Positions 1-64,000 of a stretch of 64,000 bases of DNA are shown here, one piece after another (the first letter of the stretch is position 1; every line of letters begins with the position of its first letter). The notes under the pieces are model-generated. The model saw only the letters and a program-made list of their open reading frames with translations, made no database searches and was not told the DNA's origin. The stretch comes from Isoptericola variabilis 225. Its GTDB lineage: Bacteria > Actinomycetota > Actinomycetes > Actinomycetales > Cellulomonadaceae. The DNA lies in NCBI RefSeq assembly GCF_000215105.1, contig NC_015588.1, forward strand, positions 310,001 through 374,000. Direction: 5' to 3'. Both the position numbers and the translations under genes were made by a program.

Positions 1-429
1 GCGCTCGCCGTCGTGCTGTTCCCGCTCCCGGCCGTCGCCGCCGACACGACGCTGCGGCCGTGGCCGTTCCTGCGCCTCCTCGGGCACTTCGCCGTCGATG
101 TGTTCGCCGCGTCGTTCCAGGTGGCCTGGCTCGCGTTCCGGCCCGGTCCCGCGCCGCGCGCGGGCATCGTCGGCGTCCGGCTGCGCAACCCGGACGACGT
201 CGTGCTGACCGTGACGGCCGCGATCACCTCGCTCGTGCCCGGCTCCGTCGTCGTCGAGGCGCAGCGGCGCTCGGGGATGCTCTTCCTCCACGTGCTGGAC
301 CTCGAGGGGTCGGGCGGCCCCGACGGCGTCCGTGAGCGCACGCTCGCGCTCGAGGAGCGGGTGCTGCGCGCGTTCGCCGGACGCAGGTTGCTCGAGCGCG
401 TCGAGCTCGGCGCGGGAAGGGAGGGCTGA
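1..429 (+). CDS. mrpE: Mrp/Mnh-type Na+/H+ antiporter subunit E, 5'-partial
   Basis: The reading frame is open from the first base, so the true start lies upstream of the window; about 142 residues are visible. Subunit E belongs to the multisubunit cation/proton antiporter in the membrane. The visible part has a hydrophobic stretch near residues 20-45, then the family-typical soluble segment around RNPDDVVLTVTAAITSLVPG and HVLDL. It overlaps mrpF by one base (TGATG), and E-F-G is the standard order of this operon. Subunit identity rests on motif and order. Confidence 0.88.
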   Translation, partial: ALAVVLFPLPAVAADTTLRPWPFLRLLGHFAVDVFAASFQVAWLAFRPGPAPRAGIVGVRLRNPDDVVLTVTAAITSLVPGSVVVEAQRRSGMLFLHVLDLEGSGGPDGVRERTLALEERVLRAFAGRRLLERVELGAGREG

Positions 430-833
430 TGGACGACGTGCTCGTCGTCGTGGGCGTCCTCGCCGCGGCCATGCTCGCGGTCGGCGCGACGCTCGCGGTC
501 GTCCGCGTCGAGCGCGGCCCCTCGATGCTCGACCGCACCGTCGCGTTCGACGTCCTCACCACGACGCTCGTCGGCGTCATCGCCCTCGAGGCGGCGTTGT
601 CGCGGCGCACCGAGACCATCCCGATCCTCGTGGTGCTCTCGCTCGTCGGGTTCATCGGGTCCGTCGTCATCTCGCGCTTCGCCGCGCGCGAGCGCCCCGA
701 GGAGGGCGCCGGGCGCGGCCACGGCGAGTCGGCCGCCGAGGGCGCGCGAAGCGACGCCGAGGAGCAGGAGGGCCGGGACGCCGCGGTCGACCCCGAGCAC
801 CACGGCGGCGGCGCGGAAGGGCAGGTGGGCTGA
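429..833 (+). CDS. mrpF: Mrp/Mnh-type Na+/H+ antiporter subunit F
   Basis: A small membrane subunit of the Mrp antiporter (134 residues). Three hydrophobic segments (about residues 4-25, 38-58 and 64-84) surround the family motif RGPSMLDRTVAFDVL. The last 45 residues are a hydrophilic, charge-rich tail (Glu/Gly/His) longer than the usual 85-95-residue family length, so it is a lineage-specific extension. The ATG overlaps the mrpE stop and the stop overlaps the mrpG start, which indicates translational coupling. Confidence 0.88.
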   Translation: MDDVLVVVGVLAAAMLAVGATLAVVRVERGPSMLDRTVAFDVLTTTLVGVIALEAALSRRTETIPILVVLSLVGFIGSVVISRFAARERPEEGAGRGHGESAAEGARSDAEEQEGRDAAVDPEHHGGGAEGQVG

Positions 834-1219
834 TGGCCGGCGAACCGACCTGGGTCACGCTCCTCGCGGACGCGGTCGCGGCCGTGTGCCTCCTCGCCGG
901 AGCGTTCCTGGCGCTCGCAGCCGGCGTCGGCATGCTGCGCTTCCCCGACGTGCTGGCGCGCATGCACGCCGTGACCAAGCCGCAGGTGCTGGGGCTGATC
1001 CTGGTGCTGACGGGGGTGGCGCTGCGGGTGCGCAGCTGGCCGGTGCTCGCGATGCTCGGGCTCGTCGTCGCCTTCCAGCTCGTCACCTCGCCCGTCGCCG
1101 CGCACATGGTGGGGCGCGCCGCGTACCGCACGGGCAAGGTCGCGCCCGGGGACCTCGAGGTCGACGACATGCGGCGCACCCTGCCCGACGACGGGCGCCC
1201 TCCGGGCACCGGGGCGTGA
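833..1219 (+). CDS. mrpG: Mrp/Mnh-type Na+/H+ antiporter subunit G
   Basis: The 128-residue protein carries the MnhG signature GMLRFPDVLARMHAVTKPQ between the first and second of three predicted membrane helices, followed by a short acidic C-terminus. It works with E and F in the cation/proton antiporter complex. The ATG at 833 is chosen because it overlaps the mrpF stop by one base; an upstream in-frame extension exists but would run through mrpF. This is the last gene of the operon: the next gene is convergent, 10 bases on. Confidence 0.9.
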   Translation: MAGEPTWVTLLADAVAAVCLLAGAFLALAAGVGMLRFPDVLARMHAVTKPQVLGLILVLTGVALRVRSWPVLAMLGLVVAFQLVTSPVAAHMVGRAAYRTGKVAPGDLEVDDMRRTLPDDGRPPGTGA

Positions 1220-1229
1220 CGACCGCGCC

Positions 1230-1751
1230 TCAGGCGCGGGCCTCCCGCGCGAGCAGGCGCTCCTTGATCGCGAGCCCGTACCGGAAGCCGCCGAGCGAGC
1301 CGTCGCTGCGCAGCACGCGGTGGCACGGGACGAACAGCGCGGCCGCGTTCGTCGCGCACGCGCCCGCGGCGGCACGCACCGCGGCGGGGCGGCCGGTGCG
1401 CGCCGCGTACTCGGTGTAGGTCACGCGCTCACCCGGCCCGACCTGGCGCAGCACGTCCCACGCGAGCTCGCGGTACGAGCCCGACCGCTGCCGCACGGGC
1501 ACCCGGCCCACCGCGTGCGGGTCGCCCGCGTAGTAGGCGGCCACCGCCTTCGCGGGCTCGGCGAGGTCCGGGTCGGCGGACGCGTCGTCCGCGTCGACCT
1601 CCTGCACGTCCGACGGGCGGAGCGTGGGGTGCACGAGCGCGACGAGCGACGCGACGTCGTCGGTCCAGCCCGAGGCGAGGACCGCGCCGTCGGACACGAC
1701 GAGGGAGAACGGGCCGTCGGGCGTGGCGAGCGTGGTGGCACGGGCGGTCAT
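1230..1751 (-). CDS. ogt: Methylated-DNA--protein-cysteine methyltransferase
   Basis: A suicide repair enzyme that moves the alkyl group from O6-alkylguanine to its own cysteine. The active-site motif [18 protein letters not shown] is present near the C-terminus, with the preceding helix-turn-helix region ([25 protein letters not shown]). At 173 residues it has the usual length. The ATG overlaps the stop of the upstream Ada/AlkA gene by four bases (ATGA), so the two are almost certainly co-transcribed as an alkylation-damage operon. Confidence 0.95.
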
Positions 1752-3349
1752 GGTGCGGTCCCTTCCGGACGGGGGCTGGTGGTCGTGGACGGCGCGGCGA
1801 GCGGTGCCGCCGCGCGCCACAGGTGCACCGCGGCGTACGAGCGCCACGGCGCCCAGGCGGCCGCGCGCGCGGCGAGCGCCCGGTGCGGTGCCGCGGCCGC
1901 CTCGGGCAGGACGCCGGCCGCGCGGGCGCCGGCGAGGAGCGCGACGTCGCCGTCGAGCCAGGCGTCGGGGTCGCCGAGCACGCGCATCGCGACGTACGCG
2001 GCCGTCCACGGGCCGATCCCGCGGCGGGCGACGAGCGCCGCGCGCAGGGCGTCGGGGTCGTCCCCGACGCCGACGGCGAGCTCGCCGTCGGCCAGCGCGC
2101 GGGCGACGGCGACGACGGTCCCGCGCGTCCGGGCGGGCAGGCGCAGGTGCGTGCCGCCGTCGTCGGCGACCTGGGCGGCCGTGGGGAAGAGCCGGGTCAG
2201 GCCCCCGATGCGTGACGCGTAGGGGGTGCCGGCCGCCGCCGCGAGCCGCGACAGGTGCGTGCGTGCCGCCGCGACGCTGATCTGCTGGCCGACGATCGCC
2301 CGCACGACGGTCTCGTGCGGGTCCACCGTGCCGGGGACGCGGATGCCGGGCGTGGCGGCGACGAGCGGTGCGAGCGCCGGGTCCGTGGCGAGCGCGGCGT
2401 CGACCGCGCCGGGGTCGGCGTCGAGGTCGAGGAGGCGGCGCAGGCGCGCGACGGCGACCGGCACGTCGGCGAGGGAGGCCACCTCGAGGCGCAGGGCGAC
2501 GCGGCCGGTGCGGCCGACCGCGCGCGGCCTGACGGTGACCTCGGCGGCGCCCGGGCCGTGCGGCAGCGCGAGCGTGCGCGCGTAACGCAGGACAGGCCCG
2601 TCGAGCGCGGCCGTCTCGACGCCGTCGACGGCGCGTGCCGCGAGGAACGTCAGCGTGCCGAGCGCGTCGAACGGCTCGCGGACCGGGAGCGTGAGGTCGA
2701 GCACCACGGCCTCGCCCGCCGCCCCCTGCTCGCGTGCAGGGGCGGGGTCCGTCCGACGACGCCGCGCGCGCAGCTCGCTGGGCGTGGTGCCGAAGACCTC
2801 GGCGACCGTGTCGTTGAACTGGCGGATGCTGCCGAACCCGGCCGCGAACGCGACGTCGGACAGCCGCAGGTCGGTGCCGACGAGCAGCGCGCGGGCGGTC
2901 TGCGCGCGCTGGGCCCGGGCGAGCGCGAGCGGCCCCGCGCCGAGCTCGGCGACGAGCAGCCGGTGGACGTGGCGCGGCGTGTAGCCTAGGCGGGTCGCGA
3001 GCCCGTCGACCCCCTCGCGGTCGACGACGCCGTCGGCGACGAGCCGCATCGCGCGGCCCGCGACGTCGCGTCGCAGGTTCCACGCGGGCGTGCCGGGCGC
3101 CGCCTCGGGCAGGCACCGCTTGCACGCGCGGTAGCCCGCCTCGTGCGCCGCGGCGGACGTGAGGTAGAAGGTGACGTTCTGGGGCTTGGGCGTGCGCGCG
3201 GGGCACGACGGACGGCAGTAGATCCCGGTGCTGCGCACGGCGGTGAAGAACTGCCCGTCGAACCGGGCGTCCCGCGCGGCGATCGCACGGTACCGCTCGG
3301 CGAACACCGGGTCCGCCGGGCTGGTCGTCGTCTCCGCGGTCGCTGTCAT
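1748..3349 (-). CDS. Ada-type regulator fused to AlkA-type 3-methyladenine DNA glycosylase
   Basis: A 533-residue fusion. Residues 10-85 form an Ada zinc domain with Cys45, Cys49, Cys76 and Cys79; Cys45 matches the methyl-accepting Cys38 of E. coli Ada. Residues 90-190 are an AraC-type helix-turn-helix region, and residues 215-515 are AlkA N-terminal and HhH-GPD domains with the helix-hairpin-helix [13 protein letters not shown] and the catalytic Asp in WLDGDVAL. It should both sense methyl-phosphotriesters and excise alkylated bases. It heads an operon with ogt. No ribosome-binding site is evident; GACGAT lies 6 bases before the ATG. Confidence 0.93.
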
Positions 3350-3382
3350 GCCGCCATCGTCGCGTGCCCGACCACGGCCTGG

Positions 3383-4372
3383 CTAGCGGGAATCGGACAC
3401 CGCACCCCACCGGGTACCCAGGCGGTCGTCGAGCCAGTCGAGCACGGTGCTCAGGTACTTCTCGCGCGCGGGGGCGGGGGAGAGCGCGAGGTCGTGCGCG
3501 CCGCCGGCCACCTCGACGTACGTCACGTCCGTGCCGAGGCGGGGCGCCCGTTCACGGATGTGCTCGACGCGCAGCACGGAGTCGGTGGTGAGCAGCTCCG
3601 GGTGCCGTCCCGGGGGTCCGGTGCGGTCGGAGGCGAGGACGAGCACCGGCTCCCGGACGTCCAGGCCCCGTCCGACCCGCCGGTGCGCGCGCCGGACGGA
3701 CCGGAACCAGCCCGCCCGCACGGGGAACGCCTCGTACGGCTTCCAGGTGAGGTCGAAGTCCCACTCGCCGCCGCCCTCGACGTGCAGCGCGCGGCAGTAG
3801 TGCTCGCCGAGCCGCCCGATCACCAGGCGCGGGGCGATCCGGCCGACCACCTCCATGAGCCACGTCAAGGGGACGCGCTCGAGCCAGCCCTTGTTGAGCT
3901 CGAGCCACGGGCTGTTGAGCACGAGGGCGTCCGCGCGGCCCGGACGCGCGTCCGCCCACAGGGAGGCGACGAGCCCGCCGGTCGAGTGGCCGAGCACGGC
4001 GAGCGTCTCGTGGCCCGCGCCGCGCACCGCGGCGGCGGCGGCGTCGAGATCGCGGGCGTACCGGGCGAGGTCGTCGACGAGGTTGGGGTCGCCGCCGGCG
4101 TCGAGGTGCGCCGAGAGCGAGCGCCCGTGGCCGCGCAGGTCGACCGCGTAGAACGCGTAGCCGCGCTCGGCGAACGCCTCGGCCACGTGCCGATGGAAGA
4201 AGTAGTCCACGAACCCGTGCACGTAGAGAACCGCGACGCGGGCCGGCGGGTCCCCGACGGACGGAGTGTGGCGCACGAGCGTCACCTCCGCGCCGTCCGG
4301 TAGCGCGAGCGTCCGGGCCTCGAAGCCGTCGCCGAGCACGTCGGGGCGCCATGCCCCCTCGCGCGCTCCCAT
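3383..4372 (-). CDS. Alpha/beta hydrolase (monoacylglycerol-lipase-like)
   Basis: A 329-residue alpha/beta-hydrolase of the serine aminopeptidase S33 / lysophospholipase group. It has an oxyanion-hole region ([14 protein letters not shown]), the nucleophile elbow GHSTGG, and a late His in GGAHDLALS. The substrate cannot be told from sequence; lipid esters are typical for the group. The ATG at 4372 overlaps the stop of the upstream lipoprotein gene by one base, so the two form an operon. An open frame continues upstream but would overlap the lipoprotein gene completely. Confidence 0.85.
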
Positions 4373-5145
4373 CAGAAGCCCGTCCCGCCGGGACCGTCGG
4401 CGTCCCGGCGCCGCCGGGCGCGGGCGACGATGACGACGACGGCCGCGACGGCGATCGCGAGCACGAGCAGGAGCCCGGCGACGGCCCACAGCGGCAGACC
4501 CTCGCCGTCGTCGTCCTCTGCTCCCGCGCCGCCGGCCGCACCCTCGCCGGCCTTGCCGTTCGAGACCGCCGAGCCGCGGGCCCGGAGCTCGGTGCGCTCG
4601 CCGAGCGGCGGGCGCCACTCGACGGTGTTCGTCCCGACGACCTCGCCGTTCGTGTCGACGACCTCGCCCGGGAACGTGATCGCGACGCGCGCGTCGAACG
4701 AGTCGACGAGCTCCGGCGGCGCGGACTCGAGCTCGCCCGTGTCGTCGGTGAGGTCCATGGCGCCGGAGACGACGTACTCGTCGCCCTCGCGCGTGACGGT
4801 GAGCTCCTCGCCCGCGACGCCGCCGAGCTCCGAGACGGGCTGCTCGGCGAACGTGTACCGACCGCCGGTGTACTCGCCGTCGGCGTACGGCTCCTCGGTC
4901 GCGCCCTCGGGCAGGTCGCCCGCGACCGCCTCGGACCCCTGCTCCCAGAGCTCCTGCGGCTCGGCGCCCATGGCCTCGGCCAGCTCGTCGGAGAACGCGA
5001 CGACGAACGTGCCCGACGCCGTGTCCCCCTCGGTGAGCGTGAGGGCCAGGTCCATCTTCATGCAGCCGGACAGGGCGAGGGCGGCGGCGACGGCGAGCGG
5101 CGCCGCGAGCCACGGGCGGCGGCGGACGCCGGACGATGAGGTCAC
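4372..5145 (-). CDS. LppM-like lipoprotein with C-terminal membrane anchor
   Basis: The N-terminus has a basic stretch, a hydrophobic core and the lipobox LSGC directly followed by MKMDLALTL, the pattern of actinobacterial LppM/DUF3153 lipoproteins. A beta-rich ectodomain follows, and the C-terminus has a second hydrophobic segment (about residues 215-240) with an Arg-rich stop-transfer tail. The GTG at 5145 gives a normal-length signal peptide; a longer start at 5181 adds residues unlikely in a signal. CATGCT lies 6 bases upstream, compatible with leaderless expression. Its function is unknown; the mycobacterial relative affects phagosomal trafficking. Confidence 0.75.
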
Positions 5146-5211
5146 GCGCCCAGCATGTCTCAGGCCACCGACGCGGGCCACTCCCGCGCCGGCCCACAGG
5201 TGGCGAGCAAA

Positions 5212-5232
5212 GTTGAGCGGAATAGACTCAAC
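5212..5232. promoter_or_regulatory. HAIR operator (HspR-binding inverted repeat) for clpB
   Basis: GTTGAGC, seven bases, ACTCAAC matches the known HspR-associated inverted repeat CTTGAGT-N7-ACTCAAG at nearly every position. It ends 49 bases before the clpB start. HspR represses clpB and dnaK in many actinobacteria, so heat induction of clpB by derepression is expected. Confidence 0.88.
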
Positions 5233-5281
5233 CTCGCGGCGGTTCTCGCCACCAGACGTCCCAGCTCATCCCGGAGGGTCC

Positions 5282-7891
5282 ATGGACACCAAGTTCACGA
5301 CGATGTCGCAGCAGGCCATCGGCGACGCCGTGCAGTCGGCGTCCGCGGCGGGCAACCCCCAGCTCGAGCCTGTGCACCTGCTCTCGGCGCTCCTGCAGCA
5401 GCAGGGCGGCGTGGCCGTCGGCCTACTCGAGGCCGTCGGCGCGAACCCGCAGCAGATCGGGCAGAAGGTGCGGGCCGCGCTCGTCGCGCTGCCGCAGGTG
5501 ACCGGCACCACCGTCGCGCAGCCCAGCGCCTCGCGCGCGACCTCCGTCGCGCTCGAGAACGCCGCCAAGGAGGCGCAGTCCCTCGGCGACGAGTACGTCT
5601 CGACCGAGCACCTGCTCATCGGCATCGCGGCCGGGCAGTCGCCCGCCGCCGAGATCCTCCGGTCCGCGGGCGCGACGGTGGAGGCGCTGCGCGCGTCGCT
5701 GCCCGCGGTCCGCGGCTCCAGCCGCGTCACGAGCCCGAACCCCGAGGGCACCTACAAGGCGCTCGAGCAGTACGGCACGGACCTGACGGCCCTCGCCCGC
5801 GAGGGCAAGCTCGACCCGGTCATCGGACGCGACGCCGAGATCCGACGCGTCGTCCAGGTCCTGTCGCGGCGCACCAAGAACAACCCCGTGCTCATCGGTG
5901 AGCCCGGCGTCGGCAAGACCGCCGTCGTCGAGGGGCTCGCCCAGCGCATCGTCGCCGGCGACGTGCCCGAGTCGCTCAAGAACAAGCGCCTCGTCGCGCT
6001 CGACCTCGCGAGCATGGTCGCGGGCGCGAAGTACCGAGGCGAGTTCGAGGAGCGGCTCAAGGCCGTGCTCGAGGAGATCAAGGCGTCCGACGGGCAGGTC
6101 GTGACGTTCATCGACGAGCTGCACACCGTCGTCGGCGCGGGCGCCGGCGGCGAGGGTGCCATGGACGCGGGCAACATGCTCAAGCCCATGCTCGCCCGCG
6201 GCGAGCTGCGCATGGTGGGCGCGACGACGCTCGACGAGTACCGCGAGCACATCGAGAAGGACCCCGCGCTCGAGCGGCGCTTCCAGCAGGTGTTCGTCGG
6301 CGAGCCGTCGGTCGAGGACACCATCGCGATCCTGCGCGGCCTCAAGGAGCGCTACGAGGCGCACCACAAGGTGACCATCGCCGACTCCGCGCTCGTCGCC
6401 GCCGCGACGCTCTCCGACCGCTACATCAGCGGCCGCCAGCTGCCGGACAAGGCCATCGACCTCGTCGACGAGGCCGCCTCGCGCCTGCGCATGGAGCTCG
6501 ACTCCTCACCCGTCGAGATCGACGAGCTCCAGCGTGCCGTCACGCGCCTCGAGATGGAGGAGGTCGTCCTGTCCGAGTCCGACGACGAGGGCTCGCGCGA
6601 GCGCCTCGAGCGGCTGCGCGCCGACCTCGCCGACAAGCGCGAGCAGCTCGCCGCGCTCACCGCGAGGTGGGAGGCCGAGAAGGCCGGCCACAACCGCGTC
6701 GGCGAGCTGCGCGCCCGGCTCGACGAGCTGCGCGTCGAGGCCGAGCGCAAGCTCCGCGAGGGCGACCTCGAGGGTGCCGCGCGCATCCAGTACGGCGAGA
6801 TCCCCGCCGTCGAGCGCGAGCTGGCCGACGCCGAGCGGGCCGAGGCCGACACGGGCGCGGCCGAGGAGGTCGCCCACGAGGCGCCCATGATCGCCGACAA
6901 GGTCGGCGCGGACGAGATCGCCGAGGTCGTCTCGTCCTGGACCGGCATCCCGGCAGGGCGCCTGCTCCAGGGCGAGCAGGAGAAGCTCCTGCACATGGAG
7001 GACGTCATCGGCGAGCGCCTCATCGGCCAGACGGCCGCGGTCCGCGCGGTGTCCGACGCCGTCCGGCGCTCGCGGGCGGGCGTCTCCGACCCCGACCGGC
7101 CGACCGGGTCGTTCCTGTTCCTCGGCCCGACGGGCGTCGGCAAGACCGAGCTCGCCAAGTCGCTCGCGGACTTCCTGTTCGACGACGAGCGCGCCATGAT
7201 CCGGATCGACATGTCCGAGTACTCCGAGAAGCACTCGGTGGCCCGGCTCGTCGGCGCGCCCCCGGGCTACGTCGGCTACGAGGAGGGTGGCCAGCTCACC
7301 GAGGCCGTGCGGCGTCGGCCGTACTCGGTCGTGCTGCTCGACGAGGTCGAGAAGGCCCACCCCGAGGTCTTCGACATCCTGCTCCAGGTGCTCGACGACG
7401 GACGCCTCACCGACGGCCAGGGCCGCACGGTGGACTTCCGCAACACCATCCTGGTGCTCACGTCGAACATCGGCTCGCAGTTCCTCGTCGACCCGACGCT
7501 CGACGACGACCAGAAGCGCGAGGCCGTCATGAACGCCGTGCGCGCGTCGTTCAAGCCCGAGTTCCTCAACCGGCTCGACGACATCGTGGTGTTCGACGCG
7601 CTCACGCTCGAGGAGCTGGGCCGCATCGTTGACCTGCAGGTCAAGCAGCTCGCCCAGCGGCTGGCCGACCGCCGGATCACGCTCGACGTCACGCCCGCCG
7701 CACGCGAGTGGCTCGCGCTCGAGGGCTTCGACCCGGCGTACGGGGCGCGCCCGCTGCGCCGCCTCGTGCAGCGCGAGATCGGCGACCGGCTCGCACGGCA
7801 GCTGCTCTCGGGCGACATCACCGACGGCGACATCGTCCAGGTGGACCGCGAGGGCGAGGGGCTCACGCTCAGAGCGGTCAAGTCGGCCTGA
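5282..7891 (+). CDS. clpB: ATP-dependent protein disaggregase ClpB
   Basis: A cytosolic hexameric Hsp100 that pulls polypeptides out of aggregates with DnaK. The 869 residues show a Clp-N domain (1-145), NBD1 with Walker A GEPGVGKT (about 206) and Walker B FIDELH, a middle coiled-coil domain (about 400-520), and NBD2 with Walker A GPTGVGKT (about 615) and the GYVGYEEGG pore loop. There is no IGL/ClpP-binding loop, as expected of ClpB. The ATG at 5282 follows a GGAGG ribosome-binding site. The HAIR operator upstream indicates HspR control. Confidence 0.98.
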
Positions 7892-7917
7892 CGGCGGTCA
7901 CCCGCCGGTCACGGCCG

Positions 7918-8652
7918 TCACTCCAGGAGCGTGCCGGTGCGGGGCTCGGCCGAGACGGCGAGGCACAGGCCCGTGCGGTCGCCGTCGGCCCACGAGTCCT
8001 CGCTCGGCACCCACACGACGTAGCGCAGGCCGTCCGCGGCGCCCGACTCGCGCGCCTGCGGCCCGAGGAGATCGGGGCCGCAGCCGCGGGCGGTGCGGGC
8101 GGCCACCGCGTCGTCACCCGGCCACACGGCGTCGGGCGCGGCGTCGGTGCGGCCGACGACCTGGGCCTCGTGCGGGTCCGCGCACGGCACGGCCTGCACC
8201 CCGCGCACGAGACCGTCGTCGGGCAGCTCCGCGACGCACGAGCCCAGCACGAGCTGGACGGCCTGCGCGCGCACGGGCTCCTCGAGAGTCGCCGGCAGGG
8301 GCTCCCACGAGCGCTCGCGCGCGGACTGCGTCACGAGCGCGACGACCGCGGCGAGGACCGCCACGACGGCGACGGCGACGATCGCGACCGCCAGCCGCCG
8401 GCGCGAGCGCGACCTCGGGCTCGGGCTGGGGCTCGGGCCGCGGGGCGCGGCGTAGGCGCCGGGCGTGCCGTACGCGCCCGGCGGGCCGTACGCGGCTGCG
8501 GCGTCGCCGTACGGGGCCGGCGTGCCGTCGTCGGGCGCGTGTGCCGGGACGGGTGCCGGGCCGGGCAGGTGCACCCGGTCCAGGTCCGCCGGCGGCAGCG
8601 ACCCGGGCGGCGTCGGCGACGCGAACGTCGGCTCGGACGGCTCGGAGCTCAT
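7918..8652 (-). CDS. Septum-formation-family membrane protein
   Basis: A 244-residue single-pass protein: a Pro/Ala/Tyr-rich cytoplasmic head (residues 1-80), one membrane helix (about 88-110), and an extracellular domain with conserved Cys residues and the pattern GSCV...VPCADPHEAQVVG typical of the actinobacterial 'Septum_form' family. Its molecular function is unproven. The ATG is chosen because a TAGGTT hexamer sits six bases upstream; a GTG two codons earlier is possible. It is convergent with clpB. Confidence 0.75.
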   Translation of the reverse strand: MSSEPSEPTFASPTPPGSLPPADLDRVHLPGPAPVPAHAPDDGTPAPYGDAAAAYGPPGAYGTPGAYAAPRGPSPSPSPRSRSRRRLAVAIVAVAVVAVLAAVVALVTQSARERSWEPLPATLEEPVRAQAVQLVLGSCVAELPDDGLVRGVQAVPCADPHEAQVVGRTDAAPDAVWPGDDAVAARTARGCGPDLLGPQARESGAADGLRYVVWVPSEDSWADGDRTGLCLAVSAEPRTGTLLE

Positions 8653-8658
8653 GCGCAC

Positions 8659-8664
8659 AACCTA
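8659..8664 (-). promoter_or_regulatory. Leaderless -10 box for the septum-formation-like gene
   Basis: On the minus strand this reads TAGGTT, six bases before the ATG at 8652. It overlaps the stop codon of the upstream xth gene. No ribosome-binding site lies between. Confidence 0.6.
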
Positions 8665-9495
8665 GCCCGCGTCGGCGAGGTCGAGGACGACGGGCACGTG
8701 GTCGCTCGCGCCCGCGCCCTTGCGCTCGTCGCGCTCGATCCGCGCGCCGGTCACGCGCTCGCGCAGCGCCGGGGACACGTACGCGAAGTCGATGCGCATC
8801 CCGTAGTTCCGCGGGAACGCGAGCTGCTTGTAGTCCCAGTAGGTGTACGTGTGCGGCTCGGGGAGCAGCTCGCGCGTGACCTCCGTGTACCCCGCGGCGC
8901 CGAACGCCGCGAAGGCGTCGCGCTCGGCCGGCGAGGTATGGGTCCTGCCCTCGAAGAACGCCGGGTCCCAGACGTCGGTGTCGAGCGGGGCGACGTTCCA
9001 GTCGCCGACGAGCGCGACCTGCGCCGCCGGGTCGTCCGCGAGCCAGCCCGCGGCCGCCTCGCGCAGCGCGTCGAGCCAGCGCAGCTTGTACGCGAGGTGC
9101 GGGTCGCCCTGCGCCCGCCCGTGCGGCACGTAGAGCGACCACACGCGCACACCGCCGCACGTCGCACCGATCGCGCGCGCCTCGACGGGCGGCGGGACGT
9201 CGAGCAACAGGTCCTCGGGGTCCGCGCCGGCCTTCGCGAAGCCGGGCTGCCCCGGGAACGCGATCTCGACGTCGGACAGCCCGACGCGCGAGGCGATCGC
9301 GACCCCGTTCCACTGGCTGTACCCGACGTGCGCGACCTCGTACCCCGCGTCCTCGAACGCGCGCGTCGGGAACTGGTCGTCGCGGCACTTGGTCTCCTGC
9401 AGCGCGAGCACGTCGGTGCCCGAGCGCTCGAGGTACGCCAGCACGCGGTCGACGCGGGCCCGCACGGAGTTGACGTTCCAGGTGGCCAGTCGCAC
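8662..9495 (-). CDS. xth: Exodeoxyribonuclease III
   Basis: An EEP-fold apurinic/apyrimidinic endonuclease and 3'-5' exonuclease of base-excision repair (277 residues, family length). The diagnostic motifs are present: the start MRLATWNVNSVRAR, LQETK, GDWNVAPLDTD, RIDFAYVSP and the terminal SDHVPVVLDL. The GTG start has TAGGGT six bases upstream, indicating a leaderless transcript. It lies upstream of the septum-formation-like gene on the same strand (9 bases apart) and is divergent from an SDR gene. Confidence 0.95.
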   Translation of the reverse strand: MRLATWNVNSVRARVDRVLAYLERSGTDVLALQETKCRDDQFPTRAFEDAGYEVAHVGYSQWNGVAIASRVGLSDVEIAFPGQPGFAKAGADPEDLLLDVPPPVEARAIGATCGGVRVWSLYVPHGRAQGDPHLAYKLRWLDALREAAAGWLADDPAAQVALVGDWNVAPLDTDVWDPAFFEGRTHTSPAERDAFAAFGAAGYTEVTRELLPEPHTYTYWDYKQLAFPRNYGMRIDFAYVSPALRERVTGARIERDERKGAGASDHVPVVLDLADAG

Positions 9496-9501
9496 GGCCC
9501 C

Positions 9502-9507
9502 ACCCTA
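9502..9507 (-). promoter_or_regulatory. Leaderless -10 box for xth
   Basis: TAGGGT on the minus strand, six bases before the GTG of xth at 9495. It is divergent from the equivalent box at 9542. Confidence 0.62.
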
Positions 9508-9541
9508 GGGCGCCGCGCGGCACCGCCGCGTGGGGAGCCTC

Positions 9542-9547
9542 TAGGCT
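9542..9547 (+). promoter_or_regulatory. Leaderless -10 box for the SDR gene
   Basis: TAGGCT, seven bases before the ATG at 9555, with no ribosome-binding site between. Confidence 0.62.
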
Positions 9548-9554
9548 GCTGGCT

Positions 9555-10328
9555 ATGGGAACCGCGCTCGTCACCGGCGCCACCGCCGGCCTCGGCCTGG
9601 AGTTCGCCTGGCAGCTCGCCACGGCCCGGCACGACCTCGTGCTCGTCGCGCGCGACGAGGACCGCCTCGAACGCGTCGCCACGCAGATCCGCGCCGCCGC
9701 CGGCGTGCGGGTCGAGGTCCTGTCCGCGGACCTGTCGGTGCACGACGACGTCGCGCGCGTCGCGGACCGTCTCGCGGTCACGGGTGAGGACGAGCAGGAC
9801 GACCGCCGTCCCGTCGGCCTGCTCGTCAACAACGCGGGGTTCGCCACGGCGCAGCACTTCGTCGGAGGGGAGCTCGAGACAGAGCTGCGCGCCGTCGACG
9901 TCATGGTCCGCGCCGTCGTCCAGCTCACGCACGCCGCCGTCGGGCAGATGACCGCGCGCGGCCGCGGGGCCGTCCTCAACGTCGCGTCGGTCGCCGCGCT
10001 CACCGCGGGCGGGACCTACGCCGCGGCCAAGGCGTACGTGCGCACGTTCACCGAGGCGCTCGCGGTCGAGCTCAAGGGCACGGGCGTGACCGCGACCGTG
10101 CTGTGCCCTGGGTTCGTCCGGACCGAGTTCCACGACCGGGCCGGGCTCGACATGGACCACGTGCCCGACCCGGGCTGGCTCGACGCGTCCTACGTCGTGT
10201 CGGAGGCGCTCGCCGACGTGCGTCGCGGCGTCGTCATCTCGACGCCGTCCGTGCGGTACAAGGCCGCCGCCGCGCTGCTGCGCCTGGCGCCGCGGACCGC
10301 CGTGCGGGCCCTGGGCAAGTACCGCTGA
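9555..10328 (+). CDS. Short-chain dehydrogenase/reductase
   Basis: A 257-residue Rossmann-fold NAD(P)-dependent oxidoreductase. It has the cofactor motif TGATAGLGLEFA at residues 7-18, NNAG near 93, and a catalytic Ser-Tyr-Lys set in NVASVAALTAGGTYAAAKAYV. The substrate is unknown; the sequence resembles the DltE/SadH-like SDRs of actinobacteria. pyrE follows 17 bases later with its own promoter, so joint function is not implied. Confidence 0.88.
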   Translation: MGTALVTGATAGLGLEFAWQLATARHDLVLVARDEDRLERVATQIRAAAGVRVEVLSADLSVHDDVARVADRLAVTGEDEQDDRRPVGLLVNNAGFATAQHFVGGELETELRAVDVMVRAVVQLTHAAVGQMTARGRGAVLNVASVAALTAGGTYAAAKAYVRTFTEALAVELKGTGVTATVLCPGFVRTEFHDRAGLDMDHVPDPGWLDASYVVSEALADVRRGVVISTPSVRYKAAAALLRLAPRTAVRALGKYR

Positions 10329-10332
10329 GCCG

Positions 10333-10338
10333 TACCCT
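10333..10338 (+). promoter_or_regulatory. Leaderless -10 box for pyrE
   Basis: TACCCT, seven bases before the GTG of pyrE and directly after the SDR stop codon. There is no ribosome-binding site. Confidence 0.6.
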
Positions 10339-10345
10339 TGACCCC

Positions 10346-10933
10346 GTGACGACCGCCGACTTCTCCCCGACCCCCCGCGAGCAGCTGCTCGAGCTCGTCA
10401 AGGAGCTCGCCGTCGTGCACGGGAAGGTGACGCTCTCCTCCGGCAAGGAGGCCGACTACTACATCGACCTGCGCCGGATCACGCTGCACCACCGTGCCGC
10501 CCCGCTCGTCGGGCACGTGCTGCTCGACCACCTCGAGGAGGTCGGGCTCGGCACCGCCGAGGTCGACGCCGCGGGCGGCCTCACGCTCGGCGCGGACCCC
10601 ATCGCGGACGCGCTGCTGCACGCCGCCGCGTCGCGCGGTCAGGACCTCGACGCGTTCGTCGTGCGCAAGGCCGCCAAGACCCACGGCATGCAGCGCCAGA
10701 TCGAGGGCCCTGACATCACGGGCCGGCGCGTCGTCGTCGTCGAGGACACCTCCACGACCGGCGGCTCGCTGCTGCAGGCGATCGACGCCGTCGAGGCCGC
10801 GGGCGCGCAGATCATGGGCGTCGCGACGCTCGTGGACCGCAGCACGGGTGCCAAGGAGAAGATCGAGGAGCGGGGCTACGCCTACCACTACCTCTTCGAC
10901 CTCGACGACCTGGGCCTCGCGCCGCAGGCCTGA
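10346..10933 (+). CDS. pyrE: Orotate phosphoribosyltransferase
   Basis: Converts orotate and PRPP to orotidine-5'-phosphate in pyrimidine synthesis. The 195 residues include the substrate region LSSGKEADYYIDLRR and the PRPP-binding motif VVVVEDTSTTGGS. The GTG at 10346 is preferred over upstream in-frame codons because TACCCT lies seven bases before it and because it gives the usual family length. No other pyr gene is nearby. Confidence 0.96.
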   Translation: MTTADFSPTPREQLLELVKELAVVHGKVTLSSGKEADYYIDLRRITLHHRAAPLVGHVLLDHLEEVGLGTAEVDAAGGLTLGADPIADALLHAAASRGQDLDAFVVRKAAKTHGMQRQIEGPDITGRRVVVVEDTSTTGGSLLQAIDAVEAAGAQIMGVATLVDRSTGAKEKIEERGYAYHYLFDLDDLGLAPQA

Positions 10934-10974
10934 GCCTCCCGCCGGGCGGACGCGCCACGTGGTTCGATACGGCT

Positions 10975-11379
10975 GTGCCTGAGCATCGAGTGCTCGTCGC
11001 CGCCGGTGCTGAGGACAGGGTCGCGACGGTCCTGCCCGGTTCCGGGTACACCGCGCAGGGGCCGCTCCTCGCGTATCCGGCCGCGGTGCTGCGTGACGCC
11101 GGCTGGACCCTCCGCACGGTCGTGTGGGACGGCGTGTGCCGGGACTTCGACGTGCGCGACGCGGCCGAGCGGATCTCGGCGGGGCTGCCCGCGGTCCTCG
11201 CGGGCGGAACCGCGGACCGACTGTGGGACCCGGCCGTCGCGGCCCGGTCGGGCGCGCGGGTCGTCGAGGTGCCCGGCGCGGACCACAGCCTGGAGGTCCC
11301 CGGTGACTGGCGGCGGTCGCTCGGCGCGCTCGCCGAGGTGACCGCGGCGGTCGAGGACCTGGCCCGATCCGTCAGATGA
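10975..11379 (+). CDS. Alpha/beta-hydrolase-like protein lacking the nucleophile region
   Basis: The 134 residues begin like small actinobacterial alpha/beta hydrolases (LPGSGYTAQGPLLAYPA near residue 20) and end like them (AVLAGGTADRLWDP, then VPGADHSLEVPGDW). The stretch that should carry the G-x-S-x-G elbow is missing between RDAAERISAG and LPAVLAGGTAD. The family is normally near 190 residues, so about 60 have been lost in frame. It may be inactive or have a non-catalytic role. The last 8 bases overlap the convergent HAD gene. Confidence 0.6.
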   Translation: MPEHRVLVAAGAEDRVATVLPGSGYTAQGPLLAYPAAVLRDAGWTLRTVVWDGVCRDFDVRDAAERISAGLPAVLAGGTADRLWDPAVAARSGARVVEVPGADHSLEVPGDWRRSLGALAEVTAAVEDLARSVR

Positions 11380-12148
11380 GGTCGACGAGGTCGGCCACGG
11401 AGTCGACCACGTGGGACGGGCGGAACGGGAACGTCTCGACGTCGGCGGCCGCGGTCGAGCCGGTCATGACGAGGAAGGTCTCGAGCCCGGCCTCGATGCC
11501 CGCGACGACGTCGGTGTCCATGCGGTCGCCGATCATCGCCGTGGTCTCGGAGTGCGCGTCGATGCGGTTCAGCGCCGAGCGGAACATCATCGGGTTCGGC
11601 TTGCCGACGTAGTAGGGCGAGCGGCCGGTCGCGGCCTGGATCATCGCGGCGACGGCGCCCGTGGCGGGCAGCGGCCCCTCGGTCGACGGCCCCGTGGTGT
11701 CGGGGTTGGTGGCGATGAAGCGCGCGCCGCCCTGGATGAGCCGGACCGCCTTGGTGACCGCCTCGAACGAGTACGTGCGCGTCTCGCCCAGCACCACGTA
11801 GTCGGGGTCCGAGTCGGTCAGCGTGTAGCCCACCTCGTACAGCGCCGTCGTCAGGCCCGCCTCGCCGATCGCGTACGCCGACCCGCCGGGGATCTGGTCG
11901 GAGAGGAACTGCGCCGTCGCGAGGGCCGACGTCCAGATCGACTCCTCGGGCACCTCGATGCCCGAGCGCGACAGGCGCGCCCGCAGGTCGCGCGGCGTGA
12001 AGATCGAGTTGTTCGTGAGGATGAGGAACGGCCGCTCGGCGTCGCGCAGCGCCTTGACGAACTCGGGCGCGCCCGGGATGGCGAGGCCCTCGCGCACGAG
12101 GACGCCGTCCATGTCGGTGAGCCAGCTCTCGATCTTCCGGTGCGTCAC
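11372..12148 (-). CDS. HAD-superfamily IIA sugar/nucleotide phosphatase (NagD-like)
   Basis: A 258-residue phosphatase with the DxDG motif (LTDMDGVLV, residues 10-18), motif II TNN, a C2A cap (FIATNPDTTGP), the Lys of GKPNPMMF and the metal-binding GDRMDTDVVAG. This set is typical of NagD/AraL-type enzymes acting on nucleotide or sugar phosphates; the substrate is not predictable. The GTG at 12148 has TACCGT six bases upstream. It is divergent from the DUF368 gene. Confidence 0.9.
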   Translation of the reverse strand: MTHRKIESWLTDMDGVLVREGLAIPGAPEFVKALRDAERPFLILTNNSIFTPRDLRARLSRSGIEVPEESIWTSALATAQFLSDQIPGGSAYAIGEAGLTTALYEVGYTLTDSDPDYVVLGETRTYSFEAVTKAVRLIQGGARFIATNPDTTGPSTEGPLPATGAVAAMIQAATGRSPYYVGKPNPMMFRSALNRIDAHSETTAMIGDRMDTDVVAGIEAGLETFLVMTGSTAAADVETFPFRPSHVVDSVADLVDLI

Positions 12149-12154
12149 GCCGCC

Positions 12155-12160
12155 ACGGTA
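12155..12160 (-). promoter_or_regulatory. Leaderless -10 box for the HAD phosphatase gene
   Basis: TACCGT on the minus strand, six bases before the GTG at 12148. Confidence 0.6.
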
Positions 12161-12192
12161 GCGGATGGCAGCGCGCACGACACCCGGCACCC

Positions 12193-12198
12193 TAGGCT
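12193..12198 (+). promoter_or_regulatory. Leaderless -10 box for the DUF368 gene
   Basis: TAGGCT, six bases before the GTG at 12205. It is divergent from the box at 12155. Confidence 0.62.
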
Positions 12199-12204
12199 TT
12201 CCGG

Positions 12205-13185
12205 GTGACCAACCAGCCTCAGGACCCCGCGACGCACCCCGCTCCGGCGCACCGCCACGCCCGGGCGACCTCCCGGACCCGTTGGGCGCACGCACCGGGC
12301 AACGCGATCCGCGGCGGCCTGGTCGGCGCCGCCGAGTCGGTGCCCGGCATCTCGGGCGGCACGATCGCGCTCGTCGTGGGCCTCTACGACCAGCTTCTCG
12401 AGGCCGCGAGCCAGACGGTCCACGCCGGTCGCGAGCTCGTCCAGGGGCTCGCCGCGCGGCAGGGGCTGCGGCCCGCCGCCCGCGCGTTGCGCGCGATCGA
12501 CTGGCGGTTCCTGCTGCCGGTGCTCGCCGGCATGGTCGTCGTGCTGTTCGTCTCGCTCAACACCATCGCGCCGCTGCTCGAGTCGCACCCCGTGCCGATG
12601 CGCGCCCTGTTCTTCGGGATGATCGCCGTCTCGATCTCGGTGCCGCTGCGGATGATGCCCCACCGCCCCCGTGCGCTCGACCTCGCCCTCCTCGCCGCGG
12701 GCGCGGTCGTGGCGTTCGTCCTGACGGGCCTGCCGCCCACCGAGCTGAACGAGCCGCCGATGTGGCTCGTCTTCCTCGGTGCCGCCGTCGCGATCAACGC
12801 GCTCGTGCTGCCGGGCGTCTCGGGCTCCTTCGTGCTGCTCGCGATGGGTCTGTACGTGCCGGTCCAGCAGGCGCTGCACGCGCGCGACCTCGGCTTCGTG
12901 GCGGTCTTCCTGCTCGGCGCCACCGTCGGGCTCGCGTCGTTCGTCAAGGTCCTCCACTGGCTGCTCGAGCACCGGCGCCAGAGCACGATGGCGCTCCTCG
13001 CGGGGCTCATGCTCGGCTCGCTGCGGGCCCTGTGGCCCTGGCAGGACGGCGAGAGCGGCCTGCTCGCGCCGCCGTCGGCCGGCGCCGTCGTCGGCCCGTT
13101 CCTGCTCGCCCTCGTCGGCGCGGCCGTCGTGCTCGTCGCGATCTGGTGGGAGTCGCGCCAGACGCCCGCCGCCGCCCGGCGGTGA
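12205..13185 (+). CDS. DUF368 (PopT-type) polyprenyl-phosphate transporter
   Basis: A 326-residue polytopic membrane protein with about eight hydrophobic helices. The two inverted-repeat motifs of DUF368 are visible: ESVPGISGGTIALVVGLY (about residues 47-64) and VLPGVSGSFVLLAMGLYVP (about 200-218). DUF368 members have been shown in other bacteria to return undecaprenyl phosphate across the membrane for cell-wall recycling; that role is inferred here. A Pro/His-rich 30-residue N-terminus precedes the first helix. The GTG is supported by the TAGGCT box. Confidence 0.88.
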   Translation: MTNQPQDPATHPAPAHRHARATSRTRWAHAPGNAIRGGLVGAAESVPGISGGTIALVVGLYDQLLEAASQTVHAGRELVQGLAARQGLRPAARALRAIDWRFLLPVLAGMVVVLFVSLNTIAPLLESHPVPMRALFFGMIAVSISVPLRMMPHRPRALDLALLAAGAVVAFVLTGLPPTELNEPPMWLVFLGAAVAINALVLPGVSGSFVLLAMGLYVPVQQALHARDLGFVAVFLLGATVGLASFVKVLHWLLEHRRQSTMALLAGLMLGSLRALWPWQDGESGLLAPPSAGAVVGPFLLALVGAAVVLVAIWWESRQTPAAARR

Positions 13186-13204
13186 CGGTCAGGGACGCCG
13201 CGCG

Positions 13205-13846
13205 ATGAACGACGCGCGGGAGGTCGGCGTCGGGCCGTGGCCGGGCGGATCGGACGCGTGGCCGCGCCGGGACGACGGCACGCCAGACCCGCGGTACGAC
13301 CCCGAGCTGCTCGCCCACGGCGACCGCCGCAACGTCGTCGACCGGTACCGCTACTGGACCGTCGAGGCGATCGTCGAGGACATGGACCGGCGCAGGGACC
13401 CCGAGCGCCACCTGCACGTCGCGATCGAGAACTGGGCGCACGACCTCAACATCGGGTCCGTCGTGCGCACGGCCAACGCGTTCAACGTCGCGGGCGTGCA
13501 CGTCGTGGGCCGACGGCGGTGGAACCGTCGCGGCGCGATGGTCACCGACCGCTACCTCCATGTCCACCACCACCCCGACGCGGCGTCGCTCGCCGCGTGG
13601 GCGCGGGACGAGGGCCTGCCGGTGGTCGGCATCGACAACGTGCCCGGCTCCGTCCCGCTCGAGACCTACCGGCTGCCCGCGCGGTGCGTGCTGCTCTTCG
13701 GGCAGGAGTCCGCCGGCCTGACGCCCGAGGCGCAGGACGCGTGCACCGCCGTCGTGCACATCACCCAGCACGGCTCGACGCGCTCGCTCAATGCCGGCGC
13801 CGCGGCGGCCATCGCGATGCACGCGTGGGCGCTGCAGCACCTCTGA
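13205..13846 (+). CDS. TrmH-family (SPOUT) RNA 2'-O-methyltransferase
   Basis: A 213-residue SPOUT methyltransferase that would methylate a ribose in tRNA or rRNA with S-adenosylmethionine. The three knot motifs are present: NIGSVVRTANAFNV, LLFGQESAGLTPEA and STRSLNAGAAAAIAM. The N-terminus (about 50 residues) is a lineage-specific extension rich in Asp/Arg/Pro. The ATG at 13205 lies 19 bases after the DUF368 stop, and translation from the same message is possible. The exact RNA target cannot be read from the sequence. Confidence 0.9.
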   Translation: MNDAREVGVGPWPGGSDAWPRRDDGTPDPRYDPELLAHGDRRNVVDRYRYWTVEAIVEDMDRRRDPERHLHVAIENWAHDLNIGSVVRTANAFNVAGVHVVGRRRWNRRGAMVTDRYLHVHHHPDAASLAAWARDEGLPVVGIDNVPGSVPLETYRLPARCVLLFGQESAGLTPEAQDACTAVVHITQHGSTRSLNAGAAAAIAMHAWALQHL

Positions 13847-13856
13847 CACCTTCTGC

Positions 13857-14286
13857 TCAGTCGAGGTCGAACTCGTTGCCCTCCACGTCCTGCATCACGA
13901 TGCACGACTCGTTCTCGCCGTCGGCGCGCAGCACGCGGACCTCGCGCGCGCCGAGCGCGACCAGGCGCGCGGACTCGGCCTGCAGCGCCGCGAGCCGTTC
14001 CTCGCCCACGAGGCCGGTGCCCACGCGCACGTCGAGGTGCACGCGGTTCGACCTTGCCCTCGGGGACGCGCTGGAAGTACAGGCGAGGCCCGACGCCCGT
14101 CGGGTCGACGCACGCGGCCCACGCCCCGCGCTCCTCCTCGGTGAGGTCGCGCTCGGCCTCCTCCCAGGAGGCGAAGCCCTCCGGCGGCGGCGTCATCTCG
14201 TACCCCAGCACCTCGCACCAGAAGCGGGCGACGCGCCGCGGGTCCGCGCAGTCGAACGTGACCTGGACCTTCCTCGCCGATGTCAT
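13857..14286 (-). pseudogene. VOC-family (glyoxalase/bleomycin-resistance-like) protein, frameshifted
   Basis: The 5' part from the ATG at 14286 encodes MTSARKVQVTFDCADP and continues through CVDPTGVGPRLYFQRVPEGK. Near 14050 the frame changes, and the family sequence resumes as NRVHLDVRVGTGLVG to MQDVEGNEFDLD, ending at 13857. The two halves together match one complete VOC protein of about 143 residues. The junction GGCAAGGTCG/AACCGC would be restored by about five bases, so a small deletion or a sequencing error is likely. If real, the product is broken. Confidence 0.8.
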
Positions 14287-14477
14287 GGGCCGCACCCTAG
14301 TGACGGCCGTCGCCAGGACGCACCCGGTTTCTCCCGCACGCCGTCTCACGTAGGGACCGCGATGTGACGCGCGTGACGGCGCCGTGAGAAAATCGCGGAT
14401 GCATGCGGGTGACGAGCGCCCGCCGCGACGTCGCCGCCCGCTGCGTCCCCGTACGTCCCGTCATTGGAGTACCGCAG

Positions 14478-15497
<1,020 letters not shown>

Positions 15498-15520
15498 CGC
15501 ACTCGCGGACGTAACCGAGA

Positions 15521-15630
15521 GCAGAAGAAGGCTCCGCCCTCGGCGATCCGGTCGTATCTCTCCCGAAGTGGAGGGCGCCCTGGCGCCCGTGAACGCGACC
15601 GGATCGCCGAGGGCGGAGCCCTTCTTCTGC
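15521..15630. terminator. Long inverted repeat, probable bidirectional terminator after fba
   Basis: Arms at 15521-15554 and 15596-15630 are perfect complements apart from one bulged base (34 pairs). They begin GCAGAAGAAGG and end CCTTCTTCTGC. The 41-base loop holds a second perfect hairpin, GGGCGCC/GGCGCCC at 15573-15588. It lies between the convergent fba and STAS genes. Confidence 0.8.
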
Positions 15631-15673
15631 GACCGCGACCGCGACCGCGTCTCTGTGCGTCTGCGGGCGGGAG

Positions 15674-16075
15674 CTACTCGTCGAAGCCGGGGTCGTCGTC
15701 GACGATCTCGAGGAGATCGCCGATGCGCGTGACCTCGAGCAGGAAGCGCACCGTCGGCGGCGCGCGCAGGACGCGGACCTTCTCGGGGCTGCGCGAGGCC
15801 AGGCGGGCGAGGAAGGCCACGCCGGAGGAGTCCATGAACGTCACGTGATGGGCGTCGATCTCGACCGGGAGGCCGGACTTCTCGGCGTGCGCGACGGCCT
15901 CGCCGAGCTCGGCGCCGATGTCGGCGTCGATCTCGCCCGAGAGCACCACGCGAGCCCGGGTCGAGCCCACGATGACGTGGACGCTGGCCGGGTCGCCGAA
16001 CTCGGGCGCGCCGTCGTCGTCGCGCGCCACCGCGGGCCGCGTGCCGCGGGCGGTCGGGTTCGATGCGTCCTGCAC
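15674..16075 (-). CDS. STAS-domain anti-anti-sigma factor
   Basis: The 133 residues have a 30-residue disordered head followed by a STAS fold. The phosphorylatable serine lies in the conserved VTFMDSSGVAFLARL (about residues 80-95). Such proteins bind and inactivate RsbW-like anti-sigma kinases when unphosphorylated. It is divergent from the SpoIIE/HATPase gene at 16201, the likely partner for dephosphorylation. AAGGAGC just upstream of the ATG is the ribosome-binding site. Confidence 0.9.
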   Translation of the reverse strand: MQDASNPTARGTRPAVARDDDGAPEFGDPASVHVIVGSTRARVVLSGEIDADIGAELGEAVAHAEKSGLPVEIDAHHVTFMDSSGVAFLARLASRSPEKVRVLRAPPTVRFLLEVTRIGDLLEIVDDDPGFDE

Positions 16076-16200
16076 GGTGCTCCTTCCATGAGCCGTCTGC
16101 CACGCCTCGACTCGTCTCGAGTCTCGGCGGACTCCAATCTACGGTTGAATGACCAGCAGCGACACCAACTGAGACGGGACACGACGACTGCGGAGGCATT

Positions 16201-18420
16201 ATGACCGAAACATCCGGTCACAATGGCGCCGTCGCCCGCGTTTCTGATCAACTTCTGAGCACGGCGATCGGACGAGCCGGCGTGCCGATGTTCATCACCG
16301 GGGCGTGGGACGAGGGCATGCCCGTGCTGTGGGTCAACGACGCGTTCGTCGAGACCGTCGGCGCGGGCGTCGGCGACCTGTCCGTCCTGGGCCCCAACCC
16401 GCTGCTGTCGCTCGTCGACGAGGACCCGGAGCGCGACACCGCCCAGCAGGACCTCCTCGAGGGCCGGCCGATGCTGCGCATCGTGAGCGCGCGCCGCCGC
16501 GACGGGTCGACGGCGTGGTGGCAGGTCTCGGTCAACCCGCTGCCGAGCCCCGACGGCGTGGTGCGCCACTGGGTCGGCATCACGACCGACGTCTCCGAGT
16601 ACGTCGACCGCCAGGCCGCGCAGCTCGCCTCGCTCGAGGTCGAGCGCCGCCAGCGCGCCGACCTCGACCTCATCGCGCAGACCACCGAGCTGCTGGGCGA
16701 CCTCGAGTACCCGTACGCGCTGCGCGACATCGTCGACCTGCTGCGCGCGCTCGTGCCGTGGGCCGCGTTCTACCTCAACGACGACGGCCTGGTGTTCGCC
16801 GAGGGCGTCGACGTCGCGTCCCCGCCGAGCGGGCGCGGGCGCCGGCACGCCCGGTACATCCCCGACTCCGACCACCTCGACCCGCTCGGCGACGTCCCCG
16901 GCGCACCCGAGGGCGTGACGAGCGACATCGTCCAGGACCTGCTCGACGGCGTCCTCGACGGCCCGGTCGTGCTGCGCCTCGACGCCCGGTACGCGCCGCA
17001 CTCCGCGTCGGGGTGGCTGCGCCGCGACCTCGTGCGCCGCGTCGTCGAGGAGACGGGAGCGGTCCCAGGCACCGTCGTCGTGCACGCCGTCGCGGGTCGA
17101 CGTCGCGTGCTCGGCCTGCTCGTGACCTGGACCGGCGACGAGGGCCTCGACGCCGAGGCGAGCGTCGAGGCGTTCGAGGCGGGGCTGCACGAGCCCGACC
17201 ACGTGCGCACCGTCGTCGAGGTCGTCGCCCGCCGCGCCGGCACCGCGATCGACAACGCGCGCCTCTACGCCCGCGAGCACCGGCTCGCCGAGGCCCTGCA
17301 GCGCGCGATGCTGCCGGAGCAGGCCGACGTCACCGGCCTCGACGTGTGGACGTACTACGCGCCCAACGCCGAGCACGCCCAGGTGGGCGGCGACTGGTAC
17401 GACGTGCTGCAGATCGCGGACGGCACCGTCGGCCTCGTCATCGGCGACGTCGTCGGGCACGACGTCGAGGCCGCGGCCGCGATGGGCCAGCTGCGGTCCG
17501 TGGTCCGCTCCTACGCCTACGAGCTCACGACGCCCGGCATCGTGCTCGACCGCGTCGACCAGCTGGTGACCGGGATGCGCATCCCGCGCTCGGCGTCGAT
17601 GGTCTACGCGACGCTGCAGCACGTGGCCGACGACGACAGTTGGGCCGTCGAGTACACGCGCGCCGGCCACCTCCCGCCGCTGCTGCTGCGCGACGGCGAG
17701 GTGCGCCAGCTCGACGCCGCGGGCGGGTCGCTCGTGGGGTTCGGCGCGCAGCCGCGCCTCACGGGCAAGGAGGTGCTGCGGAGCGGCGACGTCCTGCTCT
17801 TCTACACCGACGGCCTCATCGAGCGGCGCGACCGCTCGCTCAAGGTCGGGCTCGAGGCGCTCGTCGAGACGTCGACGCGCGTCACGGCGCGCGACGCCGC
17901 GGGCGTGGGCGAGGAGCTGCTGTCGCGCCTCGCCGACGCGCCCGAGGACGACGTCGCGATCGTCGTCGTGCGCGTGCCGGACCCGGTGGGGGACACCCAG
18001 GTCCAGAGCCCGAGCCCTCGCTCGCGGCGCTGGCTGCTGCCGAGCGAGCCGGCGTCGATCGGGCGGGCGCGGCACGCGGTGCTGCGGACCTGCCAGACGT
18101 GGGGCGTCTCGGAGACGGCCTCGGCCGAGCTCGTCGTGTCCGAGCTCGTGGCCAACGGCGTGCTTCACGGCTGGGGCAACATCGCGCTGCGGCTCTTCGA
18201 CACCGGCGACGGCCTGCGCATCGAGGTCGAGGACTCCAACCCGGCGCCCCCGGTGACGACCGACGGCCACCCCAACCGCCTCGGCGGCTTCGGCATGCAG
18301 ATCGTCGAGCGGCTCGCCGACTGGGGCTGGCGCCCCGCCGGGTCGGGCAAGCTCGTGTGGGCCAAGCTGCGCTCCACGGCGGCGTCCGAGGAGCTCGGCG
18401 CCGCACGGCAGACGCGCTAG
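16201..18420 (+). CDS. PAS-GAF-SpoIIE phosphatase with HATPase (RsbW-like) domain
   Basis: A 739-residue cytosolic multidomain regulator: PAS (about 18-130), a linker helix, GAF (about 165-345), a SpoIIE PP2C phosphatase (about 365-595) with GGDWYD, VIGDVVGHDVEAAAAMG and LFYTDGLIERRD, and a C-terminal GHKL ATPase (about 613-730) with ELVVSELVANGVLHG and GGFGMQIVERL. One protein could therefore both dephosphorylate STAS antagonists and phosphorylate them or bind a sigma factor. STAS genes flank it on both sides. No membrane segment is present. The signal sensed by PAS/GAF is unknown. Confidence 0.92.
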   Translation: MTETSGHNGAVARVSDQLLSTAIGRAGVPMFITGAWDEGMPVLWVNDAFVETVGAGVGDLSVLGPNPLLSLVDEDPERDTAQQDLLEGRPMLRIVSARRRDGSTAWWQVSVNPLPSPDGVVRHWVGITTDVSEYVDRQAAQLASLEVERRQRADLDLIAQTTELLGDLEYPYALRDIVDLLRALVPWAAFYLNDDGLVFAEGVDVASPPSGRGRRHARYIPDSDHLDPLGDVPGAPEGVTSDIVQDLLDGVLDGPVVLRLDARYAPHSASGWLRRDLVRRVVEETGAVPGTVVVHAVAGRRRVLGLLVTWTGDEGLDAEASVEAFEAGLHEPDHVRTVVEVVARRAGTAIDNARLYAREHRLAEALQRAMLPEQADVTGLDVWTYYAPNAEHAQVGGDWYDVLQIADGTVGLVIGDVVGHDVEAAAAMGQLRSVVRSYAYELTTPGIVLDRVDQLVTGMRIPRSASMVYATLQHVADDDSWAVEYTRAGHLPPLLLRDGEVRQLDAAGGSLVGFGAQPRLTGKEVLRSGDVLLFYTDGLIERRDRSLKVGLEALVETSTRVTARDAAGVGEELLSRLADAPEDDVAIVVVRVPDPVGDTQVQSPSPRSRRWLLPSEPASIGRARHAVLRTCQTWGVSETASAELVVSELVANGVLHGWGNIALRLFDTGDGLRIEVEDSNPAPPVTTDGHPNRLGGFGMQIVERLADWGWRPAGSGKLVWAKLRSTAASEELGAARQTR

Positions 18421-18448
18421 CGACGCGACGCCCGCGCGCCCGCGCCCG

Positions 18449-18925
18449 TCAGCGCAGCGCGCGCACCGCCTCGGGCGAGGTGCCGGAGTCGCGCAGGAAC
18501 TGCTCGCAGCGCTCGGCCTCCTCGGACTCGCCGATCGCGGCGGCCGCCTCGGCGAGCGCGAGCAGCGCGCGCAGGAAGCCCTGGTTGGGCTCGTGGTCGG
18601 CGGGGATCGGGCCGCGGCCGCGCCACCCGGCGCGGCGCAGCGCGTCGAGGCCGCGGTGGTAGCCGGTGCGGGCGTAGGCGTACGCGGTGACCGCGCGCAC
18701 CGTGCCTGCGCCGGCGACCTCGCCGTCGGCCCCGCCCGCGAGCGTGTCCTCGGCGAGCACGGCCCAGGCCAGCGACGACGCCGGGTGCGCGGCGGCCAGC
18801 GCCGCCGGGTCCTCCCCGACGTCGAGGCCCTCGCGCACCTGGGGCGCGTCGTCGGGCAGCAGGGTCGGCGGCGGGCCGGCGAGCAGGTTCTCCGCAGGGG
18901 TCCCGGTGTTCTCGGAGGGGCTCAT
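18449..18925 (-). CDS. DUF3151 family protein
   Basis: A 158-residue protein of the actinobacterial DUF3151 family, recognised by the helical core HPASSLAWAVLAEDTL, AYAYARTGYHRGLDALRRAGWRG and PNQGFLRALLALAEAA. The function is unknown. In other actinobacteria the family often sits near fba and purA, as it does here. The ATG at 18925 has GAGAAT six bases upstream and no ribosome-binding site. Confidence 0.85.
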   Translation of the reverse strand: MSPSENTGTPAENLLAGPPPTLLPDDAPQVREGLDVGEDPAALAAAHPASSLAWAVLAEDTLAGGADGEVAGAGTVRAVTAYAYARTGYHRGLDALRRAGWRGRGPIPADHEPNQGFLRALLALAEAAAAIGESEEAERCEQFLRDSGTSPEAVRALR

Positions 18926-18931
18926 GGGCGC

Positions 18932-18937
18932 ATTCTC
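18932..18937 (-). promoter_or_regulatory. Possible leaderless -10 box for the DUF3151 gene
   Basis: GAGAAT on the minus strand, six bases before the ATG at 18925. The match to TANNNT is partial. Confidence 0.45.
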
Positions 18938-19000
18938 GCAGGCGGTCCGTGCCGCCCGCGCGCCCGGTGTTCTCAAGGGGTCTGCGGGCGCGGACGCCGG

Positions 19001-19006
19001 TAGGCT
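19001..19006 (+). promoter_or_regulatory. Leaderless -10 box for the second STAS gene
   Basis: TAGGCT, seven bases before the ATG at 19014, with no ribosome-binding site. Confidence 0.6.
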
Positions 19007-19013
19007 CGACAGC

Positions 19014-19391
19014 ATGATCGAGATCGCGACGTCTTCCACGACGACGACGCTCGTGATCGCCGGCGACCTCGACCTCGCCGAACGAGACCAGTTCCCGGAG
19101 ATCGCGGCACGCGTGGTCGGCCTGCGCCGGCAGCTGCTCGTCATCGACATGTGCCGGGTGACGTTCATGGACTCGACCGGCGCGGCGTTCCTCATCTCGC
19201 TCGCCGACTCGGGCCGCAAGCGCGGCGGGGCTACCGTGCTGCGCGGCGCGGACGAGCGCGACCTGTTCGTCCTCGAGGTGTGCGGGGCGCTCGACCTGTT
19301 CCGCGTCGACAGCGAGCACAAGTGCGAGTCGACGACGCCCGCGAGCGGCGTCCCGCAGGTCCCGCTGCCGCAGCGGCACCGCCCGAAGTGA
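19014..19391 (+). CDS. STAS-domain anti-anti-sigma factor (second copy)
   Basis: A 125-residue STAS protein: LVIAGDLDLAERDQFPE, then the phosphorylation loop VTFMDSTGAAFLISL with Ser followed by Thr. It is a paralogue of the gene at 15674 and probably serves the same SpoIIE/HATPase regulator between them. The last 25 residues are a basic, Pro/Gln-rich tail outside the domain. The ATG at 19014 is supported by the TAGGCT box; longer in-frame starts would run through the divergent promoter region. Confidence 0.87.
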   Translation: MIEIATSSTTTTLVIAGDLDLAERDQFPEIAARVVGLRRQLLVIDMCRVTFMDSTGAAFLISLADSGRKRGGATVLRGADERDLFVLEVCGALDLFRVDSEHKCESTTPASGVPQVPLPQRHRPK

Positions 19392-19456
19392 GCGCCGCCG
19401 TCGGGCACGGACGGGTGGAAGCACACCCCGGACGGGGCACGAAGGTCACGCACGGG

Positions 19457-19495
19457 TAAACTCTGCCGAGGCCCGGCGCCTCGACCCCGGGCCTC
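19457..19495 (+). promoter_or_regulatory. purA promoter and leader hairpin
   Basis: A TAAACT -10 hexamer (19457-19462) is followed by a 9-bp hairpin, GAGGCCCGG (19468-19476) with CCGGGCCTC (19487-19495). The purA ATG is a further 26 bases on and has GAGGAGAG as its ribosome-binding site. Unlike many genes here, purA has a leader. A regulatory role for the hairpin is only possible, not shown. Confidence 0.5.
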
Positions 19496-19520
19496 GTCGA
19501 ATTCGAGGAGAGTTGATCCC

Positions 19521-20813
19521 ATGCCAGCCGTGGTGCTCGTCGGTGCCCAGTGGGGAGATGAGGGCAAGGGGAAGGCGACCGACCTCCTCGGGTCGCGCGT
19601 CGACTACGTGGTCAAGTTCAACGGCGGCAACAACGCCGGGCACACGGTCGTCATCGGCGACGAGAAGTACGCGCTGCACCTCCTGCCGTCGGGCATCCTG
19701 TCGCCCGGTGTGGTGCCCGTCATCGCCAACGGCGTCGTGGTCGACATCGACGTGCTCTTCGAGGAGCTCGACGCGCTCGTCGCGCGCGGCGTCGACACCT
19801 CACGCCTGCTCGTCTCGTCGAGCGCCCACGTCATCGCCGGCTACCACCGCACGATCGACAAGGTCACCGAGCGCTTCCTCGGCAAGCGCCGCATCGGCAC
19901 CACGGGCCGCGGCATCGGCCCGGCCTACGCCGACAAGATCAACCGCGTCGGCATCCGCATCGCCGACCTGTTCGACCCCAAGATCCTGCGCGAGAAGGTC
20001 GAGGGCGCGCTCGACCAGAAGAACCACCTGCTCGTCAAGGTCTACAACCGCCGCGCGGTCGACGTCGACGAGACCGTCGACGAGCTGCTCGCGCAGGCCG
20101 AGCGGCTGCGGCCCATGGTCGCGGACACGGGCCTCGTGCTGAACCAGGCGCTCGACGCCGGCAAGACCGTCCTGTTCGAGGGCGGCCAGGCGACCATGCT
20201 CGACGTCGACCACGGCACCTACCCGTTCGTGACGTCGTCGAACGCCACCGCGGGCGGCGCGGTCACGGGCTCGGGCATCGGCCCGACGCGCATCGACTCG
20301 ATCATCGGCGTCATCAAGGCGTACACGACCCGCGTGGGCGAGGGCCCGTTCCCGACGGAGCTGTTCGACGACTCCGGCGAGTACCTGCGCAAGACGGGCG
20401 GCGAGTACGGCGTGACCACGGGTCGTCCGCGCCGCACCGGCTGGTACGACGCCGTCATCGCACGGTACGCGTCGCGCGTCAACGGCCTCACCGACCTGGT
20501 GGTCACCAAGCTCGACGTGCTCACGGGCCTCGAGCGGGTCCCTGTGTGCGTCGCGTACGACGTCGACGGCACGCGCTACGACGAGATGCCCGACGACCAG
20601 ACGGCGTTCCACCACGCGAAGCCGATCTACGAGGAGTTCCCCGGCTGGTGGGAGGACATCTCGCAGGCGCGCTCGATCGAGGACCTGCCGGCCAACGCGC
20701 AGGCGTACCTCAAGGCGCTCGAGGAGATGTCGGGCACGCGCATCTCGGCCGTCGGCGTGGGCCCGCGCCGCGACGAGATCATCCCGGTCCACGACCTCGT
20801 CCACCCGCGCTGA
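19521..20813 (+). CDS. purA: Adenylosuccinate synthetase
   Basis: Joins IMP and aspartate, using GTP, to form adenylosuccinate, the first step from IMP to AMP. The 430 residues show the P-loop [11 protein letters not shown] at 8-18, [10 protein letters not shown], the IMP-binding [14 protein letters not shown], and [12 protein letters not shown] near the C-terminus. Length and start ([18 protein letters not shown]) match the family. It begins a run of purine genes on the plus strand. Confidence 0.99.
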
Positions 20814-20824
20814 GCCCCGGCTCC

Positions 20825-20830
20825 TACACT
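20825..20830 (+). promoter_or_regulatory. Leaderless -10 box for purD
   Basis: TACACT, eight bases before the GTG of purD, in the 25-base gap after purA. Confidence 0.55.
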
Positions 20831-20838
20831 GGGCGCCC

Positions 20839-22149
20839 GTGAAGATCCTCGTCGTCGGGACCGGAGCCCGCGAGCACGCCATCGTCCACGCCCTCGCGTC
20901 CGAGTCGGACGGCACCGGAGCGCAGGCGGCGCCCGTGCACGAGCTGCACGCCGCGCCCGGGAACCCCGGCATGGGGCAGCAGGCCACGCTGCACGCGGTC
21001 GACGCGAACGACGGCGCGGCGGTGGCCGTGCTCGCACGCTCGCTCGGCGTGGACCTCGTGGTCGTCGGGCCGGAGGCGCCGCTCGTCGCGGGCGTCGCGG
21101 ACGCGGTGCGCGAGGCCGGGATCCCGTGCTTCGGCCCGTCCGCCGAGGCGGCGCGGCTCGAGGGCTCCAAGGCGTTCGCCAAGGACGTCATGGCGGCCGC
21201 CGGCGTCCCGACCGCGACGGCGTACGTGTGCACGACGCTCGACGAGGTCGCCGCGGCGCTCGACGCGTTCGGCGCCCCCTACGTCGTCAAGGACGACGGG
21301 CTCGCCGCGGGCAAGGGCGTCGTCGTGACGTCCTCCCGCGAGGACGCCCTGGAGCACGCGCGCGCGGCGCTCGAGGCGCGCGGCGCGGAGGGGCGCGTGG
21401 TCGTCGAGGAGTACCTCGACGGGCCCGAGGTCTCGCTGTTCTGCCTCAGCGACGGCTCGACCGTGGTCCCCATGGTGCCCGCGCAGGACTTCAAGCGCGT
21501 CGGCGACGACGACGCCGGCCCCAACACCGGCGGCATGGGCGCGTACACGCCGCTCGACTGGGCGCCGTCGGGCCTCGTGCAGGAGGTCGTCGACCGCATC
21601 GCGCAGCCCACGATCGACGAGATGGCGCGCCGCGGCACGCCGTTCTCCGGCGTGCTGTACGTCGGCCTCGCGCTGACGTCGCGCGGCACGCGCGTGGTCG
21701 AGTTCAACGCGCGCTTCGGCGACCCCGAGATCCAGGCCGTGCTCGCGCGCCTGCGCACCCCGCTCTCCGGCGTGCTGCTCGCCGCGGCGCGCGGCGAGCT
21801 CGCGACGGTCGAGCCGCTGCGCTGGTCGGACGACGCGGTGGTCAACGTCGTCGTCGCGTCCGAGGGCTACCCCGCCACGCCCCGCACGGGCGACCCGATC
21901 ACGGGCATCGACGAGGCGGAGGCGACGGGCGGCGTGCACGTGCTGCACGCCGGCACCGCGCTGTCCGACGACGGCACGCTGCTCAGCGCGGGCGGTCGCG
22001 TCCTGTCCGTGGTCGGACGCGGACCGGACCTCGCCGCCGCGCGCGCCTCCGCCTACGCCGGCGTGGAGAAGATCCGGCTCGCGGGAGCCCACCACCGCTC
22101 CGACATCGCGCTCAAGGCCGAGCGCGGCGAGGTGCGGGTGCCGAGCTGA
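20839..22149 (+). CDS. purD: Phosphoribosylamine--glycine ligase (GAR synthetase)
   Basis: An ATP-grasp enzyme that joins glycine to phosphoribosylamine in step 2 of purine synthesis (436 residues). Visible motifs are KILVVGTGAREHAIVHAL at the start, GPEAPLVAGVAD, the ATP-grasp YVVKDDGLAAGKGV, and VEFNARFGDPE for metal binding. The GTG start is fixed by the conserved N-terminus and a TACACT box. The stop abuts the end of a convergent gene at 22150, with no room for a separate terminator. Confidence 0.98.
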   Translation: MKILVVGTGAREHAIVHALASESDGTGAQAAPVHELHAAPGNPGMGQQATLHAVDANDGAAVAVLARSLGVDLVVVGPEAPLVAGVADAVREAGIPCFGPSAEAARLEGSKAFAKDVMAAAGVPTATAYVCTTLDEVAAALDAFGAPYVVKDDGLAAGKGVVVTSSREDALEHARAALEARGAEGRVVVEEYLDGPEVSLFCLSDGSTVVPMVPAQDFKRVGDDDAGPNTGGMGAYTPLDWAPSGLVQEVVDRIAQPTIDEMARRGTPFSGVLYVGLALTSRGTRVVEFNARFGDPEIQAVLARLRTPLSGVLLAAARGELATVEPLRWSDDAVVNVVVASEGYPATPRTGDPITGIDEAEATGGVHVLHAGTALSDDGTLLSAGGRVLSVVGRGPDLAAARASAYAGVEKIRLAGAHHRSDIALKAERGEVRVPS

Positions 22150-22821
22150 TCAGCCCCAGGCGTCGGGGGAGATGCCCGGCGCCGGCCCGCTGAGTCCCGC
22201 GCCGTCGGGCTCCAGGCCGGCACCGAGCAGCGATCGGGTGATGCGCTCGCCGTCGGCGGTCATCTCGGCGACCGCGGTGCGCAGGTCGGCGTCGCCGACG
22301 TCGCGTCCGGAGACGACCTGCCCGCGCAGCACGCTGCGGGCGACCATGGCCTCGCGCAGCTCGGCGAGGAACGCGAGCGTCACGTCCTCGTCGGGCGACA
22401 TCACCTCGAGCGCCGCCTCCATCCCGAAGCGCGGCGAGGACGCGCGCTGGAGCACCGCCACGGGCGCGCCGGAGAACCGGAAGAGGTGCAGGCCGTACGA
22501 CACGACACGGCGCTCGGTGTCCGGGCCGGTCGCGGCGCGCGTGTAGTCGACGGCTCCGAGCGGGAAGTGCCGCCAGCGGCCCGACTGCTCGACGATCTCC
22601 GAGAACGACGTGTGCATGCGCTGCTCGCCACCGCCGACGCCCACGAGACGTCCACCGCCGTGGCGCTCGACCACCGCCTCGAGCGCGACGTCGGCGTCCA
22701 CCGCCCGCAGCGGTGACACCTGCTCGGTCACGACCGGCAGCCCGCGCGGGTCGACGCCCAGGTGCTCGCCGAGCGCGTCCGCGACCGACGGGCCGGACGC
22801 GGCGGCGTCGTCGTGCGACAT
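22150..22821 (-). CDS. Uncharacterised protein resembling the N-terminal half of actinobacterial AAA ATPases
   Basis: A 223-residue soluble protein. The segment GRWRHFPLGAVDYTRAATG through LFRFSGAPVAVLQRASSPRF and LREAMVARSVLRGQVVS looks like the region that precedes the AAA module in certain actinobacterial ATP-binding proteins, judged from memory of that family. Here the sequence ends about 35 residues later, with no Walker motifs. It may be a stand-alone sensor or a shortened gene. The ATG has TAGTGT six bases upstream, sharing a -10 element with purC on the other strand. Confidence 0.55.
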   Translation of the reverse strand: MSHDDAAASGPSVADALGEHLGVDPRGLPVVTEQVSPLRAVDADVALEAVVERHGGGRLVGVGGGEQRMHTSFSEIVEQSGRWRHFPLGAVDYTRAATGPDTERRVVSYGLHLFRFSGAPVAVLQRASSPRFGMEAALEVMSPDEDVTLAFLAELREAMVARSVLRGQVVSGRDVGDADLRTAVAEMTADGERITRSLLGAGLEPDGAGLSGPAPGISPDAWG

Positions 22822-22826
22822 GCTGG

Positions 22827-22833
22827 AACACTA
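22827..22833. promoter_or_regulatory. Shared bidirectional -10 element (purC / 22150 gene)
   Basis: AACACTA on the plus strand gives AACACT, seven bases before the purC GTG. Read on the minus strand it gives TAGTGT, six bases before the ATG at 22821. The whole gap between the two start codons is 18 bases, so both leaderless starts appear to use one symmetric element. Confidence 0.6.
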
Positions 22834-22839
22834 GGGCCC

Positions 22840-23808
22840 GTGACCGACATGCGCGAGAACCCCACCGACGCCTTCGCCGGCGGCCCGCTCGACCTGCCGG
22901 GCTGGCGCCACGTCTACTCGGGCAAGGTGCGCGACCTGTACGAGCCGGACCTGCCCGCGCTGGGCGGCGCGCACCCCCTCGGCGACGTCGTGCTCGTCGT
23001 CGCGTCCGACCGCGTCTCGGCGTACGACCACGTGCTCAGCCCCGGCATCCCGGACAAGGGCGTGGTGCTCACGCAGCTGAGCCTGTGGTGGTTCGAGCAG
23101 CTCGCGGACGTCGTGGAGAACCACGTCGTGTCGACCGCGGTCAGCGCCGAGCCGGGCGACGGGCTCGTGCCCGACGTCGTCGCCGGGCGTGCGATGGTCT
23201 GCCGCCGGCTGCGGATGTTCCCCGTGGAATGCGTGGTGCGCGGGTACCTCACCGGGTCGGGGCTCGCGGAGTACCGCGCGAGCGGCGAGGTCACGGGCAT
23301 CCCGCTGCCGGAGGGCCTGGTCGACGGCTCGCGCCTGCCCGAGCCGATCTTCACGCCCGCGACCAAGGCGGAGGTCGGCGAGCACGACGAGAACGTCACG
23401 TTCGAGGAGGTCGTGCGCCGCATCGGGCCCGACGACGCCGCGCGCCTGCGCGACCTGACGCTCGCGATCTACGCCCGCGCCGAGGAGATCGCGCGTGAGC
23501 GCGGCGTGATCCTCGCCGACACCAAGCTCGAGTTCGGTATCGACCCCGCGACGGGCGCGACCGTGCTCGGCGACGAGGTGCTCACGCCGGACTCGTCGCG
23601 GTTCTGGCCCGCCGACCTCTGGGAGCCCGGCCGCCCGCAGCCGAGCTTCGACAAGCAGTTCGTGCGCGACTGGCTGACCTCGCCGGACTCCGGCTGGGAC
23701 CGCGCGTCGGACACGCCGCCGCCCGCGCTGCCCGACGACGTCGTGCGGCGCACACGCGAGCGCTACCTCGAGGCGTACGAGCGGCTGACGGGCCGTCCGC
23801 TGTCCTGA
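22840..23808 (+). CDS. purC: Phosphoribosylaminoimidazole-succinocarboxamide synthase (SAICAR synthetase)
   Basis: Condenses CAIR with aspartate in purine synthesis. The 322 residues include YSGKVRDLYEP (ATP-binding start), ASDRVSAYDHVL, VECVVRGYLTGSGLAEY and LADTKLEFGID, the long actinobacterial/eukaryote-like form. The GTG at 22840 matches the shared -10; an ATG three codons later is the alternative. The plus-strand purine run continues at purS, 2.5 kb on. Confidence 0.98.
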   Translation: MTDMRENPTDAFAGGPLDLPGWRHVYSGKVRDLYEPDLPALGGAHPLGDVVLVVASDRVSAYDHVLSPGIPDKGVVLTQLSLWWFEQLADVVENHVVSTAVSAEPGDGLVPDVVAGRAMVCRRLRMFPVECVVRGYLTGSGLAEYRASGEVTGIPLPEGLVDGSRLPEPIFTPATKAEVGEHDENVTFEEVVRRIGPDDAARLRDLTLAIYARAEEIARERGVILADTKLEFGIDPATGATVLGDEVLTPDSSRFWPADLWEPGRPQPSFDKQFVRDWLTSPDSGWDRASDTPPPALPDDVVRRTRERYLEAYERLTGRPLS

Positions 23809-23826
23809 GCGTCCCGGCGGACCGCG

Positions 23827-24516
23827 TCAGCCGAGCTCGGCGCGCAGCCGGTCGACGTCGAGCACGGTGACGTGGTTGCGCCCGGTGGCGACGAGCCCGT
23901 CCGCGCGCAGCGCGTGCAGGTGCTTGACGACGGCCTCGCGCGACAGCCCGGCCCAGGACGCCAGCTCGCTCTGCGTGCAGCGCACCACGACCGTGCCGTC
24001 GGCCGCGCGCGTGCCCGACCGCTCGGCGAGCGCGAGGATCCAGTGCCCCACGAGGCGTCGCGTGCTGCCCAGGACCTGGCTGAGGCGGTGCCGCTCGTCG
24101 TCGTGCGCCTGCGCACCGAGGGCGTGGATCACCGCCTCGGCGAGCGCGGGCGACTCGATCACGAGGCGACGGAAGGCGGCCACGGGGACCTCGAGGACCG
24201 CGCTGCGGACCAGCGTCCGCACCGTCGTGAGCGCGGCGCGCCCGACGCAGACCTCGGTGAGGTCCATCGCGTCGCCCGGCCCGAACGCCGCCATGCGGAC
24301 CGTGTGACCGTCGCGCGCCAGGTGGACCGCCTCGGCGGCGCCGTCGACGAGGACCAGGAGGTCGTCCGGGAGGGTGCCCTGGCGCTGGAGCTCGGTGCCC
24401 CGAGCGACACGGAGACGGGCGCCCGCCGCACCGAGCCGTGCCCGGTCCTGCTCCGGGACGCGGCCGAGGAAGGACACCGGCGGCCACACGTCCGCCGGCG
24501 CGACATCGCTCGCCAT
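23827..24516 (-). CDS. Crp/Fnr-family transcriptional regulator
   Basis: The 229 residues contain a cyclic-nucleotide-binding-like beta barrel (about 15-125) and a C-terminal winged helix with TQSELASWAGLSREAVVKHLHALRADGL (about 180-207). The barrel lacks the RxS of cAMP-binding Crp and has no Fnr cysteine cluster, so the effector is unknown. It is convergent with purC. Upstream, on the other side of a strong hairpin, is the surface-protein gene, which appears independent. Confidence 0.88.
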   Translation of the reverse strand: MASDVAPADVWPPVSFLGRVPEQDRARLGAAGARLRVARGTELQRQGTLPDDLLVLVDGAAEAVHLARDGHTVRMAAFGPGDAMDLTEVCVGRAALTTVRTLVRSAVLEVPVAAFRRLVIESPALAEAVIHALGAQAHDDERHRLSQVLGSTRRLVGHWILALAERSGTRAADGTVVVRCTQSELASWAGLSREAVVKHLHALRADGLVATGRNHVTVLDVDRLRAELG

Positions 24517-24598
24517 CGCCTCGCCTGTGTCTCGACGCTGCTCCGGCCCCCGTGCTGCTCACGCTAGGTCCGGCGCGTGCGCGCGGCCAGGATGAAAA

Positions 24599-24635
24599 CG
24601 AGGAGGGGACCCGCCGGCGGCGGGTCCCCTCCTCG
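24599..24635 (-). terminator. Intrinsic terminator of the surface-protein gene
   Basis: A perfect 18-bp stem with a one-base loop (core GAGGAGGGGACCCGCC and its complement), followed on the minus strand by GTTTTC. It begins 41 bases beyond the stop at 24676. Confidence 0.88.
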
Positions 24636-24675
24636 CGTCGAGGTCCGGGGGCAGGACCTCGGGCGCGTATGCGGG

Positions 24676-26085
24676 TCACGGTGTCTCGTCGTGGCCCACG
24701 TCCACCGACAGGCTGGTGGCGCCGTGCGGCAGACCGGAGAAGCCTGCGATGCCGCAGAGGGCGGCCTCCGTGGTGCCCGCCGGCGCCTGGACGATCGTGT
24801 TGATCGTCTGGCCGTCGTGGGTGACGGTGCTGGCGACGAGCTGGCCCGTGGCCTGGTGGCAGGTCAGCACGATGACCTTGTGCTGCTGGACGTTGGTGAA
24901 CGTCGCGTCCGGCGTACCGCCGGCCACCCGGTCGGCGCACGTGGTGCTCGTGTTGACGGTGACCTGCTGCGGAGCGCCACCGGTGTAGCCCGGCGGCACC
25001 GTCGTCTCGGTGACGGTGTAGGTGCCGTAGGGCACGTCGGAGCAGAAGACGCCGGTGCCGGAGCCTGTCATCGCGATGTCGCCCGGGGTGATGGTGAAGC
25101 CTGCGCCCGCGAGCGGCTGGCTGTTGTCGTCGAGCTTGTGCACGAGGATCGAGCCGAACAGCCGGTTGGTGAAGGTGCACGTGACGTTCTCGTCGGCCGC
25201 GAGGTTGATCGTCGCGGTGCGGCCCGCGGTCGACGTGTCGCTCCCGCCGGTGCAGACGATCGAGATGAGCTCACCGGGCGCGTCGGCGTCCTCGGACACC
25301 GTGTACGTGCCCGCGAGCACGTCGTTGTACGTCCGCGATCCGCCCGACCCGAGGTCGAACGTCGCCGGCGACAGGCCGCCCGTCGTCGTGAAGCCGAACA
25401 TGTCGGCGACCCCGGCCGGCTGCGTCTGGTTGACGACCGTGATGCTGCCGCAGTTGGAGATGTTGACCGACACGGGCTCGATGTAGTCCTTGAGCTGGGA
25501 CGTGAACGACGTCGACGACCGGCTCTTGAGGAACGCCGTGCCGAAGGAGCGGCACTCGCCCGGGTCGAACAGGAAGTCGAGGTCGATCGACGCCTCGCCG
25601 AACGTGCGGGCGTTGAGGTTGACGTTGCTGACGCCGCCGGTGTTGGCCGCGCTGATCGGCGAGCTGTTGATCGTGCCGGTCGCCTGGCCGATCGCGGTGA
25701 GGTCCTGCTCGGTACCCCATGCCGTGCCGGTCCACTCGCGGGCCAGGATCTGCGCCGAGGCGCCGCCCTGCTCGATGCGGTACTCGAGCAGCAGGTCGCC
25801 GGCGGTGCGGACCTTGTTGACGCCGTTGCCGCAGTCGGTGCCAGACTGGTTGAGCTCGAAGTCCATGAGCGTGGTGCCGCTGGGCTCCGCGACACGGGTC
25901 CAGAACAGGTGCAGGAACCCGGGGTCGCCATCCTCCTCGTAGACGCCAATGTTGAGCAGGTCGCTCTTGTTGTTGGGGTGTTCTTCCTCCTCGTCGGCGC
26001 CCCCGTCGACGGCCGGTCCGCTCCTCGGTGAGCGGGTGTCGGCCACTCGCCAGCGTGCGCCGGGAGGTGACGCGCTTCTGCGCAC
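24676..26085 (-). CDS. Secreted-type surface protein with SpaA/prealbumin-like domains, apparently 5'-truncated
   Basis: The frame encodes up to 469 residues. From about residue 35 it matches actinobacterial wall proteins: NNKSDLLNIGVYEE, MDFELNQSG, then beta-sandwich modules with VNQTQPAGVADMFGFTTTGG, AGTYTVSEDADAPGELIS, GSILVHKLDDNSQPLAGAGF and YGTYTVTETTVPPGYTG. The expected N-terminal signal peptide and first domain part are absent, replaced by Arg/Glu-rich non-conserved sequence, and no other frame upstream supplies them. No LPxTG or C-terminal anchor is seen. It is probably a decayed gene; the exact start is uncertain. Confidence 0.6.
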   Translation of the reverse strand: MRRSASPPGARWRVADTRSPRSGPAVDGGADEEEEHPNNKSDLLNIGVYEEDGDPGFLHLFWTRVAEPSGTTLMDFELNQSGTDCGNGVNKVRTAGDLLLEYRIEQGGASAQILAREWTGTAWGTEQDLTAIGQATGTINSSPISAANTGGVSNVNLNARTFGEASIDLDFLFDPGECRSFGTAFLKSRSSTSFTSQLKDYIEPVSVNISNCGSITVVNQTQPAGVADMFGFTTTGGLSPATFDLGSGGSRTYNDVLAGTYTVSEDADAPGELISIVCTGGSDTSTAGRTATINLAADENVTCTFTNRLFGSILVHKLDDNSQPLAGAGFTITPGDIAMTGSGTGVFCSDVPYGTYTVTETTVPPGYTGGAPQQVTVNTSTTCADRVAGGTPDATFTNVQQHKVIVLTCHQATGQLVASTVTHDGQTINTIVQAPAGTTEAALCGIAGFSGLPHGATSLSVDVGHDETP

Positions 26086-26173
26086 GCGTACGCACAGCGC
26101 GGGTGAAACCCCAGGTCCGCGGTCGTTTCACCCCCTGGCGAGGCGGTGCCCGGCGGGAGAGCGATTGCCCGCG

Positions 26174-26205
26174 CCGGGGCGCCGGGCCCAGCCGGTAGAC
26201 TGGGC
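26174..26205 (+). promoter_or_regulatory. purSQ promoter module (same as purL)
   Basis: CCGGGGCGCCG, six bases, then GCCGGTAGACTGGGC. TAGACT (26196-26201) is the likely -10 box. An identical pair with identical spacing occurs at 45907-45938 before purL. The predicted leader to purS is about 125 bases. Confidence 0.75.
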
Positions 26206-26332
26206 CGCGGAATCCGCCGTCGTGCTCCCGCTCGCCACGCGACCGCCCGCCGGACCGACGTCCGACACAGCGTGCCGGGATCCCGGAGCGACGGCCCCCT
26301 GACTGCCCAGTCACGATCCGCAAGGAGCGCCC

Positions 26333-26593
26333 GTGGGACGCGTCGTCGTCGAGGTCATGCCCAAGCCCGAGATCCTGGACCCCCAGGGCAAGGCCGTCGT
26401 CGGGGCGCTGCCGCGCCTCGGTTTCACGCAGTTCACCGGCGTCCGCCAGGGCAAGCGGTTCGAGCTCGAGGTCGACGGCGAGGTGACGCCCGAGGTGCTC
26501 GACGCCGCACGGCAGGCGGCCGAGACGCTGCTGTCGAACCCGATCATCGAGGACGTCGTCGCTGTCTTCGACGCGACCGAGGTGCGTGCCTGA
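26333..26593 (+). CDS. purS: Phosphoribosylformylglycinamidine synthase subunit PurS
   Basis: The 86-residue small subunit that bridges PurL and PurQ in FGAM synthase of Gram-positive bacteria. The family pattern is clear: [37 protein letters not shown] and [14 protein letters not shown]. The GTG follows AAGGAGC. The stop overlaps the purQ start by one base (TGATG), so PurS and PurQ are coupled. Confidence 0.97.
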
Positions 26594-27312
26594 TGTCGGC
26601 CGGCACGCTCGGGTCCGCCCGCATCGGGGTCATCACCTTCCCGGGCACGCTAGACGACCGTGACGCCGCCCGCGCGATCCGCCTCGCCGGCGGCGAGCCG
26701 GTCGCGCTCTGGCACGCCGACGGCGACCTGTCCGGCGTCGACGCCGTCGTCCTGCCAGGCGGCTTCTCGTACGGCGACTACCTCCGCGCCGGCGCGATCG
26801 CCCGCTTCGCCCCCGCGATGAGCGCCGTCGTCGACGCCGCGCGCGGTGGGATGCCGGTGCTGGGCATCTGCAACGGCTTCCAGATACTCACCGAGGCGCA
26901 CCTGCTGCCGGGCTCGATGATCAAGAACGACCACCTGCACTTCGTGTGCCGCGAGCAGGTCCTGTCGGTCGAGAACACCGAGACCGCCTGGACGAACCAG
27001 TACACCCCGGGCCAGCGCATCACGATCCCGCTGAAGAACCAGGACGGCCAGTTCGTCGCCGACGAGCGCACCCTCGACGAGCTCGAGGGCGAGGGCCGCG
27101 TCGTGTTCCGCTACCAGGGCTGGAACCCGAACGGTTCGCGCCGCGACATCGCGGGCATCTCGAACGCCGCCGGCAACGTCGTCGGGCTCATGCCGCACCC
27201 CGAGCACGCGGTCGAGGCCGGCTTCGGCCCGGACGCCGAGGACGGCCCGCGCGCCGGCACGGACGGCCTCGGTTTCTTCACGTCGGTGCTCGCCTCGCTC
27301 GTGCACGCGTGA
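26593..27312 (+). CDS. purQ: Phosphoribosylformylglycinamidine synthase subunit PurQ (glutaminase)
   Basis: A class I glutamine amidotransferase that supplies ammonia to PurL. The 239 residues have [18 protein letters not shown], the oxyanion [12 protein letters not shown], the nucleophile in GICNGFQIL, and the catalytic His/Glu in [11 protein letters not shown]. The ATG at 26593 overlaps the purS stop. The partner synthetase PurL lies 18.7 kb away, although these genes are usually adjacent. The stop overlaps the GTG of a GNAT-like remnant. Confidence 0.98.
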
Positions 27313-27668
27313 GCGCGTCCTCGGAGGCGTCCCGCGCGGTCTCGGTCGAGGTCGTCGCCGTGCGCGACGTCTCCGGTGTGGACGACGGCCGCGGACGCGG
27401 CACCGTGCACCCCGTCGCGACCGGTGAGGTCAAGCGGCTGTACGGGGCGCCGTCGCACCGCGGGCACGGCATCGCCCGCCGGCTCATGGACGAGACCGAG
27501 CAGTGTTCGCGCTCGCTCGGGTTCCGCACGCTCGTGCTCGAGACCGGCACGATGCAGCCCGAGGCCATGGCGCTGTACCCGGCGCTGGGGTACGAGCCGA
27601 TCGAGGCTACCGCGGCGGATCCTGCGCTACCTCGGCAGATCGTGCGCTACCTCGGCGAGAAGAGGTAG
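27309..27668 (+). CDS. GNAT acetyltransferase remnant
   Basis: Up to 119 residues with a recognisable central GNAT core: [22 protein letters not shown] (acetyl-CoA loop in RGHGIA) through [18 protein letters not shown] and ALGYEPIE. The N-terminal strands that should precede it are nearly absent. The C-terminus after GYEPIE is not family sequence but translated repeat units ([11 protein letters not shown]). It is probably a non-functional relic, perhaps still translated because its GTG overlaps the purQ stop. Confidence 0.55.
27624..27660. repeat. 20-bp-period GAGGTAGCGC repeat, cluster A (2 copies)
   Basis: GCGCTACCTCG occurs at 27624 and 27644, exactly 20 bases apart; both read GAGGTAGCGC on the minus strand. 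The second copy supplies the TAG stop codon of the minus-strand MBL gene. Both are read through by the GNAT remnant. Confidence 0.88.
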
Positions 27669-28453
27669 GCGAGCTGCGCGACGACGGACTGCCGCGCCGC
27701 GGGCAGCACGCTCTCGTCGACGTCGTCGTAGACCGCCTCCACCACACGCTCCGCAACACCCTCCGGGACCGGGCCGCCGCCGTCGGGCACCTCGACGCCG
27801 AGCGACCGCAGCGCGGCGCGGACCTGCTCGAGCCGCTCGAGCCGGTGCGCGCGGTACTGCCGGACGCGGTCGCCGAGGTCGTGGACGACCGGCCCGTGCC
27901 CGGGCAGGCCCTGGACGCCGTCGCCGAGCTGCTCGAGCACGTCGAGGCTCGCGAGGTAGTCGCCGAGCGACCCGTCGGGCTCGCTGATGACGGTGGTGCC
28001 CTCGCCGAGCACGGTGTCGCCGGTGACCACCACGGGCGGCTCGGCCGGCGTGGTCACGTGGAACGACACCGAGTCGGCCGTGTGCCCGGGCGTGGGGACG
28101 ACCTCGATGCGCAGGCCCGCCGCCTCGATCGCCTCGCCCGGGCGGAGCTCGTCCCCGCCGTGGCAGTGCGCAACGTCGGCGGCGCGCACCGGCGCCCCGG
28201 TGAGCTCGTGCAGACGTGCTGCGCCGGCCGTGTGGTCGCCGTGCCGGTGCGTCACGAGGACGAGCCCGACCGGTCCGGCGTCCGCGAGCGCGCGCAGGTG
28301 CGCGTCGTCGTCGGGGCCGGGGTCGACCACGACTGTGGTGCCCGCGCCCGGGGCGCGCAGCACGTAGGAGCGGGTCCCGTCGAGCGTCATCGGGCCGGGG
28401 TTGTCGGCGCGGAGCACGGCCGCGAAGGGCGTGACCGGTGTGAGGGCGTTCAT
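27647..28453 (-). CDS. MBL-fold metallo-hydrolase
   Basis: A 268-residue metallo-beta-lactamase-fold hydrolase with the dinuclear zinc motif THRHGDHTAG, the later ligands PTPGHTADS and VTGDTVLG, and a C-terminal helical domain of the LACTB2/RNase Z-like type. The substrate is unknown. The ATG overlaps the stop of the upstream PIN-domain gene (ATGA). Its last residues FSPR and its TAG stop are encoded by a repeat unit (TTCTCGCCGAGGTAGCGC), so the native C-terminus was probably replaced. Confidence 0.88.
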   Translation of the reverse strand: MNALTPVTPFAAVLRADNPGPMTLDGTRSYVLRAPGAGTTVVVDPGPDDDAHLRALADAGPVGLVLVTHRHGDHTAGAARLHELTGAPVRAADVAHCHGGDELRPGEAIEAAGLRIEVVPTPGHTADSVSFHVTTPAEPPVVVTGDTVLGEGTTVISEPDGSLGDYLASLDVLEQLGDGVQGLPGHGPVVHDLGDRVRQYRAHRLERLEQVRAALRSLGVEVPDGGGPVPEGVAERVVEAVYDDVDESVLPAARQSVVAQLAYLFSPR

Positions 28454-28839
28454 GAGACGAGCTTGATCGGGCCCTGGTAGCGGGCGATCGTGCGGTCGGA
28501 GGTCACCAGTGTGGCTCCTGTCGTGATGGCCTGTGCGATGAGGAGGCGGTCGAACGGGTCGGAGTGGAGGTGCGGCAGGTCGCTCGCCGATGCGGCGTGG
28601 AGCCCGTCGACGTGGAGCTCGACGAACCCGAGCTGGAGTGACGTCGTTCGTGCCAGGTGCGGATTGAGGTCGAAGTCCGGGCGGCCGAGCGAGGACTTGA
28701 TGCCGATCTCCCAGATGTTCACGGCGCTGAACCAGATCATCGGTTCGGGATCGGCGAGGATCTCGCTCGCCTCGTCGGGCAGACGATCCGGCGCACCGAG
28801 CGTCCACACGAGGATGCTCGTGTCGAGGAGGTATCTCAC
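28450..28839 (-). CDS. vapC: PIN-domain toxin (VapC family)
   Basis: A 129-residue PIN-fold ribonuclease with the acidic active-site set: LLDTSILVW (Asp6), NIWEIGIK (Glu), SDPFDRLLIAQA (Asp) and LVTSDRTIARY (Asp). Such toxins cleave tRNA or rRNA when released from the antitoxin. It starts at the stop of the antitoxin gene with a four-base overlap, the standard toxin-antitoxin layout. Confidence 0.92.
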   Translation of the reverse strand: MRYLLDTSILVWTLGAPDRLPDEASEILADPEPMIWFSAVNIWEIGIKSSLGRPDFDLNPHLARTTSLQLGFVELHVDGLHAASASDLPHLHSDPFDRLLIAQAITTGATLVTSDRTIARYQGPIKLVS

Positions 28840-29117
28840 CGTGCCGACGTCTCCGGCCGGTCGGCGCGCTCGGAACCCTCGAACATCGCGGCGATCTCGT
28901 CCTGAGCCCAGGTGTCGAAGTCGTCCGGGATCCTGAACTGACCGCGCAACGGACCGAGGCGGCGACGAGGCTTCTCGACCGGCGTCATGGCGGTCAGACG
29001 CGCGACGGGCTTGCCGGCACGGGCGATGACGACGTCCTCTCCCTGCTCGACCTCGGTGAGCAGGCGCGAGAGGTGCGTCTTCGCCTCGTGGATGTTGACC
29101 GTCTTCACTCCGGGCAC
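28836..29117 (-). CDS. Phd/YefM-type antitoxin
   Basis: A 93-residue protein whose N-terminal half has the Phd/YefM DNA-binding and dimerisation sequence VNIHEAKTHLSRLLTEVEQGEDVVIARAGKPVARL. The C-terminal half (RFRIPDDF-like region, then an acidic tail) should wrap the PIN toxin encoded next. A GTG start is used. A perfect 7-bp inverted repeat 15 bases upstream is the likely autoregulatory operator. Confidence 0.92.
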   Translation of the reverse strand: MPGVKTVNIHEAKTHLSRLLTEVEQGEDVVIARAGKPVARLTAMTPVEKPRRRLGPLRGQFRIPDDFDTWAQDEIAAMFEGSERADRPETSAR

Positions 29118-29131
29118 CCCTTGACTAGATC

Positions 29132-29151
29132 GGACTAAGTCAGGTTAGTCC
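29132..29151. promoter_or_regulatory. Operator of the toxin-antitoxin operon
   Basis: GGACTAA-GTCAGG-TTAGTCC is a perfect inverted repeat just upstream of the antitoxin GTG (29117). On the minus strand it overlaps a TAACCT hexamer. Autorepression by the antitoxin is typical for this family. Confidence 0.7.
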
Positions 29152-29162
29152 AGCATGACGGT

Positions 29163-29408
29163 TCACGCCAGAGCCTGGGCCAGGAGCTCCACGGTCTGCA
29201 CCCGGCCGGGCGTCGCGTCGAGGGGCTCGCGCTCGTACGAGCCGGCGACCGGGACGAGCATGACCTCGTCCACGTCGTACCGCTCGGCGAGGCGGCGGAG
29301 CTCGGGTGCGGCGGCGTCGGGCGTCCCGATGATCCAGCGCGTGCGCATGTCCGCGACCATCTGCTCGCCGAGCCCGTCCAGCGGCGTCGCGAGCGCCTCC
29401 TTCGGGTC
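29163..29408 (-). pseudogene. 3' fragment of an LLM-class flavin-dependent oxidoreductase gene
   Basis: The minus-strand frame encodes MDPKEALATPLDGLGEQMV, RTRWIIGTPDAAAPELRRLA and VDEVMLVPVAGSYERE, ending in VELLAQALA. This matches the C-terminal 80 residues of luciferase-like monooxygenases. Upstream of about 29408 the homology stops at the junction with a plus-strand protease fragment. The matching N-terminal part lies at 30057-30410 in the same orientation, so a full gene has been disrupted. Confidence 0.75.
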
Positions 29409-29416
29409 CATCAGGT

Positions 29417-29539
29417 GTCGCAGCCGCGACGGCCTTCGGACTGGCGCTGGCGCTGCTGTACCGGTCGACCGGGTCACTGCTCCTTCCGATCGCGGCGCAC
29501 GTCGTGGTCAACGTGGTGATGCTCTCGGTCCTGGCGTGA
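29417..29539 (+). pseudogene. C-terminal fragment of a CPBP-family intramembrane protease
   Basis: A 40-codon stretch ending in TGA at 29537 encodes ATAFGLALALLYRSTGSLLL followed by PIAAHVVVNVVMLSVLA. This is the last helix pair of CPBP (CAAX-protease/Abi) membrane proteases, with the conserved His in the AAHVVVN motif. No start codon or upstream portion is present. It sits inside the broken LLM gene. Confidence 0.7.
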
Positions 29540-29556
29540 CTGGATACCGTGCAACC

Positions 29557-29954
29557 ATGCCTGCCATCCCCATGCCGAGCGTCCCGCAGGGCAGATCGCA
29601 GACCTGGCAGACGCTGGTCGGGTCGGGCCGGCCCGCCTACGTCCGGGTGTCGGCCAGTGGACCGGGTACGGGCGCGACCAGCCGCTCGGCTCCCGGCCGC
29701 TCTCGCTGTGGTCCGGCGCGCGCACGTACGACGCCACGCCTCTGGCAGGCTGGCTTGCCCGGCCGCCGGGCGACGTGGAATCCCGCAACTGGCCGGACAT
29801 CGCATGGGACGAGCACGGCACCTTCCTCGCGGTGGCGGACATCGACCTGCCCTGCACCGTCCTCGGCTGCACGGTCGCCGTCGCCCAGCGGCTCGTTGAG
29901 GACCCGGACCTGGAGACGGTCAGCGTCCGGCCCGAGGACCCCATCGTGGCGTAG
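29557..29954 (+). pseudogene. Unrecognised coding remnant with a frame change
   Basis: An ATG at 29557 opens MPAIPMPSVPQGRSQTWQTL in one frame. From about 29655 a different frame encodes a protein-like sequence (QWTGYGRDQPLGSRPLSLW, LAGWLARPPGDVESRNWPDI, EDPDLETVSVRPEDPIVA) ending in TAG at 29952. The second frame has no suitable start of its own. I do not recognise the family. The mix suggests a decayed or frameshifted gene rather than an active one. Bases 29955-30056 hold nothing I can assign. Confidence 0.4.
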
Positions 29955-30056
29955 GCCCCGCCAGGAGGTCAGGCAGCGCTGCGGCCCTCGGTCACGGCGC
30001 GGGCGATCCAGGCGAGCGAGCCGACGTCCAGGCGCTTCTTGGCCCTGGCCGGTCGC

Positions 30057-30410
30057 AGGCAGCAGCGAGGTGATGACCGGGTCGGAGCCGGGGGCACGCC
30101 CGAGCCCGAGGTCGACGCGGCCGGGCGCGAGCGCCTCGAGCGCGGCGAACTGCTCGGCGACGACGAGCGGCGCGTGGTTGGGCAGCATGACGCCGCCCGA
30201 GCCGACGCGGACCCGCTCGGTCACCGCCGCGGCGGCCGCGATCATCACGGGCGGCGTCGACGCCGCGACGGCGGGCATGTTGTGGTGCTCGGCGAACCAG
30301 TACCGCCGGAAGCCGAGCTCGTCGGCGCGGCGCACGAGCGCGAGCGACGCGGCGATCGCCTGCGCGCTGGTCTGGCCCGTGCGCACGGGGACGAGGTCGA
30401 GGACGGAAAG
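30057..30410 (-). pseudogene. 5' fragment of the LLM-class oxidoreductase gene
   Basis: The frame encodes SLSVLDLVPVRTGQTSAQA, ALVRRADELGFRRYWFAEHH and GRVDLGLGRAPGSDPVITSL, matching the first 115 residues of luciferase-like monooxygenases. No ATG, GTG or TTG precedes SLSVLDL before an in-frame stop, so the start codon has been lost where it meets metZ. Homology ends abruptly near 30060. It pairs with the 3' fragment at 29163. Confidence 0.78.
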
Positions 30411-30411
30411 G

Positions 30412-31686
30412 CTACGACGCCGCGAGCGCCTGCTCGACGTCCTCGATCAGGTCGAGCGGGTCCTCGAGGCCCACCGAGAGCCGCACGGTGGTCTCCGCGA
30501 TACCGACCTTCGCCCGACCCTCGGGCCCGAGCTTGCGGTGCGTCGTCGTCGCGGGGTGGGTGACGAGCGACTTGGCGTCGCCGAGGTTGTTCGAGATGTC
30601 GACGATCCGCAGCGCGTCGAGGAACGTGAACGCGCGCTTCTTGGCGTCCTCGGGGCTCGTGCCCTCGGGCACGTCGAGGTCGAACGTCACGACCGTGCCG
30701 CCGCCCGACTGCTGCGCCCTCGCGAGCTCGTGCTGCGGGTGCGAGGCGAGGAACGGGTAGCGCACGCCGCGCACGCCGGGCAGCGACTCGAGCGCGGTCG
30801 CGACCTGCAGCGCGGAGGCGTTCTGCGCGCGGACGCGCACGTCGAGCGTCTCGAGGCCCTTGAGCAGCACCCACGCGTTGAACGGCGACAGCGACGGCCC
30901 GGTGTTGCGCACGAACGTCTGGACGGGGCCCTCGAGGAACTCGCGCGGCCCGAGGATCGCCCCGCCGAGCACGCGGCCCTGGCCGTCGATGTGCTTGGTC
31001 GCGGAGTAGACGACCACGTCGGCGCCGAGCTCGAGCGGCTTCTGGAGGACCGGCGTCGCGAACACGTTGTCGACGACGACGACGGCTCCGGCCGCGTGGG
31101 CGAGCTCGGCCACGCGGCGCACGTCGACGAGGTCCTGCATCGGGTTGGACGGCGTCTCGAAGAACACGACGTCCGCGGGCGTGGCGAGCGCCTCCTCCCA
31201 CTGGGAGAGCACGTGGCCGTCGACGAGGTCGATCCGCACGCCCCACTTGCTGAGGATCTCGTCGTAGATGACGTTCGTGGACCCGAACAGCGCGCGGGCC
31301 GAGACGATGCGCGAGCCGGAGCGCACGAGCGCCGCGAGCGCCGTGAACACCGCCGACATGCCCGTGGCGGTCGCGTAGCAGGCCTCGGCGCCCTCGATGA
31401 GGCGCAGGCGCTCCTCGAAGGTGTGCACGGTGGGGTTGCCGTAGCGCGAGTAGACGAAGCGCGAGTGGTCGCCCGCGAACGCGGCCTCGGCGTCGGCGGC
31501 CGAGTCGTACACGTAGCCCTGGGTGAGGAACAGGCCCTCGCTCGTCTCCTGGAAGTCGGAGCGGCGGTGCCCGCCGCGCACCGCGAGCGTCGCGGGGCGC
31601 GCGGAGGCGGGCAGCGGGCCGCGGCCAGACCCGCCGAGCGGGACGTCGTCTGCTCCCGGCCCGGTCGGGATCTCCTGGCGGGTCAC
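30412..31686 (-). CDS. metZ: O-succinylhomoserine (or O-acetylhomoserine) sulfhydrylase, MetZ type
   Basis: A PLP enzyme of the Cys/Met metabolism family (424 residues) that makes homocysteine from an activated homoserine and sulfide. It has RYGNPTVHTFEERLRLIEGA near the start, FFETPSNP, the PLP lysine in VYSATKHIDGQGRVLGG, and SLGDAKSLVTHPATTTH-like C-terminal residues (NNLGDAKSLVTHPATTTHRK). The gene order rhodanese-metZ supports MetZ rather than cystathionine synthase. The GTG overlaps the rhodanese stop by four bases. A SAM-I riboswitch upstream predicts repression by S-adenosylmethionine. Confidence 0.93.
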   Translation of the reverse strand: MTRQEIPTGPGADDVPLGGSGRGPLPASARPATLAVRGGHRRSDFQETSEGLFLTQGYVYDSAADAEAAFAGDHSRFVYSRYGNPTVHTFEERLRLIEGAEACYATATGMSAVFTALAALVRSGSRIVSARALFGSTNVIYDEILSKWGVRIDLVDGHVLSQWEEALATPADVVFFETPSNPMQDLVDVRRVAELAHAAGAVVVVDNVFATPVLQKPLELGADVVVYSATKHIDGQGRVLGGAILGPREFLEGPVQTFVRNTGPSLSPFNAWVLLKGLETLDVRVRAQNASALQVATALESLPGVRGVRYPFLASHPQHELARAQQSGGGTVVTFDLDVPEGTSPEDAKKRAFTFLDALRIVDISNNLGDAKSLVTHPATTTHRKLGPEGRAKVGIAETTVRLSVGLEDPLDLIEDVEQALAAS

Positions 31687-32159
31687 GACGCGTCCTGCAC
31701 GGGGCTCTCGGGCGCCGTCGCGAGCGTCGTCCACGGCAGGCCACGGACCTTCCAGCCCTCCTGGTCGCGCACGCCGCCGAACCCGGGCGCGCCCTCGAAG
31801 CCCTCGAGCACGTTGTACGACGGCGCGATGCCGGCCGACGTCGCGAGCCGGGCCGCGCCGATCGACCGCTGGCCCGAGCGGCACAGGAACACCACCGGGC
31901 GCTGCGGGCCGACGCCCGCCTGCTCGAGCTCGGCGAGGAACGCGGGGTTGGGCCGGCCGTCGGCCGTGACCCACTGCGTGAGCACGACGCGCTTGCCGAG
32001 CCCGCTCACGTCGGGCACGCCGACCTGGCGCCACTCGCCCTCCGTGCGCACGTCGACGAGGACGGCGTCGGGGTCGGCGGCGAGCAGGTCCCACGCCTGC
32101 TGCGGGGTCAGGTCGCCGGCGTAGCCCTGCGCGGGTCGCGCCTGGACAGGTGCGCTCAT
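31683..32159 (-). CDS. Rhodanese-domain sulfurtransferase
   Basis: A single-domain rhodanese of 158 residues that could carry sulfane sulfur as a persulfide. The catalytic Cys is in the loop VVFLCRSGQRSIGAARLA, and the N-terminal LTPQQAWDLL...VLVDVRTEGEW is typical. It is the first gene of the rhodanese-metZ operon, suggesting it feeds sulfur to MetZ or to a partner. GGAGGAG lies 4 bases before the ATG and adjoins the 3' strand of the riboswitch P1 helix. Confidence 0.93.
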   Translation of the reverse strand: MSAPVQARPAQGYAGDLTPQQAWDLLAADPDAVLVDVRTEGEWRQVGVPDVSGLGKRVVLTQWVTADGRPNPAFLAELEQAGVGPQRPVVFLCRSGQRSIGAARLATSAGIAPSYNVLEGFEGAPGFGGVRDQEGWKVRGLPWTTLATAPESPVQDAS

Positions 32160-32169
32160 GGCACTCCTC

Positions 32170-32292
32170 CCATCGGTCGTGGCGGTAGCACCCACGCCCG
32201 GTCCCGGGTCCGCGTCGGTGCCCGACGGCGGTGCCCGGTCCCGCGGGTTGCTGCGGCGTCGTCGTGCCACGTCACTCGGCCGCTCGGGATGG
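32170..32292 (-). promoter_or_regulatory. SAM-I (S-box) riboswitch upstream of rhodanese-metZ
   Basis: The minus strand carries the S-box core in order: P1 CCATC (32288-32292) with GATGG (32170-32174); CGAG; a P2-like CGGC/GCCG pair; GAGTGA; GGCACGACGA (the usual GGCCCGACGA with one change); CAGCAACC exactly; a long GC-rich P3; then GGTGCTA followed by CCGCC. The 3' strand of P1 touches the ribosome-binding site at 32164-32170, so SAM binding could block translation. It differs from consensus in a few positions. Confidence 0.78.
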
Positions 32293-32300
32293 TCGACGTG

Positions 32301-32306
32301 ATCGTA
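32301..32306 (-). promoter_or_regulatory. Probable -10 box of the rhodanese-metZ promoter
   Basis: TACGAT on the minus strand, placed so that transcription would begin close to the 5' end of the SAM-I riboswitch. The -35 region overlaps the nearer operator at 32325. Confidence 0.5.
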
Positions 32307-32324
32307 CGACATGCCGTCCGGCGC

Positions 32325-32390
32325 GTGGGACGGGCGTCTCACGCGCGGTGTCGCACCGCACGCGACCGCATCGTGAGACGTTCGTCCCAC
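32325..32390. promoter_or_regulatory. Twin palindromic operators in the divergent sulfur promoter region
   Basis: Two sites share the form GTGRGACG-NN-CGTCYCAC: GTGGGACG-GG-CGTCTCAC at 32325-32342 and GTGAGACG-TT-CGTCCCAC at 32373-32390. They are also inverted relative to each other (17 of 19 bases). Between them is a perfect small hairpin, GCGGTG-TCG-CACCGC (32345-32359). One site abuts each promoter, as expected for a dimeric regulator controlling both directions. Confidence 0.65.
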
Positions 32391-32393
32391 CGG

Positions 32394-32423
32394 TTGACGG
32401 TCCCGCGACGGCCCGGCCATCCT
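32394..32423 (+). promoter_or_regulatory. Promoter of the SAM-IV-controlled gene
   Basis: TTGACG (-35, 32394-32399) and, after an 18-base spacer, CATCCT (-10, 32418-32423). Transcription would start at about 32430, the first base of the riboswitch. Confidence 0.6.
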
Positions 32424-32428
32424 GTCGG

Positions 32429-32543
32429 CAGGTCAAGAGCGCCAGCGCCAAGCCCCGGCTCGCTGGCCGGCAACCCTCCCCTCGCGGCGGGGTGCCCCGG
32501 GTGACGACCTGGCCCGCGCCGACCGGCGTCGGGCAAGCGCGGG
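32429..32543 (+). promoter_or_regulatory. SAM-IV riboswitch
   Basis: P1 is CAGGTC (32429-32434) with GACCTG (32506-32511). P2 is GCCAGCG (32441-32447) with CGCTGGC (32461-32467). The actinobacterial SAM-IV core is present: CAAGCCCCGGCTCGCTGGC, CGGCAACCCTCC and GGTGCCCCGGGTGA. The SAM-IV-specific extra helix follows: CCCGCGC (32513-32519) with GCGCGGG (32537-32543), enclosing CGAC/GTCG. It precedes a class V aminotransferase gene. Confidence 0.92.
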
Positions 32544-32570
32544 GAGACGCCTCCCCGAGACCGAGGAGGA
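32541..32570 (+). promoter_or_regulatory. Likely expression platform of the SAM-IV riboswitch
   Basis: GGGGAG/CTCCCC (32541-32546 with 32551-32556) overlaps the last three bases of the riboswitch 3' helix, so the two cannot form together. The freed CCTCCCC could instead pair with the ribosome-binding site GGAGGA at 32565-32570. This suggests control of translation; it is inferred from pairing by eye. Confidence 0.5.
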
Positions 32571-32573
32571 CGC

Positions 32574-34016
32574 ATGACCACGCTGACCGAGACCCTGCTC
32601 TGTCCGGAGCGCGCCGACGACGTCGCGAGCGTCGCGGACCTGCCCGCGGTGCTGCCCGTCGTCGGGCGCGACACGCTCGTCCCGCTCGTGGACGGCCGCG
32701 AGGTCCGGTACGCCAACCTCGACGTCGCGGCGTCGGCCCCCGCGCTGCAGGCCGTCGCCGACCGCGTGAACCAGGTCCTGCCCCTGTACGCGAGCGTGCA
32801 CCGCGGCGCGGGCTACCTCTCGCAGGTCTCGACCGCGCTCTACGAGGCGGCCCGCCGCGCGATCGGCGCGTTCGTCGGCGCGCGCGAGGACGACGTCACG
32901 ATCGTCACGCGCAACACGACCGACTCGCTCAACCTCCTCGCGGGCTGCGTCCCGGCCGACCCCGTCACCGGCGAGCCGGGCCGCGTGCTTGTGCTCGACG
33001 TCGAGCACCACGCCAACTTCCTGCCCTGGCAGCGCGACGCCGCCGCGACCGTGCTCACCGGGCGCGGCACCGTGGCCGAGACGCTCGCCGAGATCCGCGC
33101 CGAGCTGCGGTCCGCGGCCGTCGAGGGCCGGCCGTACGCGCTGCTCGCGCTGACGGGGGCGTCGAACGTCACGGGCGAGGCCCTGCCGGTCGCCGAGGTC
33201 GTCGCCGCGGCGCACGACGCCGGCGCGCGCGTCCTGCTCGACGGCGCGCAGCTCGTGCCGCACCGCCGGCTCTCGCTCGCCGAGACCGGCGTCGACTACG
33301 TCGCGTTCTCCGGGCACAAGACGTACGCGCCGTTCGGCGCGGGCGCGCTCGTCGGTCGCCGCGACTGGCTCGACGTCGGCACGCCGTACCTCGCGGGCGG
33401 CGGGGCGGTCCGGCGCGTGCGGGTCGGCGGGACCGAGTGGCACGACGGGCCCGCGCGGCACGAGGCCGGGTCGCCCAACGTCGTCGGCGCGGTGGCGCTC
33501 GCGGCCGCGTGCGAGGCGCTCGCCGCGCTCGACCCGGCCGAGGTGCGCGAGCACGAGGACGCGCTGCGGCGCCGGCTCGTGGCGGGCCTGGAGGCGCTGG
33601 ACCGCGTCGAGGTCGTGCGGGTGTGGTCCGACGCCGCGGACCCCGTGGGCGTCGTGACGTTCACCGTGGCCGGGTACGACCCGGGCCTCGTGGCCGCCTA
33701 CCTCTCCGCCGAGCACGGCATCGGCGTGCGCGACGGCCGCTTCTGCGCGCACCCGCTGCTCGGCCGGCTCGGGTTCGACGCCGGGGCCGTGCGCGCGTCG
33801 GTCGGCGTCGGGACCACGGGCGAGGAGGTCGAGCGCCTCGTCGCCGCCGTGGCCGCGCTCGTGGCCGAGGGCCCGCAGGCGCGGTACGACGTCGTCGACG
33901 GGCTGTGGGTCGTCGTCGACGACCCGCGTCCCGTGCCCGAGGGCTCCGGGCTCGAGGGGCTGCTGGCGACCGCCGCGCTCGGCGCCGACGAGGCGTTCGG
34001 CTGCCTCCCCGACTGA
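32574..34016 (+). CDS. Class V aminotransferase, SufS/CsdA-like cysteine desulfurase
   Basis: A 480-residue PLP enzyme. It shows YANLDVAASAPALQAV and VHRGAGYLSQVST near the start, VTRNTTDSLNLLAG, VEHHANFLPW, the internal aldimine lysine in FSGHKTYAPFGAG, and VRDGRFCAHPLL, where the Cys aligns with the persulfide cysteine of SufS/CsdA. It is longer than SufS by about 70 residues, mostly an acidic C-terminal tail. A SAM-IV riboswitch upstream and the divergent rhodanese-metZ operon suggest a role in sulfur or methionine supply; the exact reaction is not established. Confidence 0.85.
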   Translation: MTTLTETLLCPERADDVASVADLPAVLPVVGRDTLVPLVDGREVRYANLDVAASAPALQAVADRVNQVLPLYASVHRGAGYLSQVSTALYEAARRAIGAFVGAREDDVTIVTRNTTDSLNLLAGCVPADPVTGEPGRVLVLDVEHHANFLPWQRDAAATVLTGRGTVAETLAEIRAELRSAAVEGRPYALLALTGASNVTGEALPVAEVVAAAHDAGARVLLDGAQLVPHRRLSLAETGVDYVAFSGHKTYAPFGAGALVGRRDWLDVGTPYLAGGGAVRRVRVGGTEWHDGPARHEAGSPNVVGAVALAAACEALAALDPAEVREHEDALRRRLVAGLEALDRVEVVRVWSDAADPVGVVTFTVAGYDPGLVAAYLSAEHGIGVRDGRFCAHPLLGRLGFDAGAVRASVGVGTTGEEVERLVAAVAALVAEGPQARYDVVDGLWVVVDDPRPVPEGSGLEGLLATAALGADEAFGCLPD

Positions 34017-34225
34017 CGAGGTAGCGCACTTCTCGCCGAGGTAGCGCACTTCTCGCCGAGGTAGCGCGATTCTCGCCGAGGTAGCGCGTTTCTCGCCGAG
34101 GTAGCGCGTTTTTCGCCGAGGTAGCGCGGCCGCAGCGCTACCTCGCGACGCGGAGCGCTACTTCGCGGGCCCGAGCGCTACTTCGCGACGCGGAGCGCTA
34201 CTTCGCGACGTGGAGCGCTACCTCG
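34017..34225. repeat. 20-bp-period GAGGTAGCGC repeat, cluster B (6 direct + 5 inverted copies)
   Basis: Direct copies of GAGGTAGCGC start at 34018, 34038, 34058, 34078, 34098 and 34118. Inverted copies (GCGCTACYTCG) start at 34135, 34155, 34175, 34195 and 34215. The first copy follows the aminotransferase TGA with one base between, and the last abuts the amidase stop on the minus strand, so both ends read TGACGAGGTAGCGC. The 9-10-base spacers vary. The two halves can fold on each other. Confidence 0.95.
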
Positions 34226-35680
34226 TCACCAGAGGGGTGGGCGGCGGTCCGGCCAGCGGAGCCGGTCCTCGAGCTGCGCGGCGAGGGCGAGCAACGTGAG
34301 CTCGCCGCCGGGCCGGCCGATGATCTGGATGCCCATCGGCAGGCCGTCGTCCGTCCAGTGCGTCGGCACGGTGACCGCGGGCAGGCCCGACACGTTGAGC
34401 CAGGACGTGAACGGCGTGTACTGGCACTGCTGCTCGAAGTTGCGCTCCGGGTCCTCGGCGTCGAACCAGCCGAGCGGCCGCGGCGTCATCGCGAGCGCCG
34501 GCGTCACGACGGCGTCGAACGCCGAGACCTGCGCCACGAGCCGGCGCTCGAACCCCGACAGCGTGCGCAGCGCCTCGACGAGCTGCCGGGCCGGGACCTC
34601 GCGCCCGCGCCCGACCAGCCAGCGGGTCAGCGGCTCGAGCAGGTCGAGCCGTGACGGGTCGTCGATCGGCACCGCCGACGCCCCGGCCATCCACAGGGTG
34701 CGGAACGCGGGGCCGTACTCGGGTGCCGGGTCGAGGTCGATGTCGGTGATGTCGTGACCGAGCCCGGCGAGCGACCACACGCCCGCGTCGAGCGCGGAGA
34801 TCGCCTCGGGGCTCACGCGGACGTCGTAGAAGTCGTCCCACGCCGAGTCGGTCGTCACGGCCAGGCGGAGGCGCTCGGGCCCGTCCGGCACCGTGCCCCA
34901 CAGCGCGGTCGCGAGGTAGTCGCCGGACCGGGCCGACGGCGCGCGCAGCGTGTACCCGTGCGCCACCTCGCCCTTCGTGGTCCACGGGATCATGCCCTCG
35001 AGCAGCAGCGCGGCGTCCGCCGTCGTGCGCGCGAGCGGGCCCGCGACGACGAGCCCGCCGAGCGACTCGAGCCCCGACCCGCCCGGCACCAGCCCGCGCG
35101 ACGGCTTGAGCCCGACGACGCCGCACGCCGCGGCCGGGATGCGCACCGACCCACCGCCGTCGGACCCCGGCGCGAACGGCAGCAGCCCCGCGGCGACCGC
35201 CACGGCCGCGCCGCCGCTCGACCCGCCCGCCCCGCGCGTCAGGTCCCACGGGTTGCGCGCGACGGGTCCGGTCAGCGGCTCGGTGTACGCGGGGAAGCCG
35301 AGCTCCGGCGTCGACGTCTTGCCGAGGCTCACCGCGCCCGCGGCGTCGAGCTGCAGGACGAGGTCGTCGCTCACGTCGGGCACGAACCGGTGCTCGCCCG
35401 CGAACGCCCGCGAGCCCATCCCCGTCGGCACGCCCGCCCGGTTCCACAGGTCCTTGTCGCCGCTCGGCAACCCCCACAGCTCGCCCGACGGCGGCCCCGC
35501 GGTGAGCTCCGCGGCCCGCTCGCGCGCGGCGTCGGCCGTGACGGTGGCGAAGGCGCCGACCTGCGGACCGAGCTTCTCGACCCGCCCCAGGAAGTGCTCG
35601 ACCACCTCCGTGGGCGTGATCTCGCGCGAACGGAGGCGGTCGCGGAGCGTGACGGCGGTCTGCTCGTGCAGGGCGTCCAT
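34226..35680 (-). CDS. Amidase (amidase-signature family)
   Basis: A 484-residue amide hydrolase with the Ser-cisSer-Lys triad: Lys in LPSGDKDLWNRAG, the glycine/serine signature GAGGSSGGAAVAVAAG, and the nucleophile region GSDGGGSVRIPAA. The substrate is not evident; the family includes aryl-amide and Glu-tRNA amidotransferase relatives, and no gatB/gatC is nearby. The ATG has TAGCCT six bases upstream. It is divergent from a GNAT gene and ends directly in repeat cluster B. Confidence 0.92.
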   Translation of the reverse strand: MDALHEQTAVTLRDRLRSREITPTEVVEHFLGRVEKLGPQVGAFATVTADAARERAAELTAGPPSGELWGLPSGDKDLWNRAGVPTGMGSRAFAGEHRFVPDVSDDLVLQLDAAGAVSLGKTSTPELGFPAYTEPLTGPVARNPWDLTRGAGGSSGGAAVAVAAGLLPFAPGSDGGGSVRIPAAACGVVGLKPSRGLVPGGSGLESLGGLVVAGPLARTTADAALLLEGMIPWTTKGEVAHGYTLRAPSARSGDYLATALWGTVPDGPERLRLAVTTDSAWDDFYDVRVSPEAISALDAGVWSLAGLGHDITDIDLDPAPEYGPAFRTLWMAGASAVPIDDPSRLDLLEPLTRWLVGRGREVPARQLVEALRTLSGFERRLVAQVSAFDAVVTPALAMTPRPLGWFDAEDPERNFEQQCQYTPFTSWLNVSGLPAVTVPTHWTDDGLPMGIQIIGRPGGELTLLALAAQLEDRLRWPDRRPPLW

Positions 35681-35686
35681 GGTCCG

Positions 35687-35692
35687 AGGCTA
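35687..35692 (-). promoter_or_regulatory. Leaderless -10 box for the amidase gene
   Basis: TAGCCT on the minus strand, six bases before the ATG at 35680. Confidence 0.6.
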
Positions 35693-35741
35693 CGGTGCGG
35701 GCGGGTGCGGCCGCGCCCGCCCCGTGTGGTTGCATGACGCC

Positions 35742-36320
35742 GTGATCCACGACCTCGTCCTCGCCACGCACGGCGTCCGCCTCGAGCCGCTCGCGCCCGA
35801 GCACGCACCGGCCCTGCTCGCCCTGGTCGACCCGGACCTGTGGTTCGGCATGACGTCGCCCGTCCCGACGTCGGTCGCCGACGTCGAGGCGTGGGTCGAC
35901 GCCGCGCGGCGCGCCGACGGGACGCTCGCGTTCGCCGTCGTGGGCGAGGACGACGGCGAGGTCCGCGGCTCGACCCGGTTCTACGACCTCGTGCCCGCCC
36001 AGGGCCGCGTCGAGATCGGGACGACGTTCTACGGCCGCGCCTGGTGGGGCGGCGTCACGAACCCGGCCTGCAAGCTGCTCCTGTTCCGGCACGCGTTCGA
36101 GACGTGGGGCCTGCGCCGCGTCGCGCTGCGGGCCGACGCGCGCAACACGCGCTCGTGCGCGGCGATCCGCCGGCTCGGCGCGACGCCCGAGGGCGTGCTG
36201 CGCAGGCACCGCGTCGCGGCCGACGGGTCGGTGGGGGACACGGCGTACTTCTCGGTCGTCGACGACGAGTGGCCGGACGTGCGCGCCGGGCTCGAGCAGC
36301 GGCTCGCCGCGTTCGCCTGA
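35742..36320 (+). CDS. GNAT N-acetyltransferase (RimJ/RimL-like)
   Basis: A 192-residue acetyltransferase: THGVRLEPLAPEHAPALLAL at the start, the core ARRADGTLAFAVVG..GSTRFYDL, and the motif YGRAWWGGVTNPACKLLLF followed by RVALRADARNTRSCAAIRRL typical of the RimJ/RimL group. The substrate is unknown. The GTG at 35742 gives the conserved N-terminus IHDLVLATHGVRLEPL. No ribosome-binding site is obvious. Confidence 0.85.
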   Translation: MIHDLVLATHGVRLEPLAPEHAPALLALVDPDLWFGMTSPVPTSVADVEAWVDAARRADGTLAFAVVGEDDGEVRGSTRFYDLVPAQGRVEIGTTFYGRAWWGGVTNPACKLLLFRHAFETWGLRRVALRADARNTRSCAAIRRLGATPEGVLRRHRVAADGSVGDTAYFSVVDDEWPDVRAGLEQRLAAFA

Positions 36321-36345
36321 CCCCCGGGCCGACCCGCGAGGTCCC

Positions 36346-37266
36346 TCACCGCAGGAGCGGCGCGACCTCCTCGCCGAGGAACGCGGCCAACCCGTCAAGG
36401 TCCGGCTCGTCGAGCGTGGGCTGCACGACGAGCGCGTCGACGCCCAGGTCGGCGAACCGGCGCAGCCCGTCGGCCACCTGCTCCGCCGAGCCCCACGAGC
36501 AGTACTCGGCCAGCGCGGCGTCGTCGGGCACGTCGAGGTTCCAGCCCCGGCACTCGCGCCGGAGCCGCTCGACGGCGTCGGGCCCGGTCGCGGCCGCGAG
36601 GTTGGCGACGAGGCGGAAGGGGCGCTCGCTGCCGGGCCGCGACTCGGCCAACGGGGGCAGGCCCGCCGCCGCGCGGCCCTCGTCGAGGAGCCCGACGGCG
36701 CGACGCACCCCGGCCAGGCCCGTGTCGGCGACGAGCACCGCGCCGTCGGCCAGCTCGCCCACGAGCCGCAGCGTCTTCGGCCCCTGCGCGGCCGAGAGCA
36801 CGGGCGGCACGACCTCGGGCGGCCAGTCGAGCGCGACGTCGTCGAGCGTGACGTACCGGCCCGACGTCGTCACGCGCTCGCCGGCCAGCAGCGCGCGCAG
36901 GGCCTCGAGATGCTCGCGCAGGAGCGTGAGCGGCGAGCCCACGCGCGCGCCGACCTGACCCATCCAGTCCTGGACGCCGTGCCCGACGCCGGGCAGGAAC
37001 CGGCCGGGGAAGGCGCCCGCGAGCGTCGCGACCTCCATCGCGGTCAGGGTCGCGTTGCGCAGCGGCACGGGCAGGACGCCGATGCCGACCGCGACCCGCT
37101 CGGTCGCGCCGAGGACGGCCGCGGCGCTCGCGATGCCGGACTCGAGGAAGCAGTCCTCCCACAGCCACACCTCGTCGAGGCCGGCCGCCTCGGCGGCGCG
37201 GGCGAACGGCACGAGGCGCGACGGCGGGTTCTCGTAGGGCGTGAAGATGCAGCCGACGGAGGTCAT
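36346..37266 (-). CDS. LLM-class (F420- or FMN-dependent) oxidoreductase
   Basis: A 306-residue luciferase-like TIM-barrel oxidoreductase: VPFARAAEAAGLDEVWLWED, GVLPVPLRNATLTAMEVATL, FLPGVGHGVQDWMGQVG and PPVLSAAQGPKTLRLVGELADG. These features suit F420-dependent members, but the cofactor is not proven. It is the last gene of the minus-strand run thiolase-FabG-MaoC-LLM and begins 31 bases after the MaoC stop. CAGGAT lies six bases before the ATG, so an internal leaderless promoter is possible. Confidence 0.87.
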   Translation of the reverse strand: MTSVGCIFTPYENPPSRLVPFARAAEAAGLDEVWLWEDCFLESGIASAAAVLGATERVAVGIGVLPVPLRNATLTAMEVATLAGAFPGRFLPGVGHGVQDWMGQVGARVGSPLTLLREHLEALRALLAGERVTTSGRYVTLDDVALDWPPEVVPPVLSAAQGPKTLRLVGELADGAVLVADTGLAGVRRAVGLLDEGRAAAGLPPLAESRPGSERPFRLVANLAAATGPDAVERLRRECRGWNLDVPDDAALAEYCSWGSAEQVADGLRRFADLGVDALVVQPTLDEPDLDGLAAFLGEEVAPLLR

Positions 37267-37297
37267 GGCCCGATCCTGCCGCACCCCGGAGCGGCCG

Positions 37298-38275
37298 TCA
37301 CAGAGGCGTGACGGTGCCCTCGAAGTGCTTGAGCCGCCGCCGCGCGTTCCACCCCACGTAGCCGAACCCGTCCTCGGTCGGCGTCACCGCGACGTCGACC
37401 GTCCCGGGGAGCAGCACGGGCTTGGCGAACTCGACCGTCCACCGGTAGGCGTCGCCGCGCGCGTGCCCGACGTCGGCCAGCGCGCGCGCCGCGGTGTACA
37501 TGCCGTGCGCGATCGCGCGCGGGAATCCGAAGGCCTTCGCCGAGAGCGCCGAGAGGTGGATCGGGTTGCGGTCGCCCGACACGGCCCCGTACGCGCGGCC
37601 GGTCCCCGGGCCGAGCGCCCACCGGCCCGTCGGCAGGGGCGGGATCCAGGTGCCCGCCGGGGCCCGGTCGCCGTCCTCGGGGGACGTGGAGGGCGGCACC
37701 TCGAAGCCCTTGGCGAGGTACGTCGAGACGCCGCGCCACACCGGTCGCTCGGCGCCGCCGTCGGGCCAGACCTCGGCGACCAGGTCGACCTGGACGCCGC
37801 GCCGGTGCGGGCGCAGGTTCTCCGCCCACGCGCGCACCTCGAGCCGGTCGCCGACGCGCACCGGACCGCGGTGCTCGACCGCGTTGGTCAGGTGCACCAT
37901 GCCGAGCAGCGGCAGCGGGAAGTCGCCGCGCACCATGACGGCCGTCGCGAGCGGGAACGCGAGCACGTGCAGGTACCCCGCGGGCATCGCGTCCGACGCC
38001 GGCTCGTGCAGCAGGCGCTGGTAGTCGCGCAGGTGCGTCGCGAGGTCGGCCGTCTCGACGCCCGTGACGCGGTACGCGACGTCGGGCAGCACGAGCGGGC
38101 CGTCGGCCGGCTCGCCCGAGCCGATGCCGGGCAGGCCCGGCAGGGCGCGGCCCGCCGCGATGCGGCCCGACGCCGCCGCGCCGCGCGCGTACAGCCCGCC
38201 GAGGCCCGGGAGCGAGGGCAGGGTCTCGACGCGCAGCGGCTCGCCCGTCGACGTCGTGGGCCCCGTCGCCGTCAT
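37298..38275 (-). CDS. MaoC-type enoyl-CoA hydratase (HtdX-like)
   Basis: A 325-residue double-hotdog hydratase. The C-terminal half carries the hydratase-2 motif YGAVSGDRNPIHLSALSAK with the catalytic Asp and His, followed by RAIAHGMYTAARAL. It should hydrate 2-enoyl thioesters to (R)-3-hydroxyacyl forms. The ATG overlaps the stop of the FabG gene (ATGA). The order MaoC-FabG-thiolase matches mycobacterial Rv0241c-Rv0242c-Rv0243. Confidence 0.9.
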   Translation of the reverse strand: MTATGPTTSTGEPLRVETLPSLPGLGGLYARGAAASGRIAAGRALPGLPGIGSGEPADGPLVLPDVAYRVTGVETADLATHLRDYQRLLHEPASDAMPAGYLHVLAFPLATAVMVRGDFPLPLLGMVHLTNAVEHRGPVRVGDRLEVRAWAENLRPHRRGVQVDLVAEVWPDGGAERPVWRGVSTYLAKGFEVPPSTSPEDGDRAPAGTWIPPLPTGRWALGPGTGRAYGAVSGDRNPIHLSALSAKAFGFPRAIAHGMYTAARALADVGHARGDAYRWTVEFAKPVLLPGTVDVAVTPTEDGFGYVGWNARRRLKHFEGTVTPL

Positions 38276-39624
38276 CGGCCCAGCCAGCTCTGGCCGCACA
38301 CGCGCAGCACCTCGCCGTTGACCCCCGCCGCGGCCGGCGACGCGAGGAACGCGACCGCCTCCGCCACGTCCACGGGCAGACCGCCCTGCTGGAGCGACGA
38401 CGCCCGGCGCCCGAGCTCGCGCGTCAGGGCCGGGATCGAGCGCGTCATCTCCGTCTCGATGAACCCGGGGGCGACGGCGTTCGCCGTGCCGCCGAGGCGC
38501 GCGACGAGCGGGGCCGTGGCCCGCGTGTGCCCGATGACGCCCGCCTTGGAGAAGCCGTAGTTCGTCTGGCCGCGGTTGCCTGCGATGCCGGCGATCGACG
38601 CGAGCGACACGATGCGCAGCCCCTCGACGCCCGCCTCGACGAGCTGGGCGTTGATCCGCAGCTGCGCCGCGAGGTTGACCGCGACGACCGCGTCCCAGTG
38701 CTCGGGCCGCATGTTGGCGAGGAGCTTGTCGCGCAGGATGCCCGCGTTGTGCACGACGACGTCGAGCCGGCCGTGCCGGGACCGCGCGTGCTCGAGGATC
38801 CGGGTGCCCGCGTCCTCCGCCGTGACGTCGAGCTGGAGCGCGGTGCCGCCGACGGCGTTGGCCGTCCGGGCGAGGCCCTCGCCCGCCGCGGCCACGTCGA
38901 CGCACACGACGGTCGCGCCCTCGCGCGCGAGGACCTTCGCGATCGAGACGCCGATGCCGCGCGCCGCGCCGGTGACGACCGCGACCTGGCCGGTGAGCGG
39001 CTGCCGCGGGTCCGCCGGGCCGGGGTCGCCGGCGTCGGGCGACGGGCCCACCGGGAGCAGCTGGCCGTCGACGAACGCGGACCGTGCCGAGAGGAAGAAC
39101 CGCAGCGTCGCGAGGGCCGACGTCGAGTCGGCCGCCGCGCCGCCGGTGAGCACGACGCCGTTGCCCGTGGCCCCGGCGCGCAGCTCCTTGGCGAGCGAGC
39201 GCAGGAGGCCCTCGACGCCGTGACGCGTCGCGGCGAGCTCGGGTCCGTCGTCGTCGGTCGCGGCACGCGAGACGGTCACGACCCGCCCGTTCGGCGCGAG
39301 CCGGCGCAGCACCGACCCGAGGGCGAGCACGGCGTCGGAGACGTCGGTCGGCCGCTCGGCCGCGGTGAGCACGAGCACGACGGCGCCCCACCGGGCGTCG
39401 TCGGTGGGCTCGCGCCGCACGTCGAGGTCCCAGCCGAGGAGGGCCTGCGCGACCGCGTCGGCGTCGGGCTTGGACGCGGCGTCGGACAGCACGAGCACGG
39501 GCCCGACGGTGAGGGCGTCGCCCGGCCGGTAGCGGCGCAGCACCGCGGGCCGCGGCAGGCCGAGCTTGGACGCGAGCGTCTTGGTCAGGCCCGTGTTGAC
39601 GAGCCGGGTGTAGCTGTCGGTCAT
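38272..39624 (-). CDS. Long-type 3-oxoacyl-ACP/CoA reductase (FabG4-like)
   Basis: 450 residues, twice the usual SDR length, made of an N-terminal domain that looks like a degenerate Rossmann fold (about 1-200) and an active SDR domain (about 205-450). The latter has VVTGAARGIGVSIAKVLARE, VHNAGILRDKLLANM and SLASIAGIAGNRGQTNYGFS followed by KAG, the Tyr-x3-Lys pair. This two-domain form is that of M. tuberculosis FabG4 (Rv0242c), which prefers NADH and acyl-CoA. It lies between thiolase and MaoC genes. Confidence 0.92.
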   Translation of the reverse strand: MTDSYTRLVNTGLTKTLASKLGLPRPAVLRRYRPGDALTVGPVLVLSDAASKPDADAVAQALLGWDLDVRREPTDDARWGAVVLVLTAAERPTDVSDAVLALGSVLRRLAPNGRVVTVSRAATDDDGPELAATRHGVEGLLRSLAKELRAGATGNGVVLTGGAAADSTSALATLRFFLSARSAFVDGQLLPVGPSPDAGDPGPADPRQPLTGQVAVVTGAARGIGVSIAKVLAREGATVVCVDVAAAGEGLARTANAVGGTALQLDVTAEDAGTRILEHARSRHGRLDVVVHNAGILRDKLLANMRPEHWDAVVAVNLAAQLRINAQLVEAGVEGLRIVSLASIAGIAGNRGQTNYGFSKAGVIGHTRATAPLVARLGGTANAVAPGFIETEMTRSIPALTRELGRRASSLQQGGLPVDVAEAVAFLASPAAAGVNGEVLRVCGQSWLGR

Positions 39625-39638
39625 GTCTCTCCCTCGGC

Positions 39639-41009
39639 TCAGACGGACTCGATGATCGCCGTGGCGCCGAGGCCGCCCGCGGCGCACACGGACACCAGGG
39701 CGCGGGCGGGCCTGCCCGTCTCGGCCGCGCGCTGCGCGACGAGCTTGGCCGCCGTGGCGACGATGCGCCCGCCCGTCGCGGCGAACGGGTGACCCGCCGC
39801 GAGCGACGAGCCGTTGACGTTGACCCGGGACCGGTCGACGCTGCCGAGCGCGCCCGGCAGGCCGAGCTCGTTCTTGCAGTAGTCGTCGTCCTCCCACGCG
39901 GCGAGCGTCGCGAGCAGGGTCGACGCGAACGCCTCGTGGATCTCGACGACGTCGAAGTCGCCGAGCGTGAGCCCGTTGCGCGCGAGCAGGCGCGGGACCG
40001 CGTGGACGGGCGCCATGAGCAGGCCCTCGTGGCCGTGCACGAAGTCGACGGCCGCCGTCTCGGCGTCGACGAACCGGGCGAGGACGGGCAGGTCGTGCTG
40101 CTCGGCCCAGTCGGTCGAGGCCAGCAGGACGGTCGAGGCGCCGTCGGTCAGTGGCGTCGAGTTGCCGGCGGTCATCGTCGCGGGCTCGCCGAGGCTCCGG
40201 CCGAACACGGGCTTGAGCGACGCGAGCTTCTCGAGCGACGTGTCGGGACGCAGGTTGTCGTCGCGCGTCAGGCCGCGGAACGGCGTGACGAGGTCGTCGA
40301 AGAAGCCGGACTCCCACGCGCGGGCCAGGTTCCGGTGGCTCGCGAGCGCGACCTCGTCCTGCGCCTCGCGGCTGATGCCCCAGCGCGCCGTCGTGATGGC
40401 CTGGTGCTCGCCCATCGACAGGCCCGTGCGGGGCTCGTCCGTCGCGGGCGTGAGCGGCTTGAGGTCGGCCGGACGCACCTTCGCGAACGCCTTGAGGCGG
40501 CCCTGCAGGGTCTTGGCGTGCGACGCCGCGAGCAGCGCCCGGCGCAGGCCCTCGCTCACGGCGACCGGCGCGTCGGAGATCGTGTCGGTGCCGCCGGCGA
40601 CGCCGGACTCGATCTGGCCGAGCCGGATCTTGTTGGCGACGGTGATGGTGGCCTCGAGCCCCGTCGCGCACGCCTGCTGGAGGTCGAACGCGGGCGTCCG
40701 GGGCGACAGGGACGAGCCGAGCACCGCCTCGCGGACCATGTTGAACTCGCGCGAGTGCTTGAGGACCGCGCCGCCCACGACCTCGCCGAGGCGCTCGCCC
40801 TGCAGCCCGAAGCGGGCGACGAGGCCCTCGAGGGCCGCGGTGAACATCTCGGAGTTGGAGGCGTCGGCGTACTTCTTGCCGGCGCGCGCGAACGGGATGC
40901 GGTTGCCGCCGACGATGACGGCGTCGCGCACCTGCGGCGTCCGTGCGGAACCGGCCGCCCCGGAGGAGGCGCCGGGGGTGGTGCCGTTGGTGGTCTTGCG
41001 TGTAGCCAC
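39639..41009 (-). CDS. Acetyl-CoA C-acyltransferase (thiolase, FadA2-like)
   Basis: A 456-residue thiolase that cleaves or forms 3-ketoacyl-CoA. The catalytic Cys is in AFDLQQACATGLEATI, with the His in NVNGSSLAAGHPFAATGGR and the second Cys in LVSVCAAGGLGATA. A 25-residue Thr/Gly/Ala-rich N-terminal extension precedes the core (VRDAVIVGGNRIPFAR). It is the first gene of the minus-strand operon and is divergent from the tetR gene across two inverted repeats. Confidence 0.94.
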   Translation of the reverse strand: MATRKTTNGTTPGASSGAAGSARTPQVRDAVIVGGNRIPFARAGKKYADASNSEMFTAALEGLVARFGLQGERLGEVVGGAVLKHSREFNMVREAVLGSSLSPRTPAFDLQQACATGLEATITVANKIRLGQIESGVAGGTDTISDAPVAVSEGLRRALLAASHAKTLQGRLKAFAKVRPADLKPLTPATDEPRTGLSMGEHQAITTARWGISREAQDEVALASHRNLARAWESGFFDDLVTPFRGLTRDDNLRPDTSLEKLASLKPVFGRSLGEPATMTAGNSTPLTDGASTVLLASTDWAEQHDLPVLARFVDAETAAVDFVHGHEGLLMAPVHAVPRLLARNGLTLGDFDVVEIHEAFASTLLATLAAWEDDDYCKNELGLPGALGSVDRSRVNVNGSSLAAGHPFAATGGRIVATAAKLVAQRAAETGRPARALVSVCAAGGLGATAIIESV

Positions 41010-41010
41010 G

Positions 41011-41059
41011 GTGAGTCCTTCGCTCCGTCGGTCAGGTAGGACTCACAGTACCTGATACT
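41011..41059. promoter_or_regulatory. Operators and promoter between the thiolase operon and tetR
   Basis: TCAGGTA-N10-TACCTGA (41032-41055) is a perfect inverted repeat that partly covers a GATACT -10 hexamer (41054-41059) for tetR. A second perfect inverted repeat interleaves with it, GTGAGTCC (41011-41018) with GGACTCAC (41039-41046). The position suits binding by the adjacent TetR regulator to control both directions. Confidence 0.65.
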
Positions 41060-41082
41060 CTCGGTCTCGTGAGGCTGATCAC

Positions 41083-41802
41083 ATGACGGATCGCACGACA
41101 CGGGCGACGACGGCCGTGGACGGACGCTCGACACGCTGGGACGACCACCGAGCGGCCCGGCGGGCCGAGCTCGTGCGCGCGGCGCGCAAGGCCGTGCACC
41201 GCGTGGGGCCCGGGGTCTCGATGGACGAGATCGCGGCCGAGGCGGGCACGTCCAAGTCGATCGTGTACCGGTACTTCGAGGACAAGGCCGGCCTGCGGCT
41301 GGCCGTGGCGGCGAACGTCGTCGCCACGATGCACGACGCGCTGCGCGAGGCCGCGCGGTCGGCGCCGACGCCGCACGCCGCGCTGCGGGCGATGGTCCGC
41401 GTCTACCTCGAGATGATCGAGCACTCCCCGAACGTCTACTGGTTCGTCACGCGGACGGCGATCGGGGGCAACGGGCCCGCCACCGACGGGCCGGAGCAGG
41501 AGGCGCCGCTCGGCGCCTACCTCGACTCCGTCATCGAGCTCGTCGCCGAGCCGTTCGCGCGGGCGGTGCACGTGCCGCCGGCGACGGCGGCCGCGTGGGC
41601 GGCCGGAGCCGTCGGCTTCGTCCGCGGCGCGGGCGAGTGGTGGCTCGCGCACCCGGACGGCGGCCCGGAGGGCGGCCGGCTGACCCGCGAGGAGCTCACC
41701 GAGCAGGTGACGCTCTGGCTGTGGAACGGCCCGGTCGGCGTGCTCCACCACGACGAGCACCTCACGCACCCCACCCACGCACGCACGCAGGAGACCCGAT
41801 GA
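41083..41802 (+). CDS. TetR-family regulator of the fatty-acid cluster
   Basis: 239 residues with an N-terminal TetR helix-turn-helix, VSMDEIAAEAGTSKSIVYRY followed by FEDKAGL, and a C-terminal ligand domain similar to those sensing acyl-CoA. It is divergent from the thiolase-FabG-MaoC operon and co-transcribed with the acyl-CoA oxidase-like gene, whose start overlaps its stop (ATGA). Acyl-CoA-responsive control of both units is the simplest reading. GAGG lies 8 bases before the ATG. Confidence 0.88.
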   Translation: MTDRTTRATTAVDGRSTRWDDHRAARRAELVRAARKAVHRVGPGVSMDEIAAEAGTSKSIVYRYFEDKAGLRLAVAANVVATMHDALREAARSAPTPHAALRAMVRVYLEMIEHSPNVYWFVTRTAIGGNGPATDGPEQEAPLGAYLDSVIELVAEPFARAVHVPPATAAAWAAGAVGFVRGAGEWWLAHPDGGPEGGRLTREELTEQVTLWLWNGPVGVLHHDEHLTHPTHARTQETR

Positions 41803-43937
41803 CCACGATGTCCGACCAGCGCTCCGACCGTCCTGCGGGCCGGCACGACGCGGAACCCGACCGCGTGCCGGCCGACGGGACGTCGGCGAGCAAGCCGGAG
41901 CCGCGCGTCGACGTCGACGGCCTCGCGGCCCACCTCCTGGGCCGCTGGCCCGACGAGCGCCGCCGCGCGCGCGAGCGCGCCGCGGACCCGCGCTTCTGGA
42001 AGGACGAGTCGCTGTCCATGGACGAGCACCGCGAGCGCGTGCTCGAGCAGCTGCGGCTCATGGTCGCCGACGAGGACAAGCAGGTCTGGCTCGCGTTCCC
42101 CGAGCGGCTCGGCGGCGGCGACGCGCACGGCGCGAACCTCGCGGGCTTCGAGGAGATGGTCGCGGCCGACCCGTCGCTGCAGATCAAGGCCGGCGTGCAG
42201 TGGGGCCTGTTCGCCTCGGCGATCCTCCACCTGGGCACGCCCGAGCAGCAGGACCGCCTGCTCCCGGGCGCGATGGACCTGTCGGTGCCGGGCGCGTTCG
42301 CCATGACCGAGACGGGCCACGGGTCCGACGTCGCGTCGATCGCCACGACGGCGACGTACGACCCCGAGACCGAGGAGTTCGTCATCCACACGCCGTTCCG
42401 CGCGGCGTGGAAGGACTACCTCGGCAACGCGGCCGTGCACGCGACCGCGGCGACCGTCTTCGCGCAGCTCGTCACCAAGGGCGTCAACCACGGCGTCCAC
42501 TGCTTCTACGTGCCGATCCGCGACCCCGAGACCATGGAGTTCCTGCCCGGCGTCGGCGGCGAGGACGACGGCCTCAAGGGCGGCCTGCGCGGCGTCGACA
42601 ACGGGCGGCTGCACTTCGACCACGTGCGCGTGCCGCGCACCGACCTGCTCGCGCGGTACGGCTCGGTCGCGCCCGACGGCACGTACTCGTCGCCGATCGA
42701 GAGCCCCGGCCGGCGCTTCTTCACGATGCTCGGCTCGCTCGTCCAGGGCCGCGTCTCCCTCGACGGCGCCGCGATCGCCGCGTCGAAGATCGGGCTCGCG
42801 ATCGCCACGCGGTACGGCGCGGAGCGCCGGCAGTTCGCGAGCGCCTCGCCCGTCGAGGAGACGGTGCTGCTCGACTACGCGACGCACCGCCGTCGGCTCC
42901 TGCCGCGGATCGCGGAGGTCTACGCGGCGCACTTCTCGCACGACCGCCTGCTCGACCTGTTCGACGACGTCTTCTCTGGTGCCAAGGACATGCCCGAGCA
43001 GCGCGAGGACCTCGAGACGACGGCCGCCGCGCTCAAGGCGACGTCGACCCGGTTCGCGCTCGACACGCTGCAGGAGTGCCGCGAGGCGTGCGGCGGCGCG
43101 GGCTTCCTCACCGAGAACCGCATCACGAGCCTGCGCGCCGACCTGGACGTCTACGCCACGTTCGAGGGCGACAACACGGTGCTCCTCCAGCTCGTGGCCA
43201 AGCGCCTCGTGAGCGACTACGGCAAGCACCTCAAGGCCGCCACCAAGACGCCGGCCGGTGCCGCCCGGTTCGTCGTCGACCAGGCCACCGACGCGGCGCT
43301 GCACCGCACCGGGCTGCGCCGCTTCGGGCAGACGATCGCCGACGTCGGCGACCCGCGGCGCGCGGCGGGGCACCTGCGCGACCCCGAGACCCAGCGCGAA
43401 CTGCTCGCCGACCGCGTCGCGGAGATGGTCGAGCAGGCCGCGCTCGCCCTGCGGCCCGCGCAGAAGGCCGACCCGGAGACGGCCGCCCGGATCTTCGACG
43501 AGAACCAGGTCGCCCTCGTCGAGGCCGCGAAGGCGCACGCCGACCTGCTGCGGTGGTCGGCGTTCACCGAGGCGCTCGAGACGATCGAGGACCCGGGCAC
43601 GCGCCGCGTGCTCACCTGGCTGCGCGACGTCTTCGGCCTCACGGTCATCGAGCGCAACATGGCGTGGTACCTGCTCAACGGCCGCCTGTCCGCGCAGCGG
43701 GCCCGCACCGTCACGAGCTACGTCGACCGGCTGCTCCTGCGCCTGCGCCCCTTCGCCGTCGAGCTCGTCGACGCGTGGGGCTACGGCCAGGACCACCTGC
43801 GCGCGAAGATCGCGTCGGGCGCCGAGGCGCAACGGCAGGAGGAGGCTCGCGCCCATCTCGCCCGGCTGCGCGCCTCGGGCGACGCGCCGGTCTCGGAGAA
43901 GGCGCTGCACAAGATGGGGACGCGACTGCGGTCCTGA
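41799..43937 (+). CDS. Acyl-CoA oxidase/dehydrogenase family enzyme
   Basis: A 712-residue flavoenzyme with acyl-CoA-oxidase layout: FAMTETGHGSDVASIATTAT, EFVIHTPFRAAWKDYLGNAA, GVHCFYVPIRDPE, the flavin/substrate region GRVSLDGAAIAASKIGLAIA, CREACGGAGFLTENRI and DVYATFEGDNTVLLQLVAKR. It would introduce the 2,3 double bond in acyl-CoA, passing electrons to oxygen or ETF; sequence alone does not decide. Together with hydratase, reductase and thiolase genes across the divergent promoter, it completes one beta-oxidation-like cycle. Confidence 0.92.
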   Translation: MTTMSDQRSDRPAGRHDAEPDRVPADGTSASKPEPRVDVDGLAAHLLGRWPDERRRARERAADPRFWKDESLSMDEHRERVLEQLRLMVADEDKQVWLAFPERLGGGDAHGANLAGFEEMVAADPSLQIKAGVQWGLFASAILHLGTPEQQDRLLPGAMDLSVPGAFAMTETGHGSDVASIATTATYDPETEEFVIHTPFRAAWKDYLGNAAVHATAATVFAQLVTKGVNHGVHCFYVPIRDPETMEFLPGVGGEDDGLKGGLRGVDNGRLHFDHVRVPRTDLLARYGSVAPDGTYSSPIESPGRRFFTMLGSLVQGRVSLDGAAIAASKIGLAIATRYGAERRQFASASPVEETVLLDYATHRRRLLPRIAEVYAAHFSHDRLLDLFDDVFSGAKDMPEQREDLETTAAALKATSTRFALDTLQECREACGGAGFLTENRITSLRADLDVYATFEGDNTVLLQLVAKRLVSDYGKHLKAATKTPAGAARFVVDQATDAALHRTGLRRFGQTIADVGDPRRAAGHLRDPETQRELLADRVAEMVEQAALALRPAQKADPETAARIFDENQVALVEAAKAHADLLRWSAFTEALETIEDPGTRRVLTWLRDVFGLTVIERNMAWYLLNGRLSAQRARTVTSYVDRLLLRLRPFAVELVDAWGYGQDHLRAKIASGAEAQRQEEARAHLARLRASGDAPVSEKALHKMGTRLRS

Positions 43938-43956
43938 CGCCGCCGCGCGTCGCGCG

Positions 43957-44262
43957 CTACGCCGCGACGGGCGAGGGGGTGGACCCGACCGGCGACGCCG
44001 GGACGTCCTCGCCCTGGCTCGTCGCGGCGGGCCGCTCGTCCGTCACCGGCTCGGGCTCGCGCACCGGCAGCCCGAGCGTCACGGTGCCGGGCTGCGCGAC
44101 GGCGCGCGGCGGCGGCGTGAGCATCGCGACGAGGACCGCGCCCACGACCCCGACGGCCAGGGCGACGATCGCCGTCGTCCGCCACCCGAGGGCCAGCGCC
44201 GTGCCGAGCAGCGTGCCGTCGCCCAGCGCGACGACGGTGCCTGCGACGAGCACGCGCTTCAT
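43957..44262 (-). CDS. Small membrane protein of unknown function
   Basis: 101 residues with two predicted membrane helices (about 5-25 and 29-49) separated by a short turn containing WRTT, then a Pro/Glu/Ser-rich cytoplasmic or extracellular tail. No family is recognised. It is convergent with the acyl-CoA oxidase-like gene. Upstream, GGAACCGT (44277-44284) and ACGGTTCC (44303-44310) form a perfect inverted repeat that may be its operator. Confidence 0.55.
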   Translation of the reverse strand: MKRVLVAGTVVALGDGTLLGTALALGWRTTAIVALAVGVVGAVLVAMLTPPPRAVAQPGTVTLGLPVREPEPVTDERPAATSQGEDVPASPVGSTPSPVAA

Positions 44263-44276
44263 GTGCTGCCTCCCGG

Positions 44277-44310
44277 GGAACCGTGACGACCGTCGTGTGC
44301 GTACGGTTCC
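44277..44310. promoter_or_regulatory. Inverted repeat upstream of the 43957 gene
   Basis: GGAACCGT, 18 bases, ACGGTTCC: a perfect 8-bp inverted repeat in the 99-base gap before the small membrane protein gene. The function is unknown; an operator or hairpin is possible. Confidence 0.4.
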
Positions 44311-44361
44311 AGGAGACGACAGGTTGTCGCCCGGCGCATCTGGGCGCGCCGGAGCGTGACG

Positions 44362-44850
44362 TCATCGTGACCAGACGTCACCCGGGGAGGCGGCCGGCGC
44401 GGTCACGTGGCCCAGCAGGAGCGGCGACGCCGGCACGCGCAGCTGCTCGTGCAGCCGGCCGGCGAGCCGCAGCGCGAGCTCGAACCGGACGGGCTCGACG
44501 CAGTCGGCGGAGAGCCGGCCGCCCACGGCGGGGTGCGGCGTGAACGCGAAGACCTCGTCGGGCCGCAGCGTGGCCCCGCGTCGCGCGGCGTCGTCGACGA
44601 CGTCCTGCAGGAGGATCTCGGCGCGGCCGTCGGGCGACTCGAGCTCCGCGTACATCTCCACGGCGGTCGACCAGCGCAGCCGGAGCGAGCCCTCGACCGT
44701 GTCGAGGAACCACCACCCCTCGAGCGACTCGAGGAAGACGTCGCCGAACGCGGTGGCGAAGCGCGGCGTCCTGCCGCGGACCCCCAGCCAGGACCACGCC
44801 GCCAGCCCGTACTCGAAGGCGTCGCGGTCGAACGTGCGCAGGAGGTCCAC
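44362..44850 (-). CDS. Tdi1-type (DUF1851) immunity-domain protein
   Basis: 162 residues resembling the T6SS-immunity Tdi1 C-terminal domain/DUF1851: AAWSWLGVRGRTPRFATAFG, DVFLESLEGWWFLDTVEGSL and DEVFAFTPHPAVGGRLSADC. Such domains occur in immunity proteins against polymorphic toxins and as orphans. No toxin gene is adjacent, so this looks like an orphan copy. The GTG start has TTTGAT six bases upstream. The gene starts 7 bases after the EamA stop. Confidence 0.65.
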   Translation of the reverse strand: MDLLRTFDRDAFEYGLAAWSWLGVRGRTPRFATAFGDVFLESLEGWWFLDTVEGSLRLRWSTAVEMYAELESPDGRAEILLQDVVDDAARRGATLRPDEVFAFTPHPAVGGRLSADCVEPVRFELALRLAGRLHEQLRVPASPLLLGHVTAPAASPGDVWSR

Positions 44851-44857
44851 GAGCGAA

Positions 44858-45811
44858 TCAAACCACTCTGTGGTAGTGCGCGGAAGGGTCGGGGCGGACC
44901 CGGCGGCGCACGCGGACGACGCCGCTGGTCACGGCCACGCCCACCAGCAGGAGGACGCCGCCCGCGGCCTCCGCGAGGTTGGGTCGCTCTCCGACCACGA
45001 GCCACGCGGCGAGCATCCCGACGACCGGCACGAGCATCGTGAACGGCACGACCGCCGAGGCGGGGTGCCGCGCGAGCAGCGTGTTCCACACGCCGTAGCC
45101 GAACAGGCTCGCGAGCCACGCGGTGTAGAGCGTCGAGACGATCGCCGCGGGCGTGAGGTGCGTCAGCGCGTGCCCGACGGCGGCGGGCCCGTCGAGCGCG
45201 ACGGCGAGCGCGAGCATCGGCACCGGCACGACGAGCGCGGACCACACCGTCATCGACAGCCCGGCCACGGCGGGCGACCGGCGGCCCGTGGCCGGGCGGG
45301 TTGGGCGCGGGCCGCGCGTGGTCGCGCGGCGGGCGATCACGTTGCCCGTCGCCCACGACGCCGCGGCCGCGACCGTGAGCAGGAACGCGCCGGCCGGCGT
45401 CGCCTCGCTCCTGCCCAGCCCGACCACGACGAGGCCTGCCCCGCCGAGCAGCACGCCGAGGAGCTGCGCGCGGGTCGGGATCTCGCGCAGCGCCGCGACG
45501 GCGAACAGCACCGTGAACGCGACCTGCGCCTGCAGGACGAGCGACGCGAGCCCGGGCGGCATGCCGAACGCGAGGGCTGTGTACAGCAGGCCGAACTGGC
45601 CCAGGCTCATGAAGAGGCCCACGGCGAGGACGTCGCGCCACCGGGCGGCCGGCCGCGGCACGAGGAAGATCGCGGGCACGAGCACGACCGCGAACCGGAT
45701 CGCGACGAACAGCGCCGGCGGCACGTCGGCGACGCCGACGTCGATCGCGAGGAAGTTCACGCCCCACACCACGGTGACGAGGACGGCGAGCAGGGCGTGG
45801 CGCAGCGGCAT
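44858..45811 (-). CDS. EamA-family (DMT) transporter
   Basis: 317 residues with ten predicted membrane helices in two EamA repeats. The start LVTVVWGVNFLAIDVGVADV and LGQFGLLYTALAFGMPPGLA followed by SLVLQAQVAFTVLFA are typical, as is FGYGVWNTLLARHPASAVVP in the second half. It is probably an exporter of an amino acid or small metabolite; the substrate is unknown. The ATG at 45811 is preferred because GGAG lies about 10 bases upstream; an ATG three codons earlier is possible. Confidence 0.9.
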   Translation of the reverse strand: MPLRHALLAVLVTVVWGVNFLAIDVGVADVPPALFVAIRFAVVLVPAIFLVPRPAARWRDVLAVGLFMSLGQFGLLYTALAFGMPPGLASLVLQAQVAFTVLFAVAALREIPTRAQLLGVLLGGAGLVVVGLGRSEATPAGAFLLTVAAAASWATGNVIARRATTRGPRPTRPATGRRSPAVAGLSMTVWSALVVPVPMLALAVALDGPAAVGHALTHLTPAAIVSTLYTAWLASLFGYGVWNTLLARHPASAVVPFTMLVPVVGMLAAWLVVGERPNLAEAAGGVLLLVGVAVTSGVVRVRRRVRPDPSAHYHRVV

Positions 45812-45906
45812 GCGCCCCATGCTCCGGCCCGGGCCGCGCCCGCGTCCATCGACTTCTCCTCACGCACCGTGCAGCGCGGCTGAAGCGTGCGGCGTCGGGC
45901 CGGGGA

Positions 45907-45938
45907 CCGGGGCGCCGCGGCGCGCCGGTAGACTGGGC
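45907..45938 (+). promoter_or_regulatory. purL promoter module (same as purSQ)
   Basis: CCGGGGCGCCG, six bases, GCCGGTAGACTGGGC, identical in both blocks and in spacing to 26174-26205. TAGACT is at 45929-45934. The leader to the purL ATG is about 105 bases. Confidence 0.75.
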
Positions 45939-46048
45939 ACCGCGCCGCCCCGCGCGCCCCTAGGCCCGGACCGACGCCGGATGCCGCCCGCCGCCCCGCG
46001 GCGCGGTGATCACCCGGTCCGAGCCCTCCGTGCGACCCGAGGGAACCC

Positions 46049-48394
46049 ATGACCGCGTCTGCCGATCAGGCTGTGAGCACCCCCCGCCCCGTCCTCGACA
46101 CGGTCGAGAACGCCGCCGCGACGCCCGACGAGACCCAGCCGTACGCCGAGCTCGGCCTCAAGCCGGACGAGTACCAGCGCATCCGCGACATCCTCGGGCG
46201 CCGCCCGACGGCCGCCGAGCTGGCCATGTACTCGGTCATGTGGTCGGAGCACTGCTCGTACAAGTCGTCGAAGGTGCACCTGCGCAAGTTCGGCGAGCGC
46301 GTCACCGACGAGATGAAGGAGCACCTGCTCGTCGGCATCGGCGAGAACGCCGGCGTCGTCGACATCGGCGACGGCTGGGCGGTCACGTTCAAGGTCGAGT
46401 CGCACAACCACCCGTCGTTCGTCGAGCCGTACCAGGGCGCCGCGACGGGCGTCGGCGGCATCGTCCGCGACATCATCTCGATGGGCGCGCGCCCCGTGGC
46501 GGTCATGGACCAGCTGCGGTTCGGCGACGTCAACCACCCCGACACCGCGCGCGTCGTGCACGGCGTCGTGTCCGGCGTCGGCGGCTACGGCAACTCGCTC
46601 GGCCTGCCCAACATCGGCGGCGAGCTCGTGTTCGACGCCTCGTACCAGGGCAACCCGCTCGTCAACGCCCTGTGCCTCGGCGTGCTGCGCCACGAGGACA
46701 TCCACCTCGCCAACGCGTCGGGCGTCGGCAACAAGGTCGTGCTCTTCGGCGCCCGCACGGGCGGCGACGGCATCGGCGGCGCCTCGATCCTCGCGTCGGA
46801 GACGTTCGAGGACGGTGTCCCGGCCAAGCGCCCGTCGGTCCAGGTCGGCGACCCCTTCATGGAGAAGGTCCTCATCGAGTGCTGCCTCGAGCTGTACTCG
46901 GCGCAGGTGGTCGAGGGCATCCAGGACCTGGGCGCGGCCGGCATCTCGTGCGCGACGTCGGAGCTCGCGTCGAACGGCGACGGCGGCATGCACGTCGACC
47001 TCGACGACGTGCTCCTGCGCGACCCCACGCTCAACGCGGGCGAGATCCTCATGTCGGAGTCGCAGGAGCGGATGATGGCCGTCGTCCGGCCGGACAAGCT
47101 CGACGAGTTCCTCGCGATCACGCGCAAGTGGGACGTCGAGACGTCGGTCATCGGCGAGGTCAACGACTCCGGGCGCCTCACCATCGACCACCACGGCCAG
47201 CGCATCGTCGACGTCGACCCGCGCACGGTCGCGCACGAGGGCCCGGTCTACGAGCGCCCCTACGCGCGGCCCGCCTGGCAGGACGCGCTGCAGGCCGACA
47301 CGACGGTCGCCGCGGGGCTCGCCCGTCCGTCGTCGGGCTCTCAGCTGCGGGAGACCGCGCTGCGGCTGCTCGCGTCGCCGAACCTCTGCTCCAAGGCGTG
47401 GGTGACCGACCAGTACGACCGCTTCGTCCAGGGCAACACCGCGCTCGCGCAGCCCGACGACGGCGGCGTGGTGCGTGTCGACGAGTCGACCGGGCTCGGC
47501 GTGGCGCTCGCGACCGACGCCAACGGCCGTTACGGCAAGCTCGACCCGCGCGCCGGCGCGGCGCTCGCCCTCGCCGAGGCGTACCGCAACGTCGCGACGA
47601 CGGGCGCGAAGCCGCTCGCCGTCACCGACTGCCTCAACTTCGGCTCGCCCGAGCACCCCGACTCGATGTGGCAGCTCGTCGAGGCCATCGAGGGCCTCGC
47701 GGACGCGTGCCAGGAGCTCGGCGTCCCGGTCACGGGCGGCAACGTCTCGCTCTACAACGGCACGGGCGAGCCCGGGCAGATCGACTCGTCGATCCACCCG
47801 ACGCCTGTCGTCGGCGTGCTCGGCGTGATCGACGACGTCCGCACCGCCGTGCCGTCCGGCTGGCGGCGCGAGGGGCTGTCCGTCCTGCTGCTCGGCGCGA
47901 CCGCCGACGAGCTCGACGGCTCGGCGTGGGCCGACGTCGAGCACGGGCACCTCGGCGGCCTGCCCCCGCGCGTGGACCTCGCCGCCGAGAAGGCGCTCGC
48001 GTCCGTGCTCGTGGGCGCGCGCCGTGACGGGCTCGCCGTCGCCGCGCACGACCTGTCCGAGGGCGGCCTCGCCCAGGCCCTGCTCGAGGCGTCGCTGCGG
48101 TACGGCGTCGGCGCGCGCGTCGCGCTCGACCTCGTCACCGAGCGCGACGGCGTCACGCCGTTCGCCGCGCTGTTCAGCGAGTCGACGGCGCGCGCGCTCG
48201 TCGCCGTCGAGCCGTCGCGCGAGGCGGAGCTCGTGGCGCTCGCGCAGGCGGCCGGCGTGCCGGTCGCGCCGCTCGGCGAGACCGGCGGCGACGCGCTCGT
48301 CGTCTCCGGCGCGTTCGAGGGACTCTCGTTCGAGATCGGCCTCGACGAGGCCCGTGAGGCGTTCGAGGGCACGCTCCCGCGCATCTTCGGCTGA
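46049..48394 (+). CDS. purL: Phosphoribosylformylglycinamidine synthase subunit PurL
   Basis: The synthetase subunit of FGAM synthase, using ATP and ammonia from PurQ. 781 residues of the small (PurS/PurQ-dependent) type: [56 protein letters not shown], and a second AIRS-like half with [20 protein letters not shown] and [17 protein letters not shown]. The first 20 residues are a variable head. It is separated from purSQ by 18.7 kb. Two hairpins follow the stop. Confidence 0.98.
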
Positions 48395-48396
48395 CC

Positions 48397-48503
48397 CTGT
48401 CAGAAAGGTGGTGGGCCCTGGCCCACCAGCCTTCTGACAGGCCGGCCCGGCACCGCGGCGTGTCAGAAGCGTGGTGGGCTCTGGCCCACCAGCCTTCTGA
48501 CAG
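48397..48503. terminator. Tandem twin hairpins after purL
   Basis: Two near-identical inverted repeats lie head to tail, 20 bases apart: 48397-48440 and 48461-48503. Each has outer arms TGTCAGAA and TTCTGACA with an inner stem GGTGGGC...GCCCACC around CCTG/TCTG. They begin two bases after the purL stop. Their duplication suggests a mobile or amplifying terminator element. Confidence 0.8.
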
Positions 48504-48512
48504 GTTCAGCGG

Positions 48513-48518
48513 TAGCGT
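48513..48518 (+). promoter_or_regulatory. Leaderless -10 box for the 48526 gene
   Basis: TAGCGT, seven bases before the GTG at 48526, immediately after the second hairpin. Confidence 0.55.
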
Positions 48519-48525
48519 TCGGGTC

Positions 48526-48726
48526 GTGGCCGGGTGGGTCACCGCGGTCGTCGTCGCGCTCCTCGTGATCTTCCAGCCCGGCCGCGCGCACGTCACCGAG
48601 GAGCAGGAGCGCCGCCGGCTCGACATCGTCCGGACGCCGGCCGAGGGCGCCCCGTTCGGCGTCGACCTCGACGCCTGCATCGCCTACCTGCCCGGTGAGG
48701 AGGAGCGCCCGGACGGGAAGGATTGA
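48526..48726 (+). CDS. Small membrane-anchored protein of unknown function
   Basis: A 66-residue protein: one N-terminal hydrophobic helix (VTAVVVALLVIFQPG) then a charged soluble part with VDLDACIAYLPGEEERP. No family is recognised. The GTG at 48526 is chosen because TAGCGT lies seven bases upstream; a longer frame would start inside the terminator hairpin. Coding potential is supported by GC-rich third positions and a clean stop before the next promoter. Confidence 0.5.
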   Translation: MAGWVTAVVVALLVIFQPGRAHVTEEQERRRLDIVRTPAEGAPFGVDLDACIAYLPGEEERPDGKD

Positions 48727-48730
48727 CCCC

Positions 48731-48775
48731 GAGAAAGGCGTTCTCACGGGGGAGAGAGGTTCCTAGACTGGAACC
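48731..48775 (+). promoter_or_regulatory. Promoter with palindrome centred on the -10 box
   Basis: TAGACT (48764-48769) is exactly flanked by GGTTCC and GGAACC, giving an 18-base palindrome with the -10 in its centre. Upstream, GAGAA-AGGCG-TTCTC (48731-48745) is a second inverted repeat overlapping a weak -35 (TTCTCA, 48741-48746). The arrangement suggests repression of the gene at 48799. Confidence 0.6.
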
Positions 48776-48798
48776 CTCTGGACCTACGGGGTGCTCCG

Positions 48799-49197
48799 AT
48801 GACGTGGCAGCTGGCGCTCCTGACGACGACGGCCCTGATCGTGGCCGCGACCGCCGTCCGCTCGTGGCTGCGCTCCGACGAGCACCGTGAGGCCGTCGCC
48901 CGCCGCGACCTCCGCCGTCGGGCCGGCGAGGCCGACCCGCTCGTGACGCTCGCGATCCAGATGCGCCTCGGCGAGCTCGCGGCCGAGCTGCGCAAGGTCG
49001 ACGAGGATCCGGACGTGTTCGCCCGCGCCCACCACTGGCGTGCCGTGCAGGGCGCCTACGACGCGCTGCTCCGCGAGGCCTGCCGGCTCTCCGCGCTGCC
49101 GGTCGAGGACGTGCCGCTGCGGCTCGGCGAGCACGCCGCGGCCGAGGAGCGTCTGCGCGAGGAGCTCGAGCTGAGCTCGCGCGGCTGGTCCTGGTGA
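48799..49197 (+). CDS. Membrane-anchored protein of unknown function
   Basis: 132 residues with an N-terminal membrane helix (about 4-22), a basic segment, then a mostly helical, acidic soluble domain (LAIQMRLGELAAELRKVDED, WRAVQGAYDALLREACRLSA). No named family is recognised; similar small proteins are common in Micrococcales. Translation follows a leader of about 25 bases. It is convergent with icd across a hairpin and repeat cluster C. Confidence 0.65.
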   Translation: MTWQLALLTTTALIVAATAVRSWLRSDEHREAVARRDLRRRAGEADPLVTLAIQMRLGELAAELRKVDEDPDVFARAHHWRAVQGAYDALLREACRLSALPVEDVPLRLGEHAAAEERLREELELSSRGWSW

Positions 49198-49236
49198 CGC
49201 GTCGAGGGAACGCGTCTCACGTCGAGTCACACAGCG

Positions 49237-49268
49237 ACGCCCCTCCACCCGCGTGGGTGGAGGGGCGT
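49237..49268. terminator. Hairpin between the 48799 gene and icd
   Basis: Perfect 14-bp stem ACGCCCCTCCACCC / GGGTGGAGGGGCGT with loop GCGT, lying between convergent genes next to repeat cluster C. Confidence 0.8.
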
Positions 49269-49320
49269 GCTACGTCGGCGAGAAGAGCGCTACCTCGGCG
49301 AGATGAGCGCTACCTCGGCA
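49267..49320. repeat. 20-bp-period GAGGTAGCGC repeat, cluster C (3 copies)
   Basis: Copies start at 49267 (GTGCTACGTCG, two changes), 49287 and 49307 (GCGCTACCTCG), exactly 20 bases apart. All read GAGGTAGCGC on the minus strand. The cluster lies directly after the icd stop codon (TAG at 49321-49323). Confidence 0.9.
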
Positions 49321-51581
<2,261 letters not shown>

Positions 51582-51661
51582 ATATCCGACGGGGGCGCCG
51601 CAGGAGAACCGGGACCGGCCCTCCCGCGGCGGTTCGCCGAGCGCGCCGCGGCCTGCGGTCT

Positions 51662-51667
51662 TACCGT
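51662..51667 (+). promoter_or_regulatory. Leaderless -10 box for the RNB gene
   Basis: TACCGT, six bases before the GTG at 51674. Confidence 0.6.
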
Positions 51668-51673
51668 CGTGCC

Positions 51674-53143
51674 GTGCCGACCCGACATCTCCGACTCGCC
51701 ACGACCCGGTCCGACGACGTCGCGGACGCGCTCGCAGCGCTGCGCGCGGAGCTCGGCCTGCCGGCGATGTTCCCCGCCGACGTGCTCGCCGAGGCCGAGG
51801 AGTGCGCCGCGCGGGACGTCTGGCAGAACCGCCAGGACCGGCGCGACATCGACTTCGTGACCATCGACCCGCCGGGCTCGCTCGACCTCGACCAGGCGGT
51901 CCACGTCGCGTCGTCCGGCAACGGCTACATCGTCCGCTACGCCATCGCCGACGTCGCGGCCTTCGTCACCCCCGGCAGCATGCTCGACGCCGAGCTCCAC
52001 CGCCGCGGCATGACGGTCTACGGCCCGGACACCAAGACGCCGCTGCACCCCAAGGTGCTCTCCGAGGGCGCCGCGAGCCTGCTGCCCGGCGAGGACCGCC
52101 CCGCCGTGCTGTGGACGATCGGGCTGGACCCCTCGGGCGAGATCGTGAGCACCGCCGTCGCGCGGGCGATCGTCCGTTCGCGCGCCCGGCTCACGTACGG
52201 CGAGGCGCAGACCGCGCTCGACGCCGGCACCGCGCCCGAGTCGCTCGCGCTGCTGGCCGACGTCGGGCGGCTGCGCCAGGAGCGCGAGCGCGACCGCGGC
52301 GGCGTCTCGCTCGACGTGCCCGAGCAGGAGGTCGCGCAGCGGCAGGACGGCTCGTTCACGCTCGAGTTCCGGCGCACCCTGCCGGTCGAGGGTTGGAACG
52401 CGCAGATCTCGCTCCTCACGGGCATCGTCGCCGCGCGCCTCATGCGCGAGGCCGGCGTGGGCGTCCTCCGGACGCTGCCCGAGGCCGACCCGCGCGACGT
52501 TGCCCGGCTCCGACGCACGGCCCGCGCGCTCGGCATCGACTGGCCCGACGACGTCACCTACGGGCAGCTGCTGCGCACGCTCGAGTCCCGCCGTCCGGCC
52601 CATGCCGCGTTCCTCAACGAGGCGACGACGCTCTTCCGCGGGGCGGACTACCTCGCCTTCGGCATGCCGGGCGCCGACGGCGCGGTCGTCTCCGCCCCGG
52701 TCGACGCGAGCCACGGCGCGATCGCCGCGGAGTACGCGCACGTGACCGCGCCGCTGCGCCGCCTCGTCGACCGCTACGCGGCCGAGATCTGCCTCGCGCA
52801 CGCGGCGGGCCGCACGACGCCGCGCTGGGTGCTCGACGCGCTGCCCGGGCTGCCCGCGACCATGGCCGAGGCGGGCCGGCGTGCGGCCGCGTTCGAGCGG
52901 GCGTGCGTCGACGTCGTCGAGGCGGCTCTGCTCCACGGGCGCGAGGGCCGCACGTTCGACGCGGTCGTCGTCGACGTCGACGACCGCCGCGAGGACGGCT
53001 CGCAGCGCGGCCTCGTCGTGCTGCGCGACCCGGCGGTCCGCGCCCGGGTCGAGGGCACCGACCTGCCGCTCGGCGAGCGCGTCAAGGTCGTGCTCGCGGA
53101 GGCGGACGTGGCCGAGCGCCGCGTGCTGTTCCACCTGGCCTGA
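51674..53143 (+). CDS. RNB-domain exoribonuclease (RNase II/R-like)
   Basis: 489 residues. The RNB catalytic domain spans about 50-370 with the metal-binding aspartates in FVTIDPPGSLDLDQAVHVAS, and DVAAFVTPGSMLDAELHRRG, LPVEGWNAQISLLTGIVAAR and YAHVTAPLRRLVDRYAAE. There are no N-terminal cold-shock domains, and the C-terminal region (about 410-489) is only a short OB-like tail, the compact actinobacterial form. It degrades RNA 3' to 5'. The GTG start is supported by TACCGT six bases upstream. Confidence 0.9.
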   Translation: MPTRHLRLATTRSDDVADALAALRAELGLPAMFPADVLAEAEECAARDVWQNRQDRRDIDFVTIDPPGSLDLDQAVHVASSGNGYIVRYAIADVAAFVTPGSMLDAELHRRGMTVYGPDTKTPLHPKVLSEGAASLLPGEDRPAVLWTIGLDPSGEIVSTAVARAIVRSRARLTYGEAQTALDAGTAPESLALLADVGRLRQERERDRGGVSLDVPEQEVAQRQDGSFTLEFRRTLPVEGWNAQISLLTGIVAARLMREAGVGVLRTLPEADPRDVARLRRTARALGIDWPDDVTYGQLLRTLESRRPAHAAFLNEATTLFRGADYLAFGMPGADGAVVSAPVDASHGAIAAEYAHVTAPLRRLVDRYAAEICLAHAAGRTTPRWVLDALPGLPATMAEAGRRAAAFERACVDVVEAALLHGREGRTFDAVVVDVDDRREDGSQRGLVVLRDPAVRARVEGTDLPLGERVKVVLAEADVAERRVLFHLA

Positions 53144-53170
53144 GGGCCCGGCGCCGCACGCCACGCCGGT

Positions 53171-53176
53171 TATCGT
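53171..53176 (+). promoter_or_regulatory. Leaderless -10 box for the 53183 gene
   Basis: TATCGT, six bases before the ATG at 53183. Confidence 0.6.
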
Positions 53177-53182
53177 TCCGGC

Positions 53183-53557
53183 ATGCCTGCACGACGACGG
53201 ACCGATCCCGCCGCGGGGCGCGCCGCGGTCGCGGCGTGGCTGCGCGGCGAGGCGGGGCGCGCCGAGACGACGACGGCCGTGCGCTTCACGCTCGAGGAGC
53301 TCGCCGACGTCGCGCCCGGCAACGCGGTCGAGGTGCGCGTGCCGCCCGCCGGGGCGGTGCAGGCCGTGGCCGGCCCGCGGCACACGCGCGGCACGCCGCC
53401 CAACGTCGTCGAGGCCGACGTCGAGACGTGGCTCGCGCTCGTCACCGGGCGCATGTCGTGGGCCGACGCCGTCGCCGCGGGCCGCGTGCACGCGTCGGGC
53501 GAGCGGTCCGATCTGTCGGGCCTGCTGCCGCTCCAGGCGGCGCGCGAGCGGGACTGA
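53183..53557 (+). CDS. Sterol-carrier-family-like small protein
   Basis: 124 residues matching an actinobacterial group annotated as sterol carrier family: [20 protein letters not shown] followed by [40 protein letters not shown] and [20 protein letters not shown]. The last part has the SCP2-like pattern seen in the C-terminal domain of mycothiol-dependent and Eis-type proteins. Its ligand and role are unknown. The ATG is supported by TATCGT six bases upstream. Confidence 0.75.
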
Positions 53558-53736
53558 GCCGCGCGGCGAGGGTGCCGCGAGGGTGTCGTCGGTCCCGGTG
53601 TCGGTCGGCTCCGCTAACCTCGGCGCACACACGGTCGGTACCACCCGCCATCCGTTCGTGACCTGCGGTTCAGCAGCGGTTCACGCGGCCCTGGTGGGGT
53701 GGGTGCAACCATCGCCATCCTGCCGAAGGAGCCAGC

Positions 53737-56457
53737 GTGAGCACCACGCACCCCTCGCCGCGCCGGAGAGGGTCGGCCACCGCCGCCCTGCTCGCGGCGC
53801 TCGCCCTGCCCGCCTCCGCCGCGCTCGCGGCGCCTGCCGTCGCGGTCCCGTCGGTCGACGCCCCGGTGGTCATCGACGAGGTCTACGGGGGCGGCGGCAA
53901 CAGCGGCGCCGTCCTCGACCGGGACTACGTCGAGCTGCACAACCCGACGGACGCGCCGGTCTCGCTCGACGGCTGGTCGATCCAGTACGGCTCCGCGACG
54001 GGCACCGCGTGGGCCTCCCAGACCGACCTCACCGGCGTGATCCCGGCGGGCGGCTCGTTCCTCGTGGGGCAGGCCTACGGCAGCAACCGCGACCTGCCCG
54101 ACCTGCCGACGCCGGACGTCGAGGGGTCGATCGCGATGTCGGGCACGGGCGGCAAGGTCGCGCTCGTCAGCTCGACGCAGCGCCTCACCTGCCTCGGCGC
54201 CGCGTGCGCCGACGCCACCGACGTCGTCGACCTGGTCGGCTGGGGCGCGACGACGAACACCTTCCTCGGCTCGGGTCCGGCGCCCGGCACGACCAACGCC
54301 ACCGCGGTCGCGCGCGTCGAGCACGCCAACACGGTCGACAACGCGGCCGACTTCCGCGCCGGCGTGCCGGACCCGCAGAACAGCGGCTCGACGGGCGGCG
54401 GCGAGGACCCCGACCCGGAGCCCGAGCCCGGCGAGGTCGTGCCGATCGCGGAGATCCAGGGCACGGGGGCGGCGTCGCCGCTCGTCGGGCAGACGGTCAC
54501 GACCCGCGGCGTCGTCACCGCCGCGTACCCGACCGGCGGCTTCGACGGCGTCTACGTCCAGACCGAGGGCACGGGCGGGGACCCGGCCGACGACCCGACG
54601 CCCGGTGCGTCCGACGCCGTCTTCGTCTACTCGTCGGCCGCGGCGCAGCAGCTGCGCATCGGCGACCACGTCGAGGTCACGGGCCAGGTGCACGAGCACT
54701 TCGGCCTGACGCAGGTCTCGGCGACGAGCTGGACCGTGCTCGACGAGCCGGCGCAGGAGGTCAAGCCCACCACGACCACCTGGCCCGCCACGGAGGCCGA
54801 GCGTGAGGCGCTCGAGGGCATGCTGCTCGCACCGCAGGGCGACTTCACGGTCACCGACAACTACTCGACCAACTACTACGGCACGATCGGCCTCGCGGCC
54901 GGCACGACGCCGCTCGTCCAGCCGACCTCGGTCGGCCGGCCGCTGTCGCCCGAGTACCACGCCCAGGTGGCCGACAACGCGGCCCGGGCCGTGCTGCTCG
55001 ACGACGGCGCGACGACGAACTACTCGACGTCGGCCAACAGCTCCAAGCCGCTGCCGTGGCTCACCGGCGGCGACCCCGTCCGCGTGGGTGCCGCGGTGAC
55101 CTTCACGACGCCGGTCATCCTCGACTACCGCTACGACGCGTGGGCGTTCCAGCCGCTGACGCACCTGACGCCCGACGTCGCCGACACCGTCCAGCAGGCG
55201 GTGTTCGAGGACACGCGTGAGGCGAGCCCGGCCGACGTCGGGGGGAACCTGCGGGTCGGCACGTTCAACGTGCTCAACTACTTCACGACGACCGGCGACC
55301 AGCTGTCGGGCTGCACGTACTACACCGACCGCGTGGGCGACCCCGTCACCGTGCGCGGCGGCTGCCTCGCCCGCGGCGCGGCCGAGGCGGAGGACCTCGA
55401 GCGCCAGGAGGCCAAGATCGTCGCCGCGATCTCGGGCCTCGGCGCGGACGTCGTCGCGCTCGAGGAGATCGAGAACTCGGTCCACTTCGGCAAGCCGCGC
55501 GACCAGGCGCTGTCCGACCTCGTCGACGCGCTCAACGAGCACGACGGCGCGGGCACGTGGGCGTACGTCCCGTCGCCGGCCGAGGTGCCCGCGGACGAGG
55601 ACGTCATCCGGAACGCGTTCGTGTACCGCACGGCGGCGGCCGAGCCGGTGGGCGAGTCGCGGATCCTCGTCGGGTCGGACGCCTTCGTCAACGCGCGCGA
55701 GCCGCTCGCGCAGGTGTTCCAGCCCGCGGGCGGGGTCGACGCCGACACGGGCGACGACGTGCTCGTCGTGACCAACCACTTCAAGTCGAAGGGCTCGGCC
55801 GGCCCGTGGCCCGGCGACGCCGACCAGGGCGACGGCCAGGGCGCGTCGAACGAGTCGCGCGTGCGCCAGGCGACCGCCCTGCTCGCGTTCGCGGACGAGG
55901 TCGCGGCCGACGCCGGGACCGACAAGGTGCTGCTCGTCGGCGACTTCAACGCCTACGAGAAGGAGGACCCGATCGTCGTGCTCACCGACGCCGGGTACAC
56001 CGACCTCGGCCCGGCCACGGGCAAGTACACGTACATGTTCGAGGGCAAGGTCGGCTCGCTCGACCACGTGCTCGCCTCGCCCGCCGCGGCCGAGGTCGTG
56101 ACCGGCGCCGACATCTGGAACATCAACGCGTACGAGCCGATCGCCAACGAGTACAGCCGCCACAACTACAACGTCTCGCTGCTGTACGACACGACGCCCT
56201 TCCGGTCGTCCGACCACGACCCGTTCCTCGTGGGCCTCGACCTGGCGCCCTCGGCGCCCGCGTGGGACGCCGGCACGGTCTACGTCGCGGGCGACCGCGT
56301 CGTGCACGACGGCGCGGCCACGACGTGGACGGCGTCGGGCCTCTACGTGCGTGGTGACGTCGTCGTGCACGAGGGGCACCTGTGGGAGGCCCAGCGCCGC
56401 AGCCGCGGCGTCGAGCCCGGCACGAGCAACGCCTGGGCGGGCCTCGGCGCGGCCTGA
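53737..56457 (+). CDS. Secreted ExeM/NucH-like endonuclease with lamin-tail and carbohydrate-binding-like domains
   Basis: 906 residues, exported by a signal peptide (about 1-30, AALAAPAVA). In order: a lamin-tail domain (about 40-150; VIDEVYGGGGNSGAVLDRDY, VELHNPTDAPVSLDGWSIQY), an acidic Pro/Glu linker, an OB-like nuclease-associated domain (about 225-360), an EEP nuclease domain (about 500-840; RVGTFNVLNYF, VVALEEIEN, LLVGDFNAYEKEDP, SLDHVLASP, SSDHDPFLVGLDL), and a C-terminal Trp-rich chitin-binding-like module (WDAGTVYVAGDRVVHDG...LWEAQRRSRGVEPG). It probably degrades extracellular DNA or nucleotides. GAAGGA precedes the GTG. Confidence 0.92.
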   Translation: MSTTHPSPRRRGSATAALLAALALPASAALAAPAVAVPSVDAPVVIDEVYGGGGNSGAVLDRDYVELHNPTDAPVSLDGWSIQYGSATGTAWASQTDLTGVIPAGGSFLVGQAYGSNRDLPDLPTPDVEGSIAMSGTGGKVALVSSTQRLTCLGAACADATDVVDLVGWGATTNTFLGSGPAPGTTNATAVARVEHANTVDNAADFRAGVPDPQNSGSTGGGEDPDPEPEPGEVVPIAEIQGTGAASPLVGQTVTTRGVVTAAYPTGGFDGVYVQTEGTGGDPADDPTPGASDAVFVYSSAAAQQLRIGDHVEVTGQVHEHFGLTQVSATSWTVLDEPAQEVKPTTTTWPATEAEREALEGMLLAPQGDFTVTDNYSTNYYGTIGLAAGTTPLVQPTSVGRPLSPEYHAQVADNAARAVLLDDGATTNYSTSANSSKPLPWLTGGDPVRVGAAVTFTTPVILDYRYDAWAFQPLTHLTPDVADTVQQAVFEDTREASPADVGGNLRVGTFNVLNYFTTTGDQLSGCTYYTDRVGDPVTVRGGCLARGAAEAEDLERQEAKIVAAISGLGADVVALEEIENSVHFGKPRDQALSDLVDALNEHDGAGTWAYVPSPAEVPADEDVIRNAFVYRTAAAEPVGESRILVGSDAFVNAREPLAQVFQPAGGVDADTGDDVLVVTNHFKSKGSAGPWPGDADQGDGQGASNESRVRQATALLAFADEVAADAGTDKVLLVGDFNAYEKEDPIVVLTDAGYTDLGPATGKYTYMFEGKVGSLDHVLASPAAAEVVTGADIWNINAYEPIANEYSRHNYNVSLLYDTTPFRSSDHDPFLVGLDLAPSAPAWDAGTVYVAGDRVVHDGAATTWTASGLYVRGDVVVHEGHLWEAQRRSRGVEPGTSNAWAGLGAA

Positions 56458-56461
56458 CCCT

Positions 56462-56500
56462 CGCGAGGGGAGCCCGGCGCGCGGCCGGGCTCCCCTCGCG
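56462..56500. terminator. Hairpin after the secreted nuclease gene
   Basis: Perfect 17-bp stem, CGCGAGGGGAGCCCGGC with its complement and a GCGCG loop, beginning four bases after the nuclease stop. Confidence 0.85.
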
Positions 56501-56506
56501 CGCGGG

Positions 56507-56512
56507 TAGGCT
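56507..56512 (+). promoter_or_regulatory. Leaderless -10 box for the 56519 gene
   Basis: TAGGCT, six bases before the GTG at 56519, just past the hairpin. Confidence 0.62.
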
Positions 56513-56518
56513 CGTCGG

Positions 56519-56905
56519 GTGAGCAGCACGACCCCCGACCGCCCCGCCGACACGACGCCCGCGACGCCCGACGCGGTCCTGGACGCCGAGCGCGGCACGG
56601 CTCCGGACGCGGCGCCCGGCACGCCCGAGGCGCCGGCCGGGCCCGAGGAGCACCTGCTCGTCGACCCCGCGCGCGTGCGCCGTGCGCCGAAGTTCGGGGC
56701 GTTCTTCACCGTCGGCGTGGTCGTCGGCCTCGTGGCGGGCCTGTGGCTCGGCACGTGGCTCGTGGACGTCGCCGAGGGAAGCTTCCCGATGCTCAAGCCG
56801 GGGGTGTTCGTCGTGGTCGTGGTCGCCGCGACCACGACCGTCACGACGCTGCTCGCGGGGCTCGCCGCCGTCGTCGCCGACCGCCGGAGCCTGCGCGGCC
56901 GCTGA
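56519..56905 (+). CDS. Two-helix membrane protein of unknown function
   Basis: 128 residues: a disordered Pro/Ala/Asp-rich head (1-50), the conserved-looking segment VDPARVRRAPKFGAFFTVGV, and two membrane helices (about 62-82 and 95-118) ending in a basic tail. Similar proteins occur next to purF in other Micrococcales, but no function is known. The GTG is supported by the TAGGCT box. Confidence 0.7.
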   Translation: MSSTTPDRPADTTPATPDAVLDAERGTAPDAAPGTPEAPAGPEEHLLVDPARVRRAPKFGAFFTVGVVVGLVAGLWLGTWLVDVAEGSFPMLKPGVFVVVVVAATTTVTTLLAGLAAVVADRRSLRGR

Positions 56906-56919
56906 CACGGCCCCTGTGG

Positions 56920-56925
56920 GATACT
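56920..56925 (+). promoter_or_regulatory. Leaderless -10 box for purF
   Basis: GATACT, six bases before the purF ATG at 56932. Confidence 0.55.
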
Positions 56926-56931
56926 CGTGCC

Positions 56932-58479
56932 ATGCCCCTGCGCCCTGACGGCCGCCTCAACCACGACCTCATGCCCGGCGAGAAGGGCCCCCAGGACGCG
57001 TGCGGCGTCTTCGGAGTCTGGGCGCCGGGCGAGGAGGTCGCGAAGCTGGCGTACTTCGGCCTGTACGCCCTGCAGCACCGTGGGCAGGAGTCCGCGGGCA
57101 TCGCCACCAGCAACGGTGAGCAGATCCTCGTCTACAAGGACATGGGCCTCGTGTCCCAGGTGTTCGACGAGACCGCCCTCAACGCCCTGACCGGCCACAT
57201 CGCCGTCGGGCACTGCCGCTACTCGACGACCGGCGGCGTGACGTGGGAGAACGCCCAGCCCACGCTCGGCGCCACGGCGGCCGGGACGGTCGCGCTCGGC
57301 CACAACGGCAACCTCACCAACTCCGCCGAGCTCGTCAACCTCGTCGCCGAGCGCTACGGCGCGCAGCGCCGCGGCGAGCTCGCGCGCGGCAACACGACCG
57401 ACACGGCGCTCGTGACGGCCCTGCTCGCGGGCGACGCCGACCACACGCTCGAGCAGACGGCGCTCGAGGTCCTGCCGCGCCTGCGCGGTGCGTTCTCGCT
57501 CGTCTTCATGGACGAGCGCACGCTCTACGCCGCGCGCGACCCGCAGGGCGTCCGCCCGCTCGTGCTGGGCCGTCTGCAGCGCGGCTGGGTCGTCGCGTCC
57601 GAGACGCCGGCCCTCGACATCGTCGGCGCGTCCTACGTGCGCGACGTCGAGCCGGGCGAGCTCATCTGCATCGACGCCGACGGGCTGCGCTCGACGAGGT
57701 TCGCGGAGCCGGAGCGGGCCGGCTGCGTTTTCGAGTACGTCTACCTCGCGCGCCCCGACAACACGATCAACGGGCGCTCCGTGCACGCCGCCCGCGTCGA
57801 GATGGGCCGCGCGCTCGCCCGCGAGCACCCCGTCGAGGCCGACCTCGTCATCCCCACGCCCGAGTCGGGCACGCCCGCCGCGGTAGGGTACGCGGCCGAG
57901 TCCGGCATCCCGTTCGGCCAGGGCCTGACGAAGAACGCCTACGTCGGCCGCACCTTCATCCAGCCCTCCGACACGCTGCGCCAGCTCGGCATCCGCCTCA
58001 AGCTCAACCCGCTCAAGGAGGTCATCCGCGGCAAGCGCCTCGTCGTCGTGGACGACTCGATCGTGCGCGGCAACACCCAGCGCGCGCTCATCCGCATGCT
58101 GCGCGAGGCCGGGGCCGCGGAGGTGCACGTGCGCATCTCGTCGCCGCCCGTGAAGTGGCCGTGCTTCTACGGCATCGACTTCGCCTCGCGCGCCGAGCTC
58201 ATCGCCAACGGCCTCGCGGTCGAGGAGATCGGGCAGTCGCTCGGAGCGGACTCGCTCGGCTACATCTCGCTCGAGGGCATGATCGCCGCGACCGAGCAGC
58301 CGTCGTCGCAGCTGTGCACGGCCTGCTTCACCGGCAAGTACCCGATCGAGCTGCCGTCCGCCGACCAGCTCGGCAAGCACCTGCTCGAGCAGGCCGAGCT
58401 GCCGCTCGGCGCCCCGGAGGACGGGCTGCGCCAGCTGTCCGTCGGCGCCGGCGCGTCCACCGCCCTCGACCACCCCTGA
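56932..58479 (+). CDS. purF: Amidophosphoribosyltransferase
   Basis: Catalyses the first committed step of purine synthesis, making phosphoribosylamine from PRPP and glutamine. 515 residues with a 23-residue propeptide before the nucleophile in DACGVFGVW (Cys24), FGLYALQHRGQESAGIA, the PRPP motif LVVVDDSIVRGNTQRA, and four later cysteines (GCVFEYVYLA, KWPCFYG, CTAC) that fit the [4Fe-4S] cluster of the B. subtilis-type enzyme. Autocatalytic processing is expected. purM follows 25 bases later. Confidence 0.98.
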   Translation: MPLRPDGRLNHDLMPGEKGPQDACGVFGVWAPGEEVAKLAYFGLYALQHRGQESAGIATSNGEQILVYKDMGLVSQVFDETALNALTGHIAVGHCRYSTTGGVTWENAQPTLGATAAGTVALGHNGNLTNSAELVNLVAERYGAQRRGELARGNTTDTALVTALLAGDADHTLEQTALEVLPRLRGAFSLVFMDERTLYAARDPQGVRPLVLGRLQRGWVVASETPALDIVGASYVRDVEPGELICIDADGLRSTRFAEPERAGCVFEYVYLARPDNTINGRSVHAARVEMGRALAREHPVEADLVIPTPESGTPAAVGYAAESGIPFGQGLTKNAYVGRTFIQPSDTLRQLGIRLKLNPLKEVIRGKRLVVVDDSIVRGNTQRALIRMLREAGAAEVHVRISSPPVKWPCFYGIDFASRAELIANGLAVEEIGQSLGADSLGYISLEGMIAATEQPSSQLCTACFTGKYPIELPSADQLGKHLLEQAELPLGAPEDGLRQLSVGAGASTALDHP

Positions 58480-58504
58480 GCCCCCGACCGCAGGAGCCCC
58501 GTAC

Positions 58505-59611
58505 GTGACTTCCGAACCGCTGACCTACGCCGCCGCCGGGGTCGACACCGAGGCCGGTGACAAGGCCGTCGAGCTCATGAAGGACGCGGTGCGGCGCACG
58601 CACGGCCCGGCCGTGCTCGGGGGAGTGGGCGGCTTCGCCGGCCTCTACGACCTGTCGGCGTTCCGGCAGTTCCGCCGGCCGCTGCTCGCGACGTCGACCG
58701 ACGGCGTCGGCACCAAGGTGGCGATCGCCCAGGCGATGGACGTGCACGACACGATCGGCTTCGACCTCGTCGGCATGGTCGTCGACGACATCGTCGTGGT
58801 CGGTGCCGAGCCGCTGTTCATGACCGACTACATCGCGACCGGCAAGGTCGTGCCCGAGCGGATCGCCGACGTCGTGCGCGGCATCGCGCGCGCGTGCGAG
58901 GTGGCCGGCACGGCCCTCGTGGGCGGCGAGACCGCCGAGCACCCCGGCCTGCTCGCGCCGGACGAGTACGACGTCGCCGGCGCGGCGACCGGCCTCGTCG
59001 AGGCCGACGCGGTGCTCGGCCCGGAGCGCGTCCGCCCGGGCGACGTGCTGGTCGCCATGGCGTCGAGCGGTCTGCACTCCAACGGCTACTCGCTCGTGCG
59101 CGCGGTCGTGAAGCACGCGGGTTGGGAGCTCGACCGGCACGTCGACGAGTTCGGCCGCACGCTCGGCGAGGAGCTGCTGGAGCCGACCCGCGTGTACGCG
59201 AGCGACGTGCTCGCGCTGGCCCGTGACGAGGCCGCGCAGGTGCACGCCCTCACGCACGTGACCGGCGGCGGGCTCGCGGCGAACCTCGCGCGCGTGCTGC
59301 CCGCGGGGACAGTCGCGACGGTCGACCGCGCGTCGTGGGAGGTGCCGCCCGTGTTCCGCGTCGTGCGCGAGCTCGGCGGCGTGCCGCGCGGCGACCTCGA
59401 GAACACGCTCAACCTGGGCGTCGGCATGGTCGCCGTCGTCGCCGCCGACGGCGCGGACGCGGCGCTCGCCCGGCTCGAGGCGCTCGGCGTGCCGGCCTGG
59501 ACGCTCGGCACGGTCGACGTGCTCGACGACGCGGCGGCGGGCGAGGACCTCGTCAGCGGCACCAAGGGCGTGCACGGCGGCGCCGTGCGGCTCGTGGGCG
59601 ACTACCGCTAG
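58505..59611 (+). CDS. purM: Phosphoribosylformylglycinamidine cyclo-ligase (AIR synthetase)
   Basis: Closes the imidazole ring of FGAM to AIR with ATP (368 residues). Visible motifs: YAAAGVDTEAGDKAVELMKD, STDGVGTKVAIA, GFDLVGMVVDDIVVVGAEPL, LVGGETAEHPG and THVTGGGLAANLARVLP. The GTG follows AGGAG. It is the last gene of the purF-purM unit; a 19-bp hairpin begins 11 bases after the stop. Confidence 0.98.
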   Translation: MTSEPLTYAAAGVDTEAGDKAVELMKDAVRRTHGPAVLGGVGGFAGLYDLSAFRQFRRPLLATSTDGVGTKVAIAQAMDVHDTIGFDLVGMVVDDIVVVGAEPLFMTDYIATGKVVPERIADVVRGIARACEVAGTALVGGETAEHPGLLAPDEYDVAGAATGLVEADAVLGPERVRPGDVLVAMASSGLHSNGYSLVRAVVKHAGWELDRHVDEFGRTLGEELLEPTRVYASDVLALARDEAAQVHALTHVTGGGLAANLARVLPAGTVATVDRASWEVPPVFRVVRELGGVPRGDLENTLNLGVGMVAVVAADGADAALARLEALGVPAWTLGTVDVLDDAAAGEDLVSGTKGVHGGAVRLVGDYR

Positions 59612-59621
59612 GACCCGCGCA

Positions 59622-59665
59622 CGCACGAGGGGCCGGACGGCTGACGCCGTCCGGCCCCTCGTGCG
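59622..59665. terminator. Hairpin between purM and the DUF3073 gene
   Basis: Perfect 19-bp stem, CGCACGAGGGGCCGGACGG with its complement and the loop CTGACG, between convergent genes. Confidence 0.88.
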
Positions 59666-59698
59666 ATCACGTGCCCAGGAGAAGCGCGGGGTGGGAGG

Positions 59699-59902
59699 TC
59701 AGCGCTCGTCGTCCCACGCGGTGTACTGGTTGTCGAACTCCGCATCGTCACCGGTGCCCCAGCGGTCCTCGGTGGCGACGTCGGTCCGGCTGCTGCGACC
59801 ACGGAGCTCTTGCTCCAGTGCGTGGTAGTTCGTCTCGGGGCTGTAATACTTCAGCGCGCGAGCGACCTTGGTCTGCTTTGCCTTCTGACGGCCGCGGCCC
59901 AT
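59699..59902 (-). CDS. DUF3073 family protein
   Basis: A 67-residue basic-then-acidic protein with the DUF3073 signature MGRGRQKAKQTKVARALKYY followed by SPETNYHALEQEL, ending FDNQYTAWDDE. The function is unknown; it is highly conserved in actinobacteria and usually lies next to purM and bldC, as here. GAGGGGG precedes the ATG. Confidence 0.93.
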   Translation of the reverse strand: MGRGRQKAKQTKVARALKYYSPETNYHALEQELRGRSSRTDVATEDRWGTGDDAEFDNQYTAWDDER

Positions 59903-60285
59903 GGCTCCGACCCCCTCAACGTAGGAGCGGGGCGGCGACGTTCCCTGACGCGCGGCCCCGGAGAAAGTTTCGTCTGTTCAGACTCCAACGGTACATGGTC
60001 GCGAGCCATTCCCTCCACTCCGAGCGGTGTGGCGATCGCATCCGTGCGTCGCGGGCCTGGCCCGACGGCGGGGCGGGCCCTGGCGGGCGTGACCGGACTC
60101 ACACGGCCCCCGTCGTGATCTGGACAGACTGGACGGACCAGCCCTACGGGGTGCCGCCGTCGAAAGCGGGTGAATCCCTTGCGATCAAGTCGCCTCAATC
60201 CTACTTTCTGCCCACAATAGATCGACGGGACCGAGTCGGATGCCGGGCGCCGCCCGCGTCGGTCCCGTGGCAGGGAGGTGCAGGG
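59903..60285. promoter_or_regulatory. Intergenic region between DUF3073 and bldC, with the bldC promoter
   Basis: No coding signal is seen in these 383 bases. A good promoter for bldC lies at 60179-60207: TTGCGA, 17 bases, TACTTT, giving a leader of about 70 bases before the bldC ATG. A short perfect palindrome GTCTG-TT-CAGAC is at 59972-59983, nearer the DUF3073 gene. The middle part (about 60000-60170) shows nothing I can name. Confidence 0.6.
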
Positions 60286-60495
60286 ATGACGCTCCACGGG
60301 GAATCCGAGGATCTGCTCACGCCTGCAGAGGTCGCCAGCCTGTTCCGCGTCGACCCGAAGACGGTCACGCGGTGGGCCAAGGCCGGCAAGCTGTCCTCGA
60401 TCCGTACGCTCGGCGGGCACCGCCGGTACAAGGAGTCCGAGGTCCGGGCGCTGCTCGGCGCGGCCTCCGAGGAGGCCGAGCCTCAGGACAAGTGA
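60286..60495 (+). CDS. bldC: BldC-family MerR-like DNA-binding protein
   Basis: A 69-residue protein that is essentially one winged-helix domain: LLTPAEVASLFRVDPKTVTR followed by WAKAGKLSSIRTLGGHRRYK. This is the BldC signature, a developmental regulator in Streptomyces that binds DNA repeats head to tail. GGGAGG precedes the ATG. Having both a canonical promoter and a leader sets it apart from the leaderless genes around it. Confidence 0.95.
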   Translation: MTLHGESEDLLTPAEVASLFRVDPKTVTRWAKAGKLSSIRTLGGHRRYKESEVRALLGAASEEAEPQDK

Positions 60496-60526
60496 GGGCG
60501 GGCGCGTCCCGCGGCGACGACGCCGC

Positions 60527-60850
60527 TCACCGGCGCAGCGCGCGCGTCACGGCGACGGCCACGACCGTCGCGGTGAGCGCGACCACGCCCAGGAGGATCT
60601 TGGCGTTCCGGGACCGCCGCGCGTCGCCGGACGGCAGCCCGCCGCCCGTGACGAACGTGCCGGCGTCGGACGCCGCACGGCGCGTGCTCTGCGCGAGCTG
60701 AGCGGCCTGGTACGACGGCGAGAGCCGGGTCGTGAGCGCGTCGAGCGTCGCCGCCACCTCGGCGCGGCTGCGGACCACCTCGGCCTCGAGCTCGCGCCGC
60801 GACATCGGCGGCCGCGCGACGGCGGCGTCCTGGGGCTGGTTCTCCGTCAC
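60527..60850 (-). CDS. DUF3618 family membrane-associated protein
   Basis: 107 residues. The N-terminal half has the DUF3618 pattern SRRELEAEVVRSRAEVAATL followed by DALTTRLSP, and a C-terminal membrane helix (about 85-103) ends in RALRR. The function is unknown. The GTG overlaps the stop of the upstream holin-like gene (four bases), and the two are commonly paired in actinobacteria. Confidence 0.85.
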   Translation of the reverse strand: MTENQPQDAAVARPPMSRRELEAEVVRSRAEVAATLDALTTRLSPSYQAAQLAQSTRRAASDAGTFVTGGGLPSGDARRSRNAKILLGVVALTATVVAVAVTRALRR

Positions 60851-61266
60851 CGGTGCATCCCCTCCTTGACGGCCGCGACGTCGTCCTTGACGCGGTCGAT
60901 CGTCTCCGGCTTGGTCGCCGCGCGCTGGAGCACCTTGAGCCCGACGAACGCCAGGGCGCCGGCGGCGAGCATGAGCACGACGCCGATCACGAGCGCCGAG
61001 AGCCACAGGGGCCAGGCCTCGGCGAGACCGAAGACGGCCGCCCACAGCAGGATCCCGACGGCGTAGAGCACGATGACGGCGGCCACGACGGCCAGCCCGA
61101 TCCCGATCGCCGAGCGCTTCGCCCTCTCGGCGACCTCGGCCTTGGCGAGCGCGATCTCCGCGCGCACGAGGCGCGTCGCCTGCTCGGACAGCTGCTCGAC
61201 CAGGCGGCCCATGCTGGGCGGCCGGTCGGCGGGCGGCGGAGTGCGCCCGTCGTCCCAGTCGGTCAT
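60847..61266 (-). CDS. Phage-holin-family (holin-X superfamily III) membrane protein
   Basis: 139 residues with an amphipathic stretch (SMGRLVEQLSEQATRLVRAE) and two membrane helices (about 60-82 and 88-112), matching the actinobacterial Holin-X family. Despite the name, these chromosomal genes are not prophage markers. The ATG at 61266 is chosen for the conserved start; a longer frame begins at 61305. It is coupled to the DUF3618 gene downstream. Confidence 0.85.
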   Translation of the reverse strand: MTDWDDGRTPPPADRPPSMGRLVEQLSEQATRLVRAEIALAKAEVAERAKRSAIGIGLAVVAAVIVLYAVGILLWAAVFGLAEAWPLWLSALVIGVVLMLAAGALAFVGLKVLQRAATKPETIDRVKDDVAAVKEGMHR

Positions 61267-61363
61267 CCCGTGCTCCGATCCCGAGGTGGTGCTTGTGCGG
61301 TCCACTCAACCCGTACCTGCTGGTCCAGGCAATTCAGAGGGGTCCGCGTGTCCGAGAACGACG

Positions 61364-61390
61364 AAACCCCCGGGCGCTGCCCGGGGGTTT
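61364..61390. terminator. Intrinsic terminator after tRNA-Phe
   Basis: Perfect 12-bp stem AAACCCCCGGGC / GCCCGGGGGTTT with a GCT loop; it ends in TTT on both strands. It lies 7 bases beyond the 3' end of tRNA-Phe on the minus strand. Confidence 0.85.
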
Positions 61391-61396
61391 CTGAGG

Positions 61397-61469
61397 TGGC
61401 TCCGACCGGCGTCGATCCGGTGACCTTTCGATTTTCAGTCGAACGCTCTACCAACTGAGCTACAGAGCC
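61397..61469 (-). tRNA. tRNA-Phe (GAA)
   Basis: A 73-base cloverleaf on the minus strand beginning GGCTCTGTAGCTCAG and ending CGGAGCCA. The anticodon loop is CTGAAAA (anticodon GAA). The acceptor stem pairs GGCTCTG with CGGAGCC, with one wobble. CCA is not encoded. Confidence 0.97.
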
Positions 61470-61520
61470 GTGACACGAACGCCCGGGGCGCCGTTGCCGA
61501 CGAACCGGGCGCGTCATGCG

Positions 61521-61594
61521 CGACCCTGACGGGACTTGAACCCGCGACCTCCGCCGTGACAGGGCGGCGCGCTAACCAACTGCGCTACAGGGCC
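61521..61594 (-). tRNA. tRNA-Asp (GTC)
   Basis: A 74-base cloverleaf on the minus strand with acceptor arms GGCCCTG and CAGGGTC, T-arm GGGTTCAAGTCCC and anticodon loop CTGTCAC (anticodon GTC). It lies 51 bases upstream of tRNA-Phe in the same direction. Confidence 0.97.
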
Positions 61595-61729
61595 ATGATC
61601 GGTGGACCTCCCGACCGGAGGGGCTCGTTCGAGCCGAGAAGAAGCGTACCCCATGGTCGGCGTGATCCTGAAATCGGCCGCTGACCTGCGCGAACGCCCC
61701 TCCCCGTGGGCGCCGGGGCGCCCGTGGAG

Positions 61730-61802
61730 TACCCCCAACGGGATTCGAACCCGTGCTACCGCCGTGAAAGGGCGGGGTCCTAGGCCGCTAGACGATGGGG
61801 GC
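61730..61802 (-). tRNA. tRNA-Glu (TTC)
   Basis: A 73-base cloverleaf on the minus strand with acceptor arms GCCCCCA and TGGGGGT, T-arm GGGTTCGAATCCC and anticodon loop CTTTCAC (anticodon TTC). It is the first of three tRNA genes in a row. Confidence 0.97.
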
Positions 61803-61863
61803 CGGACGACCGCAAGCATACCGGGGGAGCCGGTCCGCTCCCGGACCGGGCAGGATGGTCCCC

Positions 61864-62220
61864 GTGGTGGTCGAGATGAGTCGCGACGAGTTCGAGGACG
61901 CCGTCCGCGACGGCCTGGACATGGTGCCGGCCGACCTGGCGGCGCTCATGGACAACGTGGTCGTGCTCGTCGAGGACGACGCGCCCGCCGAGGAGCCCGA
62001 GCTCCTCGGCCTCTACGAGGGCGTCCCGCTCACCGAGCGCGGGCAGTTCTGGGCCGCGGGCTCGCTGCCCGACCGCATCACGATCTTCCGCAACCCGACG
62101 CTCGCCATCTGCGACACGCGCGAGGACGTTGTCGAGGAGGTCGCGATCACCGTCGTGCACGAGATCGCGCACCACTTCGGCATCGACGACGACCGCCTCC
62201 ACGAGCTCGGCTGGGCCTGA
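61864..62220 (+). CDS. Metallopeptidase family protein (zincin-like)
   Basis: About 118 residues of the small actinobacterial metallopeptidase family: MSRDEFEDAVRDGLDMVPAD, LLGLYEGVPLTERGQFWAAG, DRITIFRNPTLAICDTRED and the zinc motif VVHEIAHHFGIDDDRLHELG. Substrate and role are unknown. The GTG at 61864 has CAGGAT seven bases upstream; an ATG at 61876 is the alternative. Repeat cluster D begins four bases after the stop. Confidence 0.87.
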   Translation: MVVEMSRDEFEDAVRDGLDMVPADLAALMDNVVVLVEDDAPAEEPELLGLYEGVPLTERGQFWAAGSLPDRITIFRNPTLAICDTREDVVEEVAITVVHEIAHHFGIDDDRLHELGWA

Positions 62221-62224
62221 CCGC

Positions 62225-62294
62225 GAGGTAGCGCTCCGGCTCGCGAGGTAGCGCGCGAGCTGGCGAGGTAGCGCTCGGGCTCGCGAGGTAGCGC
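62225..62294. repeat. 20-bp-period GAGGTAGCGC repeat, cluster D1 (4 direct copies)
   Basis: GAGGTAGCGC starts at 62225, 62245, 62265 and 62285, with variable 10-base spacers. The first is four bases after the metallopeptidase stop. Confidence 0.93.
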
Positions 62295-62350
62295 GACCTC
62301 CGTCCGCGTTCGTCACCTTCCGGCGGCCGATCACGGACGAACAGAGACGG

Positions 62351-62384
62351 AGATGCCCGACGCCGGTACCGACGTCGGGCATCT
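62351..62384. terminator. Hairpin at the centre of repeat cluster D
   Basis: Perfect 12-bp stem AGATGCCCGACG / CGTCGGGCATCT with a 10-base loop. It separates the direct copies (D1) from the inverted copies (D2). Confidence 0.8.
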
Positions 62385-62495
62385 GCGCTACTTCGGCGAG
62401 CGACGCGCTACCTCGGCGGGCTGTGCGCTACCTCGGCGGGCTGTGCGCTACTTCGCGGAGGGGCGCGCTACTTCGGCGGGCTGTGCGCTACCTCG
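62385..62495. repeat. 20-bp-period GAGGTAGCGC repeat, cluster D2 (6 inverted copies)
   Basis: GCGCTACYTCG starts at 62385, 62405, 62425, 62445, 62465 and 62485. The last copy abuts the stop codon of the carboxypeptidase gene, so the minus strand reads TGACGAGGTAGCGC. Confidence 0.93.
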
Positions 62496-63620
62496 TCAGG
62501 GGAGGGGCGTGTACTCCCAGTGCCATGCCTCGGGCTTCTTGCCACCCGGACGGGCCCAGTCGGGGTTGTCCCAGCCGAAGGCGGGGGCGTTGGCCCGCAG
62601 CCACTCGTACTGCGCGGTGCCGAAGCTCTGCACGCCGCCGCCGAGGTCGACCGCGACGCCCCAGCCGTGGTTGGAGTACCCGGGGACGGCCGCGAGGTAG
62701 CCGCGGCTCGCCTTCGTCGCGACCTGCGACGAGTACGACCGGTAGGAGTCGGTGATCTCGAGGTGCCGGCCGAACGCCGCCTGGAACGCGGTGTCGAGGC
62801 GCTCGAGCTGCGCGGCCGCGTCGCAACGCAGCGTCTGCCCGGGCGCGAACGACAGCTCGCACAGCGCGGCGGTCGGGATCCGGCCGTTGGAGTAGCCGGC
62901 GGTGTCCTTGGCGTGCACGGCGAGGGACGCGGCCGCGGTGGCCGCGGCCTTCTTCTGCTCCTCGAGGATCTCGGCCGGCGTCGGGGGAGCGGCCTCGATG
63001 TCGACGGCCGCCGAGGCAGCCTGGTCGAGCAGCGTGCGCAGCGAGGTCGTCGCCTCGCTGAGCTGCGCGGACGGGTCGGCGGACGCCGCCTCGGGGGCGG
63101 CCTGCGGCGTGGCGTCGAGCGGTGCGCGCTCGCCCGCGCGCGACGCGGTGCCGGAGGTGTCGCGGGTCTCGAGGAGCTGGTGCACCGCGGCGACCTGCTG
63201 CTCGATCTTGGCGAGCTGGTCGGCGGGGACGGCCACGGCGTCGGCCGTGAGCACGGACGCCCGCTGGAGCGTCGCCTGCGCGGCCGCGAGCGCCTCGGGG
63301 TCGACGCCGGACGCCGGCTCGGCGGTCCGCTGCGTCGGCTCGGGCGCCGGCGAGGCCTCGGGCGAGGGGGTCGCGGGGGCGGTGCCGACGCTCGGCTCGG
63401 CGGTCACGGCGCGCACCAGCGAGGGGGTGCCGGCGCCCGTCGCCGCGCTCACGCCGGTGGCGAGGCCGGTCGACAGCGCCATCACGCCGAGCGCGGCGGG
63501 GACGCCCAGGCGCGCGCCGCGTCCGGTAGCGCGTCGCGCCGGGATGCGGAATGCTCGGCCGGAGGGCCGGTGGATGTCACGGCGCCGGGGGAGCGGCGCG
63601 GCATCGTGGTTCTGGTTCAC
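62496..63620 (-). CDS. M15-family D-alanyl-D-alanine carboxypeptidase (VanY-like), exported
   Basis: 374 residues. A basic head and one hydrophobic segment (about 45-65) form an export signal or anchor, followed by a long Ala/Pro/Glu-rich helical linker (about 70-240). The C-terminal VanY-type peptidase domain (about 255-374) has ITDSYRSYSSQVATKA, the zinc ligands in GYSNHGWGVAVDLGGG, and AWHWEYTP. It trims peptidoglycan stem peptides or acts as a wall hydrolase. The GTG at 63620 follows AAGGA; a longer frame starts at 63692. Confidence 0.9.
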   Translation of the reverse strand: MNQNHDAAPLPRRRDIHRPSGRAFRIPARRATGRGARLGVPAALGVMALSTGLATGVSAATGAGTPSLVRAVTAEPSVGTAPATPSPEASPAPEPTQRTAEPASGVDPEALAAAQATLQRASVLTADAVAVPADQLAKIEQQVAAVHQLLETRDTSGTASRAGERAPLDATPQAAPEAASADPSAQLSEATTSLRTLLDQAASAAVDIEAAPPTPAEILEEQKKAAATAAASLAVHAKDTAGYSNGRIPTAALCELSFAPGQTLRCDAAAQLERLDTAFQAAFGRHLEITDSYRSYSSQVATKASRGYLAAVPGYSNHGWGVAVDLGGGVQSFGTAQYEWLRANAPAFGWDNPDWARPGGKKPEAWHWEYTPLP

Positions 63621-63731
63621 GCGGAGGTCCTTCGGGGTCGCCTCAGGTTCGGTGGAGGTGCCTCCTGCGTCGAAGGCTTGTTCCAGCGTCAACTACCCGA
63701 GCAGGTGCTCCCGACCATCCGCTTGACGATC

Positions 63732-63770
63732 GGTCACGAATCCCGTGCGAGGTCTGGGGACGGTTCGTGA
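63732..63770. promoter_or_regulatory. Inverted repeat upstream of the carboxypeptidase gene
   Basis: GTCACGAA (63733-63740) and TTCGTGA (63764-63770) can pair across a 23-base loop in the roughly 280-base region upstream of the gene. A cyclic-di-AMP riboswitch is common before such wall hydrolases, but I could not find its conserved blocks here. Confidence 0.3.
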
Positions 63771-63902
63771 AGACCGGGACATCCTTCGCGCATCTCCGGC
63801 CCGTTCGATAACGATCCGGTATCGGTCCGGATCCTGGACGCGACCGTCCCACGGGAGGCGGTGTAAAGGGTGCCCGGTGTGCCGCCGTCGAACACTGCTC
63901 GG

Positions 63903-64000
63903 GTGAGCAACGCACCCGTGACCGTGTCGATCCACCGCGTCGTGAGCCCCGAGCGCGTCCCGGAGGTGACGGCGTGGGTGCAGGCGGGCGTGCAGCTCGC
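63903..64000 (+). CDS. Antibiotic-biosynthesis-monooxygenase-like protein, 3'-partial
   Basis: Thirty-two codons are visible before the window ends, encoding SNAPVTVSIHRVVSPERVPE then VTAWVQAGVQLA. The start resembles ABM-domain proteins of actinobacteria. The GTG has AACACT six bases upstream, consistent with leaderless expression. It is divergent from the carboxypeptidase gene. With so little sequence the family call is tentative. Confidence 0.5.
   Translation, partial: MSNAPVTVSIHRVVSPERVPEVTAWVQAGVQL

Follow-up and report, generated by a model that had tools for sequence, protein, structure and literature searches.

A 20-bp tandem repeat family with inverted arms at gene 3' ends in Isoptericola variabilis 225 and its relatives

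The genome of Isoptericola variabilis 225 carries a dispersed family of short repeats in which a conserved core recurs every 20 bases. The arrays are extragenic, mostly begin near a stop codon of the same sense, are enriched between convergent genes and, in about half of the clusters sampled, consist of two opposed arms. Related repeats span the genus in dialects that largely follow the tree, stand at orthologous gene ends in differing copy number, and are found in some genomes as a compact inverted repeat whose stem covaries. Our preferred reading, with a probability of roughly 0.45, is that of a dispersed, transcribed 3'-end hairpin element of the REP/BIME sort, which grows into tandem arms at stop codons.

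Repeat arrays in the window

The window is the whole 64-kb stretch of DNA that was analysed, and G000 denotes its genome (3.31 Mb, one contig). The exact 10-base core GAGGTAGCGC has 20 matches in the window, compared with 0.21 expected from shuffles. With variants counted, 26 core copies at 20-base spacing form four clusters (27624, 34018-34224, 49267, and 62225-62494), and this recount agrees with an earlier sequence-only reading of the same DNA. The six copies in one direction followed by five inverted ones that it described are recovered as well (+ at 34018-34127, − at 34135-34224, period 20), and so is the identical TGACGAGGTAGCGC following three stops (from 34014 on the + strand, from 34228 and 62498 on the − strand). 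The arms and their surroundings are listed below.

27624..27653, −: 2-unit arm; the − gene 27647-28453 stops at the TAG in the arm's first core
32574..34016, +: class-V aminotransferase gene (PF00266), flanking the array
34018..34127, +: 6-unit tandem arm (GAGGTAGCGC plus a 10-base spacer), beginning 1 base past the TGA of gene 32574-34016
34135..34224, −: opposed 5-unit arm, beginning 1 base past the TGA of gene 34226-35680
34226..35680, −: amidase gene (PF01425), convergent flank of the array
49237..49268, no strand: palindrome, a terminator-like ordinary hairpin beyond the single arm 3' of icd (read by eye)
49267..49316, −: single arm of 3 units, one of them degenerate, 3' of icd (49321-51537, −)
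62225..62294, +: 4-unit arm past the TGA of the zincin-like gene 61855-62220
62352..62383, no strand: palindrome in the loop between arms 62225-62294 and 62385-62494 (read by eye)
62385..62494, −: 6-unit arm past the TGA of the VanY-like gene 62496-63485

A weakly scoring + ORF (27309-27668) reads through both copies at 27624, and one isolated exact core lies inside a gene at position 23760. According to an Rfam 15 scan of the window at the gathering score, only SAM-IV and three tRNAs are present, and no family matches the repeat. The SAM-IV riboswitch (32431-32545, +, 97.4 bits) is located directly upstream of the class-V aminotransferase gene that has the array at its 3' end.

Genome-wide counts and gene context

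Searched for across the whole of G000 at 20-base spacing (≤2 mismatches), the core gives 238 forward and 246 reverse adjacent pairs, 484 in all, versus 0 + 0 for the reversed pattern; a chance origin of the repeats is rejected on the basis of this control. Gene context was read in a sample made up of the window and 40 stretches of 20 kb spaced evenly over the genome (864 kb, 26% of G000), where a purpose-made codon-usage finder predicted 812 genes at 90.5% coding. Among 29 clusters, 27 were kept, the other two being inside genes (stretch L066) and left out of the counts. The 27 clusters comprise 41 arms and about 197 units, which scales by hand to approximately 100 clusters and 600-750 units for the entire genome.

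The sequence-only reading placed every cluster between convergent genes, which holds within the window (4/4) and does not extend to the wider sample, where 14 of the 27 clusters are convergent, 10 co-directional, and 3 divergent (read by hand). Enrichment between convergent genes is nevertheless 5.5-fold: clusters occupy 14 of 136 convergent gene pairs versus 13 of the 635 pairs in other arrangements (odds ratio 5.5, p = 4e-5), with convergent counts entered by hand from the cluster listing. Since the window was picked for its clusters, its inclusion skews the sample; with the window left out, 10 of the remaining 23 clusters are convergent, again counted by hand. Exact tandem core copies are distributed over convergent gaps (74), co-directional gaps (42, of which 24 sense and 18 antisense), divergent gaps (15), and genes (4). 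Exact intergenic singles number 2, compared with 131 exact intergenic copies in tandem. Within the sampled genes the core occurs 18 times versus a maximal-order Markov estimate of 19.4, a count that exceeds the 95% point of composition-matched 10-mers (13) but not their 99% point (33).

Both arms are present in 13 of the 27 clusters and a single arm in 14, one of the latter (L067) being close to the end of its stretch. Six single-arm clusters oppose another arm across one or two genes. Opposed arms with genes between them were noted at three places, L075 9763-10915 (nadC), L076 4763-5782 (an unassigned gene), and L046 11095-12317 (a DUF4260 gene and a weak ORF), as if the genes had entered the loop. 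As for chromosomal position, the origin-proximal half is denser in clusters (22 in 464 kb versus 5 in 400 kb, p = 0.003, window included, hand-entered counts); dnaA- and dnaN-like genes were recognised by eye at the contig start.

Anchoring at stop codons

Of the 41 arms, 29 start close to a same-sense stop (−27 to +40 bases): 27 of them at −12..+40, plus one arm each in L059 and L075 whose second core contains the stop. In 11 of the 41 arms the gene terminates at the TAG belonging to the first core, and in six arms a TGA stop is followed immediately by C and the core. TAG stops are used in 12 of the 27 near arms (−12..+40) versus 96 of 749 genes. The remaining arms are mostly the partner of an inverted pair, ahead of the next gene's start, and two arms (L042 12010 and L079 4948) have no such partner-arm explanation. 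The claim that each copy points away from a stop codon is therefore correct for 29 arms and has to be given up for the others, mostly inverted-pair partners. The outcome that the sequence-only reading named as refuting, a predominance of copies away from stops or within genes, did not occur.

Unit structure and folding

The conserved word in G000 is CGAVGTAGCGC. Conservation stands at 99% for its C ahead of the core, which was unused in detection. The letters that flank TAG (C-GA and then G on its left, CGC on its right) reach about the same degree of conservation as TAG does, with the exception of the third core base (G 75%, C 14%, A 11%, T none). The spacer is loose and pyrimidine-rich, with two S positions. 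Spacing is strict, as 146 of 162 neighbouring cores on the same strand (up to 130 bp apart, ≤1 mismatch) are separated by exactly 20 bases. Adjacent spacers in one arm of G000 are identical at 6.5 of 10 positions versus 4.4 between arms; arms therefore grow by local duplication. Spacers of different loci are little alike, and no recent whole-array copying is seen.

A single unit does not fold, the mean MFE of 156 G000 units being −3.3 compared with −4.0 for shuffles. The opposed halves of the window array, which had been said to be able to fold together, do so (34015-34227, z = −8.2 on the + strand and −4.0 on the − strand). A terminator scan of window positions 33900-34400 reported 0 sites, with no T-run or U-tract after the hairpin. 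At the 13 two-arm clusters of G000, opposed arms of the same locus do not share spacers (5.17 versus 5.32 permuted, p = 0.65), so arm pairing in this genome is carried by the cores alone, and the shared cores need no hairpin selection. In G110, where 11 two-arm loci were obtained from 20 fetched, arms at one locus do share spacers (5.20 versus 4.30 of 9 permuted, p = 0.007).

A compact form of the repeat occurs in G122 and G049 (genus g8), a 69-bp inverted repeat composed of core, 9 bases, core, a 7-base loop, and the reverse. It holds four 11-base cores, two facing two, and usually lies soon after a stop codon. Covariation was computed from an alignment of 18 loci picked by their cores and not their spacers (8 of 8 fetched from G122 and 10 of 12 from G049, with L363 and L370 excluded as not being of the 69-bp shape). 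The stem has 31 pairs and 93.4% of cells paired, versus 34-46% when slid; 14 of the 31 pairs are changed on both sides, and the covariation score is 0.284 compared with 0.111 for shuffled data. The compact form is either a selected hairpin or a hairpin maintained by DNA-level palindrome correction, and the covariation could also come from the latter.

Distribution in relatives and dialects

All tallies of relatives include G000. A pair in the exact dialect (≤1 mismatch) is found in 7 of 150 family genomes, and a pair of the looser GAGGTAGNNC set 20 bases apart (≤1 mismatch) in 17 of 18 genomes of the genus (control 0); the repeat family hence spans the genus. A doubled CGAGNNAGNNC is found in 42 of 150 genomes of the family, among them all 16 listed members of genus g8, where some matches look like chance. 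At the order level, an exact GAGGTAGNNC pair is present in 6 of 297 genomes, and only G204 (one match) is outside the family. In one genome, G090 (genus g10), the loose 20-period pattern has 109 + 105 matches, but the control has 32 + 40 too. As for a phage origin, a three-unit pattern scan of viral_contigs gave 2 contigs, both with a period of 10 bp and not 20, and this candidate was rejected. These IMG/VR contigs carry CGAGGTAG words in 10-bp-period tandems (L332 2514-2563 and L333 10753-10802).

According to a motif-free lag analysis of 14 sampled genomes, the top period is 20 in G000 and six relatives (G058, G122, G110, G084, G141, and G094). Other periods are reported for G145 (22 and 23), G098 (21), and G049 (18), and no clear period for G116, G072, G021, and G103; k-mer enrichment in the relatives' samples was too weak to use. 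The frame CGAG..AG is kept at period 20 (22 in the ATAG dialect), while the inner letters differ largely by clade. The dialects, which largely track the tree with small per-genome counts for most relatives, are the following.

GTAG-CGC: G000, G150, G151
GTAG-AAC with some CGC: G141
GTAG-TGC with CGC: G084, G103
GTAG-GC[AC]: G042, G058
TCAG: G116, G122, and also G094, which groups with G058
GTAG-T[TC]C: G110
ATAG-AGA, period 22: G137, G145, G149; G145 and G149 also have GTAG

The core of the TCAG dialect, CGAGTCAGCGC, contains no stop codon on the sense strand, yet it forms 20-base arrays near gene ends. GTCG variants of the core also exist.

Orthologous gene ends

In the 3' regions of icd, purH, rpsA, sdhB, and nadB (up to 18 genomes), 198 core matches are found versus 2 for the reversed control. 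Orthologous 3' ends often carry the element in the genome's own dialect and in other copy numbers, down to one core. For icd, cores are present in 12 of 16 genomes in the GTAG, ATAG, or TCAG dialect, with one match each in G103 and G132; the stretch of G094 is incomplete, no core element is seen in G084 and G021, and G072 has an element of 19-base period with another core. The nadB gene ends in GCGAGG-TAG in 7 of 17 genomes (G000, G150, G145, G132, G103, G084, and G110) and in a close variant of it in G058, G149, and G042. Its copy number ranges from one core (G145 and G132) to seven or eight (G150 and G084). The convergent neighbour of rpsA has one core in G150, G151, and G141 and nine in G000, where Asp-Val-Ala codons are now Glu-Val-Ala and spell out a perfect core that precedes the seed by 20 bases (one case, read by eye).

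The element is missing at sdhB in 8 of 18 genomes, at rpsA in 13 of 18, and at purH in 10 of 18 (one purH stretch being incomplete). In four of the other eight purH regions (G150, G151, G141, and G132) the match is a single GTAG core, probably part of the neighbour's coding sequence, and these were not counted as seeds.

Two other recurrent elements were observed. One is a dispersed palindrome of ~57 bp whose feet, CGAGCGTGC...GCACGCTCG, are constant and whose interior is tinged by clade, present in 17 of 18 genus genomes at 1-16 copies each (control 0), although a few matches may be due to chance. Its loci include L374-L379 and the 3' region of purH in G021, G058, G116, G122, and G042 (L116, L117, L122, L119, and L120). 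The other is a recurrent hairpin between convergent genes, whose inner module GTTCACGG...CCTCCACTTCGG is common and whose stems differ (by eye). It is seen at L052 7273-7489, at L202, L206, L200, and L204, and in the sdhB 3' regions of G084, G116, G021, and G058.

Interpretation

Under the reading of a 3'-end hairpin element, the compact 69-bp inverted repeat would be the older form. Its RNA stem would act at the mRNA 3' end as a mark, a block, or a protection, and a single element placed between convergent genes could serve the two transcripts at once. The window's species is one of several in which the arms would have been lengthened by local tandem duplication in 20-base steps, mostly beginning at a stop codon and often providing the stop through the core TAG. 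Cores that are uniform across the genome, spacers that drift freely, and dialects that change at fixed sites together suggest a sequence-specific trans-acting partner or repeated spread within the genome. Among the roles put forward by the sequence-only reading, a bidirectional 3'-end signal still fits well, and so does a repeat growing next to stops. Against the 3'-end element, several arms adjoin a separate ordinary hairpin (e.g., window 49237-49268), so that the terminator may be something other than the array. In addition, 3 clusters lie between divergent genes, 14 of 27 are one-armed, no U-tract follows at 33900-34400, and the element is often missing at orthologous ends. If the 3'-end reading is right, the genomes form a natural series that starts with a single seed core, passes through the covarying hairpin of 69 bp, and leads to long tandem arms, in part at orthologous stops; the origin of REP-like repeats without a RAYT transposase, as well as what keeps many scattered copies alike, would then become directly testable. 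The series would also show a repeat capturing stop codons with the TAG of its core. A bolder version, which we consider rather unlikely, sees the family as a code that punctuates gene 3' ends throughout the genome and is read by a putative fast-evolving, sequence-specific RNA- or DNA-binding factor; a shift in the specificity of this factor would make dispersed arrays change letters together and give each clade its own dialect at orthologous sites.

A selfish or drift-driven repeat, seeded at 3' ends where it does least harm, growing by slippage, and spreading between loci, is a possible although doubtful account. It agrees with the wide variation of copy number among species at orthologous sites, the coexistence of two dialects in G122, G149, and G145, the local duplication shown by spacers, and the entry of some arms into coding ends (the first core is in frame at nadB and at the rpsA neighbour, by eye). 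Pure slippage, however, does not predict a near-invariant core with drifting spacers; spacers also differ between loci, so recent whole-array copying is not seen, and 18 genomes searched for Y1 transposases alone (the RAYT family) contained none. A further account, which we regard as unlikely, takes the arrays as binding sites that place a protein on one face of the DNA helix (20-22 bp being about two turns) and could act as a roadblock or insulator where transcription units meet. Strict spacing (146 of 162 neighbours), nearly invariant G000 cores with free spacers, and G000 spacers that do not maintain arm pairing all speak for it, and the dialects would fit co-evolution with a binding protein. 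However, the compact form covaries as a hairpin, and the icd element of G072 (period 19, another core), if it is a family member, misfits two turns.

The translation backstop proposed by the sequence-only reading, in which TAG in three frames stops ribosomes that run past the stop, is very improbable. Three units do give a TAG in each frame, and the core TAG serves as the stop in 11 arms. It fails as a general role, however, because CGAGTCAG arrays of the TCAG dialect have no sense stop; most core letters around TAG are also about as conserved as TAG, and no over-running ribosome is present at arms ahead of gene starts. A DNA uptake sequence placed in terminators, as in Neisseriaceae, is hardly to be expected here. 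The likeness to DUS, as described in the accessible text of PMC3630211, lies in the dialects by clade and in the inverted pairs that stand at gene ends, but the in-gene core is near its Markov estimate (18 versus 19.4, though above the 95% point of matched 10-mers), single intergenic copies are rare (2 exact versus 131 in tandem), and the word "tandem" is absent from the accessible portions of PMC3630211 and PMC2397512. DUS-like drive is disfavoured by the first two of these counts.

Comparison with known systems

Like intrinsic terminators, the repeat can provide a stable hairpin shortly past a stop codon. Unlike them, it has no U-tract at the window site, its sequence is common to many loci, and its arrays reach 9 units. 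Mycobacterial MIRU/VNTR are likewise tandem intergenic repeats of an actinobacterium that touch stop codons and vary in copy number, and MIRU units are tens of bases long. The present repeat differs from them in its 20-base unit, 11-base constant core, inverted arms, and clade dialects. With the DUS of Neisseriaceae it shares a motif of ~10 bases, clade dialects, and inverted pairs at terminators (PMC3630211, accessible text), but it has no clear excess in coding regions and is organised in tandem 20-base arrays.

The closest comparison is with GTAG-tagged REP. According to the accessible parts of Di Nocera 2013 (PMC3733652), these are high-copy, extragenic sequences located mostly 3' of genes in convergent or co-directional gaps, whose GTAG termini often supply the TAG stops of flanking ORFs; inverted partners can fold into larger structures, and several families may share a genome. 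The 20-bp repeat is similarly extragenic, lies 3' of genes (29 of 41 arms), has inverted partners (13 of 27 clusters), contains a GTAG motif, and supplies TAG stops. The sequence-only reading knew of no named element of this kind. A literature search of incomplete coverage agrees, having returned no paper on such repeats in this bacterial group, and among the listed papers containing the core string none appeared relevant from title and abstract start; the stop anchoring, in contrast, has a precedent in GTAG REP (PMC3733652, same parts). Whereas the GTAG-REP/BIME unit is 20-40 bp and self-complementary, the 20-mer here does not fold, and the 69-bp form is palindromic as a whole. Whereas the GTAG REP tag is terminal and unpaired, GTAG lies here inside the paired core, and TCAG and GTCG variants lack it. 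A RAYT (Y1_Tnp) gene was found in 0 of 18 genus genomes, the control search being positive in 6 of 14 named genomes including E. coli, and RAYT-driven REP was rejected accordingly. Since unit palindrome, unpaired tag, and RAYT were each looked for and each came out differently here, the repeat is not filed as GTAG-REP/BIME. In its placement, and to some extent in its form, it works as REP/BIME elements do.
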